A DNA stretch of 64,000 nucleotides from Bacteroidota bacterium (lineage in GTDB: Bacteria; Bacteroidota; Bacteroidia; 2-12-FULL-35-15), in the NCBI GenBank assembly GCA_947504725.1, contig CANNHN010000006.1, positions 1 to 64,000 of the forward strand, read 5' to 3'. A program made the position numbers and the translations under genes. Under the pieces are notes generated by a model. That model worked only from the letters and a program-made list of their open reading frames with translations. It was not told the origin of the DNA and searched no databases. The number at the start of each line of letters is the position of its first letter. Within the stretch, counting starts at the first letter, position 1. Of the stretch, positions 1 through 64,000 are shown piece after piece.

Positions 1-187
1 CTCTGTTCCATTTGTAGAATTGTGATTCCTGAATGGAATACTTTCTGCATAGCTCTGATACTGACATCTCTGCCCGCAAAGCCTCCATTACAATTGTGAT
101 TTTTTGTTCTGAACTAAAAACTCTTCTAGTTTTTCTGCGAATCTCTTTAATGAAATTTTCGGTGGTTTGTTTTTTCTTTGTTTCCAT
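1..187 (-). CDS. IS3-family transposase OrfA, N-terminal part (runs off window edge)
   Basis: Reading leftwards from an ATG at 187, the frame is open for 62 codons to the window edge. The peptide starts METKKKQTTENF and contains RRVFSSEQKITIVMEALR and VSELCRKYSIQESQFYKW. This is the helix-turn-helix N-terminus of IS3-type OrfA proteins, whose usual form is 'EEKIRIVLEGLRGE..IAELCRREGI..S.YYKW'. OrfA binds the element's terminal inverted repeats and is normally joined to the catalytic OrfB by a frameshift; OrfB would lie left of the window. The element's outer end should be just right of the ATG, near 235-262, but no partner inverted repeat is visible. Family is fairly secure; intactness cannot be judged. 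Confidence 0.8.
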   Translation of the reverse strand, partial: METKKKQTTENFIKEIRRKTRRVFSSEQKITIVMEALRAEMSVSELCRKYSIQESQFYKWNR

Positions 188-262
188 GGTTATATAAATT
201 TATTGATTTATTGGAAACACTCTCTTATATTTGATTAAAACTAGTCCACTTTATGCTGAAGA
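188..262. mobile_element. probable terminal non-coding segment of the IS3-type element
   Basis: This is the short non-coding stretch between the transposase start and the next gene. IS3-family elements usually carry orfA close to one end, so the boundary should lie here. Read on the minus strand, the sequence around 262-240 begins GCATAAAGTGGACTAG, which resembles a terminal repeat with the AGTGGAC core often seen in such elements. The exact end and any target duplication cannot be fixed without the other end. Confidence 0.35.
203..233 (+). promoter_or_regulatory. Bacteroidota-type promoter, TTG-N20-TATATTTG
   Basis: A TTG at 203-205 is followed 20 bases later by TATATTTG at 226-233. This matches the -33/-7 promoter pattern of the phylum, with correct spacing. 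It points rightwards to the gene at 287 and lies inside the presumed end of the insertion sequence, so the element may supply the promoter. Confidence 0.45.
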
Positions 263-286
263 TTTACAGTAAATAAAAACAATAAA

Positions 287-637
287 ATGAGAAAAATCCG
301 TCATTACGAAAACCTACACATACCCTTATGGTTATTAAAAGACACATGTTGGATGCTTCAATGGAAAGTGTTGGGAATGATTATGATTGTTCCAACTATA
401 ACTGTTGCAATTATAATTGCTTTTAAATCATGGAAAGATAAAGACGATGAATTTTGGATTAATCTTGCTATATGTTTTTGGATATCCGCAAACTCATACT
501 GGATGATATGTGAATTTATTAAACATGAAGAATTAAAAAATTACGCTGGAATTCTATTTGTTGGAGGTATGGTTTGTGTAGCCTATTTCTATATTAAAAG
601 ACAATTTATCAATAAAAAGGAGAAGGAACTATTCTAA
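287..637 (+). CDS. small tryptophan-rich integral membrane protein, function unknown
   Basis: The protein has 116 residues. After a short N-terminus with an HIPLWLLKDTCW motif come three hydrophobic stretches at about 26-47, 57-76 and 86-105, then a lysine-rich tail (KKEKELF). The N-terminal motif with 'LKDTCWMLQWK' resembles a family of small membrane proteins found mainly in Bacteroidota and annotated only as hypothetical; I know no assigned activity. It stands alone on the plus strand, between the insertion sequence and the convergent ribH, whose stop codon lies 7 bases away. The ATG at 287 lies about 50 bases after a good -7 box. Confidence 0.7.
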   Translation: MRKIRHYENLHIPLWLLKDTCWMLQWKVLGMIMIVPTITVAIIIAFKSWKDKDDEFWINLAICFWISANSYWMICEFIKHEELKNYAGILFVGGMVCVAYFYIKRQFINKKEKELF

Positions 638-643
638 TTGTAA

Positions 644-1132
644 TTACATGCCTTTTTTAAGAGCAATCATTTTCAAAACAGTAACAGCTGCTTCATCGCC
701 TTTATTACCATGCTTCCCACCTGCTCTATCTTCTGCCTGCTCTTGTGTATTTGGGGTAAGCACTCCAAAAACCACTGGCTTGTTATATTTTATACTTACG
801 TTGGTAACACCATGAGCAACCGCATCGCAAATAAAGTCGAAGTGACGAGTTTCACCTTGAATCACACAGCCTAAAGTAATTACGCCATCAATACTTTTGT
901 CATCACATAAAAATTGTGCTCCCAACGTTAATTCAAAACTTCCTGGAACATATTTCACAACAATATCATTTTCAGAAACACCATTATCAAGCAATGTTTT
1001 GATTGCTCCATCTCTCAAAGCACCTGTAATTGAGATATTCCATTCCGCAACTACAATTCCTATGCGCATTCCTTTTCCATTAGGAATTTCGCTCCCCTCG
1101 AAGTTTGATAGATTTTTATCTGCAGATGACAT
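644..1132 (-). CDS. ribH: 6,7-dimethyl-8-ribityllumazine synthase
   Basis: Lumazine synthase joins 5-amino-6-ribitylaminouracil with 3,4-dihydroxy-2-butanone 4-phosphate, the penultimate step of riboflavin synthesis, in the cytoplasm. The 162-aa length is normal. Visible family signatures are VKYVPGSFELTLGAQ, the GCVIQGETRHFDFI segment with the catalytic histidine, and GVLTPNTQEQAEDRAGGKHGNKG, which contributes to the phosphate and active-site pocket. It lies downstream of the TPR gene on the same strand, 93 bases away, with a terminator-like hairpin between them. No other rib gene and no FMN-riboswitch-like leader is visible, so it is probably transcribed on its own. Confidence 0.95.
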   Translation of the reverse strand: MSSADKNLSNFEGSEIPNGKGMRIGIVVAEWNISITGALRDGAIKTLLDNGVSENDIVVKYVPGSFELTLGAQFLCDDKSIDGVITLGCVIQGETRHFDFICDAVAHGVTNVSIKYNKPVVFGVLTPNTQEQAEDRAGGKHGNKGDEAAVTVLKMIALKKGM

Positions 1133-1174
1133 AGCTCTTTAAAAAATTAAAAGTTCATTTATTCTGTTATAAAA

Positions 1175-1204
1175 AAAGGTGATTCTTTTACAAAAATCAC
1201 CTTT
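1175..1204 (-). terminator. intrinsic terminator after the TPR gene
   Basis: On the minus strand a perfect 10-bp stem (AAAGGTGATT / AATCACCTTT) with a 10-base loop is followed by a run of T. It lies 22 bases beyond the stop of the TPR gene and before ribH, so it probably separates the two transcripts. Confidence 0.75.
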
Positions 1205-1225
1205 GAAAATATGTGTAATATGCTT

Positions 1226-1912
1226 TTATAAATTACCTAGCACTTTTGCACGAGCAATGAATTTGTCCATTTCTCTACCTTCAGTTGTTTCAGCGTATTC
1301 ATTTTTGATGCGTTCATAAATTTTAATTGCATCAGCATAATTTTGTTTTTCTTCATAAGCCAATCCAGCTTTTTTCAAACAGATAGGAGAATCAAATAGA
1401 TTATTGTTTTGCTCAGCAGCTTTTAAGTATAAAGTAATCGCTTCGTCTACTTTTCCTAATTCCATATGCGCATCACCAATTCCTGCAGTAGCTAATGGAG
1501 CAACAATTTGATCTTTGCCATTAAACTCTTCTAAATGAGCAATTGCTTCTTCATATTGACCTTTTTTCAAATAGCACATACCTAAATAGTATTCTGCTAA
1601 GTTCCCAGAAGGTGTAATTCCGTAATTTTCAACAATTTCGATAAATCCGATTGATCCTTTTCCATCGCCATTCATTGCAAAATCTACAGAATCTTTTCCA
1701 AAATAGTCTTCAGCCATAAACATTTCTGCTCTTGCTTTCACTTCTTCACCTGCAACATACCAGTATTTGTAAGCAAAATACCCACCTACCAAAGCTACAA
1801 TTACACCGAAAACAATTCCAAGACTTTTCTTATTTTGTTCAATATAAAGTTCTGTTTTTCCAAACGCCTGTTCAACGTCAACAATTGGTTCGTCATTTAT
1901 TTCTTTAGCCAT
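1226..1912 (-). CDS. membrane-anchored tetratricopeptide repeat protein
   Basis: The protein has 228 residues. The N-terminus (about 1-30) is cytoplasmic and acidic. A single membrane segment (GIVFGVIVALVGGYFAYKYW) lies at about 32-51. The rest carries several TPR units, for example 'AEYYLGMCYLKKGQYEEAIAHLEEF', 'ATAGIGDAHMELGKVDEAITLY' and 'KKAGLAYEEKQNYADAIKIYERI'. The layout resembles YfgM-type periplasmic chaperone accessories, but the function in Bacteroidota is not established. It is divergent from recF. It probably scaffolds proteins at the inner membrane; that is inference from the fold only. Confidence 0.8.
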   Translation of the reverse strand: MAKEINDEPIVDVEQAFGKTELYIEQNKKSLGIVFGVIVALVGGYFAYKYWYVAGEEVKARAEMFMAEDYFGKDSVDFAMNGDGKGSIGFIEIVENYGITPSGNLAEYYLGMCYLKKGQYEEAIAHLEEFNGKDQIVAPLATAGIGDAHMELGKVDEAITLYLKAAEQNNNLFDSPICLKKAGLAYEEKQNYADAIKIYERIKNEYAETTEGREMDKFIARAKVLGNL

Positions 1913-1940
1913 AATCTTATTAATCTTAATAATTGGATTG

Positions 1941-1948
1941 CAAAAATA
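1941..1948 (-). promoter_or_regulatory. -7 promoter motif upstream of the TPR gene
   Basis: The minus strand reads TATTTTTG here, fitting TAnnTTTG, about 28 bases before the ATG at 1912. No good -33 element lies 19-21 bases upstream, so the call rests on the -7 box alone. Confidence 0.3.
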
Positions 1949-2099
1949 AGTTTTTTTTGCAATATCTATAATTAATTCTGAACAATCTGATTTTTAGCCT
2001 GTTTTTTGGTTATTTTTACCAGCGAGTCCTTTTTCCTGCTTGCTTTTGACAAAAAGGGCTTCAGTGCACAAAATCGGTCTGTTTTATTGCGAAAATCGA

Positions 2100-3218
2100 A
2101 TGTTTTTAAAGAAATTATCTGTCCTCAATTTTAAGAATTACCCCGAAGCTGAATTAAGCTTCAGCAAACAGATAAACTGCCTTACAGGCAACAATGGCGA
2201 GGGAAAGACTAATATTCTTGACGCTATTCACTATTTATCCTTCTGTAAAAGCTTTTTCAACCCAATTGACAGCCAAAATATCCTTCACGATTCTCAATTT
2301 TTCATGGTTCAAGGTCTTTTTGAGATGCCTGAGCAAGATGATGAGGTCTATTGTGGCTTAAAACGGAATCAAAAAAAGCAATTTAAACGCAATAAAAAAG
2401 AATATTCAAGACTAGCAGATCATATTGGACTTTATCCTTTAGTAATGATTTCTCCTGCTGATTCGGAGCTGATTACTGAAGGCAGTGAAAGCCGTAGACG
2501 ATTTATTGACAGCGTTATCGCTCAATTTGATAGAGATTATCTCGAAAACCTAATAAGTTATAATAAAGTCCTTTCCCACAGAAACGCTTTGCTAAAACAA
2601 TTTGGTGATAGTCGACAATTCGACAAGACCTCCCTTGAAATATGGGATATGCAACTAGTAGAACACGGAAAAAAGGTGCACAATAGTAGACAAAAGTTCA
2701 TCAATAGTTTTGTTTCAACATTTCAATCATATTACGAATTAATTTCAGGAGGGAAAGAAAAAGTCAACATCCTCTATCTTTCTCATTTAAATGAGAATGC
2801 ATTTGAAGATGTTTTGGAAAAAGCATTAAACCGCGACAGAGCAATTGAATATACAACGGTGGGAATTCACAAAGACGATTTGGAATTTACGATCAACGAA
2901 TATCCAATAAAAAAGTTTGCTTCACAAGGACAACAAAAATCATTTTTGATTGCTTTAAAGCTTGCACAATTCGATTTTATTAAAAAAATAAAAAAAATCA
3001 CTCCCATTTTATTGTTAGATGATATTTATGATAAACTGGATGATTTAAGAGTAAAACAATTAATGGAAATTGTAAGTAGCGATAATTTCGGACAATTGTT
3101 TATTACAGATACACATCCAACACGATTAGCTGATTTGTTTGCAACTAGCCGTGTAGATTTTAAAGTTTTTAAAATTGCAAATGGCAATGTTATATTAGCT
3201 GAATCAACCAACAACTAA
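2100..3218 (+). CDS. recF: DNA replication and repair protein RecF
   Basis: RecF is an SMC/Rad50-like ATPase that helps load RecA at single-stranded gaps bound by SSB. The protein has 372 residues from the ATG at 2100, which begins MFLKKLSVLNFKNY, the typical RecF start. A TTG in frame at 2040 would add 20 residues unlike the family, so I reject it. The Walker A motif GNNGEGKT is at residues 30-37. The C-terminal half has TVGIHKDDLEF, the ABC signature region FASQGQQKS, and Walker B PILLLDD at 302-308. The next gene follows after 16 bases, as in the common Bacteroidota recF-DUF721 pair. Confidence 0.96.
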   Translation: MFLKKLSVLNFKNYPEAELSFSKQINCLTGNNGEGKTNILDAIHYLSFCKSFFNPIDSQNILHDSQFFMVQGLFEMPEQDDEVYCGLKRNQKKQFKRNKKEYSRLADHIGLYPLVMISPADSELITEGSESRRRFIDSVIAQFDRDYLENLISYNKVLSHRNALLKQFGDSRQFDKTSLEIWDMQLVEHGKKVHNSRQKFINSFVSTFQSYYELISGGKEKVNILYLSHLNENAFEDVLEKALNRDRAIEYTTVGIHKDDLEFTINEYPIKKFASQGQQKSFLIALKLAQFDFIKKIKKITPILLLDDIYDKLDDLRVKQLMEIVSSDNFGQLFITDTHPTRLADLFATSRVDFKVFKIANGNVILAESTNN

Positions 3219-3234
3219 CAACCAATAATTAATT

Positions 3235-3525
3235 GTGAGCAAACACAACGAACATAGCTTAAAAGAAGTCATCGAAAAACTATTGAAAGTTTATAAATTG
3301 GATGAAAAACTTGCTGAAAGAAAGCTTATCGCTTCTTGGGAAAGTGTTATGGGGGTTATGATTGCAAAACACACAAAAGATTTATATATCAAACACAAAC
3401 AACTTTTTGTTACTTTAGATTCGGCAGCATTGAGGAATGAATTATCATTGGCAAAAACAAAAATTGTAAAAATGCTGAACGATGAAGTTGGAACAGAAGT
3501 TATAAATGACGTTATTTTACGATAA
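3235..3525 (+). CDS. DUF721 / DciA-like protein
   Basis: This 96-aa protein has the DUF721 pattern: a helical N-terminus (LKEVIEKLLKVY), the 'ASWESVMGVMIAKHTKDLYIKHKQLFVTLDS' core, and 'LRNELSLAKTKIVKMLNDE'. Relatives called DciA interact with the replicative helicase DnaB in many bacteria lacking DnaC. The start is GTG at 3235, because no ATG precedes the conserved region. It sits 16 bases after recF and is almost certainly co-transcribed with it, which fits a role in replication or repair. The helicase-loader function is inferred from the family and has not been shown for this short form. Confidence 0.85.
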   Translation: MSKHNEHSLKEVIEKLLKVYKLDEKLAERKLIASWESVMGVMIAKHTKDLYIKHKQLFVTLDSAALRNELSLAKTKIVKMLNDEVGTEVINDVILR

Positions 3526-3559
3526 GTGATTAGGTGACAAGGGGCATTCTTTTGGAGCC

Positions 3560-3600
3560 GTCATTCATTGCCACGAGAAGGGATCTCACGATATGGAGAC
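3560..3600. repeat. degenerate copy of the GTCAT palindromic repeat
   Basis: The sequence GTCATTCATTGCCACGAGAA followed by GGGATCTC resembles the left arm of the better preserved elements near 25999, 45252 and 45900. The hairpin pairing is largely lost. It lies in the spacer between the DUF721 gene and the peptidase gene. Confidence 0.4.
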
Positions 3601-3650
3601 AAGTCAACATTGATAAATTGATTAAATATTATTAAATTAAAAAATGTAAC

Positions 3651-5024
3651 ATGAAAAGTAAACTTACAATCTCAATTCTAATATTCTTTACAACGGCTAG
3701 TTATTCTCAAACCGATTCTGCTGTTTTCAAAAAAATATATAACGAAGCGTTAACGAATGGGAAAAGTTATTCCAATTTAAACTACTTGTGTAAAAAAATT
3801 GGTGGTCGATTGGCAGGTTCTCCTCAAGCACAACAAGCTGTGGAATGGGCATTCAAATCAATGAAAGAAGCTGGAGCTGATACTGTTTATTTACAAGAAT
3901 GTATGGTTCCACATTGGGTAAGAGGCGAAAAAGAAGTTGGAAAAGTTATTTCTACAGGTGGAAAAGGAATCAAAGAAGTTCCTATTTGTGCTTTAGGAAA
4001 TTCAGTTGGAACTTCTGCTGATGGAATTACCGCTCAGGTAATTGAAGTTTTCGGAATTGAAGAATTAGAAAAAATTGGTAAAGAAAAAATTCAAGGTAAA
4101 ATTGTTTTCTTCAACAAACCGATGGATCCAACAAACATTGAAACATTTCGTTCATACGGTGGAGCTGTAAATCAACGTTGGGCTGGAGCTTCTGAAGCTG
4201 TAAAATTTGGAGCTGTTGCTGTTGTTGTTCGTTCTGTTACGATGGCACAGGATGATAATCCACATACAGGTTCAATGGGTTATAAAGATAGTTTGAATAA
4301 AATTCCAGCTTGCGCAATTAGTACAAATGCTGCTAATTGGTTGAGCACTTATTTGAAGACAGATAAAGAATTGAAATTTTATTTGAAAATGAGTTGCAAA
4401 TTTCTTCCAGAAGAAAAATCGTACAATGTTGTTGGCGAAATTTATGGTTCAGAGAAAAAAGATGAAATAATTACGGTTGGTGGACATTTAGATGCATGGG
4501 ATAATGGCGAAGGAGCGCATGATGACGGAGCTGGAATTGTACAAAGCATCGAAGTATTGCGCATCTACAAAGCTTTGGGACTAAAACCAAAACGTACTAT
4601 ACGAGCAGTTGCATTTATGAATGAAGAAAATGGTTTGCGTGGCGGAAAAAAATATGCTGAACTAGCCGTTCTTAAAAAAGAAAAACATACAGCAGCTATT
4701 GAGTCGGATGCTGGAGGATTTTCTCCAAGAGGTTTCAGCAATGAAATGAAACCTGAACAAAGAAAAAAATTATTGACTTGGGCACCCCTATTTTTACCTT
4801 ATGGAGTGTATGATTTTGATAATGATGGTGGCGGAGCTGATATTGGTCCATTGCATGATGCGTTAGGAACACCTGTTTTTGAATTGATGCCCGACTCGCA
4901 ACGCTATTTCGATTATCACCACACAGCAATCGACACCTTTGAAGCAATTAATAAACGCGAACTCGAATTAGGTGGCGCTGCTTTATCTGCTCTAATTTGG
5001 ATGATTAGTGAGTATGGGTTGTAA
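3651..5024 (+). CDS. secreted M28-family zinc aminopeptidase with PA domain
   Basis: The protein has 457 residues with an N-terminal signal peptide (hydrophobic ISILIFFTTASYS, cleavage near residue 20). A protease-associated insert spans about 115-235. The metallopeptidase core holds the expected two-zinc ligands: H279 and D281 (GGHLDAWD), D291-D292, catalytic E325 with ligand E326 (MNEENG), D353 (ESDAGG) and H423/H424 (DYHHTAIDTF). M28 enzymes remove N-terminal amino acids from peptides or proteins outside the cytoplasm. No neighbour points to a specific substrate. It stands alone and ends before a strong bidirectional terminator. The fold and metal site are secure; the peptide preference is unknown. 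Confidence 0.9.
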   Translation: MKSKLTISILIFFTTASYSQTDSAVFKKIYNEALTNGKSYSNLNYLCKKIGGRLAGSPQAQQAVEWAFKSMKEAGADTVYLQECMVPHWVRGEKEVGKVISTGGKGIKEVPICALGNSVGTSADGITAQVIEVFGIEELEKIGKEKIQGKIVFFNKPMDPTNIETFRSYGGAVNQRWAGASEAVKFGAVAVVVRSVTMAQDDNPHTGSMGYKDSLNKIPACAISTNAANWLSTYLKTDKELKFYLKMSCKFLPEEKSYNVVGEIYGSEKKDEIITVGGHLDAWDNGEGAHDDGAGIVQSIEVLRIYKALGLKPKRTIRAVAFMNEENGLRGGKKYAELAVLKKEKHTAAIESDAGGFSPRGFSNEMKPEQRKKLLTWAPLFLPYGVYDFDNDGGGADIGPLHDALGTPVFELMPDSQRYFDYHHTAIDTFEAINKRELELGGAALSALIWMISEYGL

Positions 5025-5051
5025 CGAGAATATTATAACGAATAAAAAAAA

Positions 5052-5075
5052 GGCTCTTCGAAAAATCGAAGAGCC
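5052..5075. terminator. bidirectional intrinsic terminator
   Basis: A perfect 10-bp stem GGCTCTTCGA / TCGAAGAGCC with an AAAA loop is flanked by A-tract and T-tract. It serves the convergent peptidase gene and the minus-strand zinc-ribbon gene. Confidence 0.9.
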
Positions 5076-5095
5076 TTTTTTTAACGCATACAATC

Positions 5096-6232
5096 TTAAT
5101 AATTGGCTTCGCTATTATTATAATAATCTATTGCAAAGTAAATTCCTATTCCAATTGCAATAACCGCTAATACTGTCAATACTATTTTAATAGTACTGTA
5201 GGGTCTTTCTCCTTGTACTTCTCCCGTTCTACCATTTATCATAAATCGATATACTTTTTCGTTATACCGGAAAGCACTTAACCAAATGGGTAATAAAATA
5301 TGCTTAAATGTAATATCGTTATAAACTGTATTTACGGAACCAATACGTTGATGGTCACCACCAATATCTCTACAGATAGTCGTTCGAATACCAGCATCCA
5401 TTACTACTTTTGATTTTTCAAAACCTGTTTTAACATCCACTTGATAACTTTCAGTTCTGAATCCGCTCAAAAATTTATCATTGTATGCCGAAATATTTTC
5501 CATGTCCCAAGGTTCAAGAGCACTCGTATATTTTTCTGGCAAGGAATTACTAGCAAGCACTAAAACATCATCAAACGTATTGTGAACATGTCCGCTTGCA
5601 TAACTCCACCGAATTTTTGTAACGGCACGTGAATGTGTTTGTGTTTTTCCGTTTACAGTTGTTGTATATGTTTCTGTTGTCACATAATTATCACCACGCT
5701 GACCAGTATAATCACTTTCTGTGTTTGAATCGTACGTCCAATATGGAATATACATTCCATTTAACTTATCCGCATTATCTACATAATGTTTTAAATCATT
5801 TGGAGCAAACCATAAACTTTTTACCCATTTTTTAAATTCTTCAAAAGCATTTTTCTGATCTATTTTAAATGGCAATAAATATTTTGGTTTAATTATAGTA
5901 TTTGTTGTACCACCAGTTATAACCAACGGTGATGCACAAAACGGACAACTATCAGAAGTGATATTAGGCTTAAGTGAGCTCGATGCACCACAATTGCCAC
6001 ATTTTACCGTAACAACTTCTTGCTTCTCAACATTGCTATTGTTCTCGTTCAGGAATTTTTCAAAATCAATTTCTTCAACGACTGTTGCTTCAACTGCTTC
6101 ATTAATTTCATTTGCAGCTCCGCAATATTCACATTTCAAATGTTCTGTTCCTGGAGCATATTTCAACAATGCACCACAATCTTTACAGTCGAGTTGATTG
6201 CTAACTTCGTTTGTTTTTTCTTCGTAGGACAT
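5096..6232 (-). CDS. zinc-ribbon membrane protein (TFIIB-type ribbons, C-terminal TM)
   Basis: The protein has 378 residues. The first 100 hold two four-cysteine ribbons: CKDCGALLKY with CEYCGAANEI, then CGNCGASSSLKP with CPFCASPLVI. A soluble domain (about 115-340) follows, with 'YIPYWTYDSNTESDYTGQRG' and 'ILLPIWLSAFRYNEKVYRFMINGRTGEVQGERP'. A single C-terminal membrane segment (IVLTVLAVIAIGIGIYFAI) lies near 348-368. Relatives are often misannotated as PriA helicase because of the ribbons; no helicase motif is present. The SPFH gene lies 62 bases upstream on the same strand, so both may act together at a membrane. The biochemical role is unknown. Confidence 0.75.
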   Translation of the reverse strand: MSYEEKTNEVSNQLDCKDCGALLKYAPGTEHLKCEYCGAANEINEAVEATVVEEIDFEKFLNENNSNVEKQEVVTVKCGNCGASSSLKPNITSDSCPFCASPLVITGGTTNTIIKPKYLLPFKIDQKNAFEEFKKWVKSLWFAPNDLKHYVDNADKLNGMYIPYWTYDSNTESDYTGQRGDNYVTTETYTTTVNGKTQTHSRAVTKIRWSYASGHVHNTFDDVLVLASNSLPEKYTSALEPWDMENISAYNDKFLSGFRTESYQVDVKTGFEKSKVVMDAGIRTTICRDIGGDHQRIGSVNTVYNDITFKHILLPIWLSAFRYNEKVYRFMINGRTGEVQGERPYSTIKIVLTVLAVIAIGIGIYFAIDYYNNSEANY

Positions 6233-6250
6233 AGTTACTTATAATAAAGA

Positions 6251-6275
6251 TTTCTCGACTCCGCTCGAAATGACA
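6251..6275. repeat. remnant of the CTTCGACTCCGCTCAGGG repeat family
   Basis: TTTCTCGACTCCGCTCGAAA followed by TGACAT lies between the SPFH and zinc-ribbon genes. It shares the CGACTCCGCTC core with the copies near 21875, 26068 and 51991. Confidence 0.4.
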
Positions 6276-6294
6276 TACTAATAGTGATTTGTTT

Positions 6295-7410
6295 TTACAT
6301 AGGTGGAGGCAATGGCGGTGGAACAGCAGTAAATAATTTCGCTATTTCAGCCACTTGATCAGCAGCAGCCCACGCAGCCATTCCATTTTTCCAAATCATT
6401 GATTCCTTTTTCAAAGAACCTTGTTGAATCATTTGAGCCATAACTTGCTCAGTATACGGACCAGTTTGCGCACCATTCACAGCAACAAAGTATTGTGTTG
6501 CAGGTGGCGGTGGTGGCGGTGTATTGTTATTGTTTTGGTTGTTAATGTTTTGATTTTGGTTCATCATGTTACCCATCTGATTTCCCATTCCCATACCCAT
6601 TCCCATTCCTAACCCAGCACCCATCATACTATTCCCATTCTCTGCTGCCTTCTCCATAGAATTAGCTGCTTGATATTGAGTAAACGCATTTAGATTTCCA
6701 ATAATTCCCATACTACTTCTTTTGTCTAACGCAGCTTCTACATCTGGTGGCAAAGAAATGTTTTCAATAAGAAGCTTGGTTATTTCAATTCCAATTTCTT
6801 TAAACTCAGGATTAATTTTTTCTCCGACAAGTTTAGACATTTCATCATAATTTGATGCCATATCCAAAACAGGAATTTTACTTTCAGCAATCGCATCAGT
6901 AAAACGAGTAATGACCATATTTCTTAATTGCTCGGTTACTTCTTCAGTTGTAAAATGCTGATCTGTTCCTGCAATTTCTTTTAAGAACAAGGATGCATTT
7001 ATAATACGAATCGCATAACTTCCAAACGCACGAATACGGATTGGACCAAATTCAGCATCGCGCAACATAATTGGGTTCTTCGTTCCCCATTTTTGATTCG
7101 TGAATTGTTTTGTATTAACAAAATATACTTCCGCTTTAAACGGACTGTTAAATCCAAACTTCCAACCTCTTAAAGTTGTCATGATGGGCATGTTTTGAGT
7201 TTGAAGCTCATACATTCCAGGCTTATATTCATCAGCCATCTTGCCTTCATTCACAAACACTGCAACTTGTGATTCGCGCACAGTTAACTTTGCGCCCATT
7301 TTTATTTCATTTTGGTAGCGTGGAAAACGCCATACCATTGTATCATTCGAGCTATCTGTCCACTCGATTATATCTACAAATTCTCCTTTTAATTTATCAA
7401 ATAATCCCAT
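6295..7410 (-). CDS. SPFH-domain protein with C-terminal GYF_2 domain
   Basis: The protein has 371 residues. The first 230 form an SPFH/'virion core protein'-like domain, from MGLFDKLKGEFVDIIEW through 'VFVNEGKMADEYKPGMYEL' to 'IEITKLLIENISLPPDVEAALDKRSSMG'. Next comes a low-complexity linker (about 262-312) of Gly-Met repeats, Asn/Gln stretches and a run of six prolines. A GYF_2 domain follows ('QYFVAVNGAQTGPYTEQVMAQM...GMAAWAAADQV'), then a PPPLPPP tail. SPFH proteins oligomerise on membranes; GYF_2 domains bind proline-rich ligands, perhaps its own tail or linker. There is no signal peptide or TM segment. It leads a pair with the zinc-ribbon gene. Confidence 0.85.
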   Translation of the reverse strand: MGLFDKLKGEFVDIIEWTDSSNDTMVWRFPRYQNEIKMGAKLTVRESQVAVFVNEGKMADEYKPGMYELQTQNMPIMTTLRGWKFGFNSPFKAEVYFVNTKQFTNQKWGTKNPIMLRDAEFGPIRIRAFGSYAIRIINASLFLKEIAGTDQHFTTEEVTEQLRNMVITRFTDAIAESKIPVLDMASNYDEMSKLVGEKINPEFKEIGIEITKLLIENISLPPDVEAALDKRSSMGIIGNLNAFTQYQAANSMEKAAENGNSMMGAGLGMGMGMGMGNQMGNMMNQNQNINNQNNNNTPPPPPPATQYFVAVNGAQTGPYTEQVMAQMIQQGSLKKESMIWKNGMAAWAAADQVAEIAKLFTAVPPPLPPPM

Positions 7411-7500
7411 ATTTTTAGATTTATATTATTTAAACGCTTTTTCATATTCTTTCAAATATATACAGAAAATAGCTATACTTACAAAAAATATAAGGATATA

Positions 7501-8721
7501 ATGAAGTCCAATCATATTATAGTAATTGGTGGTGGAGCAGCAGGTTTTTTCACTGCTATTAACTGTCCTAAAGCACCTAATATTAACATTACATTATTGG
7601 AAAAAAGCAATAAAGTGCTCTCAAAAGTTCGCGTATCAGGTGGAGGAAGATGCAATGTAACGCATGCTTGTTTTGATACTAATTTATTAATTAAAAATTA
7701 TCCCCGAGGTGAGAAAGAATTGAGAAGCGCTTTTAGCAGATTCACAACTACAGATACAATTAATTGGTTTAAAGAAAGAGGTGTTGAATTAAAAACCGAA
7801 GCAGATGGCCGAATGTTTCCAACAACCGACAACTCCGAAACAATTGTCAATTGCCTATTACAGGAAGCAAAAATAAATGATGTAAACATAAAGTTAAATG
7901 TATCAATTGAAGAAATAATTAAAAATGAAGATGGCACATTCACTTTAAAAGCGAATGGCGGAGGCGAATTCAAGTGCGATAAACTCGTAATTGCAACTGG
8001 AGGGAATTCAAAAGAAGAAGCATACAATTGGTTAAAAAAACTGGGACATACTATTTCAAAACCTGTACCTTCCCTATTCACATTCAACATTCCCAATAAT
8101 GACATTACCAAATTAATGGGCATTGCTGTTCCGCATGTTAAAGTGAGAGTCGCGTCCACAAAACTTGAAACCGAAGGTCCATTAATGATTACACATTGGG
8201 GATTGAGCGGACCAGCAATTTTAAAAGCATCAGCATGGGGCGCACGAATATTAAGTGATTTGAATTATAATTTTTCGACACTTGTTTCCTGGTTGCCGAT
8301 GCATACCGAAGAGAAAATCAGAATTGAATTCAACAATCAAAAAGAAGAAAATCCTGCGAAAACAATTTTAAATAGTTGTCCGTTTGAATTACCCAAACGA
8401 CTTTGGGAACATTTGGTTTTAAAAGCCGGAATATCCGATGCGGTTCGTTGGGCTGATTTATCAAAGAAAAGTGCCAATTTATTAGCACATTCTTTAGTGA
8501 GTGATGAGTACAAAGTGGAAGGCAAAACAACGTTTAAAGAAGAATTTGTGACTTGCGGAGGAATCAATTTAAAGGAAATTGACTTTGCGAAGATGGAAAG
8601 CAAAATTGTTCCTGGACTACACTTTGCTGGCGAAGTAATAGATGTAGATGGTGTTACTGGTGGATTTAATTTCCAAAATGCCTGGAGTGGTTCATGGATA
8701 GTGGCAAAAAATATAATTTAA
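7501..8721 (+). CDS. HI0933/BaiN-family FAD-dependent oxidoreductase
   Basis: The protein has 406 residues, the normal length for the family. It begins with a dinucleotide-binding loop (IIVIGGGAAGFFTAIN) at about 6-20, followed by LLEKSNKVLSKVRVSGGGRCNVTH, the signature of HI0933-like flavoproteins. Other conserved pieces are 'FKERGVELKTEADGRMFPTTD', 'LVIATGGNS' and the C-terminal 'GLHFAGEVIDVDGVTGGFNFQNAWSGSWIVA', which closes the FAD site. The physiological substrate of most members is unknown; BaiN acts in bile-acid dehydroxylation, which should not be assumed here. It is monocistronic, ending 82 bases before marR. Confidence 0.88.
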   Translation: MKSNHIIVIGGGAAGFFTAINCPKAPNINITLLEKSNKVLSKVRVSGGGRCNVTHACFDTNLLIKNYPRGEKELRSAFSRFTTTDTINWFKERGVELKTEADGRMFPTTDNSETIVNCLLQEAKINDVNIKLNVSIEEIIKNEDGTFTLKANGGGEFKCDKLVIATGGNSKEEAYNWLKKLGHTISKPVPSLFTFNIPNNDITKLMGIAVPHVKVRVASTKLETEGPLMITHWGLSGPAILKASAWGARILSDLNYNFSTLVSWLPMHTEEKIRIEFNNQKEENPAKTILNSCPFELPKRLWEHLVLKAGISDAVRWADLSKKSANLLAHSLVSDEYKVEGKTTFKEEFVTCGGINLKEIDFAKMESKIVPGLHFAGEVIDVDGVTGGFNFQNAWSGSWIVAKNII

Positions 8722-8734
8722 CATTTATTATAAA

Positions 8735-8752
8735 TATATGTCTATACATATA
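8735..8752. promoter_or_regulatory. candidate MarR operator 1
   Basis: A perfect inverted repeat TATATGT-CTAT-ACATATA lies upstream of the marR -7 box. Its centre TGTCTATACA matches the centre of the second site at 9271 in 9 of 10 bases. MarR proteins commonly autoregulate through such palindromes; binding here is inferred. Confidence 0.45.
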
Positions 8753-8776
8753 ATGTATTTGTATTTAAAGTTTACG

Positions 8777-8784
8777 TATCTTTG
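8777..8784 (+). promoter_or_regulatory. -7 promoter motif of marR
   Basis: TATCTTTG fits TAnnTTTG and lies 19 bases before the ATG at 8804. A TTTG at 8758-8761 is too close to be an ideal -33 element. Confidence 0.4.
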
Positions 8785-8803
8785 TAATGTGAAATAAAAT
8801 AAA

Positions 8804-9253
8804 ATGGAAATTGGAAAAGAAATAAAGCAATCTAAATTTAAAAATGAGCATCAAAAAATGCTCATCAATATATTATTTACCAGCGGATGGTTGAGTGCAA
8901 AACATGCATGTCACATTAAACCTTACGGAATATCGACACAACAGTTTAACATATTACGGATCTTAAGAGGGCAACACCCAAAACCTGCAACAGTAAATTT
9001 ATTGATTGATAGAATGCTGGATAAAAATTCAAATGCATCCCGATTAGTAGAAAAATTAAGAGTAAAAAAACTAGTGGACCGTGCTGTTTGCCCAGATGAT
9101 AGAAGAGCTGTTAATGTTGTTATTACTCAAAAAGGATTGGATCTTTTGGAAGAACTAGATAAATTGGATGGAGAAATATTGAAAGAACTTAAAAACATTT
9201 CAGAAAAAGAAGCAACAACCTTGAATCAGCTTCTCGATAAACTTAGAGGATAA
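8804..9253 (+). CDS. MarR-family transcriptional regulator
   Basis: The protein has 149 residues with the MarR winged-helix layout: an N-terminal dimerisation helix (HQKMLINILFTSGWLSAKHA), a DNA-binding core at about 40-105 (QQFNILRILRGQ, NASRLVEKLRVKKLVDRAVCPDDRRAVNVVITQKG), and a C-terminal helix. The wing motif 'DDRRAVNVVIT' is typical. A cysteine in the wing (VCPDD) could make it redox-sensitive, but this is a guess. It heads a cluster with a YciI-like protein, a CDGSH iron-sulfur protein and a pirin. Two closely similar palindromes, one before this gene and one after it, suggest that it represses itself and the three genes downstream. Confidence 0.9.
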   Translation: MEIGKEIKQSKFKNEHQKMLINILFTSGWLSAKHACHIKPYGISTQQFNILRILRGQHPKPATVNLLIDRMLDKNSNASRLVEKLRVKKLVDRAVCPDDRRAVNVVITQKGLDLLEELDKLDGEILKELKNISEKEATTLNQLLDKLRG

Positions 9254-9270
9254 AAAAATTTGATGTAATA

Positions 9271-9284
9271 TGTGTATATACACA
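9271..9284. promoter_or_regulatory. candidate MarR operator 2
   Basis: A perfect 14-bp palindrome TGTGTATATACACA lies in the 78-base spacer between marR and the YciI-like gene. Its core TGTATATACA is one base different from the core of site 1 at 8735-8752. The position suits repression of the three downstream genes. Confidence 0.45.
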
Positions 9285-9331
9285 CAAATTGAATAATTGC
9301 GCAACTTAGTACATAAACCAATCGATACAAG

Positions 9332-9628
9332 ATGAAAACTTACATGATATGCATAGACTTACCTTCTGAAATAACCGAAGAGTTTGTTTCGTTGATTCCT
9401 AAACAAAGAAAAAAAATTGATGACTTAATGGATAAAGGAATAGTGCTTAATTATTCATTAGCTATTGATCGATCAAAAGTATGGGTTACACTTTTGCCCT
9501 CTTCAGAAAACAAAGCAATGGATATATTGGCAACGTTTCCAATGATACATTTTATGAATCCAGAAATAGTTGAACTTGCATTTCACAATAGCCTTTCAAA
9601 CGAATTACCAAAATTAATAATGAACTAA
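9332..9628 (+). CDS. small YciI/muconolactone-isomerase-like protein, function unknown
   Basis: The protein has 98 residues and is soluble. The pattern 'MKTYMICIDLPSEITEEFVSLIPKQ' then 'IVLNYSLAIDRSKVWVTLLPSSENKAMDIL' and 'FMNPEIVELAF' suggests a ferredoxin-like alpha/beta barrel of the YciI or muconolactone isomerase type: strand, helix, strand, strand, helix, strand. No catalytic residue set can be assigned. It is 12 bases upstream of the CDGSH gene and so belongs to the MarR-linked operon. The call is low-similarity fold recognition by eye. Confidence 0.6.
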   Translation: MKTYMICIDLPSEITEEFVSLIPKQRKKIDDLMDKGIVLNYSLAIDRSKVWVTLLPSSENKAMDILATFPMIHFMNPEIVELAFHNSLSNELPKLIMN

Positions 9629-9640
9629 CAAAACAAAAAA

Positions 9641-9832
9641 ATGGAAACAAACAATGTAAAAATTCAAGTGGCTGCAGGCGGTCCACTTTTAGTGAACGGA
9701 ACATGCACGATCGTAGATAAAGATGGCAATGAAACAATTAAAGAAGGAATGACTGCACTTTGCAGATGTGGACATTCAACAAATAAACCTTATTGCGATG
9801 GGGCACACAGAGCTAACAATTTTGAAAAATAA
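9641..9832 (+). CDS. CDGSH iron-sulfur domain protein
   Basis: The protein has 63 residues with one CDGSH cluster site: C41, C43, C52 and H56 in CRCGHSTNKPYCDGAH, matching C-x-C-x2-(S/T)-x3-P-x-C-D-G-x-H, with alanine in the usual serine position. Such proteins hold a labile [2Fe-2S] cluster with three Cys and one His ligand, and act in redox sensing or cluster and electron transfer. The first 37 residues form a small beta-rich extension (GGPLLVNGTCTIVDKDG) found in bacterial members. It lies 5 bases before the pirin gene in the MarR-linked operon, which fits an oxidative-stress response. Confidence 0.9.
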   Translation: METNNVKIQVAAGGPLLVNGTCTIVDKDGNETIKEGMTALCRCGHSTNKPYCDGAHRANNFEK

Positions 9833-9837
9833 AAGAA

Positions 9838-10548
9838 ATGAAAACTATATTTCATAAAGCATCAAATCGTGGCCATGCCGACCATGGTTGGTTAAATGCA
9901 AAACATTCATTCAGTTTTGCTAGTTATCACGATCCAAGTAAAGTTCATTTCGGACTTTTACGCGTATTAAATGATGATATTGTTGCACCCGGAATGGGTT
10001 TCGGAATGCATCCACACGATAACATGGAAATTGTTACGATTCCATTAAGTGGAACATTGGAGCACAAAGATAGTATGGGAAACATTGGAGTCATTCGTCC
10101 AAATGAAATTCAAGCTATGAGTGCTGGCTCCGGATTAATGCACAGTGAATATAACCATTCAAAAACAGAAGAAATTAATCTTTTACAAATCTGGGTGTTT
10201 CCAAAAGAACGAAACATTACTCCTCGCTATGACCAACGTATATTTTCAGAAGAAGATAAAAAAGGAAAATTCAAAACCATAGTTGCTCCAATTAAAGCAG
10301 ATGATGTGATGTGGATTAACCAGGATGCCTATTTTTCATTAGGTAAATTTGATTCGGAAACTTCTGTTGATTATAAAATTCAACACAAAGGAAATGGTGC
10401 ATACATTTTTGTGGTTGAGGGAGAAGCAAACATAGAAGGAAATAAAACAGGTAAGCGAGATGCAATTGGAATTTGGGAAACGGATTCAATAAATTTTAAA
10501 ATAGCTACGAACTCTGAAGTGCTGGTGATTGAAGTGCCGATGAATTAG
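9838..10548 (+). CDS. pirin family protein (YhhW-like)
   Basis: The protein has 236 residues and two cupin domains. The N-terminal cupin carries the pirin signature 'HADHGWLNAKHSFSFASYHDP', then 'GFGMHPHDNMEIVTIPLSGTLEHKDS' with metal ligands H-x-H and the later H/E ('SAGSGLMHSEYN'). Bacterial pirins such as YhhW act as quercetinases or as metal-dependent regulators. It is the last gene of the MarR-linked operon (5-base spacing from the CDGSH gene). It ends 30 bases from the convergent phosphatase gene, with no convincing terminator between. Family is secure; substrate is not. Confidence 0.92.
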   Translation: MKTIFHKASNRGHADHGWLNAKHSFSFASYHDPSKVHFGLLRVLNDDIVAPGMGFGMHPHDNMEIVTIPLSGTLEHKDSMGNIGVIRPNEIQAMSAGSGLMHSEYNHSKTEEINLLQIWVFPKERNITPRYDQRIFSEEDKKGKFKTIVAPIKADDVMWINQDAYFSLGKFDSETSVDYKIQHKGNGAYIFVVEGEANIEGNKTGKRDAIGIWETDSINFKIATNSEVLVIEVPMN

Positions 10549-10578
10549 ATTCGTATTTATCAATACAAGTTGATAACA

Positions 10579-12441
10579 TTAAATTCGTATACCAATAATT
10601 AAGATATCGTCAATCTGCTCTAAACTACCTTGCCAATCTGTAATTGATTTTTGGAGGATAGCATCTTGTTCAGCCATTGATTTAGATGAGTTTTCTAATA
10701 GGATATTCTGAAGATTCTTGTATTTGAATTTCTTTCCTTTCGGACCACCAAATTGATCAGCAAATCCGTCAGTGAAAACATAAACTGTATCCCCTTTTTG
10801 AAGGAGCATTTCTTTATTGGTGAAACTTTTAAGCTCTTCACCTAAAAACAAACCAACAGGTTGTTTGTCAGCCTTTATTTCAATAATTGCATTGTCTCTC
10901 AATAGCCATAAAGAATTAAATGCTCCTGCATATTCTAAAATATTTGTTTTTTCATCATACGAGCACAATGCGATATCCATCCCGTCCTTAACTGCAGAAT
11001 CTTCGAATGTTTGTTTTAATGTTTTTGTAATTCCTTTATTCAATTCATTTAAAACCAAATTCGGACGAGTCAAGCCATGTTCGTTTACCGCTTGATTCAA
11101 TAAATTGCAGCCTACAATACTCATAAAAGCACCAGGAACACCATGTCCTGTGCAATCTACAGCAGCAAACATTTTTTTACCCCCCCATTGTTCAAACCAA
11201 TAAAAATCACCACTAACAATATCCTTTGGTCTGTAAAAAACAAAAGATTCAGGAAATAATTTTTTAATAAATTCATTGTTTGGAAGAATAGCTTCTTGCA
11301 AACGCTTTGCATAATTAATACTATCAAATACTTCTTTGTTTTTTTCTTCTAACAAATTACTTTTCACTTCTATTTCTACATATGCATTTTGCAATTTATC
11401 GTTTGCTTTTTTCTTTTGTTGTAAATTTCTATAAATCAAAAAGGCAACAGCTAATAATAAAACGAAACCTAGAATTAAAAAATTTCTAATAATAACTTGG
11501 CGCTTAGCAGCCTCCTTTTGTTCAAGCTCATCCTTCTCCCGTTCAAGATTCTCTTTTTGAGCTTGCTTTGCGAATTCATATTTCAATTCAGCCTGAATTG
11601 AATTTTCAGTATTCTCTTTATTGTACACACTATCCTTATACGCATTAAAAATTTTATAATATTTTAAAGCCTCTCCCGCTTTACCCATATGTTCATAAGC
11701 ATAACTTAGTGTTTGCGCACTTTGCTTTATTAATTCCAAATTTTGCATTTCATTCGCCACCAAATGACTTTCTAATGCATACTCAACCGCTTGAGGATAC
11801 TTTCCTTGGATACTATTAATTATTCCTAAATTATTTCGAATATCACTTGCGCCATATTTATCCCCCATCTTGTTTCGTAAAACCAAGGCTTTCATAAAAT
11901 AGCCAACAGCTGCATCATAGTTTTTTTGTTCCTGATAGATAATACCAATACTATTATTAAGAGCTGCCTCTAATGAAATATTATTTAACTCATTTTGAAT
12001 AACCATTGCTTCATTATAATATTGCAAAGCCTTATCGTATTTTTTTAAACTAAGATGAATATTACCTAGATTAATTTTTGCCTGAGCAACTCCCAACGAC
12101 TTCCCGATCTCTAATTTTATTTTTAAACTTTTAGAGTAAAAATCTAAGGCTTTAAAAAATTGAGACTGGCGTTCGTAATTCAAACCAATATTGTTATACG
12201 CAATCGCCATCCCATCCTTATCATTCATTCTTTCATAAGAAGCTAGTGAAGATAAATATTCATCGATTGCTTTAGAATAATTCCCTTGTCTAGAAAAAAT
12301 AATACCTAAGCCATTGCTTGAAGAAGCTAGTCCATCGTCATCTTTTAAAAGTTTCGTGATTTCAGAAGAAAGAGAATAATAGAAAATGCCCTTTTCATTT
12401 TCACCACGCAAAACGTAAGAAGCGCCTATCGTTCTTAGCAA
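10579..12441 (-). CDS. TPR-SpoIIE phosphatase, main part of a frameshifted gene
   Basis: This 620-codon frame starts without an ATG (TTG at 12441) and without a signal peptide, so it is the 3' part of a gene whose start lies in the frame at 12447-12680. It has about six TPR units (residues 1-250), a coiled coil (275-310), one membrane segment (IIRNFLILGFVLLLAVAFLIYR), a second coiled coil, and a PP2C/SpoIIE domain from about 385. Metal-site motifs are present: SGDFYWFEQ, AAVDCTGHGVPGAFMS, KDGMDIALCSYD and YVFTDGFADQFGG. Such proteins dephosphorylate anti-anti-sigma or other STAS-type partners. In this frame, KYPKGLALLLR continues upstream of the TTG and aligns with NYQKG of the intact neighbour. 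Confidence 0.8.
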   Translation of the reverse strand: MLRTIGASYVLRGENEKGIFYYSLSSEITKLLKDDDGLASSSNGLGIIFSRQGNYSKAIDEYLSSLASYERMNDKDGMAIAYNNIGLNYERQSQFFKALDFYSKSLKIKLEIGKSLGVAQAKINLGNIHLSLKKYDKALQYYNEAMVIQNELNNISLEAALNNSIGIIYQEQKNYDAAVGYFMKALVLRNKMGDKYGASDIRNNLGIINSIQGKYPQAVEYALESHLVANEMQNLELIKQSAQTLSYAYEHMGKAGEALKYYKIFNAYKDSVYNKENTENSIQAELKYEFAKQAQKENLEREKDELEQKEAAKRQVIIRNFLILGFVLLLAVAFLIYRNLQQKKKANDKLQNAYVEIEVKSNLLEEKNKEVFDSINYAKRLQEAILPNNEFIKKLFPESFVFYRPKDIVSGDFYWFEQWGGKKMFAAVDCTGHGVPGAFMSIVGCNLLNQAVNEHGLTRPNLVLNELNKGITKTLKQTFEDSAVKDGMDIALCSYDEKTNILEYAGAFNSLWLLRDNAIIEIKADKQPVGLFLGEELKSFTNKEMLLQKGDTVYVFTDGFADQFGGPKGKKFKYKNLQNILLENSSKSMAEQDAILQKSITDWQGSLEQIDDILIIGIRI

Positions 12442-12446
12442 TAGAG

Positions 12447-12680
12447 CTAACCCTTTAGGGTATTTCGATTTTGATTGAAAACGCTTTTAGCAATGATGCA
12501 AGCAGTATCAGGATTTTCATACATGTATTCCCAAACAAAATCATCAATTGCCTTAAATCGGATAGAATCGTTTGGAGATTTTTTATAAACAGAATACAAT
12601 GAATCCTTTACAACCGAACCACTGGTAGTTGTATAAAAGAAAACAAAAATTACTATTAAACTTCTAAAAAAATATTTCAT
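12447..12680 (-). pseudogene. N-terminal fragment of the frameshifted TPR-SpoIIE gene
   Basis: The 77-codon frame encodes a signal peptide (FRSLIVIFVFFYTTTSG) and the start of the TPR region (KDSLYSVYKKSPNDSIRF), matching the N-terminus of the intact neighbour (ADSLYKEYTKTKIDTVK). It ends in a TAG at 12447-12449, and the rest of the gene continues in the -1 frame. The simplest reading is loss of one base, or of a four-base AATC unit, near 12465-12478. A slippery-type heptamer AAAGGGT (12456 down to 12450) sits just before the stop, so programmed slippage cannot be excluded. A sequencing error is also possible. It lies 15 bases after the upstream phosphatase gene. Confidence 0.75.
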
Positions 12681-12695
12681 TTTAGATCTAAATAC

Positions 12696-14663
12696 TTATA
12701 CTTTAAATCCAAGAACCAATACATCATCTACCTGTCCTAAATCACCTTTCCACTCATTAAATAGTTGATTCAATTTAACTTCCTGCTGAGGCATCGACAA
12801 CTCATGAATATCGACAAATGTTTGTTTCATCTGTTTCGACATGTACTTTTTCTTATTTGTCCCACCAAACTGATCTGCAAATCCATCAGTAAACATGTAA
12901 ATAATATCATCCTCTTGCAATTGAATTATATGACCAATATATTCTTGATGATCTTCAACGTGCCCTCCAATAGAAGCTTTCGTAGGTTTGTATTCTATTA
13001 TTTCCTTCTTTCTCAAAATCCATATTGGTCGGTTAGCTCCAGCATAATTCAATACTTTTGTATTGATGTTGTAAGAACAGATGGCTATATCCATACCATC
13101 TTTTGAAGACGATACATTTTTGCTTTGTTTCAATGCACGCTTAATACTAATATTCAAAAGAGAAAGAATTTGTGGAAGGTGCTCTACTTTTTTATCTATA
13201 AAACTATTTAGCTTATCAATTCCAATCATACTCATAAAAGCACCAGGAACACCATGCCCCGTACAATCTGCAGCAGCAAAATAAACAATACCATTCAATT
13301 CACTAAACCAATAAAAATCTCCACTAACTACATCTTTTGGTAAATACAAACCAAAACCACCTTTTGGGAAATACTTTGCCAAAACATTTACATCTGGCAA
13401 CATTGACTCCTGAATCTTCTTAGCATAATTAATACTATCCTGAATCTCCTTTTTCGTTTCTGCTAATTCAACATTTGTTTTCTTAATTTGCTTATAAGCT
13501 TTGTAAATAAAAAATGACATCACCAACGCTATCAACAAAATCCCGGCAACTGAATAGATAATAATTTTACTTTGATTTAATTTTACAGATTGCGACTGCA
13601 CCTTTAACGCTTGAATTTCTTCGCGTTGCTTTAACATCTCAATCTCTTTCTCTTTCTTTTCATTTTCCAAACGCTTTTCTAGTGCTTGCACTTCAAGCAT
13701 ACCATCTTTATCTTCGATAGAATCTTTCAAAGCCAAATGTCTTTTAATAAAATAAAAGGCCCTTTCATAATTCTTAACATTCGCATATACCTCTGACAGG
13801 CCATCATAGGAGTCTAATCGAAATCGATCATTCTTATATTGTTCTGCAGCACGTAAGCTTTTCAAATAGCATTCAAGCGCTTTTGAATATTCCTTTTTAT
13901 CATTGTATATCTCACCAATATTTGTAAAAATGCCATATTCACTCAACGTATCATTAATTAATCTAAAATTAAGCATCGCTTTGTCATAATAATCTAAAGC
14001 GGCAACATCATCTTTTAATAAGTGACTAATGATACCTAAACCATTGTTCACAGAAGCTATTCCTAATTTAAAATCCGACTTTTCAAATTCTGCCAATGCT
14101 TTTACATAATACTTTTTCGCTTCTGAATAACGGCCTAAATCTTTATAAGAAATACCAATGTTGTTATACGCAATCGCTAACCGCTTCGGATTGTCTTGTT
14201 TCTCGGCTATTTCAACTACTTTAAAAAAATATTTCAGAGACAGTTCTTCTTTCGATTGGTTAGAATAAATAATCCCTATCCTATTGTACAAAGCAGATAA
14301 TTGAGAATAAAATTTAATTTTTTCTCCTACAACTGAAGCTTCCAAATAGTGTTTTATAGATTCAGAGTAATTTACTTGCTCATAGTAATAATCCCCAATT
14401 TGTGTATGGGAAACACAAATTCCCTTTTGATAATTAATCCGAGTTGCCAACTCTAATGCTTCTCTAGAAAATGCAACACCCTTTGAAATATCAATTTGAG
14501 TGTACGCTTTAAAAATAGAATTAAGTAAATTAATTTTAACCGTATCTATTTTTGTTTTTGTGTACTCTTTATACAAACTATCAGCTACTCCCTGTTGACC
14601 AAAAATGGATTGGGAATGAATAAAAGAAAAAACGACAATTATGAATAGATAGCAGCGTTTCAT
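12696..14663 (-). CDS. TPR-SpoIIE serine phosphatase, intact paralogue
   Basis: The protein has 655 residues from the ATG at 14663 (MKRCYLFIIVVFSFIHSQSIFG), a clean signal peptide; an upstream frame extension of 22 residues is rejected. Six to seven TPR units (about 30-320) are followed by a coiled coil, one membrane segment (IIIYSVAGILLIALVMSFFIY), a short coiled coil, and a SpoIIE/PP2C domain with SGDFYWFSE, AAADCTGHGVPGAFMSMIG, KDGMDIAICSY and YMFTDGFADQFGG. The TPRs should face the periplasm and the phosphatase the cytoplasm, which suggests signalling across the membrane. It is upstream of, and probably co-transcribed with, the broken paralogue. Confidence 0.88.
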   Translation of the reverse strand: MKRCYLFIIVVFSFIHSQSIFGQQGVADSLYKEYTKTKIDTVKINLLNSIFKAYTQIDISKGVAFSREALELATRINYQKGICVSHTQIGDYYYEQVNYSESIKHYLEASVVGEKIKFYSQLSALYNRIGIIYSNQSKEELSLKYFFKVVEIAEKQDNPKRLAIAYNNIGISYKDLGRYSEAKKYYVKALAEFEKSDFKLGIASVNNGLGIISHLLKDDVAALDYYDKAMLNFRLINDTLSEYGIFTNIGEIYNDKKEYSKALECYLKSLRAAEQYKNDRFRLDSYDGLSEVYANVKNYERAFYFIKRHLALKDSIEDKDGMLEVQALEKRLENEKKEKEIEMLKQREEIQALKVQSQSVKLNQSKIIIYSVAGILLIALVMSFFIYKAYKQIKKTNVELAETKKEIQDSINYAKKIQESMLPDVNVLAKYFPKGGFGLYLPKDVVSGDFYWFSELNGIVYFAAADCTGHGVPGAFMSMIGIDKLNSFIDKKVEHLPQILSLLNISIKRALKQSKNVSSSKDGMDIAICSYNINTKVLNYAGANRPIWILRKKEIIEYKPTKASIGGHVEDHQEYIGHIIQLQEDDIIYMFTDGFADQFGGTNKKKYMSKQMKQTFVDIHELSMPQQEVKLNQLFNEWKGDLGQVDDVLVLGFKV

Positions 14664-14846
14664 AAACCTATTTAATATCCTGCAATATATTAATAAAAAA
14701 ACGGACTGCAAAATAGACAGACTAAACATAATCTTAAAGCCAAAAAGTCACTAAAGAATAGTACAAGCAGACTATTTGTCCTATTTCTGTTCACCATTTT
14801 AATTGGACTATTTTTTGACATTCTGTTGATGTAAAAATTCAAAACC

Positions 14847-17480
14847 ATGAACTTAAATAACTATACCATCAAATCGCAAGAAGCCGTTCAACAAGCTGTG
14901 CAAATTGCAACCATAAACGGACAACAATCCATTGAAAACGGACATATCTTAAAGGGAATTCTTGAAGTTGATGAAAATGTAACTCCTTTTATTTTAAAAA
15001 AGTTGAATGTTAATACATCCATCTTTTCAAAAGCTTTGGATAAAATTGTAGAGAGCTATCCAAAAGTTTCAGGTGGACAGCCCTTCTTATCGAATAATGC
15101 AAATCAAGCAATTGCAAAAGCAAGTGCTTATTTAAAAGAATTCGGTGATGAATATGTTTCAATCGAACACTTACTTTTGGCTTTGTTGGCTACAAAAGAT
15201 ACTATTTCTCAATTATTAAAAGACAATGGTGTAACAGAGAAAGATTTAAAAGCAGCCATTAGTGAATTGCGAAAAGGTGCAAAAGTTACCAGCCAAACAG
15301 CTGAAGAAACATACAATACCTTGAACAAATTTGCTATCAACTTAAACGAACAAGCAAAAAAAGGAAAATTAGATCCAGTGATTGGTCGCGATGAAGAAAT
15401 ACGCAGAGTTTTGCAAATCCTATCTCGTAGAACAAAGAACAATCCGATTTTAGTTGGAGAACCAGGCGTGGGTAAAACAGCCATTGCTGAAGGTTTAGCG
15501 CATCGAATCATTAATGGCGATGTTCCTGAAAATTTAAAATCAAAACAGATCTTTTCTTTGGACATGGGTTCATTAATTGCAGGTGCAAAATTCAAAGGTG
15601 AATTCGAAGAACGATTAAAATCAGTAGTAAAAGAAGTTATTTCTGCTGAAGGAGAAATCATCTTATTCATTGATGAGATTCATACACTTGTTGGTGCCGG
15701 AGGTGGCGAAGGTGCTATGGATGCTGCAAACATTTTAAAACCGGCTCTTGCCCGAGGCGAATTACGTGCAATTGGAGCAACAACTTTAAATGAGTTTCAA
15801 AAATATTTTGAAAAAGATAAAGCACTCGAAAGACGTTTTCAAAAAGTAATGGTAGATGAACCAAATTCAGAAGATGCCATTTCAATCTTACGAGGAATAA
15901 AAGAAAAATACGAAACGCATCATAAAGTGCGTATCAAAGATGAAGCAATTATTGCAGCCGTTGAATTATCTCAACGTTACATCAACGATCGTTTTTTACC
16001 CGATAAAGCCATTGACTTAATGGACGAAGCTGCATCCAAACTGAGAATGCAAATCAACTCGATGCCTATTGAACTGGATGAAGTGGAACGAAAAATTCGC
16101 CAGTTGGAAATAGAGCGTGAAGCAATCAAGCGTGAAAACGATCAAAAGAAATTAGAAGAACTGCATAAAGAAATTGCTGAACTTTCAGATAAACGTAGCG
16201 ACTTGCGTGCAAAATGGCAAGGAGAAAAAGAAGTAGTTGAAGGCATTCAGAAAGTAAAAGAACAAATTGAAAACTTCAAATTTGAAGCCGAACAAGCTGA
16301 ACGGAATGGTGATTACGGAAAGGTTGCTGAAATCCGCTACGGAAAAATTAAAGATGCTGAAATACAATTAAAATCGTTTGAAAGCAAACTTGCAGAAATG
16401 CAACAAAGCGGTTCTCAAATGATCAAAGAAGAAGTAGGAAGCGAAGACATTGCCGAAGTGATTGCTGTGTGGACTGGCATTCCTGTATCTCGAATGTTAC
16501 AAAGCGAACGCGAAAAATTATTGCATCTTGAAGATGAATTACACAAACGTGTTGTAGGACAAGAAGAAGCCATTGAAGCTATCAGCGATGCCGTGAGAAG
16601 AAGTCGCGCAGGACTACAAGATACCAAGCGACCAATAGGCTCCTTCATTTTCCTTGGAACAACTGGTGTTGGTAAAACAGAATTAGCAAAAGCTTTAGCT
16701 GAATTTTTGTTCAATAACGAAAACAGCATGACTCGTATCGACATGAGTGAATACCAAGAGCGTCATGCCGTAAGTCGATTAGTGGGAGCGCCTCCGGGAT
16801 ATGTGGGTTATGAAGAAGGCGGACAGTTAACTGAAGCTGTTAGAAGAAAACCATACAGTGTGGTTTTGTTGGATGAAATTGAAAAAGCACATCCTGATGT
16901 TTTCAACATTTTATTGCAAGTTTTGGATGACGGACGATTAACAGATAACAAAGGACGTGTGGTGAATTTTAAAAACACTATCATCATCATGACTTCCAAT
17001 ATGGGCTCACACTTAATTCAAGAAAATTTTGAGAAGTTGACGGACAAGAATAGAGATCAGATTATGGCAAAAACCAAAATAGAAGTCTTTGAATTACTTA
17101 AAAAATCAATTCGACCAGAGTTCTTAAATAGAATTGATGAAACCATCATGTTTACACCTCTAAACAGAGAAGATGTTCACAGAATTGTTGAGCTTCAATT
17201 TTCCGGAATTGCTAAAATGTTGGAAGAAAACGATATTCATATAACCGCAACAGCAGAAGCAATTGATTGGTTAGCACAACTTGGATTCGACCCCCAATTT
17301 GGAGCAAGACCAGTAAAAAGAGTGATGCAAAAACGTGTATTGAACGAACTTTCCAAACAGATTTTAGCAGGAAAAGTAGAAAAAGACGCCAAAATTGTTT
17401 TGGATGTATTCAACAATGAGTTTGTATTCAGAAATCCTATTGACATTGATAAGAAAGGTAAAAAGGAAAAGACAAAATAA
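14847..17480 (+). CDS. clpB: ATP-dependent disaggregase ClpB
   Basis: The protein has 877 residues. An N-terminal Clp repeat domain spans about 1-145. The first AAA+ domain has GEPGVGKT at 204-211 and [15 protein letters not shown]. The middle coiled coil spans about 400-530 ([20 protein letters not shown]...), the hallmark separating ClpB from ClpA/ClpC. The second AAA+ domain has GTTGVGKT at 604-611 and [15 protein letters not shown]. ClpB works with DnaK to pull proteins out of aggregates and needs no ClpP, in line with the absence of an IGF/L loop. The C-terminus ends in a lysine-rich tail. It is divergent from the phosphatase pair. No heat-shock promoter could be assigned. Confidence 0.97.
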
Positions 17481-17508
17481 TTTACTGTTAAAATATGTTA
17501 ACCGTAAA
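17481..17508 (+). terminator. weak hairpin after clpB
   Basis: TTTACTGTTAA and TTAACCGTAAA form an 11-bp stem with one mismatch and a six-base loop right after the clpB stop. There is no T-tract, so it may stabilise a transcript end more than terminate. Confidence 0.3.
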
Positions 17509-17560
17509 ACAATTGGCAGACATATTGTGTTATATAATAGGTAATTAAAATCAAAAGAAA

Positions 17561-17710
17561 ATGAAAGTTATGAAAGCAAAAAAAGAAGTTATAGATACCC
17601 GTCCAAAATTCAAGTTACAAATTGATTTTAGAACAACTATAACTGTAAGGACAACAGGCGCCTTAAAAGCTTGGCAGGAGAAATACCCTGAAGCTAAACT
17701 GATTGACTAA
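17561..17710 (+). CDS. 49-aa small protein, function unknown
   Basis: An ATG at 17561 opens a 49-codon frame ending in TAA at 17708-17710. The peptide begins MKVMKAKKEVIDTRPKF, continues KLQIDFRTTITVRTTG and ends ALKAWQEKYPEAKLID. It is lysine-rich, soluble and reads like a short beta-hairpin followed by a helix. Bacteroidota genomes often hold such tiny orphan proteins. The codon use matches its neighbours and the spacer has no competing frame, which supports it being real. The 5' side is A-rich with no clear SD. No function can be proposed. Confidence 0.5.
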   Translation: MKVMKAKKEVIDTRPKFKLQIDFRTTITVRTTGALKAWQEKYPEAKLID

Positions 17711-17928
17711 TCAGTTAAATACCGAAAGCATCTATGTAATAGCCCAATAAAGTGGCCTAAACATATATTGCATCGGCACTATACCACGACTAATTAGGTA
17801 CTAAATTGTAATTTAATTAGTATAGCAACATCCCCAAAACTTTGCCCCGTTCCGATTTTTCGTGACGGGGCACTTTGTTTACAATGTTTAAAACTTTAGC
17901 CCCTATTTTAACCCATTTATCTAAAAAG
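17711..17928. other. non-coding spacer downstream of the 49-aa gene
   Basis: About 220 bases without a credible gene. It contains the GC-rich hairpin at 17843-17872, then AT-rich sequence leading to the next promoter. Nothing else is recognised. Confidence 0.4.
17843..17872 (+). terminator. GC-rich hairpin, probable terminator
   Basis: TGCCCCGT and ACGGGGCA form a perfect 8-bp stem with a 14-base loop, followed by a T-rich stretch (CTTTGTTT). It lies between the 49-aa gene and the next promoter. Confidence 0.5.
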
Positions 17929-17960
17929 TTGCATTTAGTTTTATGAAACGACTATATTTG
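17929..17960 (+). promoter_or_regulatory. Bacteroidota-type promoter, TTG-N21-TATATTTG
   Basis: TTG at 17929-17931 and TATATTTG at 17953-17960 are 21 bases apart, close to the phylum consensus. The -7 box ends 18 bases before the ATG of the gene at 17979. Confidence 0.6.
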
Positions 17961-17978
17961 TGCTCAAATTAAAAAAGC

Positions 17979-18425
17979 ATGAAAAAAGTACTTTTTGCGA
18001 TATTTTTCATTTGTACATTTTTTACAACGTTTGCAAAGGAAATACCATCGGAGGAGATTGAAACTGTGGATAATTCGATTGTAATAGATCGCATTGAAAA
18101 CACAGATATTGAAGTTACATTACCTTCAATGATATTCACTTTCAAAGAAGCGGAGATTAAGCTTCGATTCGTTAATCCAAATCACACTAAATTACTTTTA
18201 AATAAAGGGAAAATTAGTTTCATTATTAATGGTGAAGACAAAATTTTAGAATTTGTGGATGGGCAAGCTAGTTTTATTCAAAAGTTTGACTCAAATAAAA
18301 ATTTAAGCATCTATACAGAAGATTTTAGTTTCAATAACACCGTAACAGCTTATCCGTTATGGGCGTTTTTCATTCCTTTAGGTTTTATCGTTTTGTGGAT
18401 TATCAAACGATTGATGAAAAAATAA
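17979..18425 (+). CDS. secreted protein with C-terminal membrane anchor, function unknown
   Basis: The protein has 148 residues. An N-terminal signal peptide (VLFAIFFICTFFTTFA) is followed by an acidic, beta-rich domain of about 95 residues (TLPSMIFTFKEAEIKLRFVNPNHTKLLLNKG and on). A C-terminal membrane segment (LWAFFIPLGFIVLWII) with a positive KRLMKK tail follows. The topology predicts a periplasmic domain tethered to the inner membrane. I recognise no family. It has its own promoter and ends before a strong bidirectional terminator, so it is monocistronic. Confidence 0.65.
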   Translation: MKKVLFAIFFICTFFTTFAKEIPSEEIETVDNSIVIDRIENTDIEVTLPSMIFTFKEAEIKLRFVNPNHTKLLLNKGKISFIINGEDKILEFVDGQASFIQKFDSNKNLSIYTEDFSFNNTVTAYPLWAFFIPLGFIVLWIIKRLMKK

Positions 18426-18443
18426 TTTAGTAGTGGTAGAATC

Positions 18444-18480
18444 AAAAAAGCCAATCCAGGTGAACTGGATTGGCTTTTTT
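18444..18480. terminator. strong bidirectional terminator
   Basis: A perfect 16-bp stem AAAAAAGCCAATCCAG / CTGGATTGGCTTTTTT with a 5-base loop separates the convergent gene at 17979 from the minus-strand LolA-like gene. Confidence 0.92.
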
Positions 18481-18517
18481 GATATAAAGAAATACGTTTT
18501 TAAATTTTTAATTTCTA

Positions 18518-19159
18518 CTATCTTAAATCTTCAATAGAAATGCCTTTATGTGCTTTTGTATCAAAAACAAAATCGGTATCGGCTATAGGCGTGCTTCCCG
18601 AAAATGTTTTGATAGTATACGTTTGAGTTGTGCCATCTTTCATAAACATTTTTACGCTACTTATTTGCTTTTTTGCTTTATCAATCGTCAATTTAATAGT
18701 GTGAAATTTCTTTTTATCGGGGTTCGTGGGAAACAAACTGATGGTTTGCGTTGCTGCATCTTCACCATCAAATTTATATTTGAAACCTTTTTCATAAATC
18801 GTAAAGATATTTGTTGGACTTATTGCATCGTCTCCTCCAACTTCCATGTCTTTTATTTGAACTTCGTTGGCATCTTTTATGAAATCCCAAACAGTTTTTC
18901 CATCACAATAAATTTCGTGCCCAGGAATCTCTAACTTGTATTTGGCACCTTTGGTTTGAATTTTTCCACTTTGTGAATCTTTGGATTTGTCCTTTTTTTC
19001 AACAACCCAAGAAAACTCTGCTTTAATGGTTGTAAATGCTTTCGTTTTAACACTTAGTTCGTCCAGCACTTTTTTTGCTTTCGGGTCTTGATCTTGTGCA
19101 CTTGCACTTAAGCTTACAATAGCCAAAAGAGCTATAATTGATGATTGTTTCATAAACAT
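18518..19159 (-). CDS. LolA-like outer-membrane lipoprotein carrier
   Basis: The protein has 213 residues with a signal peptide (KQSSIIALLAIVSLSASAQ). The mature part has the LolA layout: 'KVLDELSVKTKAFTTIKAEFSWVVEKKDKSKDSQSGKIQTKGAKYKLE', 'IYCDGKTVWDFI', and later strands with 'KKFHTIKLTIDKAKKQISSVKMFMKDG'. LolA ferries lipoproteins from LolCDE to the outer membrane through the periplasm. Two ATGs are possible; the second, at 19153 (MKQSS), gives the tidier signal peptide. It is 13 bases downstream of ftsK on the same strand, a pairing common in this phylum and beyond. Confidence 0.85.
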   Translation of the reverse strand: MFMKQSSIIALLAIVSLSASAQDQDPKAKKVLDELSVKTKAFTTIKAEFSWVVEKKDKSKDSQSGKIQTKGAKYKLEIPGHEIYCDGKTVWDFIKDANEVQIKDMEVGGDDAISPTNIFTIYEKGFKYKFDGEDAATQTISLFPTNPDKKKFHTIKLTIDKAKKQISSVKMFMKDGTTQTYTIKTFSGSTPIADTDFVFDTKAHKGISIEDLR

Positions 19160-19172
19160 AATAAATAGAGTA

Positions 19173-21692
19173 TTAGTTGTTATCGGGCTTATTCAAAAAC
19201 TGTTCCAAAGATAACATATCTTTTATAAGAACTTCGCGGGCTTTTGAACCTTCAAACTGGCCAATGATTCCAGCCGACTCTAGCTGGTCAATTATACGTC
19301 CAGCTCGGTTATAGCCAAGCTTCAGTCTGCGTTGCAATAATGACGCTGAACCTTGTTGAGTAGATACTACTATTTCGGCTGCCTGGTTAAACAAAGCATC
19401 TCTTTCAGATGGATCGTCCATTTTACCACTTCCTTCGCCATTTTCATCCACATATTCAGGCAACATAAATGCTGTTGGGTAACTACGCTGACTTCCAATA
19501 AAATCACAAATCTTGTCTACTTCTGGTGTATCCACAAAGGCACATTGCAAGCGAATAAGGTCGTTACCAGTTGAAAGCAACATATCACCTCTACCAATCA
19601 ATTGGTCGGCTCCACCCGAATCTAAAATCGTACGCGAATCAATTTTAGAAGTTACTCTAAATGCTATTCGCGCAGGGAAATTGGCTTTAATTGTTCCTGT
19701 AATGATGTTTACAGATGGGCGCTGTGTAGCAATAATTAAGTGAATACCAATTGCACGAGCAAGTTGAGCTAAACGCGCGATTGGTGTTTCCACTTCTTTT
19801 CCGGCCGTCATAATCAAATCGGCAAATTCATCTACAACTAAAACAATGTATGGTAAAAACTTATGTCCGTTATTCGGATTTAGTTTGCGCGCGATAAACT
19901 TTGTATTGTATTCTTTTATGTTACGCACTTGCGCTTCTTTCAATAAATCATAACGTTGATCCATTTCAATACACAACGAATTTAAAGTATGGATTACTTT
20001 CTTAGTATCAGTAATAATAGCTTCTGCACTATCAGGAAGTTTGGCTAAAAAGTGTCGTTCAATTTTATTAAACAACGTTAATTCTACTTTTTTGGGATCT
20101 ACCAATACAAATTTAATTTGTGAAGGATGCTTTTTGTACAGTAACGAAACGAGCACAGCGTTTAGTCCTACCGATTTTCCTTGTCCAGTTGCACCAGCCA
20201 TCAACAAATGAGGCATTTTAGCTAAGTCTGTGATAAATGTTTCGTTGCTAATCGTTTTACCCAATGCAATTGGCAAATCCATTGTTGTGTTTTGAAATTT
20301 TTCAGAAGCAATCAGTGTTCGCATTGGAACCATTTCTGGATTTAAGTTTGGAACTTCAATACCAACTGTTCCTTTCCCTGGAATTGGTGCGATGATACGA
20401 ATACCTAAGGCCGAAAGTGATAACGCTATATCGTCTTCTAGATTTTTAATTTTAGAAATACGAACACCAGCTGCCGGAATAATTTCGTAAAGTGTAACGG
20501 TTGGCCCAACAGTAGCTTTTATCTTATCAATCTCAATCCCGTAATCACTAAGTGTTTTAAGGATTCTGTCTTTATTTGCATTAAGCTCTTCGGTATTTAT
20601 AACTATATCTTTTGATCCGCCATAATTTTCTAATAAATCTAATGGAGGAAATTGGTAGGTTCCTAAATCAAGTGTTGGATCGTATTCACCCACTTGATCA
20701 ACCAATGCAGCAGCAATTTGCTCAGGAGTTAACTCTTGTTCTTTTTCTTCAACTTTTTCGACTGTAAATTGTACTCCGTTATCATCTGTAGAAATTATGA
20801 TTGGTTTAACCTCTTCAATTGGTTCTAAAGGTTTTATTACCTCTTCCACTATATCATGCTTTTCTTCGTTTGTGATTTCCAATTCTTGCGTAATTGGTTT
20901 TTCTACTACTATTTCCTCCACATCTTCTTGTACTTCTTCTTTAAAAGTATTTATTGGCAAGACTATTTCTTCTTCCACTATAGGCTCATCACTCACCTCA
21001 TCAGTAATAGGATCTTTTTTACTTAAATCGAAGGAGATGTTAAATACCGCAACGAGGTAAACGAGTAAAACAAAACACAACAGCACACCTGTTCCAACAA
21101 AACCAATAATGGAATTTAACTGATTGCTGATGGTGAATCCGAATGCACCACCCAAATAGAAAAAAGCATCGTTAAAAACATATCCTAGAGCTACAGAAAC
21201 AAAAATCAAAAAGATAAAACTATTGATATATGTTTTTTTAAGATTTAATAATTCTAAATTAAAAGTAATTCGAATACCCGTTAGCAAGGCCAAGAAAGAA
21301 AAAATGTAAGAAGCAATACCAAACCACTTATGAATAAACACATGAGAGATTAACGCTCCAAATTTCCCAAGCCAGTTATTCGCTACCACATCAGCAGCAA
21401 ATAAATTTCCTAATACTTTGTCTTGATCAGTTTGCCAAGTGAATAAAAAAGATGTAAAAGCAATTGCCGTGTAAATAGATATAAGTAAAAGAGAAAGTCC
21501 GACAATTTTTTGGAAACGTTCGTTTTGAGCAAATGCAAACTGATTGCTTATTTTTTCGGAGAAAGAAATTTTATTAGGGTCGTTAGCCGTTTTTTCCTTT
21601 TTAGCTTTTGGCTCTTTGGGAGTTTTTTCGTCAACAACGTCTTCTTTTTCTTTTAACGTATTTTTAACTGTATTTTTTTTAGGCTCAGCCAT
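19173..21692 (-). CDS. ftsK: DNA translocase FtsK/SpoIIIE
   Basis: The protein has 839 residues. An acidic/basic leader is followed by four to five membrane segments (about 62-250), then a linker rich in Glu, Pro and Val (250-400). The motor domain carries Walker A (MAGATGQGKSVGLNAVLVSL), Walker B (YIVLVVDEFADLIM) and 'RLAQLARAIGIHLIIATQRPSVN'. A C-terminal gamma winged helix (SASLLQRRLKLGYNRAGRII...) reads KOPS-type polarity signals. FtsK pumps chromosome ends at the septum and activates XerCD at dif. The linker is short compared with E. coli, as usual for Bacteroidota. It is followed closely by the LolA-like gene. Confidence 0.95.
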   Translation of the reverse strand: MAEPKKNTVKNTLKEKEDVVDEKTPKEPKAKKEKTANDPNKISFSEKISNQFAFAQNERFQKIVGLSLLLISIYTAIAFTSFLFTWQTDQDKVLGNLFAADVVANNWLGKFGALISHVFIHKWFGIASYIFSFLALLTGIRITFNLELLNLKKTYINSFIFLIFVSVALGYVFNDAFFYLGGAFGFTISNQLNSIIGFVGTGVLLCFVLLVYLVAVFNISFDLSKKDPITDEVSDEPIVEEEIVLPINTFKEEVQEDVEEIVVEKPITQELEITNEEKHDIVEEVIKPLEPIEEVKPIIISTDDNGVQFTVEKVEEKEQELTPEQIAAALVDQVGEYDPTLDLGTYQFPPLDLLENYGGSKDIVINTEELNANKDRILKTLSDYGIEIDKIKATVGPTVTLYEIIPAAGVRISKIKNLEDDIALSLSALGIRIIAPIPGKGTVGIEVPNLNPEMVPMRTLIASEKFQNTTMDLPIALGKTISNETFITDLAKMPHLLMAGATGQGKSVGLNAVLVSLLYKKHPSQIKFVLVDPKKVELTLFNKIERHFLAKLPDSAEAIITDTKKVIHTLNSLCIEMDQRYDLLKEAQVRNIKEYNTKFIARKLNPNNGHKFLPYIVLVVDEFADLIMTAGKEVETPIARLAQLARAIGIHLIIATQRPSVNIITGTIKANFPARIAFRVTSKIDSRTILDSGGADQLIGRGDMLLSTGNDLIRLQCAFVDTPEVDKICDFIGSQRSYPTAFMLPEYVDENGEGSGKMDDPSERDALFNQAAEIVVSTQQGSASLLQRRLKLGYNRAGRIIDQLESAGIIGQFEGSKAREVLIKDMLSLEQFLNKPDNN

Positions 21693-21862
21693 TCTGAAAT
21701 TATAAATGATGAATCATAAGAGGAAACGATCCACTTATCCTTCAAAATTACTAAATGGCTTAGGGGTAACTCACAGTTAGTGAAAATCTTATAAACGTGG
21801 GATTGTTAATAGATAAGGTTGGGAATTCAGATCTGAAATGTCAACCAAAGTGACCATTGCAT

Positions 21863-21961
21863 GTCATTTCGAGCTGTCACCCTGAGCGGAGTCGAAGTGC
21901 GAGAATCTGACATAAATGGAGACAAAGTATAATTAGATTCCTCCGCTTCGGTCGGAATGAC
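21863..21961. repeat. composite palindromic repeat upstream of ftsK
   Basis: The element starts GTCATTTC and ends GGAATGAC, like the outer ends of the repeats at 25999 and 45900. It contains an inverted copy of the second family (CCCTGAGCGGAGTCGAAG, around 21880-21897). The 280-base spacer between ftsK and the DUF4412 gene holds little else. Confidence 0.6.
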
Positions 21962-21971
21962 ATCATAAGGC

Positions 21972-22637
21972 TTACTTCCCACCCATCATCGACTTCTGAA
22001 GTTCTTCTAAAGTAGTTTCTTTGTATCCAGCTTTAACTAAATCAAATTTAGAATCCGGAATAGGGGATTTATCGATACTCTTAGTAGTAAATGTCATTTT
22101 TATCCCACTTTGAGAAATCGAATACTCTAAAGGGAACCCTTTTAATCCTTCAAAAGTGGTTTTTGTTTCGTTAACAGGAATTTCTTCTGTATAAAATACA
22201 ATAAACGTTTCTTCTTTTCCATCTTGCATTTTCATCTTCACCTCAGCCTTTTTAGACTTATAACCTGCAATCATTTTGGTTTCATCAATATATTTAATAG
22301 TGGTAACTGGTGCCGTTTCCTTTTCTTTTTTCAAATCCGCTTCATTCATCTTTATCAAATACTTTTGACCCATGATATCCATAGTCATCATCACCATTTT
22401 TGTTTTGTTATCAATAAGTGTTGAAGTACTTTGTAAAGCAGTATTCATATCAATTCTGCGTTTATCTCCTTTAATGTAAACAGAGGACTCTGCACCTTTA
22501 AACATTGCAAGAGCTTCAGGAGGCAATCCCGAATTTTCGAAAGAGATCGTATAAACAACAACTCCTTCAAAAATTTGCGCAACTAAATTAAATGTAGAAA
22601 ACAAAGCAATACTGATTGCTAATACTATTTTTTTCAT
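21972..22637 (-). CDS. DUF4412-type periplasmic protein
   Basis: The protein has 221 residues from the ATG at 22637 (a preceding in-frame TTG is rejected). A signal peptide (KIVLAISIALFSTFNLVAQ) is followed by a beta-rich domain: 'FEGVVVYTISFENSGLPPEAL', 'VYIKGDKRRIDMNT', 'TKMVMMTMDIMGQKYLIKM', 'KYIDETKMIAGYKSKKAEVKM'. This pattern matches DUF4412 proteins, which are distantly LolA/GLPGLI-like and common in Bacteroidota; their role is unknown. It is 16 bases downstream of a paralogous lipoprotein gene on the same strand and probably co-transcribed with it. Confidence 0.75.
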   Translation of the reverse strand: MKKIVLAISIALFSTFNLVAQIFEGVVVYTISFENSGLPPEALAMFKGAESSVYIKGDKRRIDMNTALQSTSTLIDNKTKMVMMTMDIMGQKYLIKMNEADLKKEKETAPVTTIKYIDETKMIAGYKSKKAEVKMKMQDGKEETFIVFYTEEIPVNETKTTFEGLKGFPLEYSISQSGIKMTFTTKSIDKSPIPDSKFDLVKAGYKETTLEELQKSMMGGK

Positions 22638-22653
22638 CAAAATTGTTTTAGGG

Positions 22654-23331
22654 TTATTGTAATTGTTCGAAAAGCGTATTCATTTCTTCGAGAGAAACAG
22701 CTTTGTATTCAACAGGAAGCTCGAATATAGAATCTTCAATGTCTTCCTTTTTTACTGATTTTGCAGTAAACTTCATTTCTAATCCAAATTTTTTCATTTG
22801 GTATTCCATCAAAACGCCATCAATCATATGGAAAGGAGTAGCAAAATTTGGATTGTCAATTTTCAATTCTGTAGTATAAAAGATATCGAATTTCGTATCA
22901 AAATCATCATGAACCTTCACATGTGCACTCTGACATTTATATCCTGCAATAGTTTTTACTCCTTTCAAAGGGGTTACATCAAGCTTATAAACAGCATTTT
23001 CTTTTTCTATTTGAGCTGCATTCAAGACAAGAGAAAGTTTTTTGTTTAGAAGCTTAACTAATTGAGTAAGGGTTTTTTTCTCAGGATCTGTAATAAAAGT
23101 TGTACTAAACAGTCCCATTCCAGCACTCATTTCTGCACAAGCTTTATTGTTCTTAAATCTCATGATCATTTTACTGGGAGCTAAGCCAGCCATAGGGTTA
23201 GCCTGATCTACTACAGAAGCAGTATATTCAATCGTACCTTCGTCAGCAACTTTTCCACCATCTCCTCCACATGAGCTAATAATCAGCATCAATAAAATTC
23301 CAAAAGTGCAATGAATAAATCTTTTTTTCAT
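22654..23331 (-). CDS. DUF4412-like lipoprotein
   Basis: The protein has 225 residues from the ATG at 23331. A type II signal peptide with a lipobox ending LIISSC at about residue 21 is followed by GGDGG. The mature region parallels the downstream paralogue: 'GTIEYTASVVDQANPMAGL', 'SKMIMRFKNNKACAEMSAG', 'TPLKGVKTIAGYKCQSAHVKV', 'FDIFYTTELKIDNPNF', 'MIDGVLMEYQMKKFGLEMKFTAKSVKKE'. The AGYK-C/S motif is shared by the two. It is probably anchored in the outer or inner membrane by lipid. Function is unknown; the soluble plus lipid-anchored pair suggests a duplicated gene that diverged in location. Confidence 0.72.
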   Translation of the reverse strand: MKKRFIHCTFGILLMLIISSCGGDGGKVADEGTIEYTASVVDQANPMAGLAPSKMIMRFKNNKACAEMSAGMGLFSTTFITDPEKKTLTQLVKLLNKKLSLVLNAAQIEKENAVYKLDVTPLKGVKTIAGYKCQSAHVKVHDDFDTKFDIFYTTELKIDNPNFATPFHMIDGVLMEYQMKKFGLEMKFTAKSVKKEDIEDSIFELPVEYKAVSLEEMNTLFEQLQ

Positions 23332-23452
23332 CAAAATAATCTAGGAGTAGTTTATGCTTTCTTCAATTTAACATGCAATATTTGCCGATTAAGTTGCTAA
23401 AGATAACGATAAAATAATAATAGCAAAAAAAAAATGCTTTTTTACTAAATTC

Positions 23453-24850
23453 CTAGTAACCTAAGGTTTTTAGCATCGATTTAAAACTTTGCTCTTTAGC
23501 AAAAAGATATGTTTGAATTTCGTCATCTTCATCTCTATCGATTATTACGTGCTTTGGAGCAGGAATCAGACAATGTTGAATTCCACCATAACCACCAAGC
23601 GATTCTTGATACGCACCTGTATGAAAGAAACCTAAGAACAAAGGCTCCTTTTGTTTGTCTGTGACAGTAGGCATATAAACTTGATTCAAATGAGATTCTG
23701 CATTATAGTAATCTTCACTATCACATGTTAATCCACCCAAATTCACCCGTTGATAATCTTTATCCCAGTGATTAATTGCCAATAAAATGAACTTTTGTTT
23801 GATTCCCCAAGTGTCGGGTAAAGTAGTTATAAAAGAACTATCAATCATATACCATAACTCATTGTCATTCTGCTTCTTAATGTCGACTATCGAATACAAT
23901 GCTGCACCACTTTCTCCTACAGTAAAACTACCGAATTCGGTAAAAATATTGGGCTCAGCTACTCCTCGCTCATCACATATGTTTTTTATCTTTTGAATAA
24001 TCTCATCAGCCATGTATCCGTAATCGTAATTGAAGCTCAAGGATGTGCGAATTGGAAAGCCACCTCCAATATCCAATGAGTCCAATGCAGGGCAAACTTT
24101 CTTCAAATCACAGTATACATTGATACATTTTGTTAACTCCGACCAATAATAAGTAGTGTCTTTTATCCCCGTATTGATGAAAAAATGTAGCATTTTAAGC
24201 TCACATTTAGTGCTATTCTTGATACTTTTATGGTAATAATCTATGATATCAGCTTGACGAATTCCTAATCTAGATGTATAGAATTCGAACTTGGGTTCTT
24301 CATCCGTTGCAACTCGAATACCAACTTTGAACTTATTTTTGCAGAGTTTTTCTAATAAAGGAAGCTCATTAATGTTATCCAAAATGGGAATAGAGTTCAC
24401 AAAACCATCATTCACCAACTCGCTTATGTACTTTAAATAATTTGGTCGTTTGTAGCCATTGTTGATGATATACGTATCTTTTGTAATTTTACCAGAATCG
24501 TACAAAGCCCTTACTAGAGGCACGTCAAAAGCTGAAGACGTTTCTAAATGGATATCGTTTTTAAGCGCTTCTTCCAATACAAATTGGAAATGTGAGCTTT
24601 TAGTACAATAACAATACGTATATTTGCCTTTGTAATCGGCTTTAGCCATAGCCACATTGAATATTTTCTTGGCTTTTTGGATTTGGGAGCTAATCTTTGG
24701 TAAATAAGATATTTTTAGAGGCGTCCCATACTGTTTAATAATATCCATTAAGGGAATATCATTAAAATGAAGACTATCATCATCAACACTAAAGCCTTCC
24801 TGAGGAAAATCGAAGGTTTGTTGAATTAAATCACGGTATGTATTTTCCAT
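23453..24850 (-). CDS. speA: arginine decarboxylase (fold III, PLP-dependent)
   Basis: The protein has 465 residues, the short SpeA form of Bacteroidota. It is an alanine-racemase-fold PLP enzyme: the Schiff-base lysine is K84 in YCYCTKSSHF, the phosphate loop is LDIGGGFPIRTS, and the C-terminal half includes 'YMIDSSFITTLPDTWGIKQ' and 'LGGLTCDSEDYY' with the catalytic CDSxD cysteine. 'FFHTGAYQESLGGYGGIQHCLIPAPKHVII' is typical of biosynthetic arginine decarboxylase. It converts arginine to agmatine, the first step to putrescine and spermidine. It is divergent from an arginase gene, so the two compete for arginine from one intergenic region. Confidence 0.88.
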   Translation of the reverse strand: MENTYRDLIQQTFDFPQEGFSVDDDSLHFNDIPLMDIIKQYGTPLKISYLPKISSQIQKAKKIFNVAMAKADYKGKYTYCYCTKSSHFQFVLEEALKNDIHLETSSAFDVPLVRALYDSGKITKDTYIINNGYKRPNYLKYISELVNDGFVNSIPILDNINELPLLEKLCKNKFKVGIRVATDEEPKFEFYTSRLGIRQADIIDYYHKSIKNSTKCELKMLHFFINTGIKDTTYYWSELTKCINVYCDLKKVCPALDSLDIGGGFPIRTSLSFNYDYGYMADEIIQKIKNICDERGVAEPNIFTEFGSFTVGESGAALYSIVDIKKQNDNELWYMIDSSFITTLPDTWGIKQKFILLAINHWDKDYQRVNLGGLTCDSEDYYNAESHLNQVYMPTVTDKQKEPLFLGFFHTGAYQESLGGYGGIQHCLIPAPKHVIIDRDEDDEIQTYLFAKEQSFKSMLKTLGY

Positions 24851-24875
24851 ATTTGATTGATTTTAAAGTAAAAGG

Positions 24876-24883
24876 CAAATGTA
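24876..24883 (-). promoter_or_regulatory. -7 promoter motif of the arginine decarboxylase gene
   Basis: The minus strand reads TACATTTG, fitting TAnnTTTG, 25 bases before the ATG at 24850. A TTG-type -33 element lies about 25 bases further upstream, somewhat too far. Confidence 0.35.
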
Positions 24884-24995
24884 AGCAACTTACATTGATA
24901 AATAATGACAAAAGTAAGTGATTTAGATTAACATTTAATCAAGAATCGGTTAAGGAACCTATAACTACTTATTTATACAATACATAGACAATCAT

Positions 24996-25940
24996 ATGAA
25001 AAATTTAAAGTTTATTGAGGTAAAATCCGAAATCGGGGCTGGCACACGAGGCGCAAGTATGGGCGTTGATGCCATAAAGATTGCTGCTTTGGATTACGGA
25101 AGCAATATGTTCAAACAAATTGAATCCATTGAGATAAAGGTTGAAAATCAACTCTTATTCGAGCCCCCTAAAACTCAATATGCTAAACGTATTGGAGGAA
25201 TTTTGGCGATTTATGAGCGCATTGCAACTACTGTTTCTCAAACATTAAAGAAAAACAACTTCCCTATAATACTGGCTGGAGATCACAGTACAGCTGGCGG
25301 AACCATTGCAGGAATCAAAATGGCTTATCCGAAAAGTAGATTGGGAGTTATCTGGATTGATGCCCATGCCGATATCCACAGTCCATATACATCTCCATCA
25401 GGAAACATGCATGGTATGCCGATTGCCGTTTCTTTAAATGAAGACAATATGGCCAATAAGATGAATAAACCAGACAAAGACACCATTGACTTATGGAATA
25501 GATTGAAGAAAATTGGCGGGATTGCTCCTAAAATTAGTTATAGCGATATAGTATATATAGGAGTTAGAGATGTTGAACCAGAAGAGACTTACTTACTAAA
25601 AAAGCACAAGATAAAGACCTTTACTACTGCTGAAGTGAAACGGAATGGGGTTGAAAAGATTGCTCGTGACACCCTTGCGCACCTATCAAACTGTAATTTA
25701 ATATACGTTTCGTTTGATGTAGATAGCATGGATTCTTCCATTTCGAAAGGAACAGGTACGCCAGTTCGTAACGGAATAACCGAAAAGGAAGCTGGAAGTT
25801 TATGTGTCCGACTCATTCAAAACCAAAAAGTATGCTGTTTTGAGATTTGTGAAGTCAACCCAACGCTTGATAAAGAGAACTTAATGGCAGAGAATACTTT
25901 TGAGATATTGCAGAAAGTGGTTAGTCAGTTAACGTATTAG
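24996..25940 (+). CDS. arginase (ureohydrolase family)
   Basis: The protein has 314 residues. The ureohydrolase manganese ligands are all visible: H97 (AGDHS), D122, H124 and D126 (WIDAHADIH), and D241 and D243 (SFDVDSMD). The substrate loop after DIHSP (YTSPSGNMHGMP) resembles arginase (SGNxHGxP) more than agmatinase or formimidoylglutamase. Arginase splits arginine into ornithine and urea. The opposite gene makes agmatine, so an agmatinase role was considered, but the loop favours arginine. No urease is in the window. It is probably transcribed alone. Confidence 0.85.
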   Translation: MKNLKFIEVKSEIGAGTRGASMGVDAIKIAALDYGSNMFKQIESIEIKVENQLLFEPPKTQYAKRIGGILAIYERIATTVSQTLKKNNFPIILAGDHSTAGGTIAGIKMAYPKSRLGVIWIDAHADIHSPYTSPSGNMHGMPIAVSLNEDNMANKMNKPDKDTIDLWNRLKKIGGIAPKISYSDIVYIGVRDVEPEETYLLKKHKIKTFTTAEVKRNGVEKIARDTLAHLSNCNLIYVSFDVDSMDSSISKGTGTPVRNGITEKEAGSLCVRLIQNQKVCCFEICEVNPTLDKENLMAENTFEILQKVVSQLTY

Positions 25941-25998
25941 TTCGGAGTCAGGAGTTTGGAGTTATTAGACTTTTGCGAAGATGCCTCTCCTCGTATTC

Positions 25999-26100
25999 GT
26001 CATTCCGTGCCACGACACGGAATCTGTCGGTTAAGCGCACTGCTCATATTCGTGAGATCCCGCCCATTCGACTACGCTCAGGGTGACAGCACGGGATGAC
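25999..26100. repeat. nested palindromic repeat carrying an inserted second motif
   Basis: The element starts GTCATTCC and ends GGGATGAC. The left arm forms ATTCCGTG-CCACGA-CACGGAAT (26002-26023). The right arm has ATCCCG (26057-26062) pairing with CGGGAT (26092-26097), but its loop holds the second motif CATTCGACTACGCTCAGGG instead of the usual six bases. It lies between the arginase gene and argS. Confidence 0.75.
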
Positions 26101-26126
26101 GATGCGAGATTATGATTTAGTTTTAT

Positions 26127-26134
26127 TACTTTTG
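26127..26134 (+). promoter_or_regulatory. -7 promoter motif of argS
   Basis: TACTTTTG fits TAnnTTTG and lies 17 bases before the argS ATG. No clear -33 element is seen. Confidence 0.35.
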
Positions 26135-26151
26135 CCCACTGAAAATTAACC

Positions 26152-27936
26152 ATGAACTTAGAACAAAAACTTACGGAGAAAACGGCCGTAGCATTACAAT
26201 CGCTTTACGGTGCTTCGTCTGATAAAATAGCTTTCGAAAAAACCAATCCTGATTTTACAGGTGATTTAACATTGGTGGTTTTTAATTTTGCGAAGATTTC
26301 TAAAAAAAAACCAGAAGATACTGCCAACGATATTGGAACGTATTTAAAAGCCAATGTTCCTGAAATTGCTGATTTTAATATTGTAAAAGGATTTTTGAAT
26401 TTAGTGATTGCCGATTCATTTTGGTTGGACTATTTTAAAACAATCAATTCTAAATCACTTATTCAACCCGTTCCAGCCAATGCCCCTGCTGTAATGGTGG
26501 AATATGCATCTCCGAATACAAACAAACCTTTGCACTTAGGACATGTACGTAATATTCTGTTGGGATATTCTGTTTCAAATATATTGACAGCAGCTGGAAA
26601 CAAAGTTGTGAAAACAAGCATTGTGAACGACCGTGGAATTCATATTTGTAAAAGTATGATTGCTTGGCAAAAATTTGGGAATGGTGAAACACCTGCATCA
26701 TCTGGATTAAAAGGCGATCACCTGGTTGGAAAATATTATGTAGAGTTTGATAAACATTATAAGTTAGAAGTCGGAAGTTTAATTTCGGAAGGAAAAACCG
26801 ATGAGGAAGCAAAAAAAACTGCTCCATTAATGTTAGAAGCACAAGAGATGTTGTTGAAATGGGAAGCGAACGACAAAGAAGTACGTGACTTGTGGGCAAT
26901 GATGAATGGCTGGGTTTACGAAGGATTTGCAGCTTCTTATAAAATGATGGGTGTAGATTTCGACAGCACATATTACGAAAGCAATACGTACCTTTTAGGA
27001 AAAGAAATTATTGATACAGGATTAGCAAAGGGAGTTTTGAAAACACGTGCTGATAAATCTATTTTTATTGATTTAACAGCTGATGGATTGGATGAAAAAA
27101 CATTGTTACGTTCGGACGGAACATCTGTGTACATGACGCAAGATTTGGGAACAGCTCTTCAACGTCAACACGAAGTAAAATTCGAAAAACTAATTTACAC
27201 TGTTGGTAATGAACAAGATTATCATTTTAAAGTTTTGTTTTTGATCTTAAAAAAACTTGGTTTCGCGTGGGCAGATGGTTTGTATCACCTTTCATACGGA
27301 ATGGTAGAACTTCCTGAAGGTAAAATGAAATCACGTGAAGGAACCGTTGTAGATGCCGATGATTTAATGCAAGTGATGATTGATACTGCTGCAGAAACAA
27401 CAAAAGCATTAGGAAAAGTAGAAGGATTAACAGAAGAAGAAGCGAATCATTTATACAAAACAATTGGCTTGGGAGCATTAAAATATTTTATGCTCAAAAT
27501 TGATCCGAAAAAGAAAATGCTGTTTAATCCTGCCGAGTCAATCGACTTTAATGGAAACACTGCTCCTTTCATTCAATTTAACTATGTTAGGATTCAAGCA
27601 TTGTTACGTAAAGCAAAAGAAGGATTCAATTTCGAAGACTTGGATGTGTTCACACATAACATAACACTTTTACCTAAAGAGAAAGAATTGATCATTAAAC
27701 TACATTCTTTTGATGCTGTATTGAAGCAAGCGGCAAATGAATTGAGTCCGGCATTAATTGCAAACTATACTTACGACTTAGCAAAAGAATTCAGTCAGTA
27801 TTATCACGATACTCCTATCTTAAAAGAAGAACAAAAAGATTTGATCCTGTTCCGTTTGCAATTGGCAAAGACTATTGGTATTGCCATTAAGAATTCTATG
27901 GGATTGTTAGGAATTGAAGTTCCTGAGCGGATGTAG
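26152..27936 (+). CDS. argS: arginyl-tRNA synthetase
   Basis: The protein has 594 residues, standard for ArgS. This class I enzyme charges tRNA-Arg. An Add1-type N-terminal tRNA-contact domain spans about 1-110. The HIGH motif is H128-L-G-H131 in 'VEYASPNTNKPLHLGHVRN'. The KMSKS-like loop is K391-M-K-S394-R in 'PEGKMKSREGTVV'. The C-terminal helical anticodon-binding domain ends 'KNSMGLLGIEVPERM', typical of the family. It ends 2 bases before the convergent GH3-fusion gene, so the two transcripts must overlap at their 3' ends. Confidence 0.97.
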   Translation: MNLEQKLTEKTAVALQSLYGASSDKIAFEKTNPDFTGDLTLVVFNFAKISKKKPEDTANDIGTYLKANVPEIADFNIVKGFLNLVIADSFWLDYFKTINSKSLIQPVPANAPAVMVEYASPNTNKPLHLGHVRNILLGYSVSNILTAAGNKVVKTSIVNDRGIHICKSMIAWQKFGNGETPASSGLKGDHLVGKYYVEFDKHYKLEVGSLISEGKTDEEAKKTAPLMLEAQEMLLKWEANDKEVRDLWAMMNGWVYEGFAASYKMMGVDFDSTYYESNTYLLGKEIIDTGLAKGVLKTRADKSIFIDLTADGLDEKTLLRSDGTSVYMTQDLGTALQRQHEVKFEKLIYTVGNEQDYHFKVLFLILKKLGFAWADGLYHLSYGMVELPEGKMKSREGTVVDADDLMQVMIDTAAETTKALGKVEGLTEEEANHLYKTIGLGALKYFMLKIDPKKKMLFNPAESIDFNGNTAPFIQFNYVRIQALLRKAKEGFNFEDLDVFTHNITLLPKEKELIIKLHSFDAVLKQAANELSPALIANYTYDLAKEFSQYYHDTPILKEEQKDLILFRLQLAKTIGIAIKNSMGLLGIEVPERM

Positions 27937-27938
27937 GA

Positions 27939-30890
27939 TTACTTCACCGCATCATAAATCACCGCATGAATTTTCCCGCGTGTTCCGGCTTTGGAAAGTT
28001 TATTATCATCCGCATCGGGATAAACTCTGTTGGATAGAAAAATATAAATAATTCCAGTTTTAGGATCGGCCCAAGCCAATGTTCCGGTGAAACCTGCGTG
28101 TCCAAAACTCATATACGAAACAGCTTTGCAAACTGGGCTGTCTTTATCAGGATTCATTTCTGGTTTATCAAATCCAACTCCTCTTCTGTTTTCACCATCT
28201 ATGCAATACTGGCATTCGGTAAATTTATTAAGTGTAACAGAATCAATATATCTTTTTCCTCCGTAAGTTCCGTAATTCATGAACAGTTGCATCATCACCG
28301 CTAAATCATTTGAATTGGAAAACAACCCTGCGTGTCCGCCTACTCCACCCAACATCGCTGCTCCTTGGTCATGTACATCACCGTGCACTTGTTGCTTCCT
28401 AAATTTTGCATCAAACTCTGTTGGCACAATTCTGTTTAAATCAAATCTAGCTAATGGTTTGTATCCCATTGTTGTTAAACCTAATGGAGCATAAAAAGAA
28501 TTTTGCACATACACATTCAATGCATTTTTTGTTTCCTTTTCAATAATTTTTTTGAGAAAATAATATCCTAAATCACTGTACAAATATTTTCCCGCATCTT
28601 TTACAGGTGATTCGATAATGCGTTTATAAATAGTGTCTTCGTAATTTTTATTGATGTATAAATCATTCGCAACACGCTTGTAATAAAAATCGTTTGGAGT
28701 CTTGTTATAAATTCCATCTTTATAAGTTCCATCTTTATTCACTGTTCTGATCCAAAACGGAATCCAATCTTTTAATCCCGCTTGATGTGTCATCATTTCA
28801 CGAACTACAATGTTTTGTTTATTGCTTCCTTCCAGCTCCGGCATATAATAACACAATGGATTATCTAAATTCACTTTCCCTTCGTCCACTAATTTCATTA
28901 AAGATGCTGTAGATGCAGCAATCTTCGTAATGGAAGCAATATCATACAAATCAGTATTCTTCACTTTTATTTTTGTATCATACGTATGATGCCCGAATGA
29001 TTTTTGATAAATTACTTTTCCGTCTTTTGCGACTAAGACTTGACAACCAGGAAAAACTTTTTCTTTTATTCCATTCATTGCAATGCTGTCAATCTTCGCC
29101 AATTTTTTTGAATCTACACCTAATTCTTCGGGAATAGTATACTTTAAACGAACAGGTTTGGTGTCAATTCCCGTTCCAACTTTAAAATGTGAACTAGCGG
29201 TAATAGGTAGTTTTCCAGAAGCTCCTACTCCACCAAAAATTAATTGTGCAGAATAACTTTCGCTGTAATCACTATTTTCATAACTCATAATTACCGCATC
29301 AGCAAATTGAATACTATCCAATTTAGCCAGGATGTATGGATTTGCAGCCACATTCACAATTACTTTATGTTCTTTGATAATTGCTTTTAACATTGCAAAT
29401 ACTTGAGGAGTTAAACCAAAATTTTTATCAGGTTTATTATTGGTATTGTTGATGTGAACAACAATCGGATTGAAGTTTTTCAATTGAGACAATAACGAAT
29501 CGAAAGCAGGCGCTTTTGCATCTTTATCTACTCCAAAATGTTTTACTGAAGCATAATTGGAAAGCGTTTGCTGAAAGACGCTCAACCCTTTGTATCCAAG
29601 CGATACAGAAGCAATTTTTGAAGAATCTAAATTTTGCAATGGAAGAATATCATTTTTGTTTTGCAACAAAGTAAGTGAAGCTTCTGTTAATTTGCGATTG
29701 ATCAATTCTGCATTCGGAGTATTTAAGTCTTCATACAAGTTTTTCAATTTAATTTTTGAATAGTGATTTAATCCAGCCCATTGTTTTGCCAACAATATCT
29801 TCATACAACGTTTATCAATTTCTTCCTGAGAAATATCACCGCGTTCGATAGCTTTTTTAATTTCAGCAATAGCCGTTGGAACATCTTCTGCAAAAAGTAA
29901 AACATCGTTACCCGCTAAAAGTGCTTTTACATCTGCTTCTCCTGGCTTGTAAAATTTACTTACCCCTTTCATATTCAACGCATCGGTAAAAACCAATCCT
30001 TTAAATCCGAGTGTGTCTTTCAATAAACCTGTAACAATTTTTTTAGTAAGTGTAGATGCTTGATTGCGTGTTGTATCCAAAGCAGGAATACTCAAATGTG
30101 CCACCATCATACTTCCCAATCCTTGTGCAATTAATTCTTTGAAAGGATATAACTCCAAAGTATCCAATCGTTCGCGAGATGAATTTATAGTTGGTAACGT
30201 TTTGTGTGAATCGCTGTCGGTATCGCCATGACCAGGGAAATGTTTTGCATTGGCAAGTACATGATTGTCTTGCATTCCTTTCATGTACATCAAAGATTTT
30301 TTGGCAACGTTGTATTTATTTTCACCAAACGAACGATTTCCTATAACTGGATTTAGTGGATTGTTATTGATATCCACAACAGGAGCAAAATTTATTTGCA
30401 TGCCTAATCGTTTACATTGACGAGCAATTTCGAAACCCATTTCATAAATCAATGAATCATCTTGAATGGCTCCCAATGTCATTTGACGAGGAAATTTTGT
30501 AGTGCTGTCCAATCGCATGGCCAATCCCCACTCTGCGTCAATCGACATAAACAAAGGGACTTTTGAGCAGGATTGATAACAGTTTGCTTGGATTGCTTGA
30601 CGGATTGGTCCGCCTTGAAAAAAGATTAAGCCACCAATTTTATATTTGTCTACTAACTCTTTTATTTCTTTTACGTGTGCATTGTCTTTGTTAGAATATG
30701 CTGCAACCATAAACAATTGTGCGAGTCGTTCGTCAGGAGTAAGTGTTTTAAAAACAGAATCAGCCCAACGCGTATCTTTCATATAAAATGGCGGATCCTG
30801 CTCATCGTTTTTCGTGACAGTGGATTTCGGAATAAAGCTCAGTGAAATAAAAACAAAAAAAGAAAATATATAGAAGATGATTTTTTTCAT
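27939..30890 (-). CDS. glycoside hydrolase 3 fused to a beta-lactamase-family serine hydrolase
   Basis: The protein has 983 residues from the ATG at 30890 (MKKIIFYIFSFFVFISLSF, a signal peptide); a 10-residue upstream extension is rejected. The N-terminal GH3 domain (about 40-370) has the NagZ-type motif KHFPGHGDTDSDSH near 215 and the 'GLVFTDALNMKGV' nucleophile region. A GH3 C-terminal domain spans about 390-580. The last 390 residues are a serine hydrolase with S-I-T-K near 655, Y-S-D (YLYSDLGYYF) and an HAG segment (GHAGFTGTLAW). The fusion is known in Bacteroidota and suggests coupled removal of N-acetylglucosamine and a peptide or ester bond from wall material. The substrate is inferred. 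Confidence 0.9.
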   Translation of the reverse strand: MKKIIFYIFSFFVFISLSFIPKSTVTKNDEQDPPFYMKDTRWADSVFKTLTPDERLAQLFMVAAYSNKDNAHVKEIKELVDKYKIGGLIFFQGGPIRQAIQANCYQSCSKVPLFMSIDAEWGLAMRLDSTTKFPRQMTLGAIQDDSLIYEMGFEIARQCKRLGMQINFAPVVDINNNPLNPVIGNRSFGENKYNVAKKSLMYMKGMQDNHVLANAKHFPGHGDTDSDSHKTLPTINSSRERLDTLELYPFKELIAQGLGSMMVAHLSIPALDTTRNQASTLTKKIVTGLLKDTLGFKGLVFTDALNMKGVSKFYKPGEADVKALLAGNDVLLFAEDVPTAIAEIKKAIERGDISQEEIDKRCMKILLAKQWAGLNHYSKIKLKNLYEDLNTPNAELINRKLTEASLTLLQNKNDILPLQNLDSSKIASVSLGYKGLSVFQQTLSNYASVKHFGVDKDAKAPAFDSLLSQLKNFNPIVVHINNTNNKPDKNFGLTPQVFAMLKAIIKEHKVIVNVAANPYILAKLDSIQFADAVIMSYENSDYSESYSAQLIFGGVGASGKLPITASSHFKVGTGIDTKPVRLKYTIPEELGVDSKKLAKIDSIAMNGIKEKVFPGCQVLVAKDGKVIYQKSFGHHTYDTKIKVKNTDLYDIASITKIAASTASLMKLVDEGKVNLDNPLCYYMPELEGSNKQNIVVREMMTHQAGLKDWIPFWIRTVNKDGTYKDGIYNKTPNDFYYKRVANDLYINKNYEDTIYKRIIESPVKDAGKYLYSDLGYYFLKKIIEKETKNALNVYVQNSFYAPLGLTTMGYKPLARFDLNRIVPTEFDAKFRKQQVHGDVHDQGAAMLGGVGGHAGLFSNSNDLAVMMQLFMNYGTYGGKRYIDSVTLNKFTECQYCIDGENRRGVGFDKPEMNPDKDSPVCKAVSYMSFGHAGFTGTLAWADPKTGIIYIFLSNRVYPDADDNKLSKAGTRGKIHAVIYDAVK

Positions 30891-31036
30891 TAAAAAATTA
30901 AATTTGATAAGGCTGTACAATTATGATGCTAAGTTACCTTCTAACGTCAAGCCGTCTCTCGAAGTATGTTATACTTTTCAACGATAGAATGTTAATGACA
31001 TCTTAAAGCAAACAATCTCTGCTTTTACATGATTCG

Positions 31037-31044
31037 TAGATTTG
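31037..31044 (+). promoter_or_regulatory. -7 promoter motif very close to the next ATG
   Basis: TAGATTTG fits TAnnTTTG and ends only 4 bases before the ATG at 31049. Transcription would begin at or just inside the start codon, giving a leaderless mRNA, unless translation starts later. Confidence 0.35.
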
Positions 31045-31048
31045 CTAC

Positions 31049-31408
31049 ATGTACAAGAAACTGTTCAACATCATGGTTTTAATGATAAGTGTTTTAACGC
31101 TTAACCTTATCACAGGCTTTGTAACCGATTATATTGTTCATTACGACATTGGAATTAATCCATATAAATTTACTGGAATAGCAATGTTAACCTTGGTTTT
31201 TATACTTGTCCCAGCCTATAGCTATATGAAACCCAAAGTGGAGCTACTAGTGGCTCGTGTATTGGTTTCGGGAAGCAATTCCTTTGGCAAAAACATGGGC
31301 TTACTCATATCATTTATCTGTGTATTTGGTATTCTTTTCGTGATTTATTTACATCAATGGTTCGACATCAATTTATGGACAGTGTTGAAAACTAAAATGC
31401 AACAATAA
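31049..31408 (+). CDS. small integral membrane protein, function unknown
   Basis: The protein has 119 residues with three hydrophobic segments at about 7-29, 41-60 and 84-104. The loop between the last two holds 'SYMKPKVELLVARVLVSGSNSFGKN', and the C-terminus ends in LKTKMQQ. It has no signal-peptidase site and no motif that I recognise. It lies between the GH3-fusion gene (divergent) and mutL. A promoter-like TAGATTTG is almost against its ATG; an internal ATG at codon 9 could be the true start. Confidence 0.6.
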   Translation: MYKKLFNIMVLMISVLTLNLITGFVTDYIVHYDIGINPYKFTGIAMLTLVFILVPAYSYMKPKVELLVARVLVSGSNSFGKNMGLLISFICVFGILFVIYLHQWFDINLWTVLKTKMQQ

Positions 31409-31520
31409 ACACCTACAAACACTTACCAATAAAGCACTTACAATAGGCGTTGCTATTACAACCTATCATTCCTTCTTTCGCCTGCTTTTATTCGATTAAT
31501 TAGTATTATTTTTGTGAGAA

Positions 31521-31621
31521 TACCGAATCGGTATCTGTAATAGTCTCCCGAATATCGGGACACTAAAACAGCTACTCTCTCGGCATTTACAATACTAATC
31601 TCAATCCCGCACTTGCGGGAT
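31521..31621. repeat. cluster of three short hairpins upstream of mutL
   Basis: Three perfect inverted repeats occur in a 244-base spacer: TACCGAATCGGTA (31521-31533), TCCCGA-ATA-TCGGGA (31546-31560) and ATCCCGC-ACTT-GCGGGAT (31604-31621). The third resembles an arm of the GTCAT repeat family. None has a T-tract. Confidence 0.45.
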
Positions 31622-31652
31622 TCAGCTAAGTATTGATTATAATAGTACAATT

Positions 31653-33491
31653 ATGCCAGACATTATACATCTTTTACCCGATTCGGTAGCCAATCAAATT
31701 GCTGCAGGGGAAGTGGTTCAACGACCAGCTTCTGCTGTTAAGGAATTGATGGAAAACGCATTGGATGCTGGTGGCTCAAAGATTAAGTTGATTGTAAAAG
31801 ATGCTGGAAAAACACTCATTCAAGTAATCGACAATGGTTGCGGAATGAGTGAAACCGATGCTCGAATGAGTTTTGAGCGTCATGCTACTTCAAAAATCCA
31901 AAAAGCAGATGATTTATTTGCTATCCGAACGATGGGATTCCGAGGAGAAGCACTAGCATCTATTGCTGCCATTGCCCAAGTAGAATTAAAAACTAGACGA
32001 ATTGGTGATGATTTGGGCGTTCAAATAGACATTGAAGGAAGCGAAATCAAACGCCAGGAAACAGTTAGTTGTGCCGAAGGAACTTCCATCTCCGTTAAAA
32101 ATTTGTTTTTTAATGTTCCAGCCCGAAGAAATTTTTTAAAAACCGATTCAGTAGAACTACGCCACATCATCGATGAATTTCAACGTGTATGCATACCAAA
32201 TCCGGAAATAGCTTTTAGTTTTCATCATAACAATACGGAGATTTTTCATTTGGAGTCTGGTTCCTTAAAACAACGATTAATGGGAATTTTCGGAAGTTCT
32301 TATAATTCGAGATTGGTTCCTGTAGAAGAAAACACAGGTATTGTAAAAATCAAAGGTTTCGTGATAAAGCCTGATTTCGCTAAAAAAACTCGTGGCGAAC
32401 AATTTTTCTTTTTAAATAAACGCTTTATCAAAAATGGTTATTTGCACCATGCAGTTCAGTCGGCATTCGAGCAATTATTATCTAAAGACAGTTTTGCTTC
32501 TTACTTTTTGATGTTGGATGTGGACCCTAAGTCAATTGACATAAACATTCATCCGACAAAAACGGAAGTAAAATTTGAAGACGAGAAAGCGATTTATGCA
32601 TTTTTGCGTTCTGCTGTAAAAAAATCTCTTGGACAATTCAACATATCTCCGAGTCTGGATTTTGACCAAGAAGCACATTTGTACAACATGCCCCTAAAGC
32701 CTGTTGACGGGATTTACAAACAACCAACCATTAAGGTGGATGAAAATTACAATCCGTTTAAAACAGAAAAGAAAGAAATTGCTGAACGCGAACTTTCAAA
32801 CAAAGCCAACTGGGAAAAGTTGTATAGTCGACATGTTGACAATCAACTAGAATTTGAGATAAAGAAAGAAGAAGAAACACAACAAACGATAAACACAGAT
32901 TGGGACAACGATTTACACGAGAGCAATAAAAAATCGACTTATCAATTACACAACAAGTACATTTTAACACATATCAAAACTGGTTTTATGGTGATTGATC
33001 AGCAAGGTGCGCACGAGCGTATTTTGTATGAACGCATTTTAGAAGGATTTGAAAAACATAAGTCGGCTACACAACAAGAACTTTTCCCAAAAACGATTGA
33101 ACTCAACACCCCTGATTTTGAACTGGTGAAAGAATTACAGTCAGAAATTCAGTCGATGGGCTTTGATATCAGTGAATTTGGCAAAAACACCTTTGTGATT
33201 CATGGCGTTCCTGCCGATACGTCAGATTATGATTCCGTAAAATTATTGGAAGGATTATTGGAGAACTACAAACAGAATTTACTAGAATTAAAATCTGATA
33301 AAAGAGAAAATTTAGCTCGTTCCATGGCAAGAAATACAGCAATAAAATCAGGAAGAGGATTGTCGCAAGAAGAAATGCAAAACATAATTGATGAATTGTT
33401 TGCCTGCAAAATGCCGTATAATACTCCAAGTGGAAAGCCAACCATTACAACGTTCTCAAGTGATGATTTAGATAAACGATTTAAGAAATAA
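31653..33491 (+). CDS. mutL: DNA mismatch repair protein MutL
   Basis: The protein has 612 residues. The GHKL ATPase domain carries VVQRPASAVKELMENALDAG, VIDNGCGMS and TMGFRGEALASIAA. The C-terminal dimerisation domain has the endonuclease-type motif DQQGAHERILYE, a variant of DQHA(x)2E(x)4E with glutamine in place of the histidine and a histidine three residues later. A nicking MutL is expected in a phylum lacking MutH, so this variant is probably functional. MutL links MutS mismatch recognition to strand incision. mutS is not in the window. The two rhomboid genes follow at once, as in many Bacteroidota. Confidence 0.96.
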   Translation: MPDIIHLLPDSVANQIAAGEVVQRPASAVKELMENALDAGGSKIKLIVKDAGKTLIQVIDNGCGMSETDARMSFERHATSKIQKADDLFAIRTMGFRGEALASIAAIAQVELKTRRIGDDLGVQIDIEGSEIKRQETVSCAEGTSISVKNLFFNVPARRNFLKTDSVELRHIIDEFQRVCIPNPEIAFSFHHNNTEIFHLESGSLKQRLMGIFGSSYNSRLVPVEENTGIVKIKGFVIKPDFAKKTRGEQFFFLNKRFIKNGYLHHAVQSAFEQLLSKDSFASYFLMLDVDPKSIDINIHPTKTEVKFEDEKAIYAFLRSAVKKSLGQFNISPSLDFDQEAHLYNMPLKPVDGIYKQPTIKVDENYNPFKTEKKEIAERELSNKANWEKLYSRHVDNQLEFEIKKEEETQQTINTDWDNDLHESNKKSTYQLHNKYILTHIKTGFMVIDQQGAHERILYERILEGFEKHKSATQQELFPKTIELNTPDFELVKELQSEIQSMGFDISEFGKNTFVIHGVPADTSDYDSVKLLEGLLENYKQNLLELKSDKRENLARSMARNTAIKSGRGLSQEEMQNIIDELFACKMPYNTPSGKPTITTFSSDDLDKRFKK

Positions 33492-33493
33492 AT

Positions 33494-34345
33494 ATGTCTT
33501 ACCAACAATATCGTCCGAATAGTTTTAATGTTTTGCCTTTGGTAGTTAAAAATCTATTGATTATTAATGGATTATTTTTTTTAGCAACAATGGTATTCCA
33601 AGGTCAGTACGACTTAACAGACAAACTTGGCTTACACTTTCCTTTATCTGAAAAATTTCAGCCGCATCAAATAATAACCTACATGTTTATGCACGGAGGC
33701 TTGATGCACATTTTCTTCAACATGTTTGCTTTGTGGATGTTTGGAAACACCTTGGAAAATTATTGGGGACCAAAACGATTTTTGACTTATTACATCATCA
33801 CAGGAATTGGAGCTGCTGTTTGTCATTACGCAGTTGTATACTTTCAAGTACAACCAACGTTAAACATAATTGATTCTTATATCGCTAATCCATCTTTGGA
33901 ATCATTTAAAGCATTTTTAGATTCGGCAAATTTCCAATTAACAACATCTGAAATGGTAGACCATTTCAATGAGAATATACCTACATACTATAACAAAGCT
34001 ATAGGATCTGAAAATTACACAGAAGCACTTCGAATTTCAGTAGACTATATGCAAACATTTAAAGCTGATTTTTTAAATGGCCCTGTCGTAGTAGGCGCGT
34101 CTGGTTCTGTTTTCGGAATTTTACTTGCATATGGAATGTTGTTTCCAAACACGATGTTATATATTTATTTTGCAATTCCAATTAAAGCAAAATGGTTTGT
34201 TGTTTTGTATGGAGCAATGGAATTATTTTCTGGAATAGCTAATAGACCAAGTGATAATGTAGCTCACTTTGCTCACCTTGGAGGTATGCTATTTGGAATT
34301 ATCCTGATATTATATTGGAAAAAAAAGAGTAATCATTTTTACTAG
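33494..34345 (+). CDS. rhomboid-family intramembrane serine protease 1
   Basis: The protein has 283 residues with about six membrane segments. The catalytic dyad is S203 in VVGASGSVFG and H261 in HFAHLGGMLFG. The HGGLMHIFFNMFALWMFG segment in TM2 supplies the conserved His and Asn of the oxyanion region. An insert of about 75 residues (residues 120-195) lies between TM3 and the serine helix, longer than in GlpG and probably periplasmic. It starts 2 bases after mutL and ends 2 bases before the second rhomboid, so translation is probably coupled. Substrates are unknown. Confidence 0.92.
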   Translation: MSYQQYRPNSFNVLPLVVKNLLIINGLFFLATMVFQGQYDLTDKLGLHFPLSEKFQPHQIITYMFMHGGLMHIFFNMFALWMFGNTLENYWGPKRFLTYYIITGIGAAVCHYAVVYFQVQPTLNIIDSYIANPSLESFKAFLDSANFQLTTSEMVDHFNENIPTYYNKAIGSENYTEALRISVDYMQTFKADFLNGPVVVGASGSVFGILLAYGMLFPNTMLYIYFAIPIKAKWFVVLYGAMELFSGIANRPSDNVAHFAHLGGMLFGIILILYWKKKSNHFY

Positions 34346-34347
34346 TT

Positions 34348-35256
34348 ATGGCAAACCCAATAATAGACGACTTTAAATCAAAAATACGAAACGGTAATCC
34401 AATCACACGTTTAATAATGATAAATGTGGTTGTGTTTTTATTCGTTAGTCTTTTTCGAATCATTTCATTCCTTAGTGGCGAATCAGGATTATTTGTTACT
34501 ATTGAAGAGTTCATCAAAAGCAACTTATCTCTTCCTTTAAGTTTTAACGGTTTAATTTACAAACCTTGGACACTCATTACATACATGTTCACCCATTTTT
34601 CCTTGATGCATTTATTTTGGAATTTAATTACACTTTATTGGTTCGGTGAACTTTTTATTAATTACACCAATTCAAAAAAACTGATTCCATTATACTTATT
34701 AGGAGGAATAGCAGGTGCGCTAATAACGATTAGCTTATTTACAATTATTACACCCTTTCAAGCGTATCTTGGAGCTCCTATGATTGGCGCATCCGCTGGC
34801 GTTACGGCAATTATTGTTGCAACTGCTACGCTAATTCCAAATGTAAACATGAACATGATGTTTATCGGTCCGGTTAAATTAATTTATGTTGCTTTGTTTG
34901 TTATTTTTATTGATGTTTTGAGCGTTGCTTCCTATAATAATGTTGGTGGAAATCTGTCTCACTTAGGTGGTGCTTTTATGGGATATTTATTTATTGTTCA
35001 ATATAAAAAGGGGGTCGATTTATCAAAAGGAATAAATCGTTTTTTCGATTGGACTTCTGGCATATTCAAATCGGGACCTATAAGCAAAATGAAAGTTGCT
35101 TATAAACGAAGTACATCAGACGAAGAGTATAACTACAATAAAAAAGTAGAACAAGAAATACTTGATAAAATACTTGATAAAATTTCAAAATCAGGATACG
35201 AGAGTTTATCAAAAAGCGAAAAAGAAATTTTATTTAAAGCTAGTGGGAACAAATAG
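34348..35256 (+). CDS. rhomboid-family intramembrane serine protease 2
   Basis: The protein has 302 residues. The dyad is S149 in MIGASAGVTAI and H205 in NLSHLGGAFMG; the oxyanion motif is HFSLMHLFWNLITLYWFGE. It lacks the long insert of the upstream rhomboid, and instead has a soluble, charged C-terminal tail of about 75 residues (SKMKVAYKRSTSDEEYNYNKKVEQEILDKI...) that may bind a partner. Tandem rhomboids after mutL are a conserved arrangement in Bacteroidota. The two copies are diverged, so they probably have different substrates. Confidence 0.9.
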   Translation: MANPIIDDFKSKIRNGNPITRLIMINVVVFLFVSLFRIISFLSGESGLFVTIEEFIKSNLSLPLSFNGLIYKPWTLITYMFTHFSLMHLFWNLITLYWFGELFINYTNSKKLIPLYLLGGIAGALITISLFTIITPFQAYLGAPMIGASAGVTAIIVATATLIPNVNMNMMFIGPVKLIYVALFVIFIDVLSVASYNNVGGNLSHLGGAFMGYLFIVQYKKGVDLSKGINRFFDWTSGIFKSGPISKMKVAYKRSTSDEEYNYNKKVEQEILDKILDKISKSGYESLSKSEKEILFKASGNK

Positions 35257-35342
35257 TATCAAGTAGTAAGTATAAGGTATCAGGACAAATCATCGTATCT
35301 TTTTTAGCTAATACTTCATTATAAATAAGCAGCATAGATTCG

Positions 35343-35350
35343 TAAATTCG
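35343..35350 (+). promoter_or_regulatory. variant -7 motif before the EEP nuclease gene
   Basis: TAAATTCG differs from TAnnTTTG by one base. It lies in GATTCGTAAATTCG, which parallels GATTCGTAGATTTG at 31031 and GATTCGTAAATTTG at 46015. Confidence 0.3.
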
Positions 35351-35371
35351 TTTTATTCGCTATCAGTACAA

Positions 35372-36511
35372 TTGGAGGAACAAAAAAACATACAAGAGGA
35401 AAAGAGAAAACGAAAAGGCAAACGCTATTTCTTTAACCGCATCGCTATGTTCTGCAATCACCTTGCAGTTGTTGCTTTGCTAGTTTCTTATATGGCTCAA
35501 CATGTTAGTCCGGAAACATTTTGGATCATTTCATTTTTTGGCTTATTCTACCCTATCTTGCTCATTATAAATTTGTTATTTGTTATTTACTGGGCCATTC
35601 AAATTAAGAAACGTGCACTTTATTCATTCTTAGTGATACTGGTTGGATTCTCAACTTTACAAAATTACGTTCAATTTACGTTCAATCATACACCTGATGG
35701 GTCTAAGAAATTAATTCGAGTTATGTCATACAATGTCAAAGTATTCGACTTGTATGCATGGAGCAAAAACGAAAAAACTCGCAATGACTTATTTAATCTC
35801 ATCAACACAGAAGCTACTGAAATAGGATGTTTTCAAGAATATTACCATCGCGACAGTAGTAAATGGGCAAACACTGATTCGTTATTAAAGCGCTCTAAAT
35901 ATAAATATTATCACATTGAATACACTTCCGATATAAAACCAAAACAGCATTTTGGGATTGCAACATTTAGCAACTATCCAATCATTAACAAAGGCAAAGT
36001 AAATTTTGGATATAAAAGCAATAACGTATGCATCTATACAGATATCGTTTGTTTAAAAGATACATTTCGAATTTACAACATGCATTTACAATCCATTGCC
36101 TTTTCAAAAGATGATTATAAATACATTGACGACTTACAGAATGATGTGGAAACGGAAGACATTGAACGCTCAAAAAGCATTTTAAATAGATTAAATCTTG
36201 CCTTTATTAAACGAGCTAAACAAGCCGATTTAATTCATGCAAGCATAACTTCATCTCCATACCCTGTAATAGTTTGTGGCGACTTTAATGACACGCCAGC
36301 ATCGTATTCTCGAAATAAAATTGGCGGCAATTTATCAGATGCGTTTGTAGAAAGTGGAAATGGTTTTGGCAGAACTTATATTGGCAAATTTCCTTCTTTT
36401 AGAATTGATTATATTCTTTATGGAAAAGAATTTAAATCGTATAATTTCAGAACAATACGAGAAGAATTATCTGATCACTATCCTGTGGTTTGTTATTTGG
36501 AGATACAATAA
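35372..36511 (+). CDS. membrane-bound endonuclease/exonuclease/phosphatase family protein
   Basis: The protein has 379 residues. Three membrane segments lie at about 24-43, 48-72 and 80-98, followed by an EEP domain with RVMSYNVKVFDLY, GCFQEYYH (metal-binding Glu), VVCGDFNDTPAS and a C-terminal SDHYPVVCYLE. Such proteins cleave phosphodiester bonds in DNA, RNA or lipids; the outward catalytic domain and genome position suggest an envelope role. I chose the TTG at 35372 because the family's first helix (FFNRIAMFCNHLAVV) begins before the first ATG (35447). It ends the mutL-rhomboid gene group. Confidence 0.85.
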   Translation: MEEQKNIQEEKRKRKGKRYFFNRIAMFCNHLAVVALLVSYMAQHVSPETFWIISFFGLFYPILLIINLLFVIYWAIQIKKRALYSFLVILVGFSTLQNYVQFTFNHTPDGSKKLIRVMSYNVKVFDLYAWSKNEKTRNDLFNLINTEATEIGCFQEYYHRDSSKWANTDSLLKRSKYKYYHIEYTSDIKPKQHFGIATFSNYPIINKGKVNFGYKSNNVCIYTDIVCLKDTFRIYNMHLQSIAFSKDDYKYIDDLQNDVETEDIERSKSILNRLNLAFIKRAKQADLIHASITSSPYPVIVCGDFNDTPASYSRNKIGGNLSDAFVESGNGFGRTYIGKFPSFRIDYILYGKEFKSYNFRTIREELSDHYPVVCYLEIQ

Positions 36512-36563
36512 GTTTAAAGTTGGGAAGTTTAAAGTTAATTTAACTACGACACCCTACTTTGAT

Positions 36564-38198
36564 CTATTTTGCAACAGCAGCTTTCTTCACCTTCTTCAAT
36601 GAAAGCAAGTTCATAGAATTCGAAGTCAAGCCCGAAATATTATTCTGAACCAATCTCACTACCTGATCATAGTACAAAGGAACAACAGGCGCATTGTCAA
36701 TTAACAACTGATCCATTTGTTGGTAATAATCGTAACGGATAGAATCATTTAATTCTGATTGTGATCTTTCATACAACAAATCAAATTGTGTATTTTTATA
36801 ATGTGTATAATTAAATCCTTTCGGACTCCAATTTTTACTATAGAATAAAGAAAGGAAGTTTTCTTCATCTGGATAATCACAAACCCATGATTTACGGAAA
36901 AAATTTAATTTAGAATTAGCAATAGCTTCACCTAAGACATTTGCTTTCTGCACATCAATTCTAATATTAATACCAAATTCAGCTAATTGAGATTGAATGT
37001 ATTCTGCAAGATCTAAATATTGCTCAGTTGTTGACAACGTAATATCAGGCAATCCTTTTCCATCAGGGAAACCAGCTAAAAACAAAAGTTCTTTAACCTT
37101 ATCAGGATTGTAATCATATCCTTTTACTTTTGAACTATTGAATGAAGGCAATCCAGGAGGAATAAAACCAGCTGTTGCAGGCGTTCCTATATTTTTACGC
37201 AAGTACATCACCATCTTTTTGCGATCGAACCCGTAATTGATAGCTTGACGAATGGCTTTTATTTTTAATGGAGATTTTTTAAATTGTGGCAGATTCTCAT
37301 CAATCAAAAATCCTAGATAATCAGTTTTTAAATATGGTTGCGTTTGCATAACATATTTCCCCTTATATTTCTCTTTTAACTCCCCTTCAACAGTAAATGC
37401 TTCATCCGTATTGATAGCGTCAATACCAGAAACCATATCAACCGAGCCTTCTAAAAATTCTAGAAAAGATGTTTCCTTGTCTTTAATGAATGAAATAGAA
37501 ACAGCATCCAGATAAGGCAGACGATTTCCATTTTCAAATTCAAAATATTTTTCGTTTTTAACAAATACCAATTTTGAACCTTCATTCCACATTTTAAATT
37601 TGAATGGTCCTGTACCAACAGGGTTTCTTCTAAAATCTTCGCCAAAATTTTCAACTACTTCTTGAGGAATTACCGAAAAGTATTTCATCGTTAAAATCCC
37701 AAGGAATGGAGTAAATGGCCGAACGAGATGAATCACGAAGGTTGAATCGTTTGGTGCTTCAAACCCTTTTCTATCGTTTACATAGGTTAGTAATGTTGTA
37801 GCTTTTGAAACTTTCGGGTCAAGCAAACGATTAAATGAATATACAAAGTCTTTTGAGGTAACTTTTCTTCCAACTCCATCCTCAAAAACATCGTTATCAT
37901 GAAAAAAAACATCCGTATGCAAATGAAAGGTATAGGTCATACCTTCATTTGTAATTTCCCATGATTTTGCAATTGATGGTTTAACTTTCAAAAGGTCGTC
38001 CATCTCTACCAACCCATTATAAAGCTGATTGACAGCTAAAATATTTTCGAAATTAGAAGCGGAAGCTGGGTCAAGAGAACTTACTCCAGCCATATCATTA
38101 TATTTAAAAACCGTACGTGCATCTTCTTTTTGATCTCCACCCGAAGAACATGCAACAAGTAAAATACAAAAAGAAATATACAAAAATGATTTTTTCAT
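36564..38198 (-). CDS. ABC transporter substrate-binding lipoprotein, peptide/nickel type (SBP family 5)
   Basis: The protein has 544 residues. The lipoprotein signal is KSFLYISFCILLVAC followed by SSGGDQ. The family 5 signature is present: 'VKPSIAKSWEITNEGMTYTFHLHTDVFFHDND', 'VTSKDFVYSFNRLLDPKVSKA', 'NPVGTGPFKFKMW', and the late region 'AIRQAINYGFDRKKMVMYLR'. DppA/OppA-like proteins deliver peptides to a membrane permease. No permease or ATPase gene is adjacent, so it either works with a transporter encoded elsewhere or has another binding role. It converges on the EEP gene with a short spacer. Confidence 0.9.
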   Translation of the reverse strand: MKKSFLYISFCILLVACSSGGDQKEDARTVFKYNDMAGVSSLDPASASNFENILAVNQLYNGLVEMDDLLKVKPSIAKSWEITNEGMTYTFHLHTDVFFHDNDVFEDGVGRKVTSKDFVYSFNRLLDPKVSKATTLLTYVNDRKGFEAPNDSTFVIHLVRPFTPFLGILTMKYFSVIPQEVVENFGEDFRRNPVGTGPFKFKMWNEGSKLVFVKNEKYFEFENGNRLPYLDAVSISFIKDKETSFLEFLEGSVDMVSGIDAINTDEAFTVEGELKEKYKGKYVMQTQPYLKTDYLGFLIDENLPQFKKSPLKIKAIRQAINYGFDRKKMVMYLRKNIGTPATAGFIPPGLPSFNSSKVKGYDYNPDKVKELLFLAGFPDGKGLPDITLSTTEQYLDLAEYIQSQLAEFGINIRIDVQKANVLGEAIANSKLNFFRKSWVCDYPDEENFLSLFYSKNWSPKGFNYTHYKNTQFDLLYERSQSELNDSIRYDYYQQMDQLLIDNAPVVPLYYDQVVRLVQNNISGLTSNSMNLLSLKKVKKAAVAK

Positions 38199-38361
38199 AC
38201 GCTATTATTATTCGGGATGTTCAACTTCTAAAATTCTGAATTTTAACACAGTTCAAGTTTAAGGAATCCTTTTGCGTAAAAACGAATGACCTTCTTGCAC
38301 TTATTAACAGTTTTTTGAACAAATTAGAGCAACTGCTCATGTAGGCCTACACAAGTAAGTA

Positions 38362-38393
38362 TTGGCATAATAAACAGATTATTAGTAACTTCG
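38362..38393 (+). promoter_or_regulatory. promoter of mtaB, TTG-N21-TAACTTCG
   Basis: TTG at 38362-38364 and TAACTTCG at 38386-38393 are 21 bases apart; the -7 box has one mismatch to TAnnTTTG. It ends 9 bases before the mtaB ATG, so the leader would be very short. Confidence 0.4.
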
Positions 38394-38402
38394 CGTTCTA
38401 TA

Positions 38403-39728
38403 ATGAAAAAAGTCGCATTTCATACATTGGGTTGCAAACTCAACTTTTCGGAAACTAGCACCATTGCTCGTTTATTCGAAGACCAAGGCTATCAAAAGGT
38501 TGATTTCAAACAGCCTAGTGATGTTTATGTGATCAATACTTGCTCCGTTACAGCAAATGCCGACAAAGAATGCAAACAAATCGTAAAATCCGCATTGAGT
38601 ATTGCTCCAGAGGCTTTTGTGATTGTGGTTGGCTGTTATGCTCAGCTAAAACCTGAAGAAATTTCAAATATTGAAGGTGTTGATCTGGTTTTGGGAGCTG
38701 CCGAAAAATTCAAATTATTGAACTACCTCAGCGATATAAGCAAAAAATCGAAAGCCGAAATTTATAGTTGCGAAATTGAAGAAGCCAACTTTTTTGTGGA
38801 TTCTTATTCGTTTGGCGACAGAACAAGAGTGTTTTTAAAAGTACAAGATGGCTGTGATTACAACTGTTCGTTTTGCACCATTCCTTTGGCAAGAGGAAGC
38901 AGCAGAAGTGATAGCATTTTAAATGCTGTTAAAAATGCAAACGATATTGCCAAACAAGATGTAAAAGAAATTGTGTTGACAGGTGTCAATTTAGGAGATT
39001 TTGGAAATAATGCATCTAAAGAAGGTAATCGCAAACAAGAAACTTTTTTTGATTTAGTTCAAGAGTTAGATAAAGTAGAAGGAATTGAACGCTTCAGAAT
39101 TTCTTCCATCGAACCGAATTTATTAAAAGATGAAACGATTAAATTTGTTTCTCAATCCAAGCGTTTTGTTCCACATTTTCATATTCCACTTCAATCTGGA
39201 AATAACAAAATGTTGAAAGCTATGCGCAGAAGATATTTGCGTGAATTGTATAGCGAACGCGTTGCAAAAATAAAAACATTGATGCCACATTGTTGCATTG
39301 GAGTGGATGTAATAGTTGGGTTTCCTGGTGAAACGGATGAAGACTTTTTAGATACTTATAATTTCCTAAACGAACAACCAATTTCTTATCTGCACGTATT
39401 TACATATTCAGAAAGAGATAATACGGATGCGATTCACTTGAAAGATATTGTTCCTGTTGCAACACGCAAAAAACGCAATAAAATGTTACGCATTTTATCT
39501 GCAAAAAAATTACGCCATTTCTACGAACAACACTTAGGTGAAACAAGAACTGTGCTTTTTGAAAGCGATAACAAAGAAGGATTCATGCATGGTTTTACCG
39601 ATAATTACATAAAAGTAAAAACACTTTACAATCCTGATTTAGTGAACCAACTAAAACAAGTTGATTTAAAAGAATTGGATGCAGATGGCTGTGTGCTTGT
39701 AGATTTGCCTGTTATGACTTTAGCTTAA
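38403..39728 (+). CDS. mtaB: tRNA t6A37 methylthiotransferase MtaB
   Basis: The protein has 441 residues. It has the three parts of methylthiotransferases: an N-terminal UPF0004 domain with cysteines in FHTLGCKLNFSET, NTCSVTANADKEC and VVGCYAQLKPEE that hold the auxiliary cluster; a radical-SAM core with C151-x3-C155-x2-C158 in DGCDYNCSFCTIP; and a C-terminal TRAM-like region. The TLGCKLNF start is typical of MtaB rather than MiaB or RimO. It adds the methylthio group at C2 of N6-threonylcarbamoyladenosine 37 in ANN-decoding tRNAs. It is single, with its own promoter, followed by the STAS/SEC14-like pair. Confidence 0.93.
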   Translation: MKKVAFHTLGCKLNFSETSTIARLFEDQGYQKVDFKQPSDVYVINTCSVTANADKECKQIVKSALSIAPEAFVIVVGCYAQLKPEEISNIEGVDLVLGAAEKFKLLNYLSDISKKSKAEIYSCEIEEANFFVDSYSFGDRTRVFLKVQDGCDYNCSFCTIPLARGSSRSDSILNAVKNANDIAKQDVKEIVLTGVNLGDFGNNASKEGNRKQETFFDLVQELDKVEGIERFRISSIEPNLLKDETIKFVSQSKRFVPHFHIPLQSGNNKMLKAMRRRYLRELYSERVAKIKTLMPHCCIGVDVIVGFPGETDEDFLDTYNFLNEQPISYLHVFTYSERDNTDAIHLKDIVPVATRKKRNKMLRILSAKKLRHFYEQHLGETRTVLFESDNKEGFMHGFTDNYIKVKTLYNPDLVNQLKQVDLKELDADGCVLVDLPVMTLA

Positions 39729-39735
39729 ACTTTTC

Positions 39736-39765
39736 TTTGTATTTATTCTTTTTAGTTTAGATTTG
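39736..39765 (+). promoter_or_regulatory. promoter of the STAS/SEC14-like pair, TTTG-N18-TAGATTTG
   Basis: TTTG at 39736-39739 and TAGATTTG at 39758-39765 resemble the phylum's -33/-7 elements, with spacing slightly short. The start codon of the first paralogue (TTG at 39786) is 20 bases beyond. Confidence 0.45.
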
Positions 39766-39785
39766 CATTCATCAATTACTCCAAA

Positions 39786-40187
39786 TTGAAAGAAACTATA
39801 ACAATACAACAACATTTAGATCTAAAAACTTCTGAAGTTAATTTTAGAAGTGATGGAATAGTGAACCTTCATATCAAAGCAAATAAATCTCTTACTCGGG
39901 AAGATACCGTGAAGATGATAGAATATATTGGTGAAATTGGAGAAGGTAAAAAATTTCTAATATTAATTACTACCGGTGAGTTTTCTCTTGTAGATAAAGA
40001 AGCTAGAGAATTTGGTGCAACAGAAGCAGGCAATAGATACACCTTGGCAGCTGCAATAGTTGTGAAAAGTTTAGCGCAGAAATTATTAGGAAATGCATAT
40101 ATTAAAGTGAACAAACCATCCGCTCCAAATAAACTATTTACTGACCAACAAAAAGCAATAGATTGGTTAGGAACGATTTTAAAATAA
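39786..40187 (+). CDS. STAS/SEC14-like small protein, copy 1
   Basis: The protein has 133 residues from a TTG start; there is no nearer ATG in frame before the conserved part. The sequence runs 'VNFRSDGIVNLHIKANKSLTREDTVKMIEYIGEIGEGKKFLILITTGEFSLVDKEAREF' then 'NRYTLAAAIVVKSLAQKLLGNAYIKVNKPSAPNKLFTDQQKAIDWL'. Alternating strands and helices with a final 'xxxAxxWL' helix match small SpoIIAA/STAS-like proteins of Bacteroidota (also labelled DUF7793 or SEC14-like). These may act as anti-anti-sigma-type switches or lipid binders; neither is shown. It is 7 bases upstream of a clear paralogue. Confidence 0.65.
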   Translation: MKETITIQQHLDLKTSEVNFRSDGIVNLHIKANKSLTREDTVKMIEYIGEIGEGKKFLILITTGEFSLVDKEAREFGATEAGNRYTLAAAIVVKSLAQKLLGNAYIKVNKPSAPNKLFTDQQKAIDWLGTILK

Positions 40188-40194
40188 AAAACAA

Positions 40195-40590
40195 ATGAGT
40201 GAAGTTACAATTGTAAAATCGGCAACAACTTTTGGCTCAATCATTTCTTTAAGAAGTGATGGAATTATTCAAATTGACATGAAAGCCAATAATACACTTC
40301 AGTTAGTAGATGCCCGACAAATGGTAAATGCTTTTGCCGAAATAGGAGGAGGAAAAAAATATCCACTTTTATTTATTGCTGGAGATTTTGCTTTAGCCAG
40401 CCCTGATGCTCGAAAGTATGCATCCGGAATAGAAGCAAATCAATACACGTTAGCAAGCGTGTTCGTGGTAAAAAATAGCATCCAAAAAATAATGGGCAAT
40501 GCTTATATCACCTTCAATAAACCAATTACTCCAACAAAAATTATGACCCGAGAGGAATCAGCAGTAACTTGGTTAAAAAGTTTTTTATAA
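40195..40590 (+). CDS. STAS/SEC14-like small protein, copy 2
   Basis: The protein has 131 residues and is clearly homologous to the upstream copy: RSDGIIQIDMKANNTL, EIGGGKKYPLLFIAGDFALASPDARKYA, NQYTLASVFVVKNSIQKIMGNAYITFNKP, ESAVTWLKSFL. Shared positions are the RSDGI strand, the G-x-GKK turn, the Q/RYTLA helix start and the GNAYIxxNKP strand. The serine in the 'ASPDAR' turn lies where STAS phosphoserines can occur, but the alignment is too loose to assign it. The tandem pair forms an operon and suggests a recent duplication with divergence. Confidence 0.65.
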   Translation: MSEVTIVKSATTFGSIISLRSDGIIQIDMKANNTLQLVDARQMVNAFAEIGGGKKYPLLFIAGDFALASPDARKYASGIEANQYTLASVFVVKNSIQKIMGNAYITFNKPITPTKIMTREESAVTWLKSFL

Positions 40591-40742
40591 GATTATTATA
40601 CACATTTTTAATCAAAAATCAAGTGTCTGTTAAAACTTTTAAAAACTTTAATTTTTTTAACATAAAACCTCCCTTCTCCCCTATTTTAAAGGAATTGTTA
40701 TCAACAGGCTATTCACTCAACAAATAGGCCAAGCCATTAAAG

Positions 40743-40750
40743 TATATTTG
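40743..40750 (+). promoter_or_regulatory. -7 promoter motif of the condensin-like operon
   Basis: TATATTTG matches TAnnTTTG exactly and ends 28 bases before the ATG at 40779. No clear -33 element is seen at 19-21 bases. Confidence 0.5.
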
Positions 40751-40778
40751 AGCATAAATCTTATAATCCTATAAAAAG

Positions 40779-43475
40779 ATGCTTACTCGAATCTCTTTAA
40801 TTAACTCAAAAGGTTACGGCAAGGCCGAAATGAAACTCGACAATTGTGATTCTATCCAATTGGTTGGGCCGAACAACATTGGTAAATCAACGCTAATCTA
40901 TGCGCTGAATTTCCTGTTTGTGGTTGACGGACAGAAAATGTCGTTCAGTGGACAGCGTAAAGGTGATAAAGAAACAATCCATCACTACTTTCCAACCCAT
41001 AATAAGAGTTTCTTGATATTTGAAATCAACAAAATGGGCTACTACTGCATTTTGGTAAAACGAAACACAGATGGTGAGTTGGAATATTATAAAATTGAAA
41101 GTGATTACAACGAAGATTTTTTCTTTGAACTAGAAGGTACTCACCAACGTTTGCTAAGTTTTGACGAAGTTATCGAGAACTTAAATAAACGAGGTGTTAT
41201 GCATAGCAAGTTTGCTACAAAAACAGATGTGTTTAACGCTGTTTACCACCGCGGAACAAAAAACAATGCGGTAGTTTGGTTGGAAGATACAGTAAAAGCA
41301 GACGGATTGAGCAATAACTTCTCAAAAGTATATCGTTACTTGATTAACTCAAAATTAATCACCAACAAAACATTGAAAGAATCATTGATTATTGCTGATA
41401 ATCGCGAAAATGAAGGATTAAATTTTTCACAGAAAAACAAAAAAGATATTACCGATTTACTTCGTATCAACGAAGAAATTAAAAGCATTAAAGCCGTTCG
41501 TCCTGACTTCTTAGACTTCCGTGAATTAGTAAAAGTTCACAATTCAAAAACAACGATTGTAAGTGAATTGCTTTATGCATTCAATACGGCCTACACTGCT
41601 GCAATTCCAGAATTGGAAATATCATCAGTTGAGCGAGGCCGACACATTGCAGCAGTTCACAACGAAATCAATGAAATTTTAAAACCAAAAGAATTGAATT
41701 TCGCTTCTTACATTGGAGAAAAGAATGCTGAGATAAAAAACAAAACTACTTTCTTGAACGAAAAGCAATTAGAATTGCATGAAATCAATAAATACGAAAC
41801 AATTGAGTTCTTGAAAGAGTCCATGAAGAATTTGGATCAAGAACGTAAAGAAATCGAAAACAGAATCACTACAATTGAAAGCCAAAAACTATCAAGCAAA
41901 CATTTGGAATTTCGTTTAGAAAAAGTGACCGATAAAATTGCTTCTGTTGAAAACCAAATCAACAACTACAACAACTTATTGATTCACAAAATTTCTGATG
42001 ACGAAAAAACGAAACAGTTATTAAATGCGATTCTTTCTGAGCAAGTACTAAGTTTACCAAGCAAACAAATCAAAAAGCAGATCAAAAAAGTATCTGATAA
42101 ATTGATGAACATTTTTGATGGTGAAATTGATATTTCAAAAGGATTAGAATTAACTGAATTCCGTTCTGTAAAAGAATTGAAAGACGAACTAAAAGTTTTG
42201 CTTGCAGAGAAAAAAATAACGGAAGAACTTTTAAAAACAGTTGTAGACAAAGAGAAAACAGATTTCAAATTGAAAAGTATTCTTGGAGAACTTGAAGTTA
42301 TCAAAGAAAAAATCAAAGGAATTGAAACTAAACCACAATTAGAAAGAGCTGTTAAAGGCATAATTGAAGAAATCAAAATTTTCAATGAAGAGAAGAAGGA
42401 ATTAGAATTACAATTGAATGATTTAGTGAAGGAAATTGCTTCTAAACAAATCATGTTAGATAAATTGAATGAAGAAAAACGCAATCTTGAACTTCGAGTA
42501 AAAGAATTGAAAGACCGTAAAATGGAAATGGAATCTATTGAAGTTGAACCTCGCGAATACGAGACAAACGACAACTTAGATTATATCTATTCAAAAATTC
42601 AAATCCACCAAAAAGATCGTCACGATATCAAAGCAAACAAAGATGTTGTTTTTGAAGGACTAAAATATCGTTTGAGAAGCAGCATTGCTGACGAAATAGA
42701 ATTCATCACTTTTGTTGAAGAAGAAATTGCTTGTTTGAGCGACAAAGAAAGAAGTATTGACGGTTTATTGTCAAGTATTTCTACTCAATTTGCAAATCCA
42801 GCTTTTACTTTGTTAAAACGTTACGAGGAGTTCAAACAATTCGTTTACGACAAGTTCAATTCAAAATTGGCTACAACACGTATATCAAATATCGAATCAT
42901 TAAAAATTGATTTGATTGATAACGAACGTATCATGAGTGAATTAAAAGCTATTAGTTCAATTCAGGAGTTTAACGGACAAATGAGTTTTGATTTTGATCA
43001 ATCTGAAAACTTAAAAATCCTAAACACTTATTTAGATACTGGCAAAAAAGTTCATTTTGATGAATTGTTCAACATCGAATTGTTATTAGAAATCAAAGGA
43101 ACAGAAAAACGCGTGGATTTAGCTAACCAAGTTGAGTCGGATGGAACAGATAGAATGATTCGTTTAGTTATCATCATGGCAATCATCAACCGTTTGGCAA
43201 TTACTGACGAACAAAACAAGATTACCTTATTTATCGATGAGGTTGCAACGATTGACAAACAAAATCGTCCAGAGCTTGTTAAATTTTGTAACGCACACAA
43301 CTTTATTCCAATTTTTGCTGCACCAGATGCAGTAGAAGGATTCAACAAATATTATTTCATTTATCCTTCAAAAGGAAAAATCAATATCAACGAAAAGCAA
43401 AATGCGGTGATTGTTGAAAGAAATGGTGTAGTTGAAAAAGTTGTTGGGAAGAAGAATTTAAAGAATTTGAACTAA
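40779..43475 (+). CDS. SMC-like ATPase of a MukB/MksB-type condensin
   Basis: The protein has 898 residues. The N-terminal ABC head has Walker A GPNNIGKST at 30-38, with 'IQLVGPNNIGKSTLIYALNF' typical of SMC/Rad50/MukB proteins. The middle (about 285-670) is coiled coil, rich in Glu, Lys, Leu and Ile, probably folded back at a small hinge. The C-terminal head has an atypical signature S787-D-G-T790 in QVESDGTDRMIRL and Walker B with D820-E821 in ITLFIDEVATID, then an H-loop-like region. The arms are about half the length of those in E. coli MukB. It leads a three-gene operon with kleisin-like and MksE-like genes, which decides the call. It probably entraps or extrudes DNA using ATP. Confidence 0.75.
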   Translation: MLTRISLINSKGYGKAEMKLDNCDSIQLVGPNNIGKSTLIYALNFLFVVDGQKMSFSGQRKGDKETIHHYFPTHNKSFLIFEINKMGYYCILVKRNTDGELEYYKIESDYNEDFFFELEGTHQRLLSFDEVIENLNKRGVMHSKFATKTDVFNAVYHRGTKNNAVVWLEDTVKADGLSNNFSKVYRYLINSKLITNKTLKESLIIADNRENEGLNFSQKNKKDITDLLRINEEIKSIKAVRPDFLDFRELVKVHNSKTTIVSELLYAFNTAYTAAIPELEISSVERGRHIAAVHNEINEILKPKELNFASYIGEKNAEIKNKTTFLNEKQLELHEINKYETIEFLKESMKNLDQERKEIENRITTIESQKLSSKHLEFRLEKVTDKIASVENQINNYNNLLIHKISDDEKTKQLLNAILSEQVLSLPSKQIKKQIKKVSDKLMNIFDGEIDISKGLELTEFRSVKELKDELKVLLAEKKITEELLKTVVDKEKTDFKLKSILGELEVIKEKIKGIETKPQLERAVKGIIEEIKIFNEEKKELELQLNDLVKEIASKQIMLDKLNEEKRNLELRVKELKDRKMEMESIEVEPREYETNDNLDYIYSKIQIHQKDRHDIKANKDVVFEGLKYRLRSSIADEIEFITFVEEEIACLSDKERSIDGLLSSISTQFANPAFTLLKRYEEFKQFVYDKFNSKLATTRISNIESLKIDLIDNERIMSELKAISSIQEFNGQMSFDFDQSENLKILNTYLDTGKKVHFDELFNIELLLEIKGTEKRVDLANQVESDGTDRMIRLVIIMAIINRLAITDEQNKITLFIDEVATIDKQNRPELVKFCNAHNFIPIFAAPDAVEGFNKYYFIYPSKGKININEKQNAVIVERNGVVEKVVGKKNLKNLN

Positions 43476-43492
43476 GCAATATACTATAGCTA

Positions 43493-44710
43493 ATGAAAGC
43501 AGAACCAAAAACAATACTCCGCTTTTTACTGGAACATTATGATGTGATTGCTGAATTGTTTGAAACACAATCCAAAGAAGGCATCATTAAATATGAAGTA
43601 TTAAATCAAATTGTAGCGAAACACGAAAGTGATGTTCGTCCGCAGTTGATTGAATACAAGATATTGAGTCCGGTAAACGACAACTACGAGATTCGTACTG
43701 TTTATTACAACTTGATTGAATTCGTATTGAGCGAGTTCAAACCAATGCTGCCAGAAACAATTGAAAAGTACCATACGTCAATTGCAGAATTGTTCCGCAA
43801 AATCAGAGAAAATATCAATGGCGATAAAGTAACGTTAAGCCAACGCTTGAATGACTTAGCGATTGAAGTTCGTTCGTTCTACGAAATGGTGGAACGCAAC
43901 ACTCAAAGTTTATTGCAAGAAACGCGTGAATTAAAAGCAAACGTTAAAAAAATCAATTATCGCGAAAAAATTGTTCGTGCTTCTCGTTGGATTGACGAAT
44001 ATATTATTCCTTTAAATAAAATTTTGGATATAAATCATTCAACATCTGTAGCAAACAAATTATACGAAATTTCTGAATTTTCGAACAAGTATCGTTTAAA
44101 TTTTGATGATGAAAATGCTCGCATTCAGTTCGAAAAGCTTTATTTTCAACTAATTCAGGTGAATGACAATTTATTACGTCAATCAAAAATTTTGACAAAT
44201 GAATTATTGCCATTAATTGAACGTATCAGAACGGAGTCAATTATTTTAACTGGGTGGATTACTTATTTGAAAAATCCTTACAAACGAAAATCACCTAAAT
44301 TACTTAAACGAAAAGAAGTTTCTGTTTATTCAAAAGATACGTTTTACAATGCTTCGGAGATATTTGAACAATTTAAAAACGAAACAGATGTTTATTTTGA
44401 AGAAGAAGAAAACGAAGCAGAAAAGTGGATTTTTGACAAAGAACATTATACAAAGAAATTGAAAGACAATTTACCTGTCCACAACTTCTTTAACTGGTGC
44501 AACAAAACATTAAAAGAAGACTATAAAAAAGTAGAAATTGAAAAATTCTTTGCTTTAACTACATTAGCTTTTGATGAAGATATTGAGCGTGAATATGGCG
44601 CAAAACCAGAATTCGATAAAATCAAAATCAACGACTTAACATTAACAGTTCCGAAAGTTACTATTAACCAACAATCACTAATAATCGATACACAAGATGG
44701 AATTTCCTAA
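43493..44710 (+). CDS. kleisin-like subunit (MukF/MksF/JetA type)
   Basis: The protein has 405 residues and is mostly helical. The N-terminus (1-85) reads as a winged helix: ILRFLLEHYDVIAELFETQ, IIKYEVLNQIVAKHESDVRPQLIEYKILSPVNDNYEI. A long helical section (95-255) with 'SFYEMVERNTQSLLQETRELKANVKKINYREKIVRASRWIDEYI' resembles the MukF/MksF middle domain. The C-terminus (270-405) is charged and could contact the ATPase head. It is 17 bases after the SMC-like gene and overlaps the next gene by 14 bases. The kleisin call is by operon position and domain layout; sequence similarity is not obvious by eye. Confidence 0.6.
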   Translation: MKAEPKTILRFLLEHYDVIAELFETQSKEGIIKYEVLNQIVAKHESDVRPQLIEYKILSPVNDNYEIRTVYYNLIEFVLSEFKPMLPETIEKYHTSIAELFRKIRENINGDKVTLSQRLNDLAIEVRSFYEMVERNTQSLLQETRELKANVKKINYREKIVRASRWIDEYIIPLNKILDINHSTSVANKLYEISEFSNKYRLNFDDENARIQFEKLYFQLIQVNDNLLRQSKILTNELLPLIERIRTESIILTGWITYLKNPYKRKSPKLLKRKEVSVYSKDTFYNASEIFEQFKNETDVYFEEEENEAEKWIFDKEHYTKKLKDNLPVHNFFNWCNKTLKEDYKKVEIEKFFALTTLAFDEDIEREYGAKPEFDKIKINDLTLTVPKVTINQQSLIIDTQDGIS

Positions 44711-45224
44711 CCACCACCGCCAAATCGTAGAAGATCTTATGTCGGGCAAATTTATGCTGCCTAACGAACGTACATACCAAACGGTAAAGGACAACGAGCA
44801 ATCGTATACCTATTTTTTCAAAGCGTCATTCAATTATGAATTGCGCTTAACTCAAGACTACGCATATCTTGTATCTGAAGAATCAGCAGAAATGTTGTCT
44901 CGAGACATTTGTATTTTCATTTCTTTATTGAGTTATGAATTGGACAGAGATGGAAAAAATTTCTTGGAAAGAATTCAATTCTCAGAATTTGAAATGGAAG
45001 AAATAGAAAACTATTTCACCAACTCATCATACATCGATTTGATTCTATCAAACAAGCAATTGAAAGATGCGGATTCTCGTAAGAACTTCATTAACACCTT
45101 AAATAGAAGAAACATCATCGAAAAAACAGGTGATAACCGTTTTGTATTTACATCTGCTCACAAATTCTTCATGGATTTCGCTACAGACATCGTGAAATAC
45201 GAAAATGCTGAGAAAGAGGAATAA
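44697..45224 (+). CDS. MksE/MukE/JetB-like winged-helix subunit
   Basis: The protein has 175 residues. The N-terminus 'IVEDLMSGKFMLPNERTYQTVKDNEQSYTYFFKASFNYELRLTQDYAYLVSEE' and the C-terminal 'ADSRKNFINTLNRRNIIEKTGDNRFVFTSAHKFFMDFATDI' match the two winged-helix halves of MukE/MksE: a 'LMSGK' start, a 'YAYLV' beta strand, then a helix that ends 'RNIIEK' before a wing. In this class the E subunit clamps the kleisin and contacts DNA. Its start lies inside the upstream gene (14-base overlap), which implies translational coupling. No SD is apparent. It is the last gene of the operon. Confidence 0.72.
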   Translation: MEFPNHHRQIVEDLMSGKFMLPNERTYQTVKDNEQSYTYFFKASFNYELRLTQDYAYLVSEESAEMLSRDICIFISLLSYELDRDGKNFLERIQFSEFEMEEIENYFTNSSYIDLILSNKQLKDADSRKNFINTLNRRNIIEKTGDNRFVFTSAHKFFMDFATDIVKYENAEKEE

Positions 45225-45251
45225 TTGATATATCGACTTCTCTTCGCAAAA

Positions 45252-45319
45252 GTCATCCCGTGCCGCGACACGGGATCTCACCATTAAGGAACAGATACCG
45301 TGTCGTAGCACGGTATGAC
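45252..45319. repeat. nested palindromic repeat (GTCAT family), copy left of the YdeI-like gene
   Basis: The element starts GTCATCCC and ends GTATGAC. It holds two perfect hairpins with 8-bp stems: ATCCCGTG-CCGCGA-CACGGGAT (45255-45276) and ATACCGTG-TCGTAG-CACGGTAT (45295-45316). The arms differ at stem position 3 (C:G versus A:T), with pairing kept. Confidence 0.85.
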
Positions 45320-45327
45320 GTATTAAG

Positions 45328-45349
45328 AGGGGCTTCTGCCCCTTTTTTT
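45328..45349 (+). terminator. intrinsic terminator just before the YdeI-like gene
   Basis: AGGGGC-TTCT-GCCCCT forms a 6-bp GC-rich stem followed by TTTTTT. It follows the condensin-like operon and ends only about 10 bases before the ATG at 45360, so it either closes that operon or acts as an attenuator for the next gene. Confidence 0.75.
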
Positions 45350-45359
45350 CTAAACGAAA

Positions 45360-45878
45360 ATGGCTAAGAAAAAAGAAACTGAAATAACTTATAAAAGTAA
45401 AATCTACAAGCTGGAACACTTGGTAGGTATGCACTATTTTGAAGTTCCTCCTGATATTATTGACAAACTAGGTGGTAAATTTAAAATGCGTTTGTTGTGT
45501 ACGATCAATGGCAAACTCACTTTCCAAGGTGGATTGGTGGCTTTAGGAAATGGAAGCGGTTATATTAGTATCAATATGACACGATTAAAAAAACTAGGTT
45601 TGAAATTCAAAGACACCGCAACAATCTCGTTAAAAAAAGACGAAAGCGAATACGGAATGACATTATCGGAAGAGTTGAAAGAACTTTTAGACCAAGATGA
45701 AGAAGGAATGAGAAGATTTAAGATGTTGACCCCAGGAAAACAACGTTACATTATTCACTACGTCAACACTGTTAAAAATTCCCAACTTCGAATAGATAGA
45801 GCCATTCTACTGATAACAAATCTCAAAAAAACGAAAGAAGGAAAAGAATCATTCAGAGCAATGCTTGGATTGGAGTGA
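45360..45878 (+). CDS. DUF1905/YdeI-OmdA-type small protein
   Basis: The protein has 172 residues. The first half (YKSKIYKLEHLVGMHYFEVPPDIIDKLGGKFKMRLLCTINGKLTFQGGLVALGNGSGYISINMTRLKKLGLKFKDTATISLKKD) is a DUF1905 beta barrel. The second half (DEEGMRRFKMLTPGKQRYIIHYVNTVKNSQLRIDRAILLITNLKKTKEGK) is the 'bacteriocin-protection' YdeI/OmdA helical segment, with the PGKxRxIxxxxxxKxxxxRxxR pattern. Function is unknown. It starts 10 bases after a terminator and is flanked on both sides by nested palindromic repeats. Co-occurrence with the condensin-like operon could be chance. Confidence 0.82.
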   Translation: MAKKKETEITYKSKIYKLEHLVGMHYFEVPPDIIDKLGGKFKMRLLCTINGKLTFQGGLVALGNGSGYISINMTRLKKLGLKFKDTATISLKKDESEYGMTLSEELKELLDQDEEGMRRFKMLTPGKQRYIIHYVNTVKNSQLRIDRAILLITNLKKTKEGKESFRAMLGLE

Positions 45879-45899
45879 AGAGAAACACCTTGACTAGCC

Positions 45900-45985
45900 G
45901 TCATTCCGTGCCCCGACACGGAATCTCCCTGTTAGTGGCGACAAATATCCTAATGAGGAGATCCCGTGTCGTAGCACGGGATGAC
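45900..45985. repeat. nested palindromic repeat (GTCAT family), copy right of the YdeI-like gene
   Basis: The element starts GTCATTCC and ends GGGATGAC. Two perfect 8-bp hairpins are ATTCCGTG-CCCCGA-CACGGAAT (45903-45924) and ATCCCGTG-TCGTAG-CACGGGAT (45961-45982). The stem base pair at position 3 is T:A in the left arm and C:G in the right. Confidence 0.85.
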
Positions 45986-46020
45986 ATTAAAAAATACACA
46001 TACGTTCCATTAAAGATTCG

Positions 46021-46028
46021 TAAATTTG
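46021..46028 (+). promoter_or_regulatory. -7 promoter motif of lgt
   Basis: TAAATTTG fits TAnnTTTG and is in the extended context GATTCGTAAATTTGC. It ends 24 bases before the lgt ATG. Confidence 0.4.
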
Positions 46029-46052
46029 CATAAAATTAGTTATCCGTAAACT

Positions 46053-47228
46053 ATGTATCCATCACTCTATTACGCTTTTAAAGATTTATTCGGATTAGAT
46101 TGGCCAGGTTTAAAAATGGTTCAAATGTTCGGATTTTTTGTTGCCGTTGCATTCTTGACTTCTGCTTATTTCTGGACCAAAGAATTAAAACGTAAAGAAA
46201 ATGAAGGGTTATTAGGCACAACCACCAACAAAGTTTTAAAAGGCCAAAAAGCGACTTCTTCTGAATTGTTTTTTTCCGGGCTACTTGGCTTTTTAATAGG
46301 ATACAAATTACTTTACATCGCAATTAACTTCAATGCATTCACAGAAGATACACAAGGATTCTTATTATCCACAAAAGGAAATATAGTTGGCGGGATTATT
46401 CTCGGAGCTATATCTGTTTACTTAAAATACCGCGAAAAAGAAAAAACAAAATTAGCAACACCAATTTGGGTAGAAGAAGTAATGCATCCCTATCAGCATG
46501 TTGGAAACATGACGTTGATTGCAGCATTTGCAGGGTTACTGGGCGCAAAAATATTTCACAATTTAGAAAACTGGAGCACCTTTATTGCTGACCCAGTTGG
46601 AGCATTATTATCGTTTGATGGATTAACCATGTATGGTGGATTAATATTAGCGTCAATTGCATTAATCTTATATGGAAGAAAATATAAAATCCCAACTCCC
46701 CATTTAATTGATTCTTCTGCACCTTCTATTATGATAGGGTATGCTGTTGGAAGAATAGGTTGCCACATGTCGGGTGATGGAGATTGGGGAATTTCAAATC
46801 TAAATCCAAAACCTAACTGGTTAAGCTGGGCTCCAGATTGGGTGTGGAGTTATGATTATCCTCACAACGTAGTAAATGATGGTGTTGAAATATTAAATTG
46901 CGTAACAGATAAATATTGCAATCACTTAGTTCCATCAGTTTACCCTACTCCATTTTACGAGACATTGATGTGTTTGTTTTTATTTGCAATTCTTTGGAGT
47001 ATTCGCAAACGGATTAAAACGCCAGGAGTTTTATTTTCCATCTACCTTATTTTTAATGGTATTGAGCGCTTTCTTATTGAAAAGATACGAGTAAATACAT
47101 TGTACGATGTAAACGGATTTAAATTCACACAAGCAGAATTAATTTCAACTATTCTTTTTATTTTAGGTGTGATTGGAATCTTTTATTTTAGAAAAAAAGC
47201 TGAGAAAGAAAAACGAACAATTGATTAA
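46053..47228 (+). CDS. lgt: prolipoprotein diacylglyceryl transferase
   Basis: The protein has 391 residues, longer than the 260-290 of proteobacterial Lgt, as is usual for Bacteroidota. It transfers diacylglycerol from phosphatidylglycerol to the lipobox cysteine of prolipoproteins in the inner membrane. About seven membrane segments are visible. The Lgt signature appears as GYAVGRIGCHMSGDGDWG, and 'YPTPFYETLMCLFLFAILWSIRKR' and 'GVLFSIYLIFNGIERFLIEKIRVN' hold the conserved Tyr, Glu and Arg near the active site. Two inserts (about 45-70 and 265-300) explain the extra length. The gene is the only obvious lipoprotein-maturation enzyme here; several lipoproteins in the window would be its substrates. 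Confidence 0.93.
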   Translation: MYPSLYYAFKDLFGLDWPGLKMVQMFGFFVAVAFLTSAYFWTKELKRKENEGLLGTTTNKVLKGQKATSSELFFSGLLGFLIGYKLLYIAINFNAFTEDTQGFLLSTKGNIVGGIILGAISVYLKYREKEKTKLATPIWVEEVMHPYQHVGNMTLIAAFAGLLGAKIFHNLENWSTFIADPVGALLSFDGLTMYGGLILASIALILYGRKYKIPTPHLIDSSAPSIMIGYAVGRIGCHMSGDGDWGISNLNPKPNWLSWAPDWVWSYDYPHNVVNDGVEILNCVTDKYCNHLVPSVYPTPFYETLMCLFLFAILWSIRKRIKTPGVLFSIYLIFNGIERFLIEKIRVNTLYDVNGFKFTQAELISTILFILGVIGIFYFRKKAEKEKRTID

Positions 47229-47247
47229 TAATTACTACAATAATTTC

Positions 47248-47778
47248 ATGACACTATTCAGATTTTGTTTAACGATTATTATAATACTTCTAACCCGATT
47301 AAATTTAAGTGCTCAAGGTTTTAAAGAGGCAAAAGAATTTAAAATCTATACAGATCTAGAATGTGGTTATGGCTGCAGATTGGTCTATGATCCTGCATTT
47401 CGCACTTGCACAATCAACAACAAGCCAATCAAATGCGAGTATGCAAAAGCAACGCTGGAGTCGAAAGAGAAATTGCTAATGTATTTTGGAAAGGACACAG
47501 CTAATATTAAAATACATAATTTAAATGGTTTATTAATTGAAAGTTTTTATAGCACTTTCGCTTTTGTAAGTTTGGATACAATAGGAGAATATTGTTCTTA
47601 TTTCTCAAATGGCAAAATAAAAACAAAAGGAGCTTTTACAACATTTGTTTCAAATGAAAAAGGAGATGTTAGTTACGACATGCCACTTTCCCTAAGACAC
47701 GGACAATGGTTAGAATATAACGATAAAGGAATTTTAATTAGGAAGCACAAATACAATCGTGGAAAAATTGTCGATTAA
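47248..47778 (+). CDS. secreted protein with MORN-like repeat at its end, function unknown
   Basis: The protein has 176 residues from the ATG at 47248, which gives a signal peptide (FRFCLTIIIILLTRLNLSAQG); an upstream 25-residue extension overlapping lgt is rejected. Four cysteines (CGYGCRL, TCTINNKPIKC) suggest disulphides. The C-terminal part, 'IGEYCSYFSNGKIKTKGAFTTF...SLRHGQWLEYNDKGILIRKHKYNRGKIVD', has the 'NGKxKxKGxxxxxxxHGxWxxYxxxGxxxxxxxYxxGK' pattern of toxin-antitoxin-like YwqK/MORN variants common in Bacteroidota. It is 19 bases after lgt and could be co-transcribed. Function is unknown. Confidence 0.65.
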   Translation: MTLFRFCLTIIIILLTRLNLSAQGFKEAKEFKIYTDLECGYGCRLVYDPAFRTCTINNKPIKCEYAKATLESKEKLLMYFGKDTANIKIHNLNGLLIESFYSTFAFVSLDTIGEYCSYFSNGKIKTKGAFTTFVSNEKGDVSYDMPLSLRHGQWLEYNDKGILIRKHKYNRGKIVD

Positions 47779-47789
47779 AAACTAAGAAA

Positions 47790-48653
47790 TCATTCTGTAT
47801 CCTTTTCAAAAGTGCCTTCTGTAATATTTTTTCCGTCTTTATAATAGTACAAACCACCCCAGGTATATTCTTCTTTTTTGTATTCATATTCTTCATTATT
47901 AATTGTCACCATAATTATGGTGATTTTTAAACGATCTTTCTGAATAATTCGCTCTTCTTTATTTTTTGTTGCAGGCTTATAATCAATAACAGGTACAACC
48001 ACCAATGGTTTTGGTTTTGGCGGTTCTGGTGTATATTCTGGTTGCTTTATTACAACTGGAATAGGTTTGCTTGGTGGCAATTCGGCAACAACAGGTTTTG
48101 GAGGTTCGACACGAGGATTGGGAGTTGGCTCTTTCGGCTTCGGTTTTGCATTTTCTTTGTCTTTCTTTTGTGCTTCAGTAGCTGTTTGAGTATAATCTTT
48201 ATCAAAATCAAAATCGCTAGTCATTCCACTATATTTGATTCTTCCAACAGGTTGTGTATACGTCACAACTTTATCTTCTGACTGCATTTCCAACCCAACA
48301 TCCGCTGTAAATTTCGCGAATTCATCTTTTTCTCTACCGTTTGGAACAGTCGTATTAATAATTACTTGTTTTGAAATATGATTCGGTTTTGTAAATGTAA
48401 ATATGAAATTAGAACCCAATTCTAAATCGATGTAATATTTTCCTTTGCTCGGATCAATCGTTCTATAAGGTTGACCATCTCTTGTAATCGTAATCAATGA
48501 ATTTTCCAAACCACCTTGTTGAACAGAGAATTTAAGTTTTATACTAAATGAAGGAGCTTGAGCAAAAAGTAGAGATGAAAAACACAGGAACAGAAAGCCA
48601 ATAAAAAATTGAGCTCTTTTAGGAGAACTATAGTTGTTAGAACAGGTTTTCAT
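47790..48653 (-). CDS. secreted proline-rich protein, function unknown
   Basis: The protein has 287 residues from the ATG at 48653 (earlier starts add four residues). A signal peptide (FIGFLFLCFSSLLFAQ) is followed by an N-terminal beta-sandwich-like domain of about 90 residues ('SIKLKFSVQQGGLENSLITITRDGQPYRTIDPSKGKYYIDLELGSNFIFTFTKPNHISKQVIINT'), which resembles carboxypeptidase-regulatory or SprF-like surface domains. A Lys/Pro/Glu-rich linker spans about 165-230. A short C-terminal domain ends 'KKEEYTWGGLYYYKDGKNITEGTFEKDTE'. The linker suggests that it spans a gap or binds a partner. It converges on the gene at 47248 with 11 bases between. Confidence 0.65.
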   Translation of the reverse strand: MKTCSNNYSSPKRAQFFIGFLFLCFSSLLFAQAPSFSIKLKFSVQQGGLENSLITITRDGQPYRTIDPSKGKYYIDLELGSNFIFTFTKPNHISKQVIINTTVPNGREKDEFAKFTADVGLEMQSEDKVVTYTQPVGRIKYSGMTSDFDFDKDYTQTATEAQKKDKENAKPKPKEPTPNPRVEPPKPVVAELPPSKPIPVVIKQPEYTPEPPKPKPLVVVPVIDYKPATKNKEERIIQKDRLKITIIMVTINNEEYEYKKEEYTWGGLYYYKDGKNITEGTFEKDTE

Positions 48654-48718
48654 AATCTGCATCAAAACTAATCAATTAATTGCTTTTGATAAACTTATAA
48701 TTGATTGTGTTTTAAACG

Positions 48719-48726
48719 TAACTTTG
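48719..48726 (+). promoter_or_regulatory. -7 promoter motif of the inositol monophosphatase gene
   Basis: TAACTTTG fits TAnnTTTG and ends 18 bases before the ATG at 48745. No -33 element at the expected distance. Confidence 0.4.
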
Positions 48727-48744
48727 TGAATAAACTATACAATT

Positions 48745-49542
48745 ATGAGCATCAACTTACAAACACTTTGCCAAGAAATATGCAGTTTATCCAAAGAAGT
48801 AGGTGTATTCATCAAAAATGAAGGTGAAAAATTCTCATTAGGAAAGGTTGAGGTAAAAGGAAAGAACGATTTTGTATCCTATGTTGATAAAACCTCCGAA
48901 AAAAGACTAGTTGAAAAGTTAGCTGAATTATTACCTGAAGCTGGATTTATAGCGGAAGAAGGAACCTCCACAAAAAAAGGAGACGTTTACAATTGGATAA
49001 TTGATCCTTTAGATGGAACAACGAATTTTATTCATGGAATACCTTGTTTTGCAATAAGTATCGGTTTGATGCGTAATCAGGAATTGGTAATGGGAGTTAT
49101 TTATGAAATCAATTTAGATGAATGCTTTTATGCTTGGGAAGGTAGCAAAGCCTATTTAAATGGAAAAGAAATAAACGTTACGAAAACAGCAAAATTGGCT
49201 GATTCATTGTTAGCTACAGGTTTCCCATACTACGATTACAATCGGATAGATGAATACATGGAATTGTTTAAATACTTTATGAAAAACACTCATGGTTTAC
49301 GCAGATTGGGCTCAGCGGCAACCGATTTGGCTTATGTGGCTTGTGGACGATTTGAAGGATTTTATGAATATAGTCTGCAGCCTTGGGATGTAGCTGCCGG
49401 AGCATTTATTGTTCAGCAAGCTGGTGGAAAAGTAACCGATTTTAAAGGCGAAGGAAATTATATCTTTGGAAAAGAAATTGTTGCAGGAAATACCGCATTT
49501 TTTGATGAATTTTTAGATGTTGTTAAAAAACATTTTTCATAA
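48745..49542 (+). CDS. inositol monophosphatase family protein (SuhB-like)
   Basis: The protein has 265 residues, standard for the family. The magnesium site is clear: E71-E72 (IAEEG), D87-P-L-D90-G-T-T (WIIDPLDGTTNF) and the late 'LQPWDVAAGAFIVQQAGGKV'. Family members hydrolyse inositol-1-phosphate and related sugar phosphates; SuhB also associates with transcription complexes. The in vivo substrate in this phylum is uncertain. Its stop codon overlaps by one base the ATG of a 39-aa membrane protein (TAATG), so the two are probably translated together. Confidence 0.92.
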   Translation: MSINLQTLCQEICSLSKEVGVFIKNEGEKFSLGKVEVKGKNDFVSYVDKTSEKRLVEKLAELLPEAGFIAEEGTSTKKGDVYNWIIDPLDGTTNFIHGIPCFAISIGLMRNQELVMGVIYEINLDECFYAWEGSKAYLNGKEINVTKTAKLADSLLATGFPYYDYNRIDEYMELFKYFMKNTHGLRRLGSAATDLAYVACGRFEGFYEYSLQPWDVAAGAFIVQQAGGKVTDFKGEGNYIFGKEIVAGNTAFFDEFLDVVKKHFS

Positions 49543-49661
49543 TGGAAGAAAAAGACAAACCAAAAACCACTTGGCAGTTTATTAAATTATATTTTCCAGA
49601 TGTATGGCAATATGTTGTAGTTATAATCATAATGATAATTGCAGCCATCTTTATCTTATAG
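49542..49661 (+). CDS. 39-aa single-pass membrane microprotein
   Basis: The ATG at 49542-49544 shares its first base with the last base of the inositol monophosphatase stop (TAATG). The peptide begins MEEKDKPKTTWQFIKLYFPD, then WQYVVVIIIMIIAAIFIL to the stop: a charged cytoplasmic N-terminus of about 20 residues followed by one membrane helix ending at the C-terminus, as in a tail anchor. The perfect overlap and clear topology argue that it is real. I cannot assign a function; it might tether or regulate the phosphatase. Few database families are this short. Confidence 0.55.
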   Translation: MEEKDKPKTTWQFIKLYFPDVWQYVVVIIIMIIAAIFIL

Positions 49662-49753
49662 GTTACAGATAACGAATCAAAACTAATTTACGAATCTGTG
49701 TGTATCTTTTTATTAGTCCTTGCATTATCATTTAAACTATTTAATTGATAAAA

Positions 49754-50509
49754 ATGAGAAAACTTCTTCTTCTTCTTTTCCTATTCCAAATCAGCTTTGT
49801 AAATGCTGAAACAAAAATCATTCACGTTTTTGTAGCGCTTTGCGATAACGACAGTCAAGGCATTGTTCCTGTTCCAAAGAAAATTGGAAATGGCAACGAT
49901 CCTGACAATAATTTGTATTGGGGTTGTGGTTATGGAGTTCGTACTTTCTTTAAAAATTCAGCTGAATGGAAATTAGTCTCTAAAAGGAAGGCCGTCTCTG
50001 CAATTATATTAGAACGAATTATTTTCAAACACATCACACAAGATGCATACATTATTGCGGATGGATACAAAGGCGACAAAATAAAAACCTGCAACGAAAA
50101 TTTCTTTAAATCTGCATCTGGAAATGTTACCGATACCATTATGGTTAAGAGCAAAGTCTTAAACTTTAATGCTGCACAATTGGTTTGTTACATAGGTCAC
50201 GATGGATTAATGGATTTTACAATTGATAACTATCCCGTAAAAAAAGGAACTGATAAAAAAGATGTCATAATTTTAGCTTGTGCAAGTAAAAGTTATTACA
50301 CAGAAGGAGTAAAAGCAGCAGGAGCAAATCCTATTTTATGGACAACCAATTTAATGTGTCCAGAAGCTTATACCTTAAAAGCTGCCATAGATGGCTGGTT
50401 GAATAATGAAACGGGAACACAAATTCACTTGAGAGCGGCAGAAGCTTACCACCAATATTTAAAATGCGGAATGAAAGGTGCTAAGAATTTGTTTGCGACC
50501 GGCTTTTAA
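49754..50509 (+). CDS. secreted protein with possible caspase-like His/Cys pair, function unknown
   Basis: The protein has 251 residues from the ATG at 49754 (a TTG three codons earlier is possible). The signal peptide is LLLLLFLFQISFVNA. The start of the mature protein, 'IIHVFVALCDNDSQGIVPVPKKIGNGNDPDNNLYWGCGYGVRTFF', resembles an unnamed family in Bacteroidota and other phyla. Further on, H149 in VCYIGHDGLMD and C176 in DVIILACASKSYY occupy positions like the GHG and xxAC motifs of caspase and CHAT proteases, each at the end of a hydrophobic strand and 27 residues apart. The catalytic reading is inference. Several other Cys residues could form disulphides. It ends directly at the convergent symporter gene. 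Confidence 0.6.
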   Translation: MRKLLLLLFLFQISFVNAETKIIHVFVALCDNDSQGIVPVPKKIGNGNDPDNNLYWGCGYGVRTFFKNSAEWKLVSKRKAVSAIILERIIFKHITQDAYIIADGYKGDKIKTCNENFFKSASGNVTDTIMVKSKVLNFNAAQLVCYIGHDGLMDFTIDNYPVKKGTDKKDVIILACASKSYYTEGVKAAGANPILWTTNLMCPEAYTLKAAIDGWLNNETGTQIHLRAAEAYHQYLKCGMKGAKNLFATGF

Positions 50510-51973
50510 CTACTTCCTTTTAATCAACCACAATCCAATAAATGTAATTAATCCATTCAGGATAATCATTTCAAATCCGAATTTATAACCGTTCAATAAT
50601 TCTTTTGAAAAAGTATTTAAAGTGTAACAGATTACGGGCGAAATAATACAAATCAACGGAACCAGTTTATCTTTTACTTGTAATTTGGTAAATACTCCAA
50701 ATGCAAACAATCCAAGTAATGGCCCGTAAGTATAACCAGCCCAAGTAAACAACTCGTTAATAACAGCATCGTTGTTTATCAATTTAAAAATAATGATAAC
50801 AGCAAACAAGATAGTCGCAAAACCAATATGAACCTTGTGACGAATTTTTGTTTTTTCTTCTTCTGTTTTTGTTGTGTCTTCCTTTAATCCTAAAAAATCC
50901 AAACAAAACACACTTGTCAATGCCGTTAAAGCTCCATCCGCACTTGGATAAGCTGCTGATATCAATCCTAGAATAAAGAAAATACCGGAGACTGTTCCAA
51001 AATGATGTAAAGCAATCGTTGGAAATACATTGTCGGAAATAATTTTCCCTTTTTCATTGATCATTAAAGGAATACTTTCTTGGTGCGCGTATATATACAA
51101 TAACGCTCCTAAGACTAAAAACAAAATATTTACTATCAATAAAATCCCACTAAAGGTTAATACGTTTTTTTGAGCATCACCTAACGTTTTACAGCTAATA
51201 TTTTTTTGCATCATCTCTTGATCCAAGCCAGTCATAGCAATTGCAATAAACATACCGCCAAAAAATTGTTTTGGAAAGAATGATTTTGCTTGCCAATCAT
51301 CAAAAAATGTTTTTGAATATTCGCTATCAATAATTTTATGATATGTATCTGAAATACTTAAATTCAAATCCTGCATGATAAATACAATGGATAAAAGTAC
51401 CGATACAATCATAAAAGTCGTTTGCAGTGTATCAGTATAAACAATCGTTTTAACTCCACCTTGATAGGTATAAAGTAAAATCAAGAGCATAAAAACGGCA
51501 ACCGTCACAAAAAACGGAACTCCCATATCATCAAACACAAATTCCTGTAGAACGTTAACAACAATGTACATTCGGAATGCAGCACCAACAACTCTGGAAA
51601 AGATAAAAAAGAAAGCACCTGTTTTATAAGAAGAGTTTCCAAATCGGCCTTTCAAATAGCTATAGATGGAAGTAAGATTCAATCGATAATATAAAGGCAA
51701 AAGCACGTAAGCTATTACCATATAACCTACTAAATAACCCAAAACTACTTGCAAATATCCAAACTGAGATGTACCAACAGCACCAGGAACAGAAATAAAC
51801 GTAACACCCGAAAGTGAGGCACCAATCATCCCATAAGCCACTAAATACCATTTAGAAGAACGATTCCCAACATAATAGCTTTCGTTATTTGCCCCTTTGG
51901 ATGTCCACCAAGTAACATAGAACAACAATAAAGAATAGGCTAGTACACAAATTAATATTAAGGATGACGACAT
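50510..51973 (-). CDS. sodium:solute symporter family protein
   Basis: The protein has 487 residues and about 13 membrane segments, as in the SSS family. Recognisable pieces are 'WTSKGANNESYYVGNRSSKWYLVAYGMIGASLSGVTFISVPG' (the unwound first helix with sodium-binding residues), 'GYLVGYMVIAYVLLPLYYRLNLTSIYSYLKGRFGNSSYKTGAFFF', 'GGVKTIVYTDTLQTTFM' and 'TGLDQEMMQKNISCKTL'. SSS proteins import sugars, amino acids or related solutes with sodium. The substrate cannot be told. No catabolic gene is next to it; upstream it faces the asnB gene across repeats. Confidence 0.92.
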   Translation of the reverse strand: MSSSLILICVLAYSLLLFYVTWWTSKGANNESYYVGNRSSKWYLVAYGMIGASLSGVTFISVPGAVGTSQFGYLQVVLGYLVGYMVIAYVLLPLYYRLNLTSIYSYLKGRFGNSSYKTGAFFFIFSRVVGAAFRMYIVVNVLQEFVFDDMGVPFFVTVAVFMLLILLYTYQGGVKTIVYTDTLQTTFMIVSVLLSIVFIMQDLNLSISDTYHKIIDSEYSKTFFDDWQAKSFFPKQFFGGMFIAIAMTGLDQEMMQKNISCKTLGDAQKNVLTFSGILLIVNILFLVLGALLYIYAHQESIPLMINEKGKIISDNVFPTIALHHFGTVSGIFFILGLISAAYPSADGALTALTSVFCLDFLGLKEDTTKTEEEKTKIRHKVHIGFATILFAVIIIFKLINNDAVINELFTWAGYTYGPLLGLFAFGVFTKLQVKDKLVPLICIISPVICYTLNTFSKELLNGYKFGFEMIILNGLITFIGLWLIKRK

Positions 51974-51990
51974 GATACCTAGGAATTACG

Positions 51991-52051
51991 CCCTTCGACT
52001 CCGCTCAGGGTGACAGTTAATATTATACCCTTCGACTCCGCTCAGGGTGAC
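51991..52051. repeat. two tandem copies of the CTTCGACTCCGCTCAGGG motif
   Basis: A 24-base unit (C plus CCTTCGACTCCGCTCAGGG plus TGAC) occurs at 51991-52014 and identically at 52028-52051, 37 bases apart. Further copies lie inside the repeats at 21863 and 25999. Each has CCCT...AGGG ends. Confidence 0.85.
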
Positions 52052-52184
52052 GTGCAATTTTGCACTTATAACAAAGAAAAAGAAATAAAGACAACTTCCT
52101 ACCTCCGTCAATTTTAGTATATTAACAAAGTTTTTCACATTCAATACTTACATTTACATAACATTAAGAATTTTCTCTGAATTT

Positions 52185-54077
52185 ATGTGCGGAATAACTG
52201 GAATATTAGCATTCAATGAAAAAGGCAAGCAATACTTGAATAAAGTAAGTGCGGCTACCTATTCTTTATTGAAACGCGGACCAGATGGAGAGGGAATCTA
52301 CTTCAATAAAAATGTAGCTTTAGGACATAGAAGACTATCAATAATTGACACGTCAAATGCTGCAGCTCAGCCTTTGACTGAAACAACAGAAAGATATACT
52401 ATTGTATTTAACGGAGAAATTTTCAATTACAAACAGCTCCGTAACCAACTTGAGAGCAAAGGAATAAAATTCAAATCTCAAAGCGATACAGAAGTCTTAC
52501 TTCACCTATACATTTTAGAAAAAGAAAAGAGTTTGGAACAATTGGATGGTGAATTTGCATTTGCCATTTACGATTCACAAACCGAAGAACTTTTTTTAGC
52601 CCGCGATAGATTTGGAATAAAGCCTTTGTATTATTATAAAGATGAAGAACGATTTATTTTTGGATCGGAGCTCAAAGCATTGATGCAATATGACATTCCG
52701 AAAGTAATCGACAAAACAGCATTACAATTATACTTTCACTTAAATTATATCCCCAGCCCCTACTCTATTTTTGAAAACGTAAAAAAATTACAGGCAGGGA
52801 CATTTCTGAAAGCTAATCTGAAAGGCATTTCAGATGAGATAAAATATTATGCCATTCCATATAGTAGTGAATTAAAAAATATTCCGACTTACGAATCCGC
52901 ACAAAAAACATTTAAAGGACTATTAGAATCTTCTGTTCAACAGCGAATGATTGCAGATGTACCTTTGGGAACATTTTTAAGTGGAGGAATTGATTCCTCT
53001 ATAATTACAGCTATTGCAGCTCAAAATACAAAACATTTAAATTCATTTTCAATTGGTTTTAAAGATGAACCTTTGTTTGATGAAACCGAACATGCTCAAT
53101 TACTTGCAAAAAAATACAAAACCAATCATACCGTTTTTCAATTAAGTAACAACGATTTGTTTGCCAATTTGCAACAAGTTTTGGATTATACTGATGAACC
53201 ATTTGCTGATTCATCAGCACTAGCCGTCAACATTTTAAGTATGCATACCAAAAAACATGTGACAGTTGCCTTGTCTGGTGATGGAGCAGATGAACTTTTT
53301 GCTGGATACAACAAACATGCTGCTGAACTGAAAGCAAGAACAGGTGGAATAAAAGCTGGTTTGGTAAAATCATCTCACAGCATATTAAAGCAATTACCAA
53401 AATCCAGAAATAGCAAAACAGGAAATAAGATTCGTCAGCTTGAAAAGTTTGCGGAAGGAATGAAAATGAGTTCGCAAGAACGCTATTGGCAATGGGCTAA
53501 ATGGTCGGGATACACGAGCGACCAACTTTTTTCAAAAAAATATGCTTCTGATATAAATGCAGATTTATTCGAAAAAAGCAAATCAAATATTCTAAAAAAC
53601 ATTTCCGTTGATTACAATTCAGTTTTGCTTACCGACATGCAATTGGTTTTAGAAAACGACATGCTTGTAAAAGTAGACAGAATGAGTATGAGTCAGAGTT
53701 TAGAAGTGCGAGTTCCATTTTTAGATCATAAAATTGTTGACTTCGCATTTTCTTTGCCTGCTGATTATAAAATTGATAGTAAGTCGAGAAAGAAAATTAT
53801 TCGTGATACATTCAAAGACTTATTACCGCCAGAACTCTTATCAAAAAAGAAACAAGGCTTTGAAGTCCCGATGCTTAAATGGTTCAAAACGGATTTAAAA
53901 TCAATGATTACAAATGAATTGTTAGAAGATAAATTCATTGATAAGCAAGGAATTTTTAATTTAGACCAAATAAAAATATTAAAAGCACAATTATTTTCTA
54001 GTAGTCCGAATGATGCTGTAGAAAAAGTGTGGGCATTGATTGTTTTTCAATATTGGTATCTACGAATTACGAATTAA
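52185..54077 (+). CDS. asnB: glutamine-hydrolysing asparagine synthetase
   Basis: The protein has 630 residues. The N-terminal class II amidotransferase domain starts with the catalytic Cys2 (MCGITGILAF), with 'RGPDGEG', 'GHRRLSIIDTS' and 'FNGEIFNYKQLR'. The synthetase domain has the pyrophosphate loop S266-GGID-S271-S (FLSGGIDSS) and 'VALSGDGADELFAGY'. It makes asparagine from aspartate, glutamine and ATP. Paralogues of this type occur at the edge of polysaccharide clusters, where they may amidate a sugar acid or activated precursor. The glycosyltransferase follows after 68 bases, so such a role is possible here but not shown. Confidence 0.9.
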   Translation: MCGITGILAFNEKGKQYLNKVSAATYSLLKRGPDGEGIYFNKNVALGHRRLSIIDTSNAAAQPLTETTERYTIVFNGEIFNYKQLRNQLESKGIKFKSQSDTEVLLHLYILEKEKSLEQLDGEFAFAIYDSQTEELFLARDRFGIKPLYYYKDEERFIFGSELKALMQYDIPKVIDKTALQLYFHLNYIPSPYSIFENVKKLQAGTFLKANLKGISDEIKYYAIPYSSELKNIPTYESAQKTFKGLLESSVQQRMIADVPLGTFLSGGIDSSIITAIAAQNTKHLNSFSIGFKDEPLFDETEHAQLLAKKYKTNHTVFQLSNNDLFANLQQVLDYTDEPFADSSALAVNILSMHTKKHVTVALSGDGADELFAGYNKHAAELKARTGGIKAGLVKSSHSILKQLPKSRNSKTGNKIRQLEKFAEGMKMSSQERYWQWAKWSGYTSDQLFSKKYASDINADLFEKSKSNILKNISVDYNSVLLTDMQLVLENDMLVKVDRMSMSQSLEVRVPFLDHKIVDFAFSLPADYKIDSKSRKKIIRDTFKDLLPPELLSKKKQGFEVPMLKWFKTDLKSMITNELLEDKFIDKQGIFNLDQIKILKAQLFSSSPNDAVEKVWALIVFQYWYLRITN

Positions 54078-54145
54078 AGCGAATTACGAATCTGCGGATA
54101 TAAAAAAAATAAAACTTAGTGACCATAGTGTCTTAGTGGTAAAAA

Positions 54146-55342
54146 ATGACAAAAGTATTACGCATAATAAATCGATTTAATCTTGGTGGTCCCACATACA
54201 ACGTTGCTTATTTGAGCAAATATATGTCGGATGATTTTGAGACTTTATTAGTGGGTGGTGCAAAAGATGAAACAGAAGAAAGCTCTGATTTTATAGTAAA
54301 CAATTTAGGATTAAAACCAATCATTGTTGAAGAAATGTTGCGTGAAATTAATTTAAAAAATGATTACGCTGCCTACAAAAAAATAAAAAAAATCATTCAG
54401 GAATTTAAGCCCGATATAGTTCACACGCATGCTTCAAAAGCTGGAACATTAGGACGTTTGGCAGCTTCTTCTTGTGGTGTTCCAATTATTATTCATACAT
54501 TTCATGGACATGTATTTCATTCATATTTCGGAAAACTAAAAACATTATTTTATAAAACAATCGAACGTTATTTAGCAAGAAAATCAACTATTATTATTGC
54601 GATAAGTGAGATTCAAAAACAAGAGTTGGTTGAGATTCATAAAATATGCAGGGCAGATAAAGTAAAAGTTATTCCTCTGGGTTTTGACCTTTCTAAATTC
54701 CAGGAAAACATTCTTGAAAAACGAAAATCATTCCGTTTAAAGTATAATTTGGATGAGGATGAAATTGCAATTTCAATTATTGGAAGATTAGTCCCAGTAA
54801 AAAATCATGTATTGTTTCTAGAAGCATTAAAAATTGTATCCGAGAAAACATCAAAAAAAATAAGAGCTTTTATTGTTGGAGATGGTGAGGAAAGAGAAAA
54901 TATAGAATTGAAAGCAAAAGATTTAAAAATTCCATTTGTTGACGGAACAAAAACGAATGAAAAATCTCTTTTAACGTTTACGTCTTGGATAAAAGAAATT
55001 GATATAGCACTTGCAGGATCAGACATTGTTGCACTTACCTCCTTCAATGAAGGAACACCCGTTAGCTTGATAGAAGCACAAGCAGCAAACAAACCCATTG
55101 TAACCACAAATGTTGGCGGTATAGAAAACGTGGTTATTCCATTTCAAACGGCAATTTTATGTGAAAACAATAATATAGATCAGTTTTCAGAATCATTACT
55201 AAAACTGATTGAAGATACTACTATGCGAGACGCTATGTCTGTAAAGGGCTGGAATCACGTAAAAGAGAAGTTTCATTATACGAGGTTAGTGAACGATATG
55301 GAAAATTTATATCATTCCTTAAAGCAAGGCAAACCCCTCTAA
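54146..55342 (+). CDS. GT4-family glycosyltransferase
   Basis: The protein has 398 residues, GT-B fold. The N-terminal Rossmann domain has 'RFNLGGPTYNVAYLSKYM' and 'DIVHTHASKAGTLGRLAA'; the C-terminal domain has 'IPLGFDLSKF', 'IGRLVPVKNHVLFLEAL' (the strand that binds the nucleotide sugar) and the E-x7-E type region 'SFNEGTPVSLIEAQAANKPIVTTNVGG'. Retaining GT4 enzymes add hexoses or their N-acetyl derivatives to lipid-linked or growing glycans. It sits 68 bases after asnB and before the wza/wzc-like genes, so it probably builds the same surface polysaccharide. Confidence 0.9.
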   Translation: MTKVLRIINRFNLGGPTYNVAYLSKYMSDDFETLLVGGAKDETEESSDFIVNNLGLKPIIVEEMLREINLKNDYAAYKKIKKIIQEFKPDIVHTHASKAGTLGRLAASSCGVPIIIHTFHGHVFHSYFGKLKTLFYKTIERYLARKSTIIIAISEIQKQELVEIHKICRADKVKVIPLGFDLSKFQENILEKRKSFRLKYNLDEDEIAISIIGRLVPVKNHVLFLEALKIVSEKTSKKIRAFIVGDGEERENIELKAKDLKIPFVDGTKTNEKSLLTFTSWIKEIDIALAGSDIVALTSFNEGTPVSLIEAQAANKPIVTTNVGGIENVVIPFQTAILCENNNIDQFSESLLKLIEDTTMRDAMSVKGWNHVKEKFHYTRLVNDMENLYHSLKQGKPL

Positions 55343-55449
55343 AAAAGCCATCTTCACCTCTGTTTTTTTCATAAAAACCAACAAAACAAGGTATTACAAC
55401 ACAAAATTCTTTTAAAATTGAAAGTGAGTCGCTGTTTCGTAATATTTTT

Positions 55450-55457
55450 TAACTTTG
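55450..55457 (+). promoter_or_regulatory. -7 promoter motif before the polysaccharide export genes
   Basis: TAACTTTG fits TAnnTTTG. It ends 23 bases before the ATG at 55481. No convincing -33 element is seen. Confidence 0.4.
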
Positions 55458-55480
55458 TGTGTTAAAATATAAACTATCAT

Positions 55481-56248
55481 ATGCGTAAACTGCTCTATTT
55501 GTTTGGATTGTCTTTGTTTTTCTCGAGTTGTGCCTGGGTAAATCCAAGCATAATGTTAAAAACCGGCAAAGACTATAAATATGCTCAAAACTCTGACACA
55601 ACAAAGGCTTTAGACTATAAAATATCCTCAAATGATATTTTGGAATTTAGTATGTATTCAAATGATGGATTTAAGTTAGTGGATTTAACGTCATTAAATG
55701 CTGCTAATATGGGATATCGTTTTGAATCAAACATTCAATATTTGGTTGAATCGGATGGTAGTTCAAAACTACCCGTTTTGGGCAGAATCAAACTAAGCGG
55801 ATACACAATACGTGAAGCAGAAAGCTTATTGGAAGAAAAATATTCTAGCTTCTATGTTCGTCCTTATGTAATTATGTCGGTTTCTAACAAAAGAGTAATT
55901 GTTTTCCCAGGAAGTGCTGGCGATGCGAAAGTTATTCCTCTTCTGAATAATAACACTACACTTATTGAAGCATTAGCTTTAGCTGGTGGGATTGCTGATG
56001 ATGGAAAAGCTTGGATGGTAAAACTTATAAGAGAAACACCTGACAAAAAGCACGAAGTGTTTTTAATTGATTTAGCAAAAATAGAAGGCATTAAACAAGG
56101 CAGCATGGTTTTACAAGCAAATGACATTATCTATGTAGAACCAAGAAAGAAATATGCTAGTCGCTTTATACAAGAAGCTGCTCCGATAGTCAGTATCCTT
56201 ACTAGCATTTTCATTCTATTAACTTATTCCCAAAGGCTTGCAAATTAG
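55481..56248 (+). CDS. polysaccharide export lipoprotein (Wza-like)
   Basis: The protein has 255 residues. The lipoprotein signal is LLYLFGLSLFFSSC. The mature protein holds the Poly_export motif ('DYKISSNDILEFSMYSNDGF' and 'YLVESDGSSKLPVLGRIKLSGYTIREAESLLEEKYSSFYVRPYVIM') then one SLBB domain ('RVIVFPGSAGDAKVIPLLNNNTTLIEALALAGGIADDGKAWMVKLIRE'). A C-terminal helix (APIVSILTSIFILLTYS) may form the outer-membrane pore. It is shorter than Wza, as in most Bacteroidota. It acts with the co-oriented Wzc-like kinase 21 bases downstream. Confidence 0.9.
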   Translation: MRKLLYLFGLSLFFSSCAWVNPSIMLKTGKDYKYAQNSDTTKALDYKISSNDILEFSMYSNDGFKLVDLTSLNAANMGYRFESNIQYLVESDGSSKLPVLGRIKLSGYTIREAESLLEEKYSSFYVRPYVIMSVSNKRVIVFPGSAGDAKVIPLLNNNTTLIEALALAGGIADDGKAWMVKLIRETPDKKHEVFLIDLAKIEGIKQGSMVLQANDIIYVEPRKKYASRFIQEAAPIVSILTSIFILLTYSQRLAN

Positions 56249-56269
56249 TTTTAAAACTTTTATTTAAAA

Positions 56270-58720
56270 ATGCTTCAGGAAGATATATCCAAGACGAACG
56301 ATAATTTTGAGCGCTACAAAGATCGTATTTCGAATTTCAGTGGTGAATTTGAGCTTGGTCTCTTTTTATTCATCGCAAAAAAAAGTCTTATTTGGATTTT
56401 ACTTTTTTTTGGAGCAGCATTCATAGGAGCGAAATTATACCTCCGTTATACGCCTCCTGTTTTTGAGGCATCCAGTGTTATTCAGGTACAATCAGCAAAC
56501 CAAGCAAATAAATTATTAGATGTAGAGAACATCTACAGCTCTGAAAGCACGAATGGATTAGCCGAAGCAGTTGAACTTTTGCGATCAAAAGTTTTCTTAA
56601 AACGAGTACTAGCAAAGCTGCCACTTGGCATCAGTTATTACACAGAAGGAACATTGCTTAATAATGAACTGTATACCAACAGTCCGTATACCGTAGAGAT
56701 TAAGGGCAAAATCAATTCAATAGCAGGAACCAAAGTATATATTGATTTTAACAGCAGTAAAAGTGGCGTTGTAAATTTTACACTTAATGGAAAAAATTAT
56801 TCGGAGAACTACACATCCGACAAATGGCTCAAGTTTCCAGAGTTTGACCTAAAAGTTATAATTTCTAATTATCCAGATATTCAAAAACAACAAAATGAAG
56901 TAAAGGAGTATGCTTACTATTTTTCAGTAAACGACACCAACTCACTTGTAAACAGCTATTATCCTTTCTTAGAAGTAAAACTATTAAATGAAGAAGCAAA
57001 AACTATAGCTATTTCATTCAAAGATTTTAATCCTCAAAAAACTTCAGATCTTGTAACTGCAATGACAGAAGAGTACACTAATTTTGATATTGAACGCAAA
57101 GGAGAAAGCTCAAAAAGTGTCATAGGATTTATCGACATGCAATTAGATGCTGTTTACGAACAGTTAAAAAATTCTGAAAATTCCATCCAGGATTTTAAAA
57201 AAGAAAACAATGTTACTGAAGATTCTGAATTAAAAAACACGAATGTAACGCGTCTAAATGGATTAGAAGATCAAATTATTGCTTTAGAATTAGAGGCGAA
57301 TGTTTTGAATAAAATTGAGAAAGACATTAACAGTGCGAAAGCTGCAGATACCTACAGCTTGTTGGCAATGTTAGCAGGAACAGAATCAGAAGTGGCAATT
57401 TCAAAAACAGTGGCTGAAATTCAAAGACTACTTGTTCAAAAGGAAGAAATGCTTTATCAGGTAAAACCAAATAGTGAAGGAATTATAGCAATCGATTATC
57501 AAATAAGTATTCAGAAAAAATTATTAAAAGAAAGCATTAAAGCCGTAAATGCAAATATCGCATTAAGAAAAAATGAATTACAAAAAAAAGCAAACCAGTT
57601 TGCTGGTTCATTCATTAAGCTTCCTAAAAACGAAATAGAATATGCTCGTTTACAAAGACTATTCAATATAAACGAGAAATATTACACTCTATTACTCGAA
57701 AAAAGAACAGAGTATTCCATTTCAAAAGCAGGATTTGTTTCTCAAAATATTTTATTAGAAAAAGCAGATGCTCCAAGTAGCCCTGTTTCACCTAACAGAA
57801 AAATTACCTATATCAGTTATTTAGTTGTAGCATTATTGTTAAGTATATTTTTGATTCTATTCCGATACTTATCTCACAATGAAATCAATTCTTTGAATGA
57901 GATTAGTAAATACACGAATTCATCAATTAGTATATTAGGAATTGTTCCAAAATGTAAGCAGGACATTCCTGTATCACAACTCTTGGTAGATAAAAGTCCT
58001 AAGTCACTTATTGCAGAAGCATTTCGGTCGATACGAACCAACTTGCAATTTATTTCCAATGAGCCAGGCCCAAAAATCATTGCTTTAACTTCCACCATTT
58101 CTGGTGAAGGAAAAACATTTGTTGCAATAAATCTTGCAGGTATAATAGCTTTCTCAGGAAAGAAAGTAGTGATTATCGATTTGGATATGCGTAAACCTAA
58201 AATTCACATTGGATTTAAAGCAGAAAATTCAAAAGGTATGAGTACACTTTTAATTGGAAAAGGCCTAATAGAAGATACCATACAACAAAGTAATTTGGAA
58301 AATCTTGATTTTATTACTGCTGGACCTATTCCTCCTAATCCTTCAGAATTAATTATCAGTTCGAAAATGGATGACATTTTAGATCATCTAAAAAAAATAT
58401 ATGATGTTATCATTATTGACAATCCACCGGTTGGATTGGTGAGTGATGGAATTCCAATGATTCAAAAGGCTGATTATCCAATCTATATTTTTAGAGCTGA
58501 ATACTCAAAACGAAATTTCATTCAAAATGTAGATCGTTTATTTAATGAAGCTAATATTAAAAAATTATCCGTTGTATTGAATGGTGTTGATATTGATCGC
58601 AAGAGCTATGGCTACAATTATGGTTATGGTTACGGATATGGTTATGGATACGGTTATGGATATTACGATGAAGGAACAAAATCTAGTTCAGAAACAAAAA
58701 AATCTTTCTTTAAAAAATAA
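56270..58720 (+). CDS. Wzc-like tyrosine kinase / chain-length determinant
   Basis: The protein has 816 residues. An N-terminal Wzz domain starts with a membrane segment (LIWILLFFGAAFIGAKLYL), a long coiled coil follows (about 300-490), and a second membrane segment (ITYISYLVVALLLSIFLILF) lies near 510-530. The BY-kinase domain has Walker A S611-GEGKT (TSTISGEGKTFVAINLAG), Walker A' (VVIIDLDMRKPKIH) and Walker B (DVIIIDNPPVG). The C-terminal tail carries eleven tyrosines at 780-799 as Tyr-Gly repeats, the usual site of autophosphorylation. It controls polymer length and export with the Wza-like protein. The repeats are coded by six-base units that could change in number. Confidence 0.93.
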   Translation: MLQEDISKTNDNFERYKDRISNFSGEFELGLFLFIAKKSLIWILLFFGAAFIGAKLYLRYTPPVFEASSVIQVQSANQANKLLDVENIYSSESTNGLAEAVELLRSKVFLKRVLAKLPLGISYYTEGTLLNNELYTNSPYTVEIKGKINSIAGTKVYIDFNSSKSGVVNFTLNGKNYSENYTSDKWLKFPEFDLKVIISNYPDIQKQQNEVKEYAYYFSVNDTNSLVNSYYPFLEVKLLNEEAKTIAISFKDFNPQKTSDLVTAMTEEYTNFDIERKGESSKSVIGFIDMQLDAVYEQLKNSENSIQDFKKENNVTEDSELKNTNVTRLNGLEDQIIALELEANVLNKIEKDINSAKAADTYSLLAMLAGTESEVAISKTVAEIQRLLVQKEEMLYQVKPNSEGIIAIDYQISIQKKLLKESIKAVNANIALRKNELQKKANQFAGSFIKLPKNEIEYARLQRLFNINEKYYTLLLEKRTEYSISKAGFVSQNILLEKADAPSSPVSPNRKITYISYLVVALLLSIFLILFRYLSHNEINSLNEISKYTNSSISILGIVPKCKQDIPVSQLLVDKSPKSLIAEAFRSIRTNLQFISNEPGPKIIALTSTISGEGKTFVAINLAGIIAFSGKKVVIIDLDMRKPKIHIGFKAENSKGMSTLLIGKGLIEDTIQQSNLENLDFITAGPIPPNPSELIISSKMDDILDHLKKIYDVIIIDNPPVGLVSDGIPMIQKADYPIYIFRAEYSKRNFIQNVDRLFNEANIKKLSVVLNGVDIDRKSYGYNYGYGYGYGYGYGYGYYDEGTKSSSETKKSFFKK
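58607..58666 (+). repeat. six-base repeat array coding the Tyr-Gly tail of the kinase
   Basis: Alternating TAT/TAC and GGT/GGA/GGC codons (with one AAT) give a 60-base array with a six-base period inside the kinase gene. Changes in unit number would keep the frame and alter the number of phosphorylatable tyrosines. The codons vary, which limits but does not prevent slippage. Confidence 0.75.
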
Positions 58721-58735
58721 TTGCTATTCGAATTT

Positions 58736-59278
58736 ATGAAAGTAATAACTACACCTATTAATGATTTATATATTATTCAGCCGAATATATTTGAAGATGA
58801 TAGAGGATATTTTTATGAATCCTATAATAAAGTCACATTTGAAAAACTAGGAATAACTAAGGATTTTGTGCAAGACAATCAATCTCTTTCTCAAAAAGGA
58901 GTATTACGTGGACTTCATTTTCAAAACCCACCTTTCGCTCAAGGAAAACTAGTAAGAGCAATTAAAGGCTCGATATTAGATGTTGCAGTAGACATTAGAA
59001 AAAACTCAACAACATATGGCCATCATTTTGATATCATCTTAAATGAAACAAACAAAACGATGCTATGGATACCTGAAGGATTTGCTCATGGCTTTTTAAC
59101 ATTAGAAGACAATACAATATTTTCTTATAAATGCACTAATGTTTTCAATAAAGAATCTGAAGATTCAATTATTTGGAATGACACAACACTGGATATAAAA
59201 TGGGGAATAAATGCTCCTAATCTTTCACAAAAAGACAAAACAGGTAAACATTTTAAAGATTTTGAAAGCATGTTTTAA
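58736..59278 (+). CDS. rfbC: dTDP-4-dehydrorhamnose 3,5-epimerase (RmlC)
   Basis: The protein has 180 residues from the ATG at 58736 (an earlier start adds five residues). RmlC converts dTDP-4-keto-6-deoxyglucose to the rhamnose epimer. Signatures are 'FEDDRGYFYESYNKVTFEKLG', 'VLRGLHFQNPPFAQGKLVRAIKGSILDVAVDIRKNS' with the catalytic histidine, and 'WIPEGFAHGFLTLED'. It lies 15 bases after the kinase gene. The partners rfbA, rfbB and rfbD are not in the window, so the pathway must be completed elsewhere or the product feeds another deoxy sugar. Confidence 0.93.
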   Translation: MKVITTPINDLYIIQPNIFEDDRGYFYESYNKVTFEKLGITKDFVQDNQSLSQKGVLRGLHFQNPPFAQGKLVRAIKGSILDVAVDIRKNSTTYGHHFDIILNETNKTMLWIPEGFAHGFLTLEDNTIFSYKCTNVFNKESEDSIIWNDTTLDIKWGINAPNLSQKDKTGKHFKDFESMF

Positions 59279-59296
59279 TATGCACTATATATAACA

Positions 59297-60376
59297 ATGG
59301 AACACCAAACCTATTTATTATTAATATATTCTGGATACTTTTTTTGTACCGTTCTTTTGTCATTTCTTATAAATGGCTTATTCTTAAAATTTGCATCAAA
59401 TTTAGGAATACGAAACACATCAGAAACAACCATTCGTTGGAGTGAAACTGCAAAACCAGCTCTAGGGGGAATTTCATTTTATCTTATATTTCTTCTTTCA
59501 ATAACAAGTTTTTCTATCTTTTTTGAGCAAACGCATGTACTGGTAAACAAGCAACTGTTAGGTCTCTTAGCCGCATGCACTTTAGCTTTTTTATTGGGAC
59601 TTTCAGACGATGCATACAACACAAAACCTATTTTAAAACTCATCATACAAATATGTTGTGGGATAATATTAATATCAACAGGTACCTACATAACACTATT
59701 TTCTAATAACTACATCAATTTTGCGTTTTCGTTGTTTTGGATTGTTGCAATGATGAACTCAATAAACATGCTTGATAATATGGATGGAATAACCACAATT
59801 GTTTCTATTACTATAATCATCAGCTCATTATTTGTTTTATACATCAACAAAAATGGCCACAGCATACATACTATTATTCTAATTGGCGTTTTATCAGCCT
59901 TAGTCGGATTTTTATTTTACAACTGGCATCCCGCAAAAATTTTCATGGGTGACACAGGAAGTCAATTTCTAGGAGTATTTCTAGCTGCTATTGGAATTCA
60001 ATATTTGTGGACACCTCAAGATGCAAATATTGTTCATGAAAACATTAATGACACTAAACATTTTTTTATATCAATTTTAACATTTGCAATACCAATTATT
60101 GATACAACAACTGTAGTAATTAACCGATTATTAAAAGGACAGTCGCCATTTGTTGGAGGGAAAGACCACACGACACACCATTTCTTTTTTAAGGGATTAA
60201 CAGAAAAAAGAATTGCATTAATGTATGCAGGAATTAGTTTCATAAATATGTTTCTAAGCTACTTAATTCTTATCTATATAAAAGAATGGAATTACATTCA
60301 TATCCTTTTATTTACTATCTATTTTATTCTTCTTTTTAATTTTTTTTATGCGCCAACTCGCAAGCGTTCTAAATAA
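59297..60376 (+). CDS. WecA/MraY-like undecaprenyl-phosphate glycosyl-1-phosphate transferase
   Basis: The protein has 359 residues and about ten membrane segments. Family motifs: 'LSDDAYNTKPILKL' (DDxxxTKP metal/lipid-phosphate site), 'NSINMLDNMDGI' (NxxNxxDGxDG type), 'KIFMGDTGSQFLG' and 'GKDHTTHHFF' (HHxH-like). It attaches a sugar-1-phosphate to undecaprenyl phosphate and starts glycan synthesis on a lipid carrier. The MraY branch makes lipid I, but this gene's place in a polysaccharide cluster favours a WecA-type role. Its stop overlaps the next ATG by one base. Confidence 0.9.
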   Translation: MEHQTYLLLIYSGYFFCTVLLSFLINGLFLKFASNLGIRNTSETTIRWSETAKPALGGISFYLIFLLSITSFSIFFEQTHVLVNKQLLGLLAACTLAFLLGLSDDAYNTKPILKLIIQICCGIILISTGTYITLFSNNYINFAFSLFWIVAMMNSINMLDNMDGITTIVSITIIISSLFVLYINKNGHSIHTIILIGVLSALVGFLFYNWHPAKIFMGDTGSQFLGVFLAAIGIQYLWTPQDANIVHENINDTKHFFISILTFAIPIIDTTTVVINRLLKGQSPFVGGKDHTTHHFFFKGLTEKRIALMYAGISFINMFLSYLILIYIKEWNYIHILLFTIYFILLFNFFYAPTRKRSK

Positions 60377-61458
60377 TGCAACGAAAAGAAAAAATAATTT
60401 TCATTCTTAAATCTTCAAAAAAATACTTTATTGCATTTGGGGTTGCTCTTGCATTGATTAGCATAGTCAAATTATTTTCCTATTCTGTTAGCGATAGTTT
60501 GTCAGATGTTGATTATCAAGACTATTTTAATGCCAGCTATAAAACGTTTAGTGTTCGAATTCCAAAAAATTTAAATTTTGCAGGGGAAAAAACGCCTATC
60601 ACAGATTTCAGTGTACGAGAAGCAACAGAACGAGAACTTATTGTAAATACATATTGGCAATCACAATCACTCTTATTACACAAAAGAGCCAATCGCTGGT
60701 TCCCTATCATAGAACCTATTCTTGAAAAAAACGGCATTCCTTCTGACTTCAAATACATCGCTTTGATAGAAAGCCAACTTACAAATGCTGTTTCTCCGCA
60801 AGGCGCAACAGGCTTTTGGCAAATAATTGAATCGACAGGAACTGGTTACGGAATGGAGATTACTGAAGAAGTGGATGAACGCTATCACGTTGTTAAGTCG
60901 ACAGAAGTAGCATGTAAATATTTTAAAGAAGCTTACAAAAATTTTAATAATTGGACTTTAGTTGCCGCATCATATAACTTAGGCATGGGTGGCATTCAAG
61001 GACAATTAGCGAAACAAAAAGTTAGTAGTTATTACGATTTAGCCGTAACTGAGGAAACAGCCAGATATGTGTATAGGATACTTGCCATGAAAGAAATCAT
61101 TTCTAGGCCAAAAGTATATGGTTATATGCTTCGAAAAAAGGATTTATACCCATCTATTCCAACAAAAAAAATCACAGTTGACTCAACAATAAGCAATCTT
61201 GCTGATTTTGCTATTGATCAAGGAATAAACTATAAAATATTAAAATTATTTAATCCTTGGCTTCGCACAAATTCACTTACAAATAGTGGGAATAAAAAAT
61301 ACACTATTGAAATTCCAAAAGGCAGTATGAATATATACGATATGGATGGAAATTATGATGGCAGCAATAAGCTAACACCAACAGACTCCGTAAATCTTAT
61401 TACAACTAGTCCTCTATTAAATGATTCCATTAGAAAAGAAGAAATAATTAAAGAATAA
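60376..61458 (+). CDS. membrane-bound lytic transglycosylase (MltD-like, SLT plus LysM-like region)
   Basis: The protein has 360 residues. An N-terminal membrane/signal segment (AFGVALALISIVKLFSYSV) is followed by an SLT domain with catalytic Glu132 (KYIALIESQLTNAVSPQGATGFWQI) and 'WTLVAASYNLGMGGIQGQL'. A C-terminal LysM-like region ('ISNLADFAIDQGINYKILKLFNPWL...KYTIEIPKG') follows. These enzymes cleave peptidoglycan non-hydrolytically, giving anhydro ends. It overlaps the upstream transferase by one base and is followed one base later by uvrA, so all may share one transcript. It may open the wall for polysaccharide export. Confidence 0.9.
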   Translation: MQRKEKIIFILKSSKKYFIAFGVALALISIVKLFSYSVSDSLSDVDYQDYFNASYKTFSVRIPKNLNFAGEKTPITDFSVREATERELIVNTYWQSQSLLLHKRANRWFPIIEPILEKNGIPSDFKYIALIESQLTNAVSPQGATGFWQIIESTGTGYGMEITEEVDERYHVVKSTEVACKYFKEAYKNFNNWTLVAASYNLGMGGIQGQLAKQKVSSYYDLAVTEETARYVYRILAMKEIISRPKVYGYMLRKKDLYPSIPTKKITVDSTISNLADFAIDQGINYKILKLFNPWLRTNSLTNSGNKKYTIEIPKGSMNIYDMDGNYDGSNKLTPTDSVNLITTSPLLNDSIRKEEIIKE

Positions 61459-61459
61459 C

Positions 61460-64000
61460 ATGTCTAGCTCAAGTATAAGTGAAATAGATTATTTGGAAGT
61501 TGTTGGAGCTAGGGCACACAATCTTAAAAATATTGACGTAACCATTCCTCGCAATAAGCTAGTGGTAATTACTGGCTTAAGTGGTAGTGGAAAATCATCC
61601 TTAGCATTTGACACTATATACGCGGAAGGACAAAGACGGTACATCGAAAGTTTTTCTGCTTATGCTCGTCAGTTTTTGGGCAACATGGAACGGCCTGATG
61701 TAGATAAAATAACAGGATTGAGTCCAGTTATTTCCATCGAACAAAAAACGGTTAATAAAAACCCTCGCTCAACAGTTGGAACTATAACAGAGATTTATGA
61801 CTTTTTAAGATTGTTATATGCTCGTGCATCTGATGCATACTCTTATGTAACTGGCGAAAAAATGGTTCGTTATTCCGATGACCAAATCATTCAACTTATT
61901 CTAGAAAAATTTCAAAATCAAAAAATATTGATTTTAGCTCCTGTTGTAAAAGGCAGAAAAGGTCATTACAGAGAACTTTTTGAGCAAATAAAAAAATGGG
62001 GGTATTTAAGGGTTCGTATTGATGGTGAAGTAGTAGAATTAACTAAAAGAATTCAACTTGATAGGTACAAAGTTCATGACATTGAAATTGTTATCGATCG
62101 CTTGGAAGTAAATGCAGATGCTCGTCCTCGAATTTCCGAATCCATGCAATTGGCCATGAAACAAGGGAAAGGAATCATTATGGTTCAACCCTTTAAAATG
62201 GGCAAAATCGAAGACGAGTATGGAACGGTTGAATTTTATAGTCGCCATTTAATGTGTCCAACTTCTGGAATTTCTTATGATGAACCACAACCAAATTTGT
62301 TTTCATTCAATTCGCCTTATGGAGCTTGTCCAAAATGCAATGGATTAGGGATGATATCAGAAGTGGATATCAATAAAATTATTCCCAACAAAAAATTATC
62401 CATTCGAAAAGGAGCCATCGCTCCTATTGGTCCGCACAAAGGAACATGGATTTTCAAACAATTAGAAGCCATTGGTGATAAATATGGTTTTACTTTGGAT
62501 AGTCCGGTTGAAGATATTTCAGATGAAGCAATTGATACCATTTTATTTGGCTCAGATGAAGTTTTTAAAATCAAGCAATTTACCGATAGCTCCGCAACAA
62601 GCTATAGTATAGCATTTGAAGGAATCGCTAGTTTCATCATCAAACAAAATGACGAGCAAAGTTCTCCAACCATTGAAAAGTGGATTCAAGGATTTATGAA
62701 TAAAGTACCTTGTGCAAAATGTGAAGGAACTAAATTAAAAAAGGAATCACTTCATTTCAAAATCGACAATAAGAATATTGCTGAATTATCAGAAATGGGA
62801 ATTATTGAATTAAATGAATGGTTCAAAAATATTGAGAAAAGATTAAGTGTCAAACAAAACACGATTGCAAAAGAAGTATTAAAAGAAATCAGAACACGTA
62901 TTGCTTTTTTATTGGATGTTGGATTGGATTATCTTTCATTAAACAGAAGCTCCAGAACGCTATCTGGTGGAGAAGCACAACGTATTCGATTGGCTACACA
63001 AATTGGCTCTCAATTAGTTGGAGTACTATATATTTTAGATGAACCAAGTATTGGTTTACACCAACGCGACAATGTTCGTTTGATAAATGCTTTAAAAAAT
63101 TTACGTGATCTTGGAAACTCCGTAATTGTTGTTGAACATGACAAAGAAATGATTTTGGCAGCTGATCATGTGATTGATATTGGTCCAGCTGCTGGAATTC
63201 ATGGTGGAAAAATAATTGCTCAAGGAACACCGAAAGAGATTTTAAAATTTCACACACTTACTTCTGATTACATAAATGGCGTGAAAGAAATTCCAATTCC
63301 CAAAGAAGTAAGAAAAGGAAGTGGTAAATCCTTAGTATTAAAAGGAGCAAAAGGAAATAATTTAAAAGATGTATCTGTTGAATTTCCTTTAGGTAAATTA
63401 ATTTGTGTAACAGGTGTTTCAGGAAGTGGTAAATCAACCCTCATTAACGAAACACTATATCCAATTTTAAACAAACATTTTTATCGCTCCGAAAAAAAGC
63501 CGATGCCTTACAAATCCATTACTGGACTCGAACATATTGACAAAGTAATAGACATTGATCAGTCACCTATTGGAAGAACACCGCGTAGCAACCCTGCAAC
63601 TTACACAAATGTATTTTCAGACATACGAACATTGTTTGCAGAAATTCCTGAATCAAAAATTAGAGGGTATAAAGCAGGCCGATTTTCCTTTAATGTAAAA
63701 GGTGGAAGATGCGAGACTTGTCAAGGTGCCGGTTTGAGGACAATCGAAATGAATTTTTTACCCGATGTTTATGTTAACTGCGAAACCTGTAATGGAAAAC
63801 GCTATAACAAAGAAACATTAGAAATTCGTTTTAAAGGAAAATCGATAAGTGATATTCTAAATATGACCATTGATACTGCTGTTGATTTTTTCGCAAACAT
63901 CCCTTCTATTCTTCAAAAAATTAAAACACTGAAAGAAGTTGGACTAGGATACATCACACTTGGGCAACAAAGCACAACACTTTCTGGAGGGGAAGCACAA
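61460..64000 (+). CDS. uvrA: UvrABC excinuclease subunit A, 5' part (runs off window edge)
   Basis: At least 847 residues are present and the frame is open at the right edge. UvrA finds bulky DNA lesions and loads UvrB. Head I has Walker A ([17 protein letters not shown]); '[19 protein letters not shown]' is the first ABC signature with '[15 protein letters not shown]'; head II has a second Walker A ([18 protein letters not shown]) and 'TLSGGEAQ' at the edge. Zinc pairs are seen at CAKC and CETC...CETC. In the first zinc module, residue 269 is Ser (MCPTSG) where the E. coli protein has Cys. It starts one base after the transglycosylase stop. Confidence 0.97.

Follow-up and report, generated by a model that had tools for sequence, protein, structure and literature searches.

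A compact MukBEF-like operon, probably encoding a chromosomal condensin, in Smc-less Bacteroidota

Three genes, B, F and E, found in a 64,000-nucleotide stretch of DNA of a Bacteroidota bacterium (the window), code for the subunits of a compact SMC machine, as identified by profile or by predicted fold. Our preferred reading, which we hold to be reasonably probable, is that BFE is a MukBEF-like condensin of the MukB/JetC type, related to defence systems, that lost its nuclease and acts as the chromosomal condensin of Bacteroidota devoid of Smc. ORF calls confirm the layout proposed from the sequence alone: the genes are adjacent and co-directional, in the order B-F-E, with a 14-base overlap of F and E (Table 1). 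The gene directly 3' of E codes for an OmdA/DUF1905 protein according to Pfam and no JetD follows, as had been claimed. Directly upstream of the operon lie two adjacent DUF7793 (SpoIIAA-like) genes (39786-40590), found as single copies at the equivalent place in some genomes of the same genus. The palindrome-like GC-rich 24-mer ACCGTGTCGTAGCACGGTATGACG, a REP-like element, occurs three times in the window, near copies included (25998-26021, 45297-45320 and 45963-45986), none being expected by chance.

Table 1. Genes of the BFE operon and features of their products, in window coordinates.
Feature	Position	Strand	Basis or remark
B: MukB/MksB/JetC-type SMC ATPase, 898 aa	40779..43475	+	ORF, AF2, structural matches, hhalign
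Walker A GPNNIGKST, residues 30-38 of B	40866..40892	+	N32, N33, G35, K36, S37 invariant
First coiled-coil arm of B, ~residues 218-395	41430..41963	+	AF2 model
Small hinge-like region between the B arms, ~residues 396-463	41964..42167	+	AF2 model; no Pfam SMC_hinge match
Second coiled-coil arm of B, ~residues 464-697	42168..42869	+	AF2 model
Degenerate ABC signature S-D-G-T, residues 787-790 of B	43137..43148	+	S787, G789, T790 invariant
Walker B LFIDE, residues 817-821 of B	43227..43241	+	D820, E821 invariant
F: MukF/MksF/JetA-type kleisin (best match), 405 aa	43493..44710	+	ORF, AF2, PDB fold matches, weak NF040857 match
N-terminal winged-helix-like domain of F, residues 1-80	43493..43732	+	AF2 secondary structure
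Helical bundle of F, residues 87-260	43751..44272	+	AF2; aligned with the MukF middle region
C-terminal winged-helix-like domain of F, residues 316-393	44438..44671	+	AF2
F/E gene overlap, 14 nt	44697..44710	+	Same length in most relatives
E: MksE/MukE-type KITE subunit, 175 aa	44697..45224	+	Pfam MksE PF21980

The AF2 model of B (mean pLDDT 81, pTM 0.53) displays a head and two arms with a small hinge-like region between them. The Walker A, Walker B and S-D-G-T motifs read from the sequence are all present and their key residues are invariant among 45 aligned homologues (Table 1), the signature taking the family-wide form S-x-G-T. The arms had been described as about half those of MukB; set against the known length of MukB they measure roughly half to two-thirds in the AF2 model, bearing out that they are shorter. 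Pfam matches of B are generic P-loop models, and searching PDB sequences with the three proteins yielded coiled-coil or chance matches only. MukB chains are six of the seven best structural matches of B in Foldseek and all seven in VIA, their heads aligning with Z scores of 22.8-23.9 (best match: Z 23.9, rmsd 4.1 over 387 residues). Rad50 (Z 19.9) and JetC (Z 19.6) come next. Profile comparison with hhalign relates the N-terminal head also to canonical long MksB with 98.7% probability. By its predicted structure the head of B is of the MukB type rather than of the RecN/Rad50 type, and a better alignment with RecN, SbcC or RloC, one of the doubts raised in the sequence-only reading, was not obtained.

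The 175-residue E gives a clear profile match to Pfam MksE (PF21980; 2.4e-21, 77.2 bits for a cut-off of 27 bits), which agrees with its proposed MukE/MksE layout and, at the level of sequence, makes it a member of the MksE/MukE family of KITE subunits. The assignment of F draws mostly on its fold. The AF2 model, built from 45 homologues (mean pLDDT 79, pTM 0.44), has an N-terminal winged-helix-like domain, as the sequence had led to expect for this mostly helical protein, followed by a helical bundle and, after a linker, a second winged-helix-like domain at the C-terminus. Only two PDB structures match it with E <= 0.001, JetA (8q72_E, 5.8e-5) and MukF (9gm7_C, 1.9e-4). In a second structural comparison MukF tied with unrelated helical bundles (Z ~12-14) and the kleisin assignment rests therefore on the whole-chain ranking together with the operon context. 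At the level of sequence F hits the 412-position Mks model NF040857 of NCBIfam weakly (4.9e-5) and gives nothing significant to MukF or JetA in the PDB sequence search or with hhalign, the latter run against canonical MksF-type and Wadjet-type kleisins. The proposed MukF/MksF/JetA identity was hence not recovered by sequence profiles beyond that weak hit, but it was by the predicted fold, for which a MukF/JetA-type kleisin is the best match. By analogy with MukF, the C-terminal domain of F is expected to bind the B head.

From homology and fold we infer that F, as the kleisin, would link two B subunits, E being the KITE subunit, and that ATP hydrolysis by this assembly would drive DNA entrapment and loop extrusion. 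BFE falls in the MukB/JetC branch of SMC machines. BFE shares with Escherichia coli MukBEF three subunits of the same kinds, a B head best matched by MukB, the winged-helix, helical-bundle and C-terminal winged-helix layout of F, the lack of a nuclease and its presence in genomes without Smc. It differs in the gene order, which is F-E-B in E. coli and usually in MukBEF and MksBEF systems, a feature not essential to the mechanism, in the size of B (898 aa as compared to 1486 aa for E. coli MukB), and in that most of the length shows no detectable sequence identity. MksBEF and MksBEFG of Pseudomonas and Corynebacterium are akin through the Pfam family of E and the head of B; gene order and arm length are different and MksG is absent here. 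In C. glutamicum MksB has 1111 aa and the order is F-E-B-G (PMC10123090). The Wadjet system JetABCD has the same motor subunits by fold, and some BFE relatives carry a JetD_C/DUF7281-like gene; it differs by its nuclease gene, located at the operon end and not between B and F as in those relatives, and none of B, F and E has a significant Jet match in PADLOC.

The operon is core in the genus. B is present in all 30 same-genus genomes that are at least 82% complete, while the four genomes without it are at most 80% complete. In many genomes of the genus the operon is flanked by mtaB upstream and lgt downstream, so that the choice between core synteny and a variable island, left open by the sequence-only reading, falls on a core location with partly conserved flanks. 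A scan of genome contigs found 164 relatives, of which the 80 kept span freshwater Bacteroidota, Flavobacteriaceae, Hymenobacteraceae and Cyclobacteriaceae. Inserted genes aside, all 78 loci in which one contig carries both B and F have the order B-F-E; two of these loci are identical to others. When the same genome pairs are compared, dN is in most of them lower for B, F and E than for mtaB and lgt, synonymous sites being saturated or nearly so, and the operon is under strong purifying selection. Judged by its order kept in 78 loci and by its low dN, it is far beyond chance. Locus L048 (G012:C100) contains a stray piece of a second B gene: in a 98-aa ORF, 40 residues match the N-terminus of B with 90% identity.

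No condensin-like complex other than BFE was found in the source genome. Above the family cut-off, SMC_N matches RecF and two further frames there, one of RecN size (555 aa) and one of ABC type (621 aa); none has the length of Smc. SMC_hinge was found in none of 36 genomes of the genus and in 34 of the 198 sampled genomes of the class. ScpB was not found in the source genome; in a 60-genome sample it is present exactly in the four hinge-bearing genomes, which supports the call that Smc is absent. Canonical long MksB, detected strongly in 33 genomes of the class, was not found in the source genome either. A chromosomal role is thus the best reading of BFE, since the nuclease is absent and no other condensin-like complex was found, and it gains weight from the absence of Smc-ScpAB, with which BFE would share its presumed function. 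Smc and BFE do not occur together in any genome of the class sample, where about 4 would be expected (P 0.01 counted by genome; P 0.11, not significant, counted by family). Only two of 40 BFE genomes have Smc, that of Pontibacter vulgaris and that of a Cyclobacteriaceae MAG. These two are nuclease-positive, and Smc is found in none of the 32 that are nuclease-free.

The absence of Smc need not require BFE: in 104 of the 198 Bacteroidia sampled, searches for the Smc hinge, MksE, BFE and canonical MksB all came out empty. That these bacteria live nonetheless, together with the alignment of chromosome arms reported in Bacteroides without a recognised condensin (PMC10197239), lends some credit to BFE being an accessory MksBEF-like condensin next to another, undetected machine that is the main chromosome organiser. 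We consider this unlikely for an operon that is found in every near-complete genome of the genus and codes for the sole complex of its kind detected in the source genome. Other Bacteroidia (L144, L145, L146, L148 and L149) have MksF-E-B operons in the canonical order, without obvious MksG and with a long B of ~1100-1200 aa when intact; they make up another condensin family, separate from BFE, in members of the class that lack Smc.

The family of BFE operons spans nuclease-positive and nuclease-free forms. A gene for a protein of ~265 aa, D, is found in eight related operons (L034, L103, L118, L125, L127, L129, L130 and L132), always in the interval between B and F; Nonlabens and Mesonia have such B-D-F-E operons. 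In D the Toprim-type motifs E-N and D-Y-D are conserved, and the protein gives weak hits to DUF7281 (best 3.2e-5) and JetD_C (best 0.0028), both below the curated cut-offs, and to PADLOC JetD1 (2.1e-4). Profile searches of the source genome found no JetD_C or D-type gene, and no JetD homologue thus came to light elsewhere in it. The lack of JetD noted from the sequence holds accordingly for the source operon and genome but is not a trait of the whole family, some relatives keeping the JetD-like nuclease and being presumably anti-plasmid systems. One loss of D is directly evidenced by L086, the nuclease-free sister of L103, whose B/F gap retains the last 40-odd residues of D (HMM 5.1e-9); a remnant sought in the 330-nt B/F gap of L063, from the same genus, was not found (HMM E 0.77). 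At least five changes are needed to explain the presence and absence of D on the B tree, from which the very long branch of L138 and the contigs ending after B were left out. The distances of D correlate with those of B (Mantel r 0.86, p 0.003). Close pairs account for most of this correlation; the pair L103 and L118, with 31% identity for D and 60% for B, fits poorly. Since D sits at the identical place in all eight operons, a single origin followed by repeated loss is favoured, which is the direction of evolution that we infer; regain is possible since D evolves or moves in ways that B does not fully track.

One same-genus genome has a second, divergent copy of the operon (L034, G015:C31:1-17000) with genes for a WYL-type regulator, B, the JetD-like nuclease, F, E, an SbcD-like and an SbcC-like protein, in this order, and two resolvase-type recombinases nearby. 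It looks like a mobile defence island alongside the core nuclease-free copy. Weak D-type Toprim matches occur in two other genomes of the genus (G020:C5:12853-13464, E 1.3e-8; G008:C4:17653-17919, E 1.4e-6). The nuclease-positive relatives, and this second copy among resolvases, are what speaks for BFE being itself a Wadjet-like plasmid-defence complex, which would recruit a nuclease from elsewhere or silence plasmids by compaction without cutting. The missing D gene, the lack of PADLOC Jet matches and a core presence with conserved flanks, unlike a defence island, render this rather improbable, slightly more so than an accessory role. Very improbable and disfavoured is the reading of B as an SMC-like enzyme of repair or defence (RecN, SbcC/Rad50 or Lamassu LmuB) with F and E as unrelated neighbours, as its generic P-loop hits and the rank of Rad50 after MukB might suggest, given the higher scores of the MukB heads, the MksE identity of E, the JetA and MukF matches of F and the gene order kept across Bacteroidota.

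We thus return to BFE as a chromosomal condensin, in line with the earlier suggestion of a chromosome-organising rather than a plasmid-defence complex, which the core location, the genome free of JetD and the absence of Smc-ScpAB support. In the source lineage, without the nuclease, the remaining motor probably takes over the chromosome-organising work of the missing Smc-ScpAB. More tentatively, and with somewhat less than even confidence, we propose that the sole housekeeping condensin of several Bacteroidota lineages without Smc arose from a compact Wadjet-like plasmid-defence machine by loss of its nuclease, in a takeover independent of that by gammaproteobacterial MukBEF. In a Hi-C study none of the known condensins was found in the Bacteroidetes under examination, and the authors concluded that species of Bacteroides rely on SMC complexes yet to be identified (PMC10197239); the BFE operon is a concrete candidate condensin for part of the Bacteroidota. 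MukBEF and MksBEF were suggested in a review to descend from defence systems via loss of JetD (PMC10586767). This idea is directly testable in the compact BFE family, because nuclease-positive and nuclease-free forms coexist in it together with a decayed remnant.
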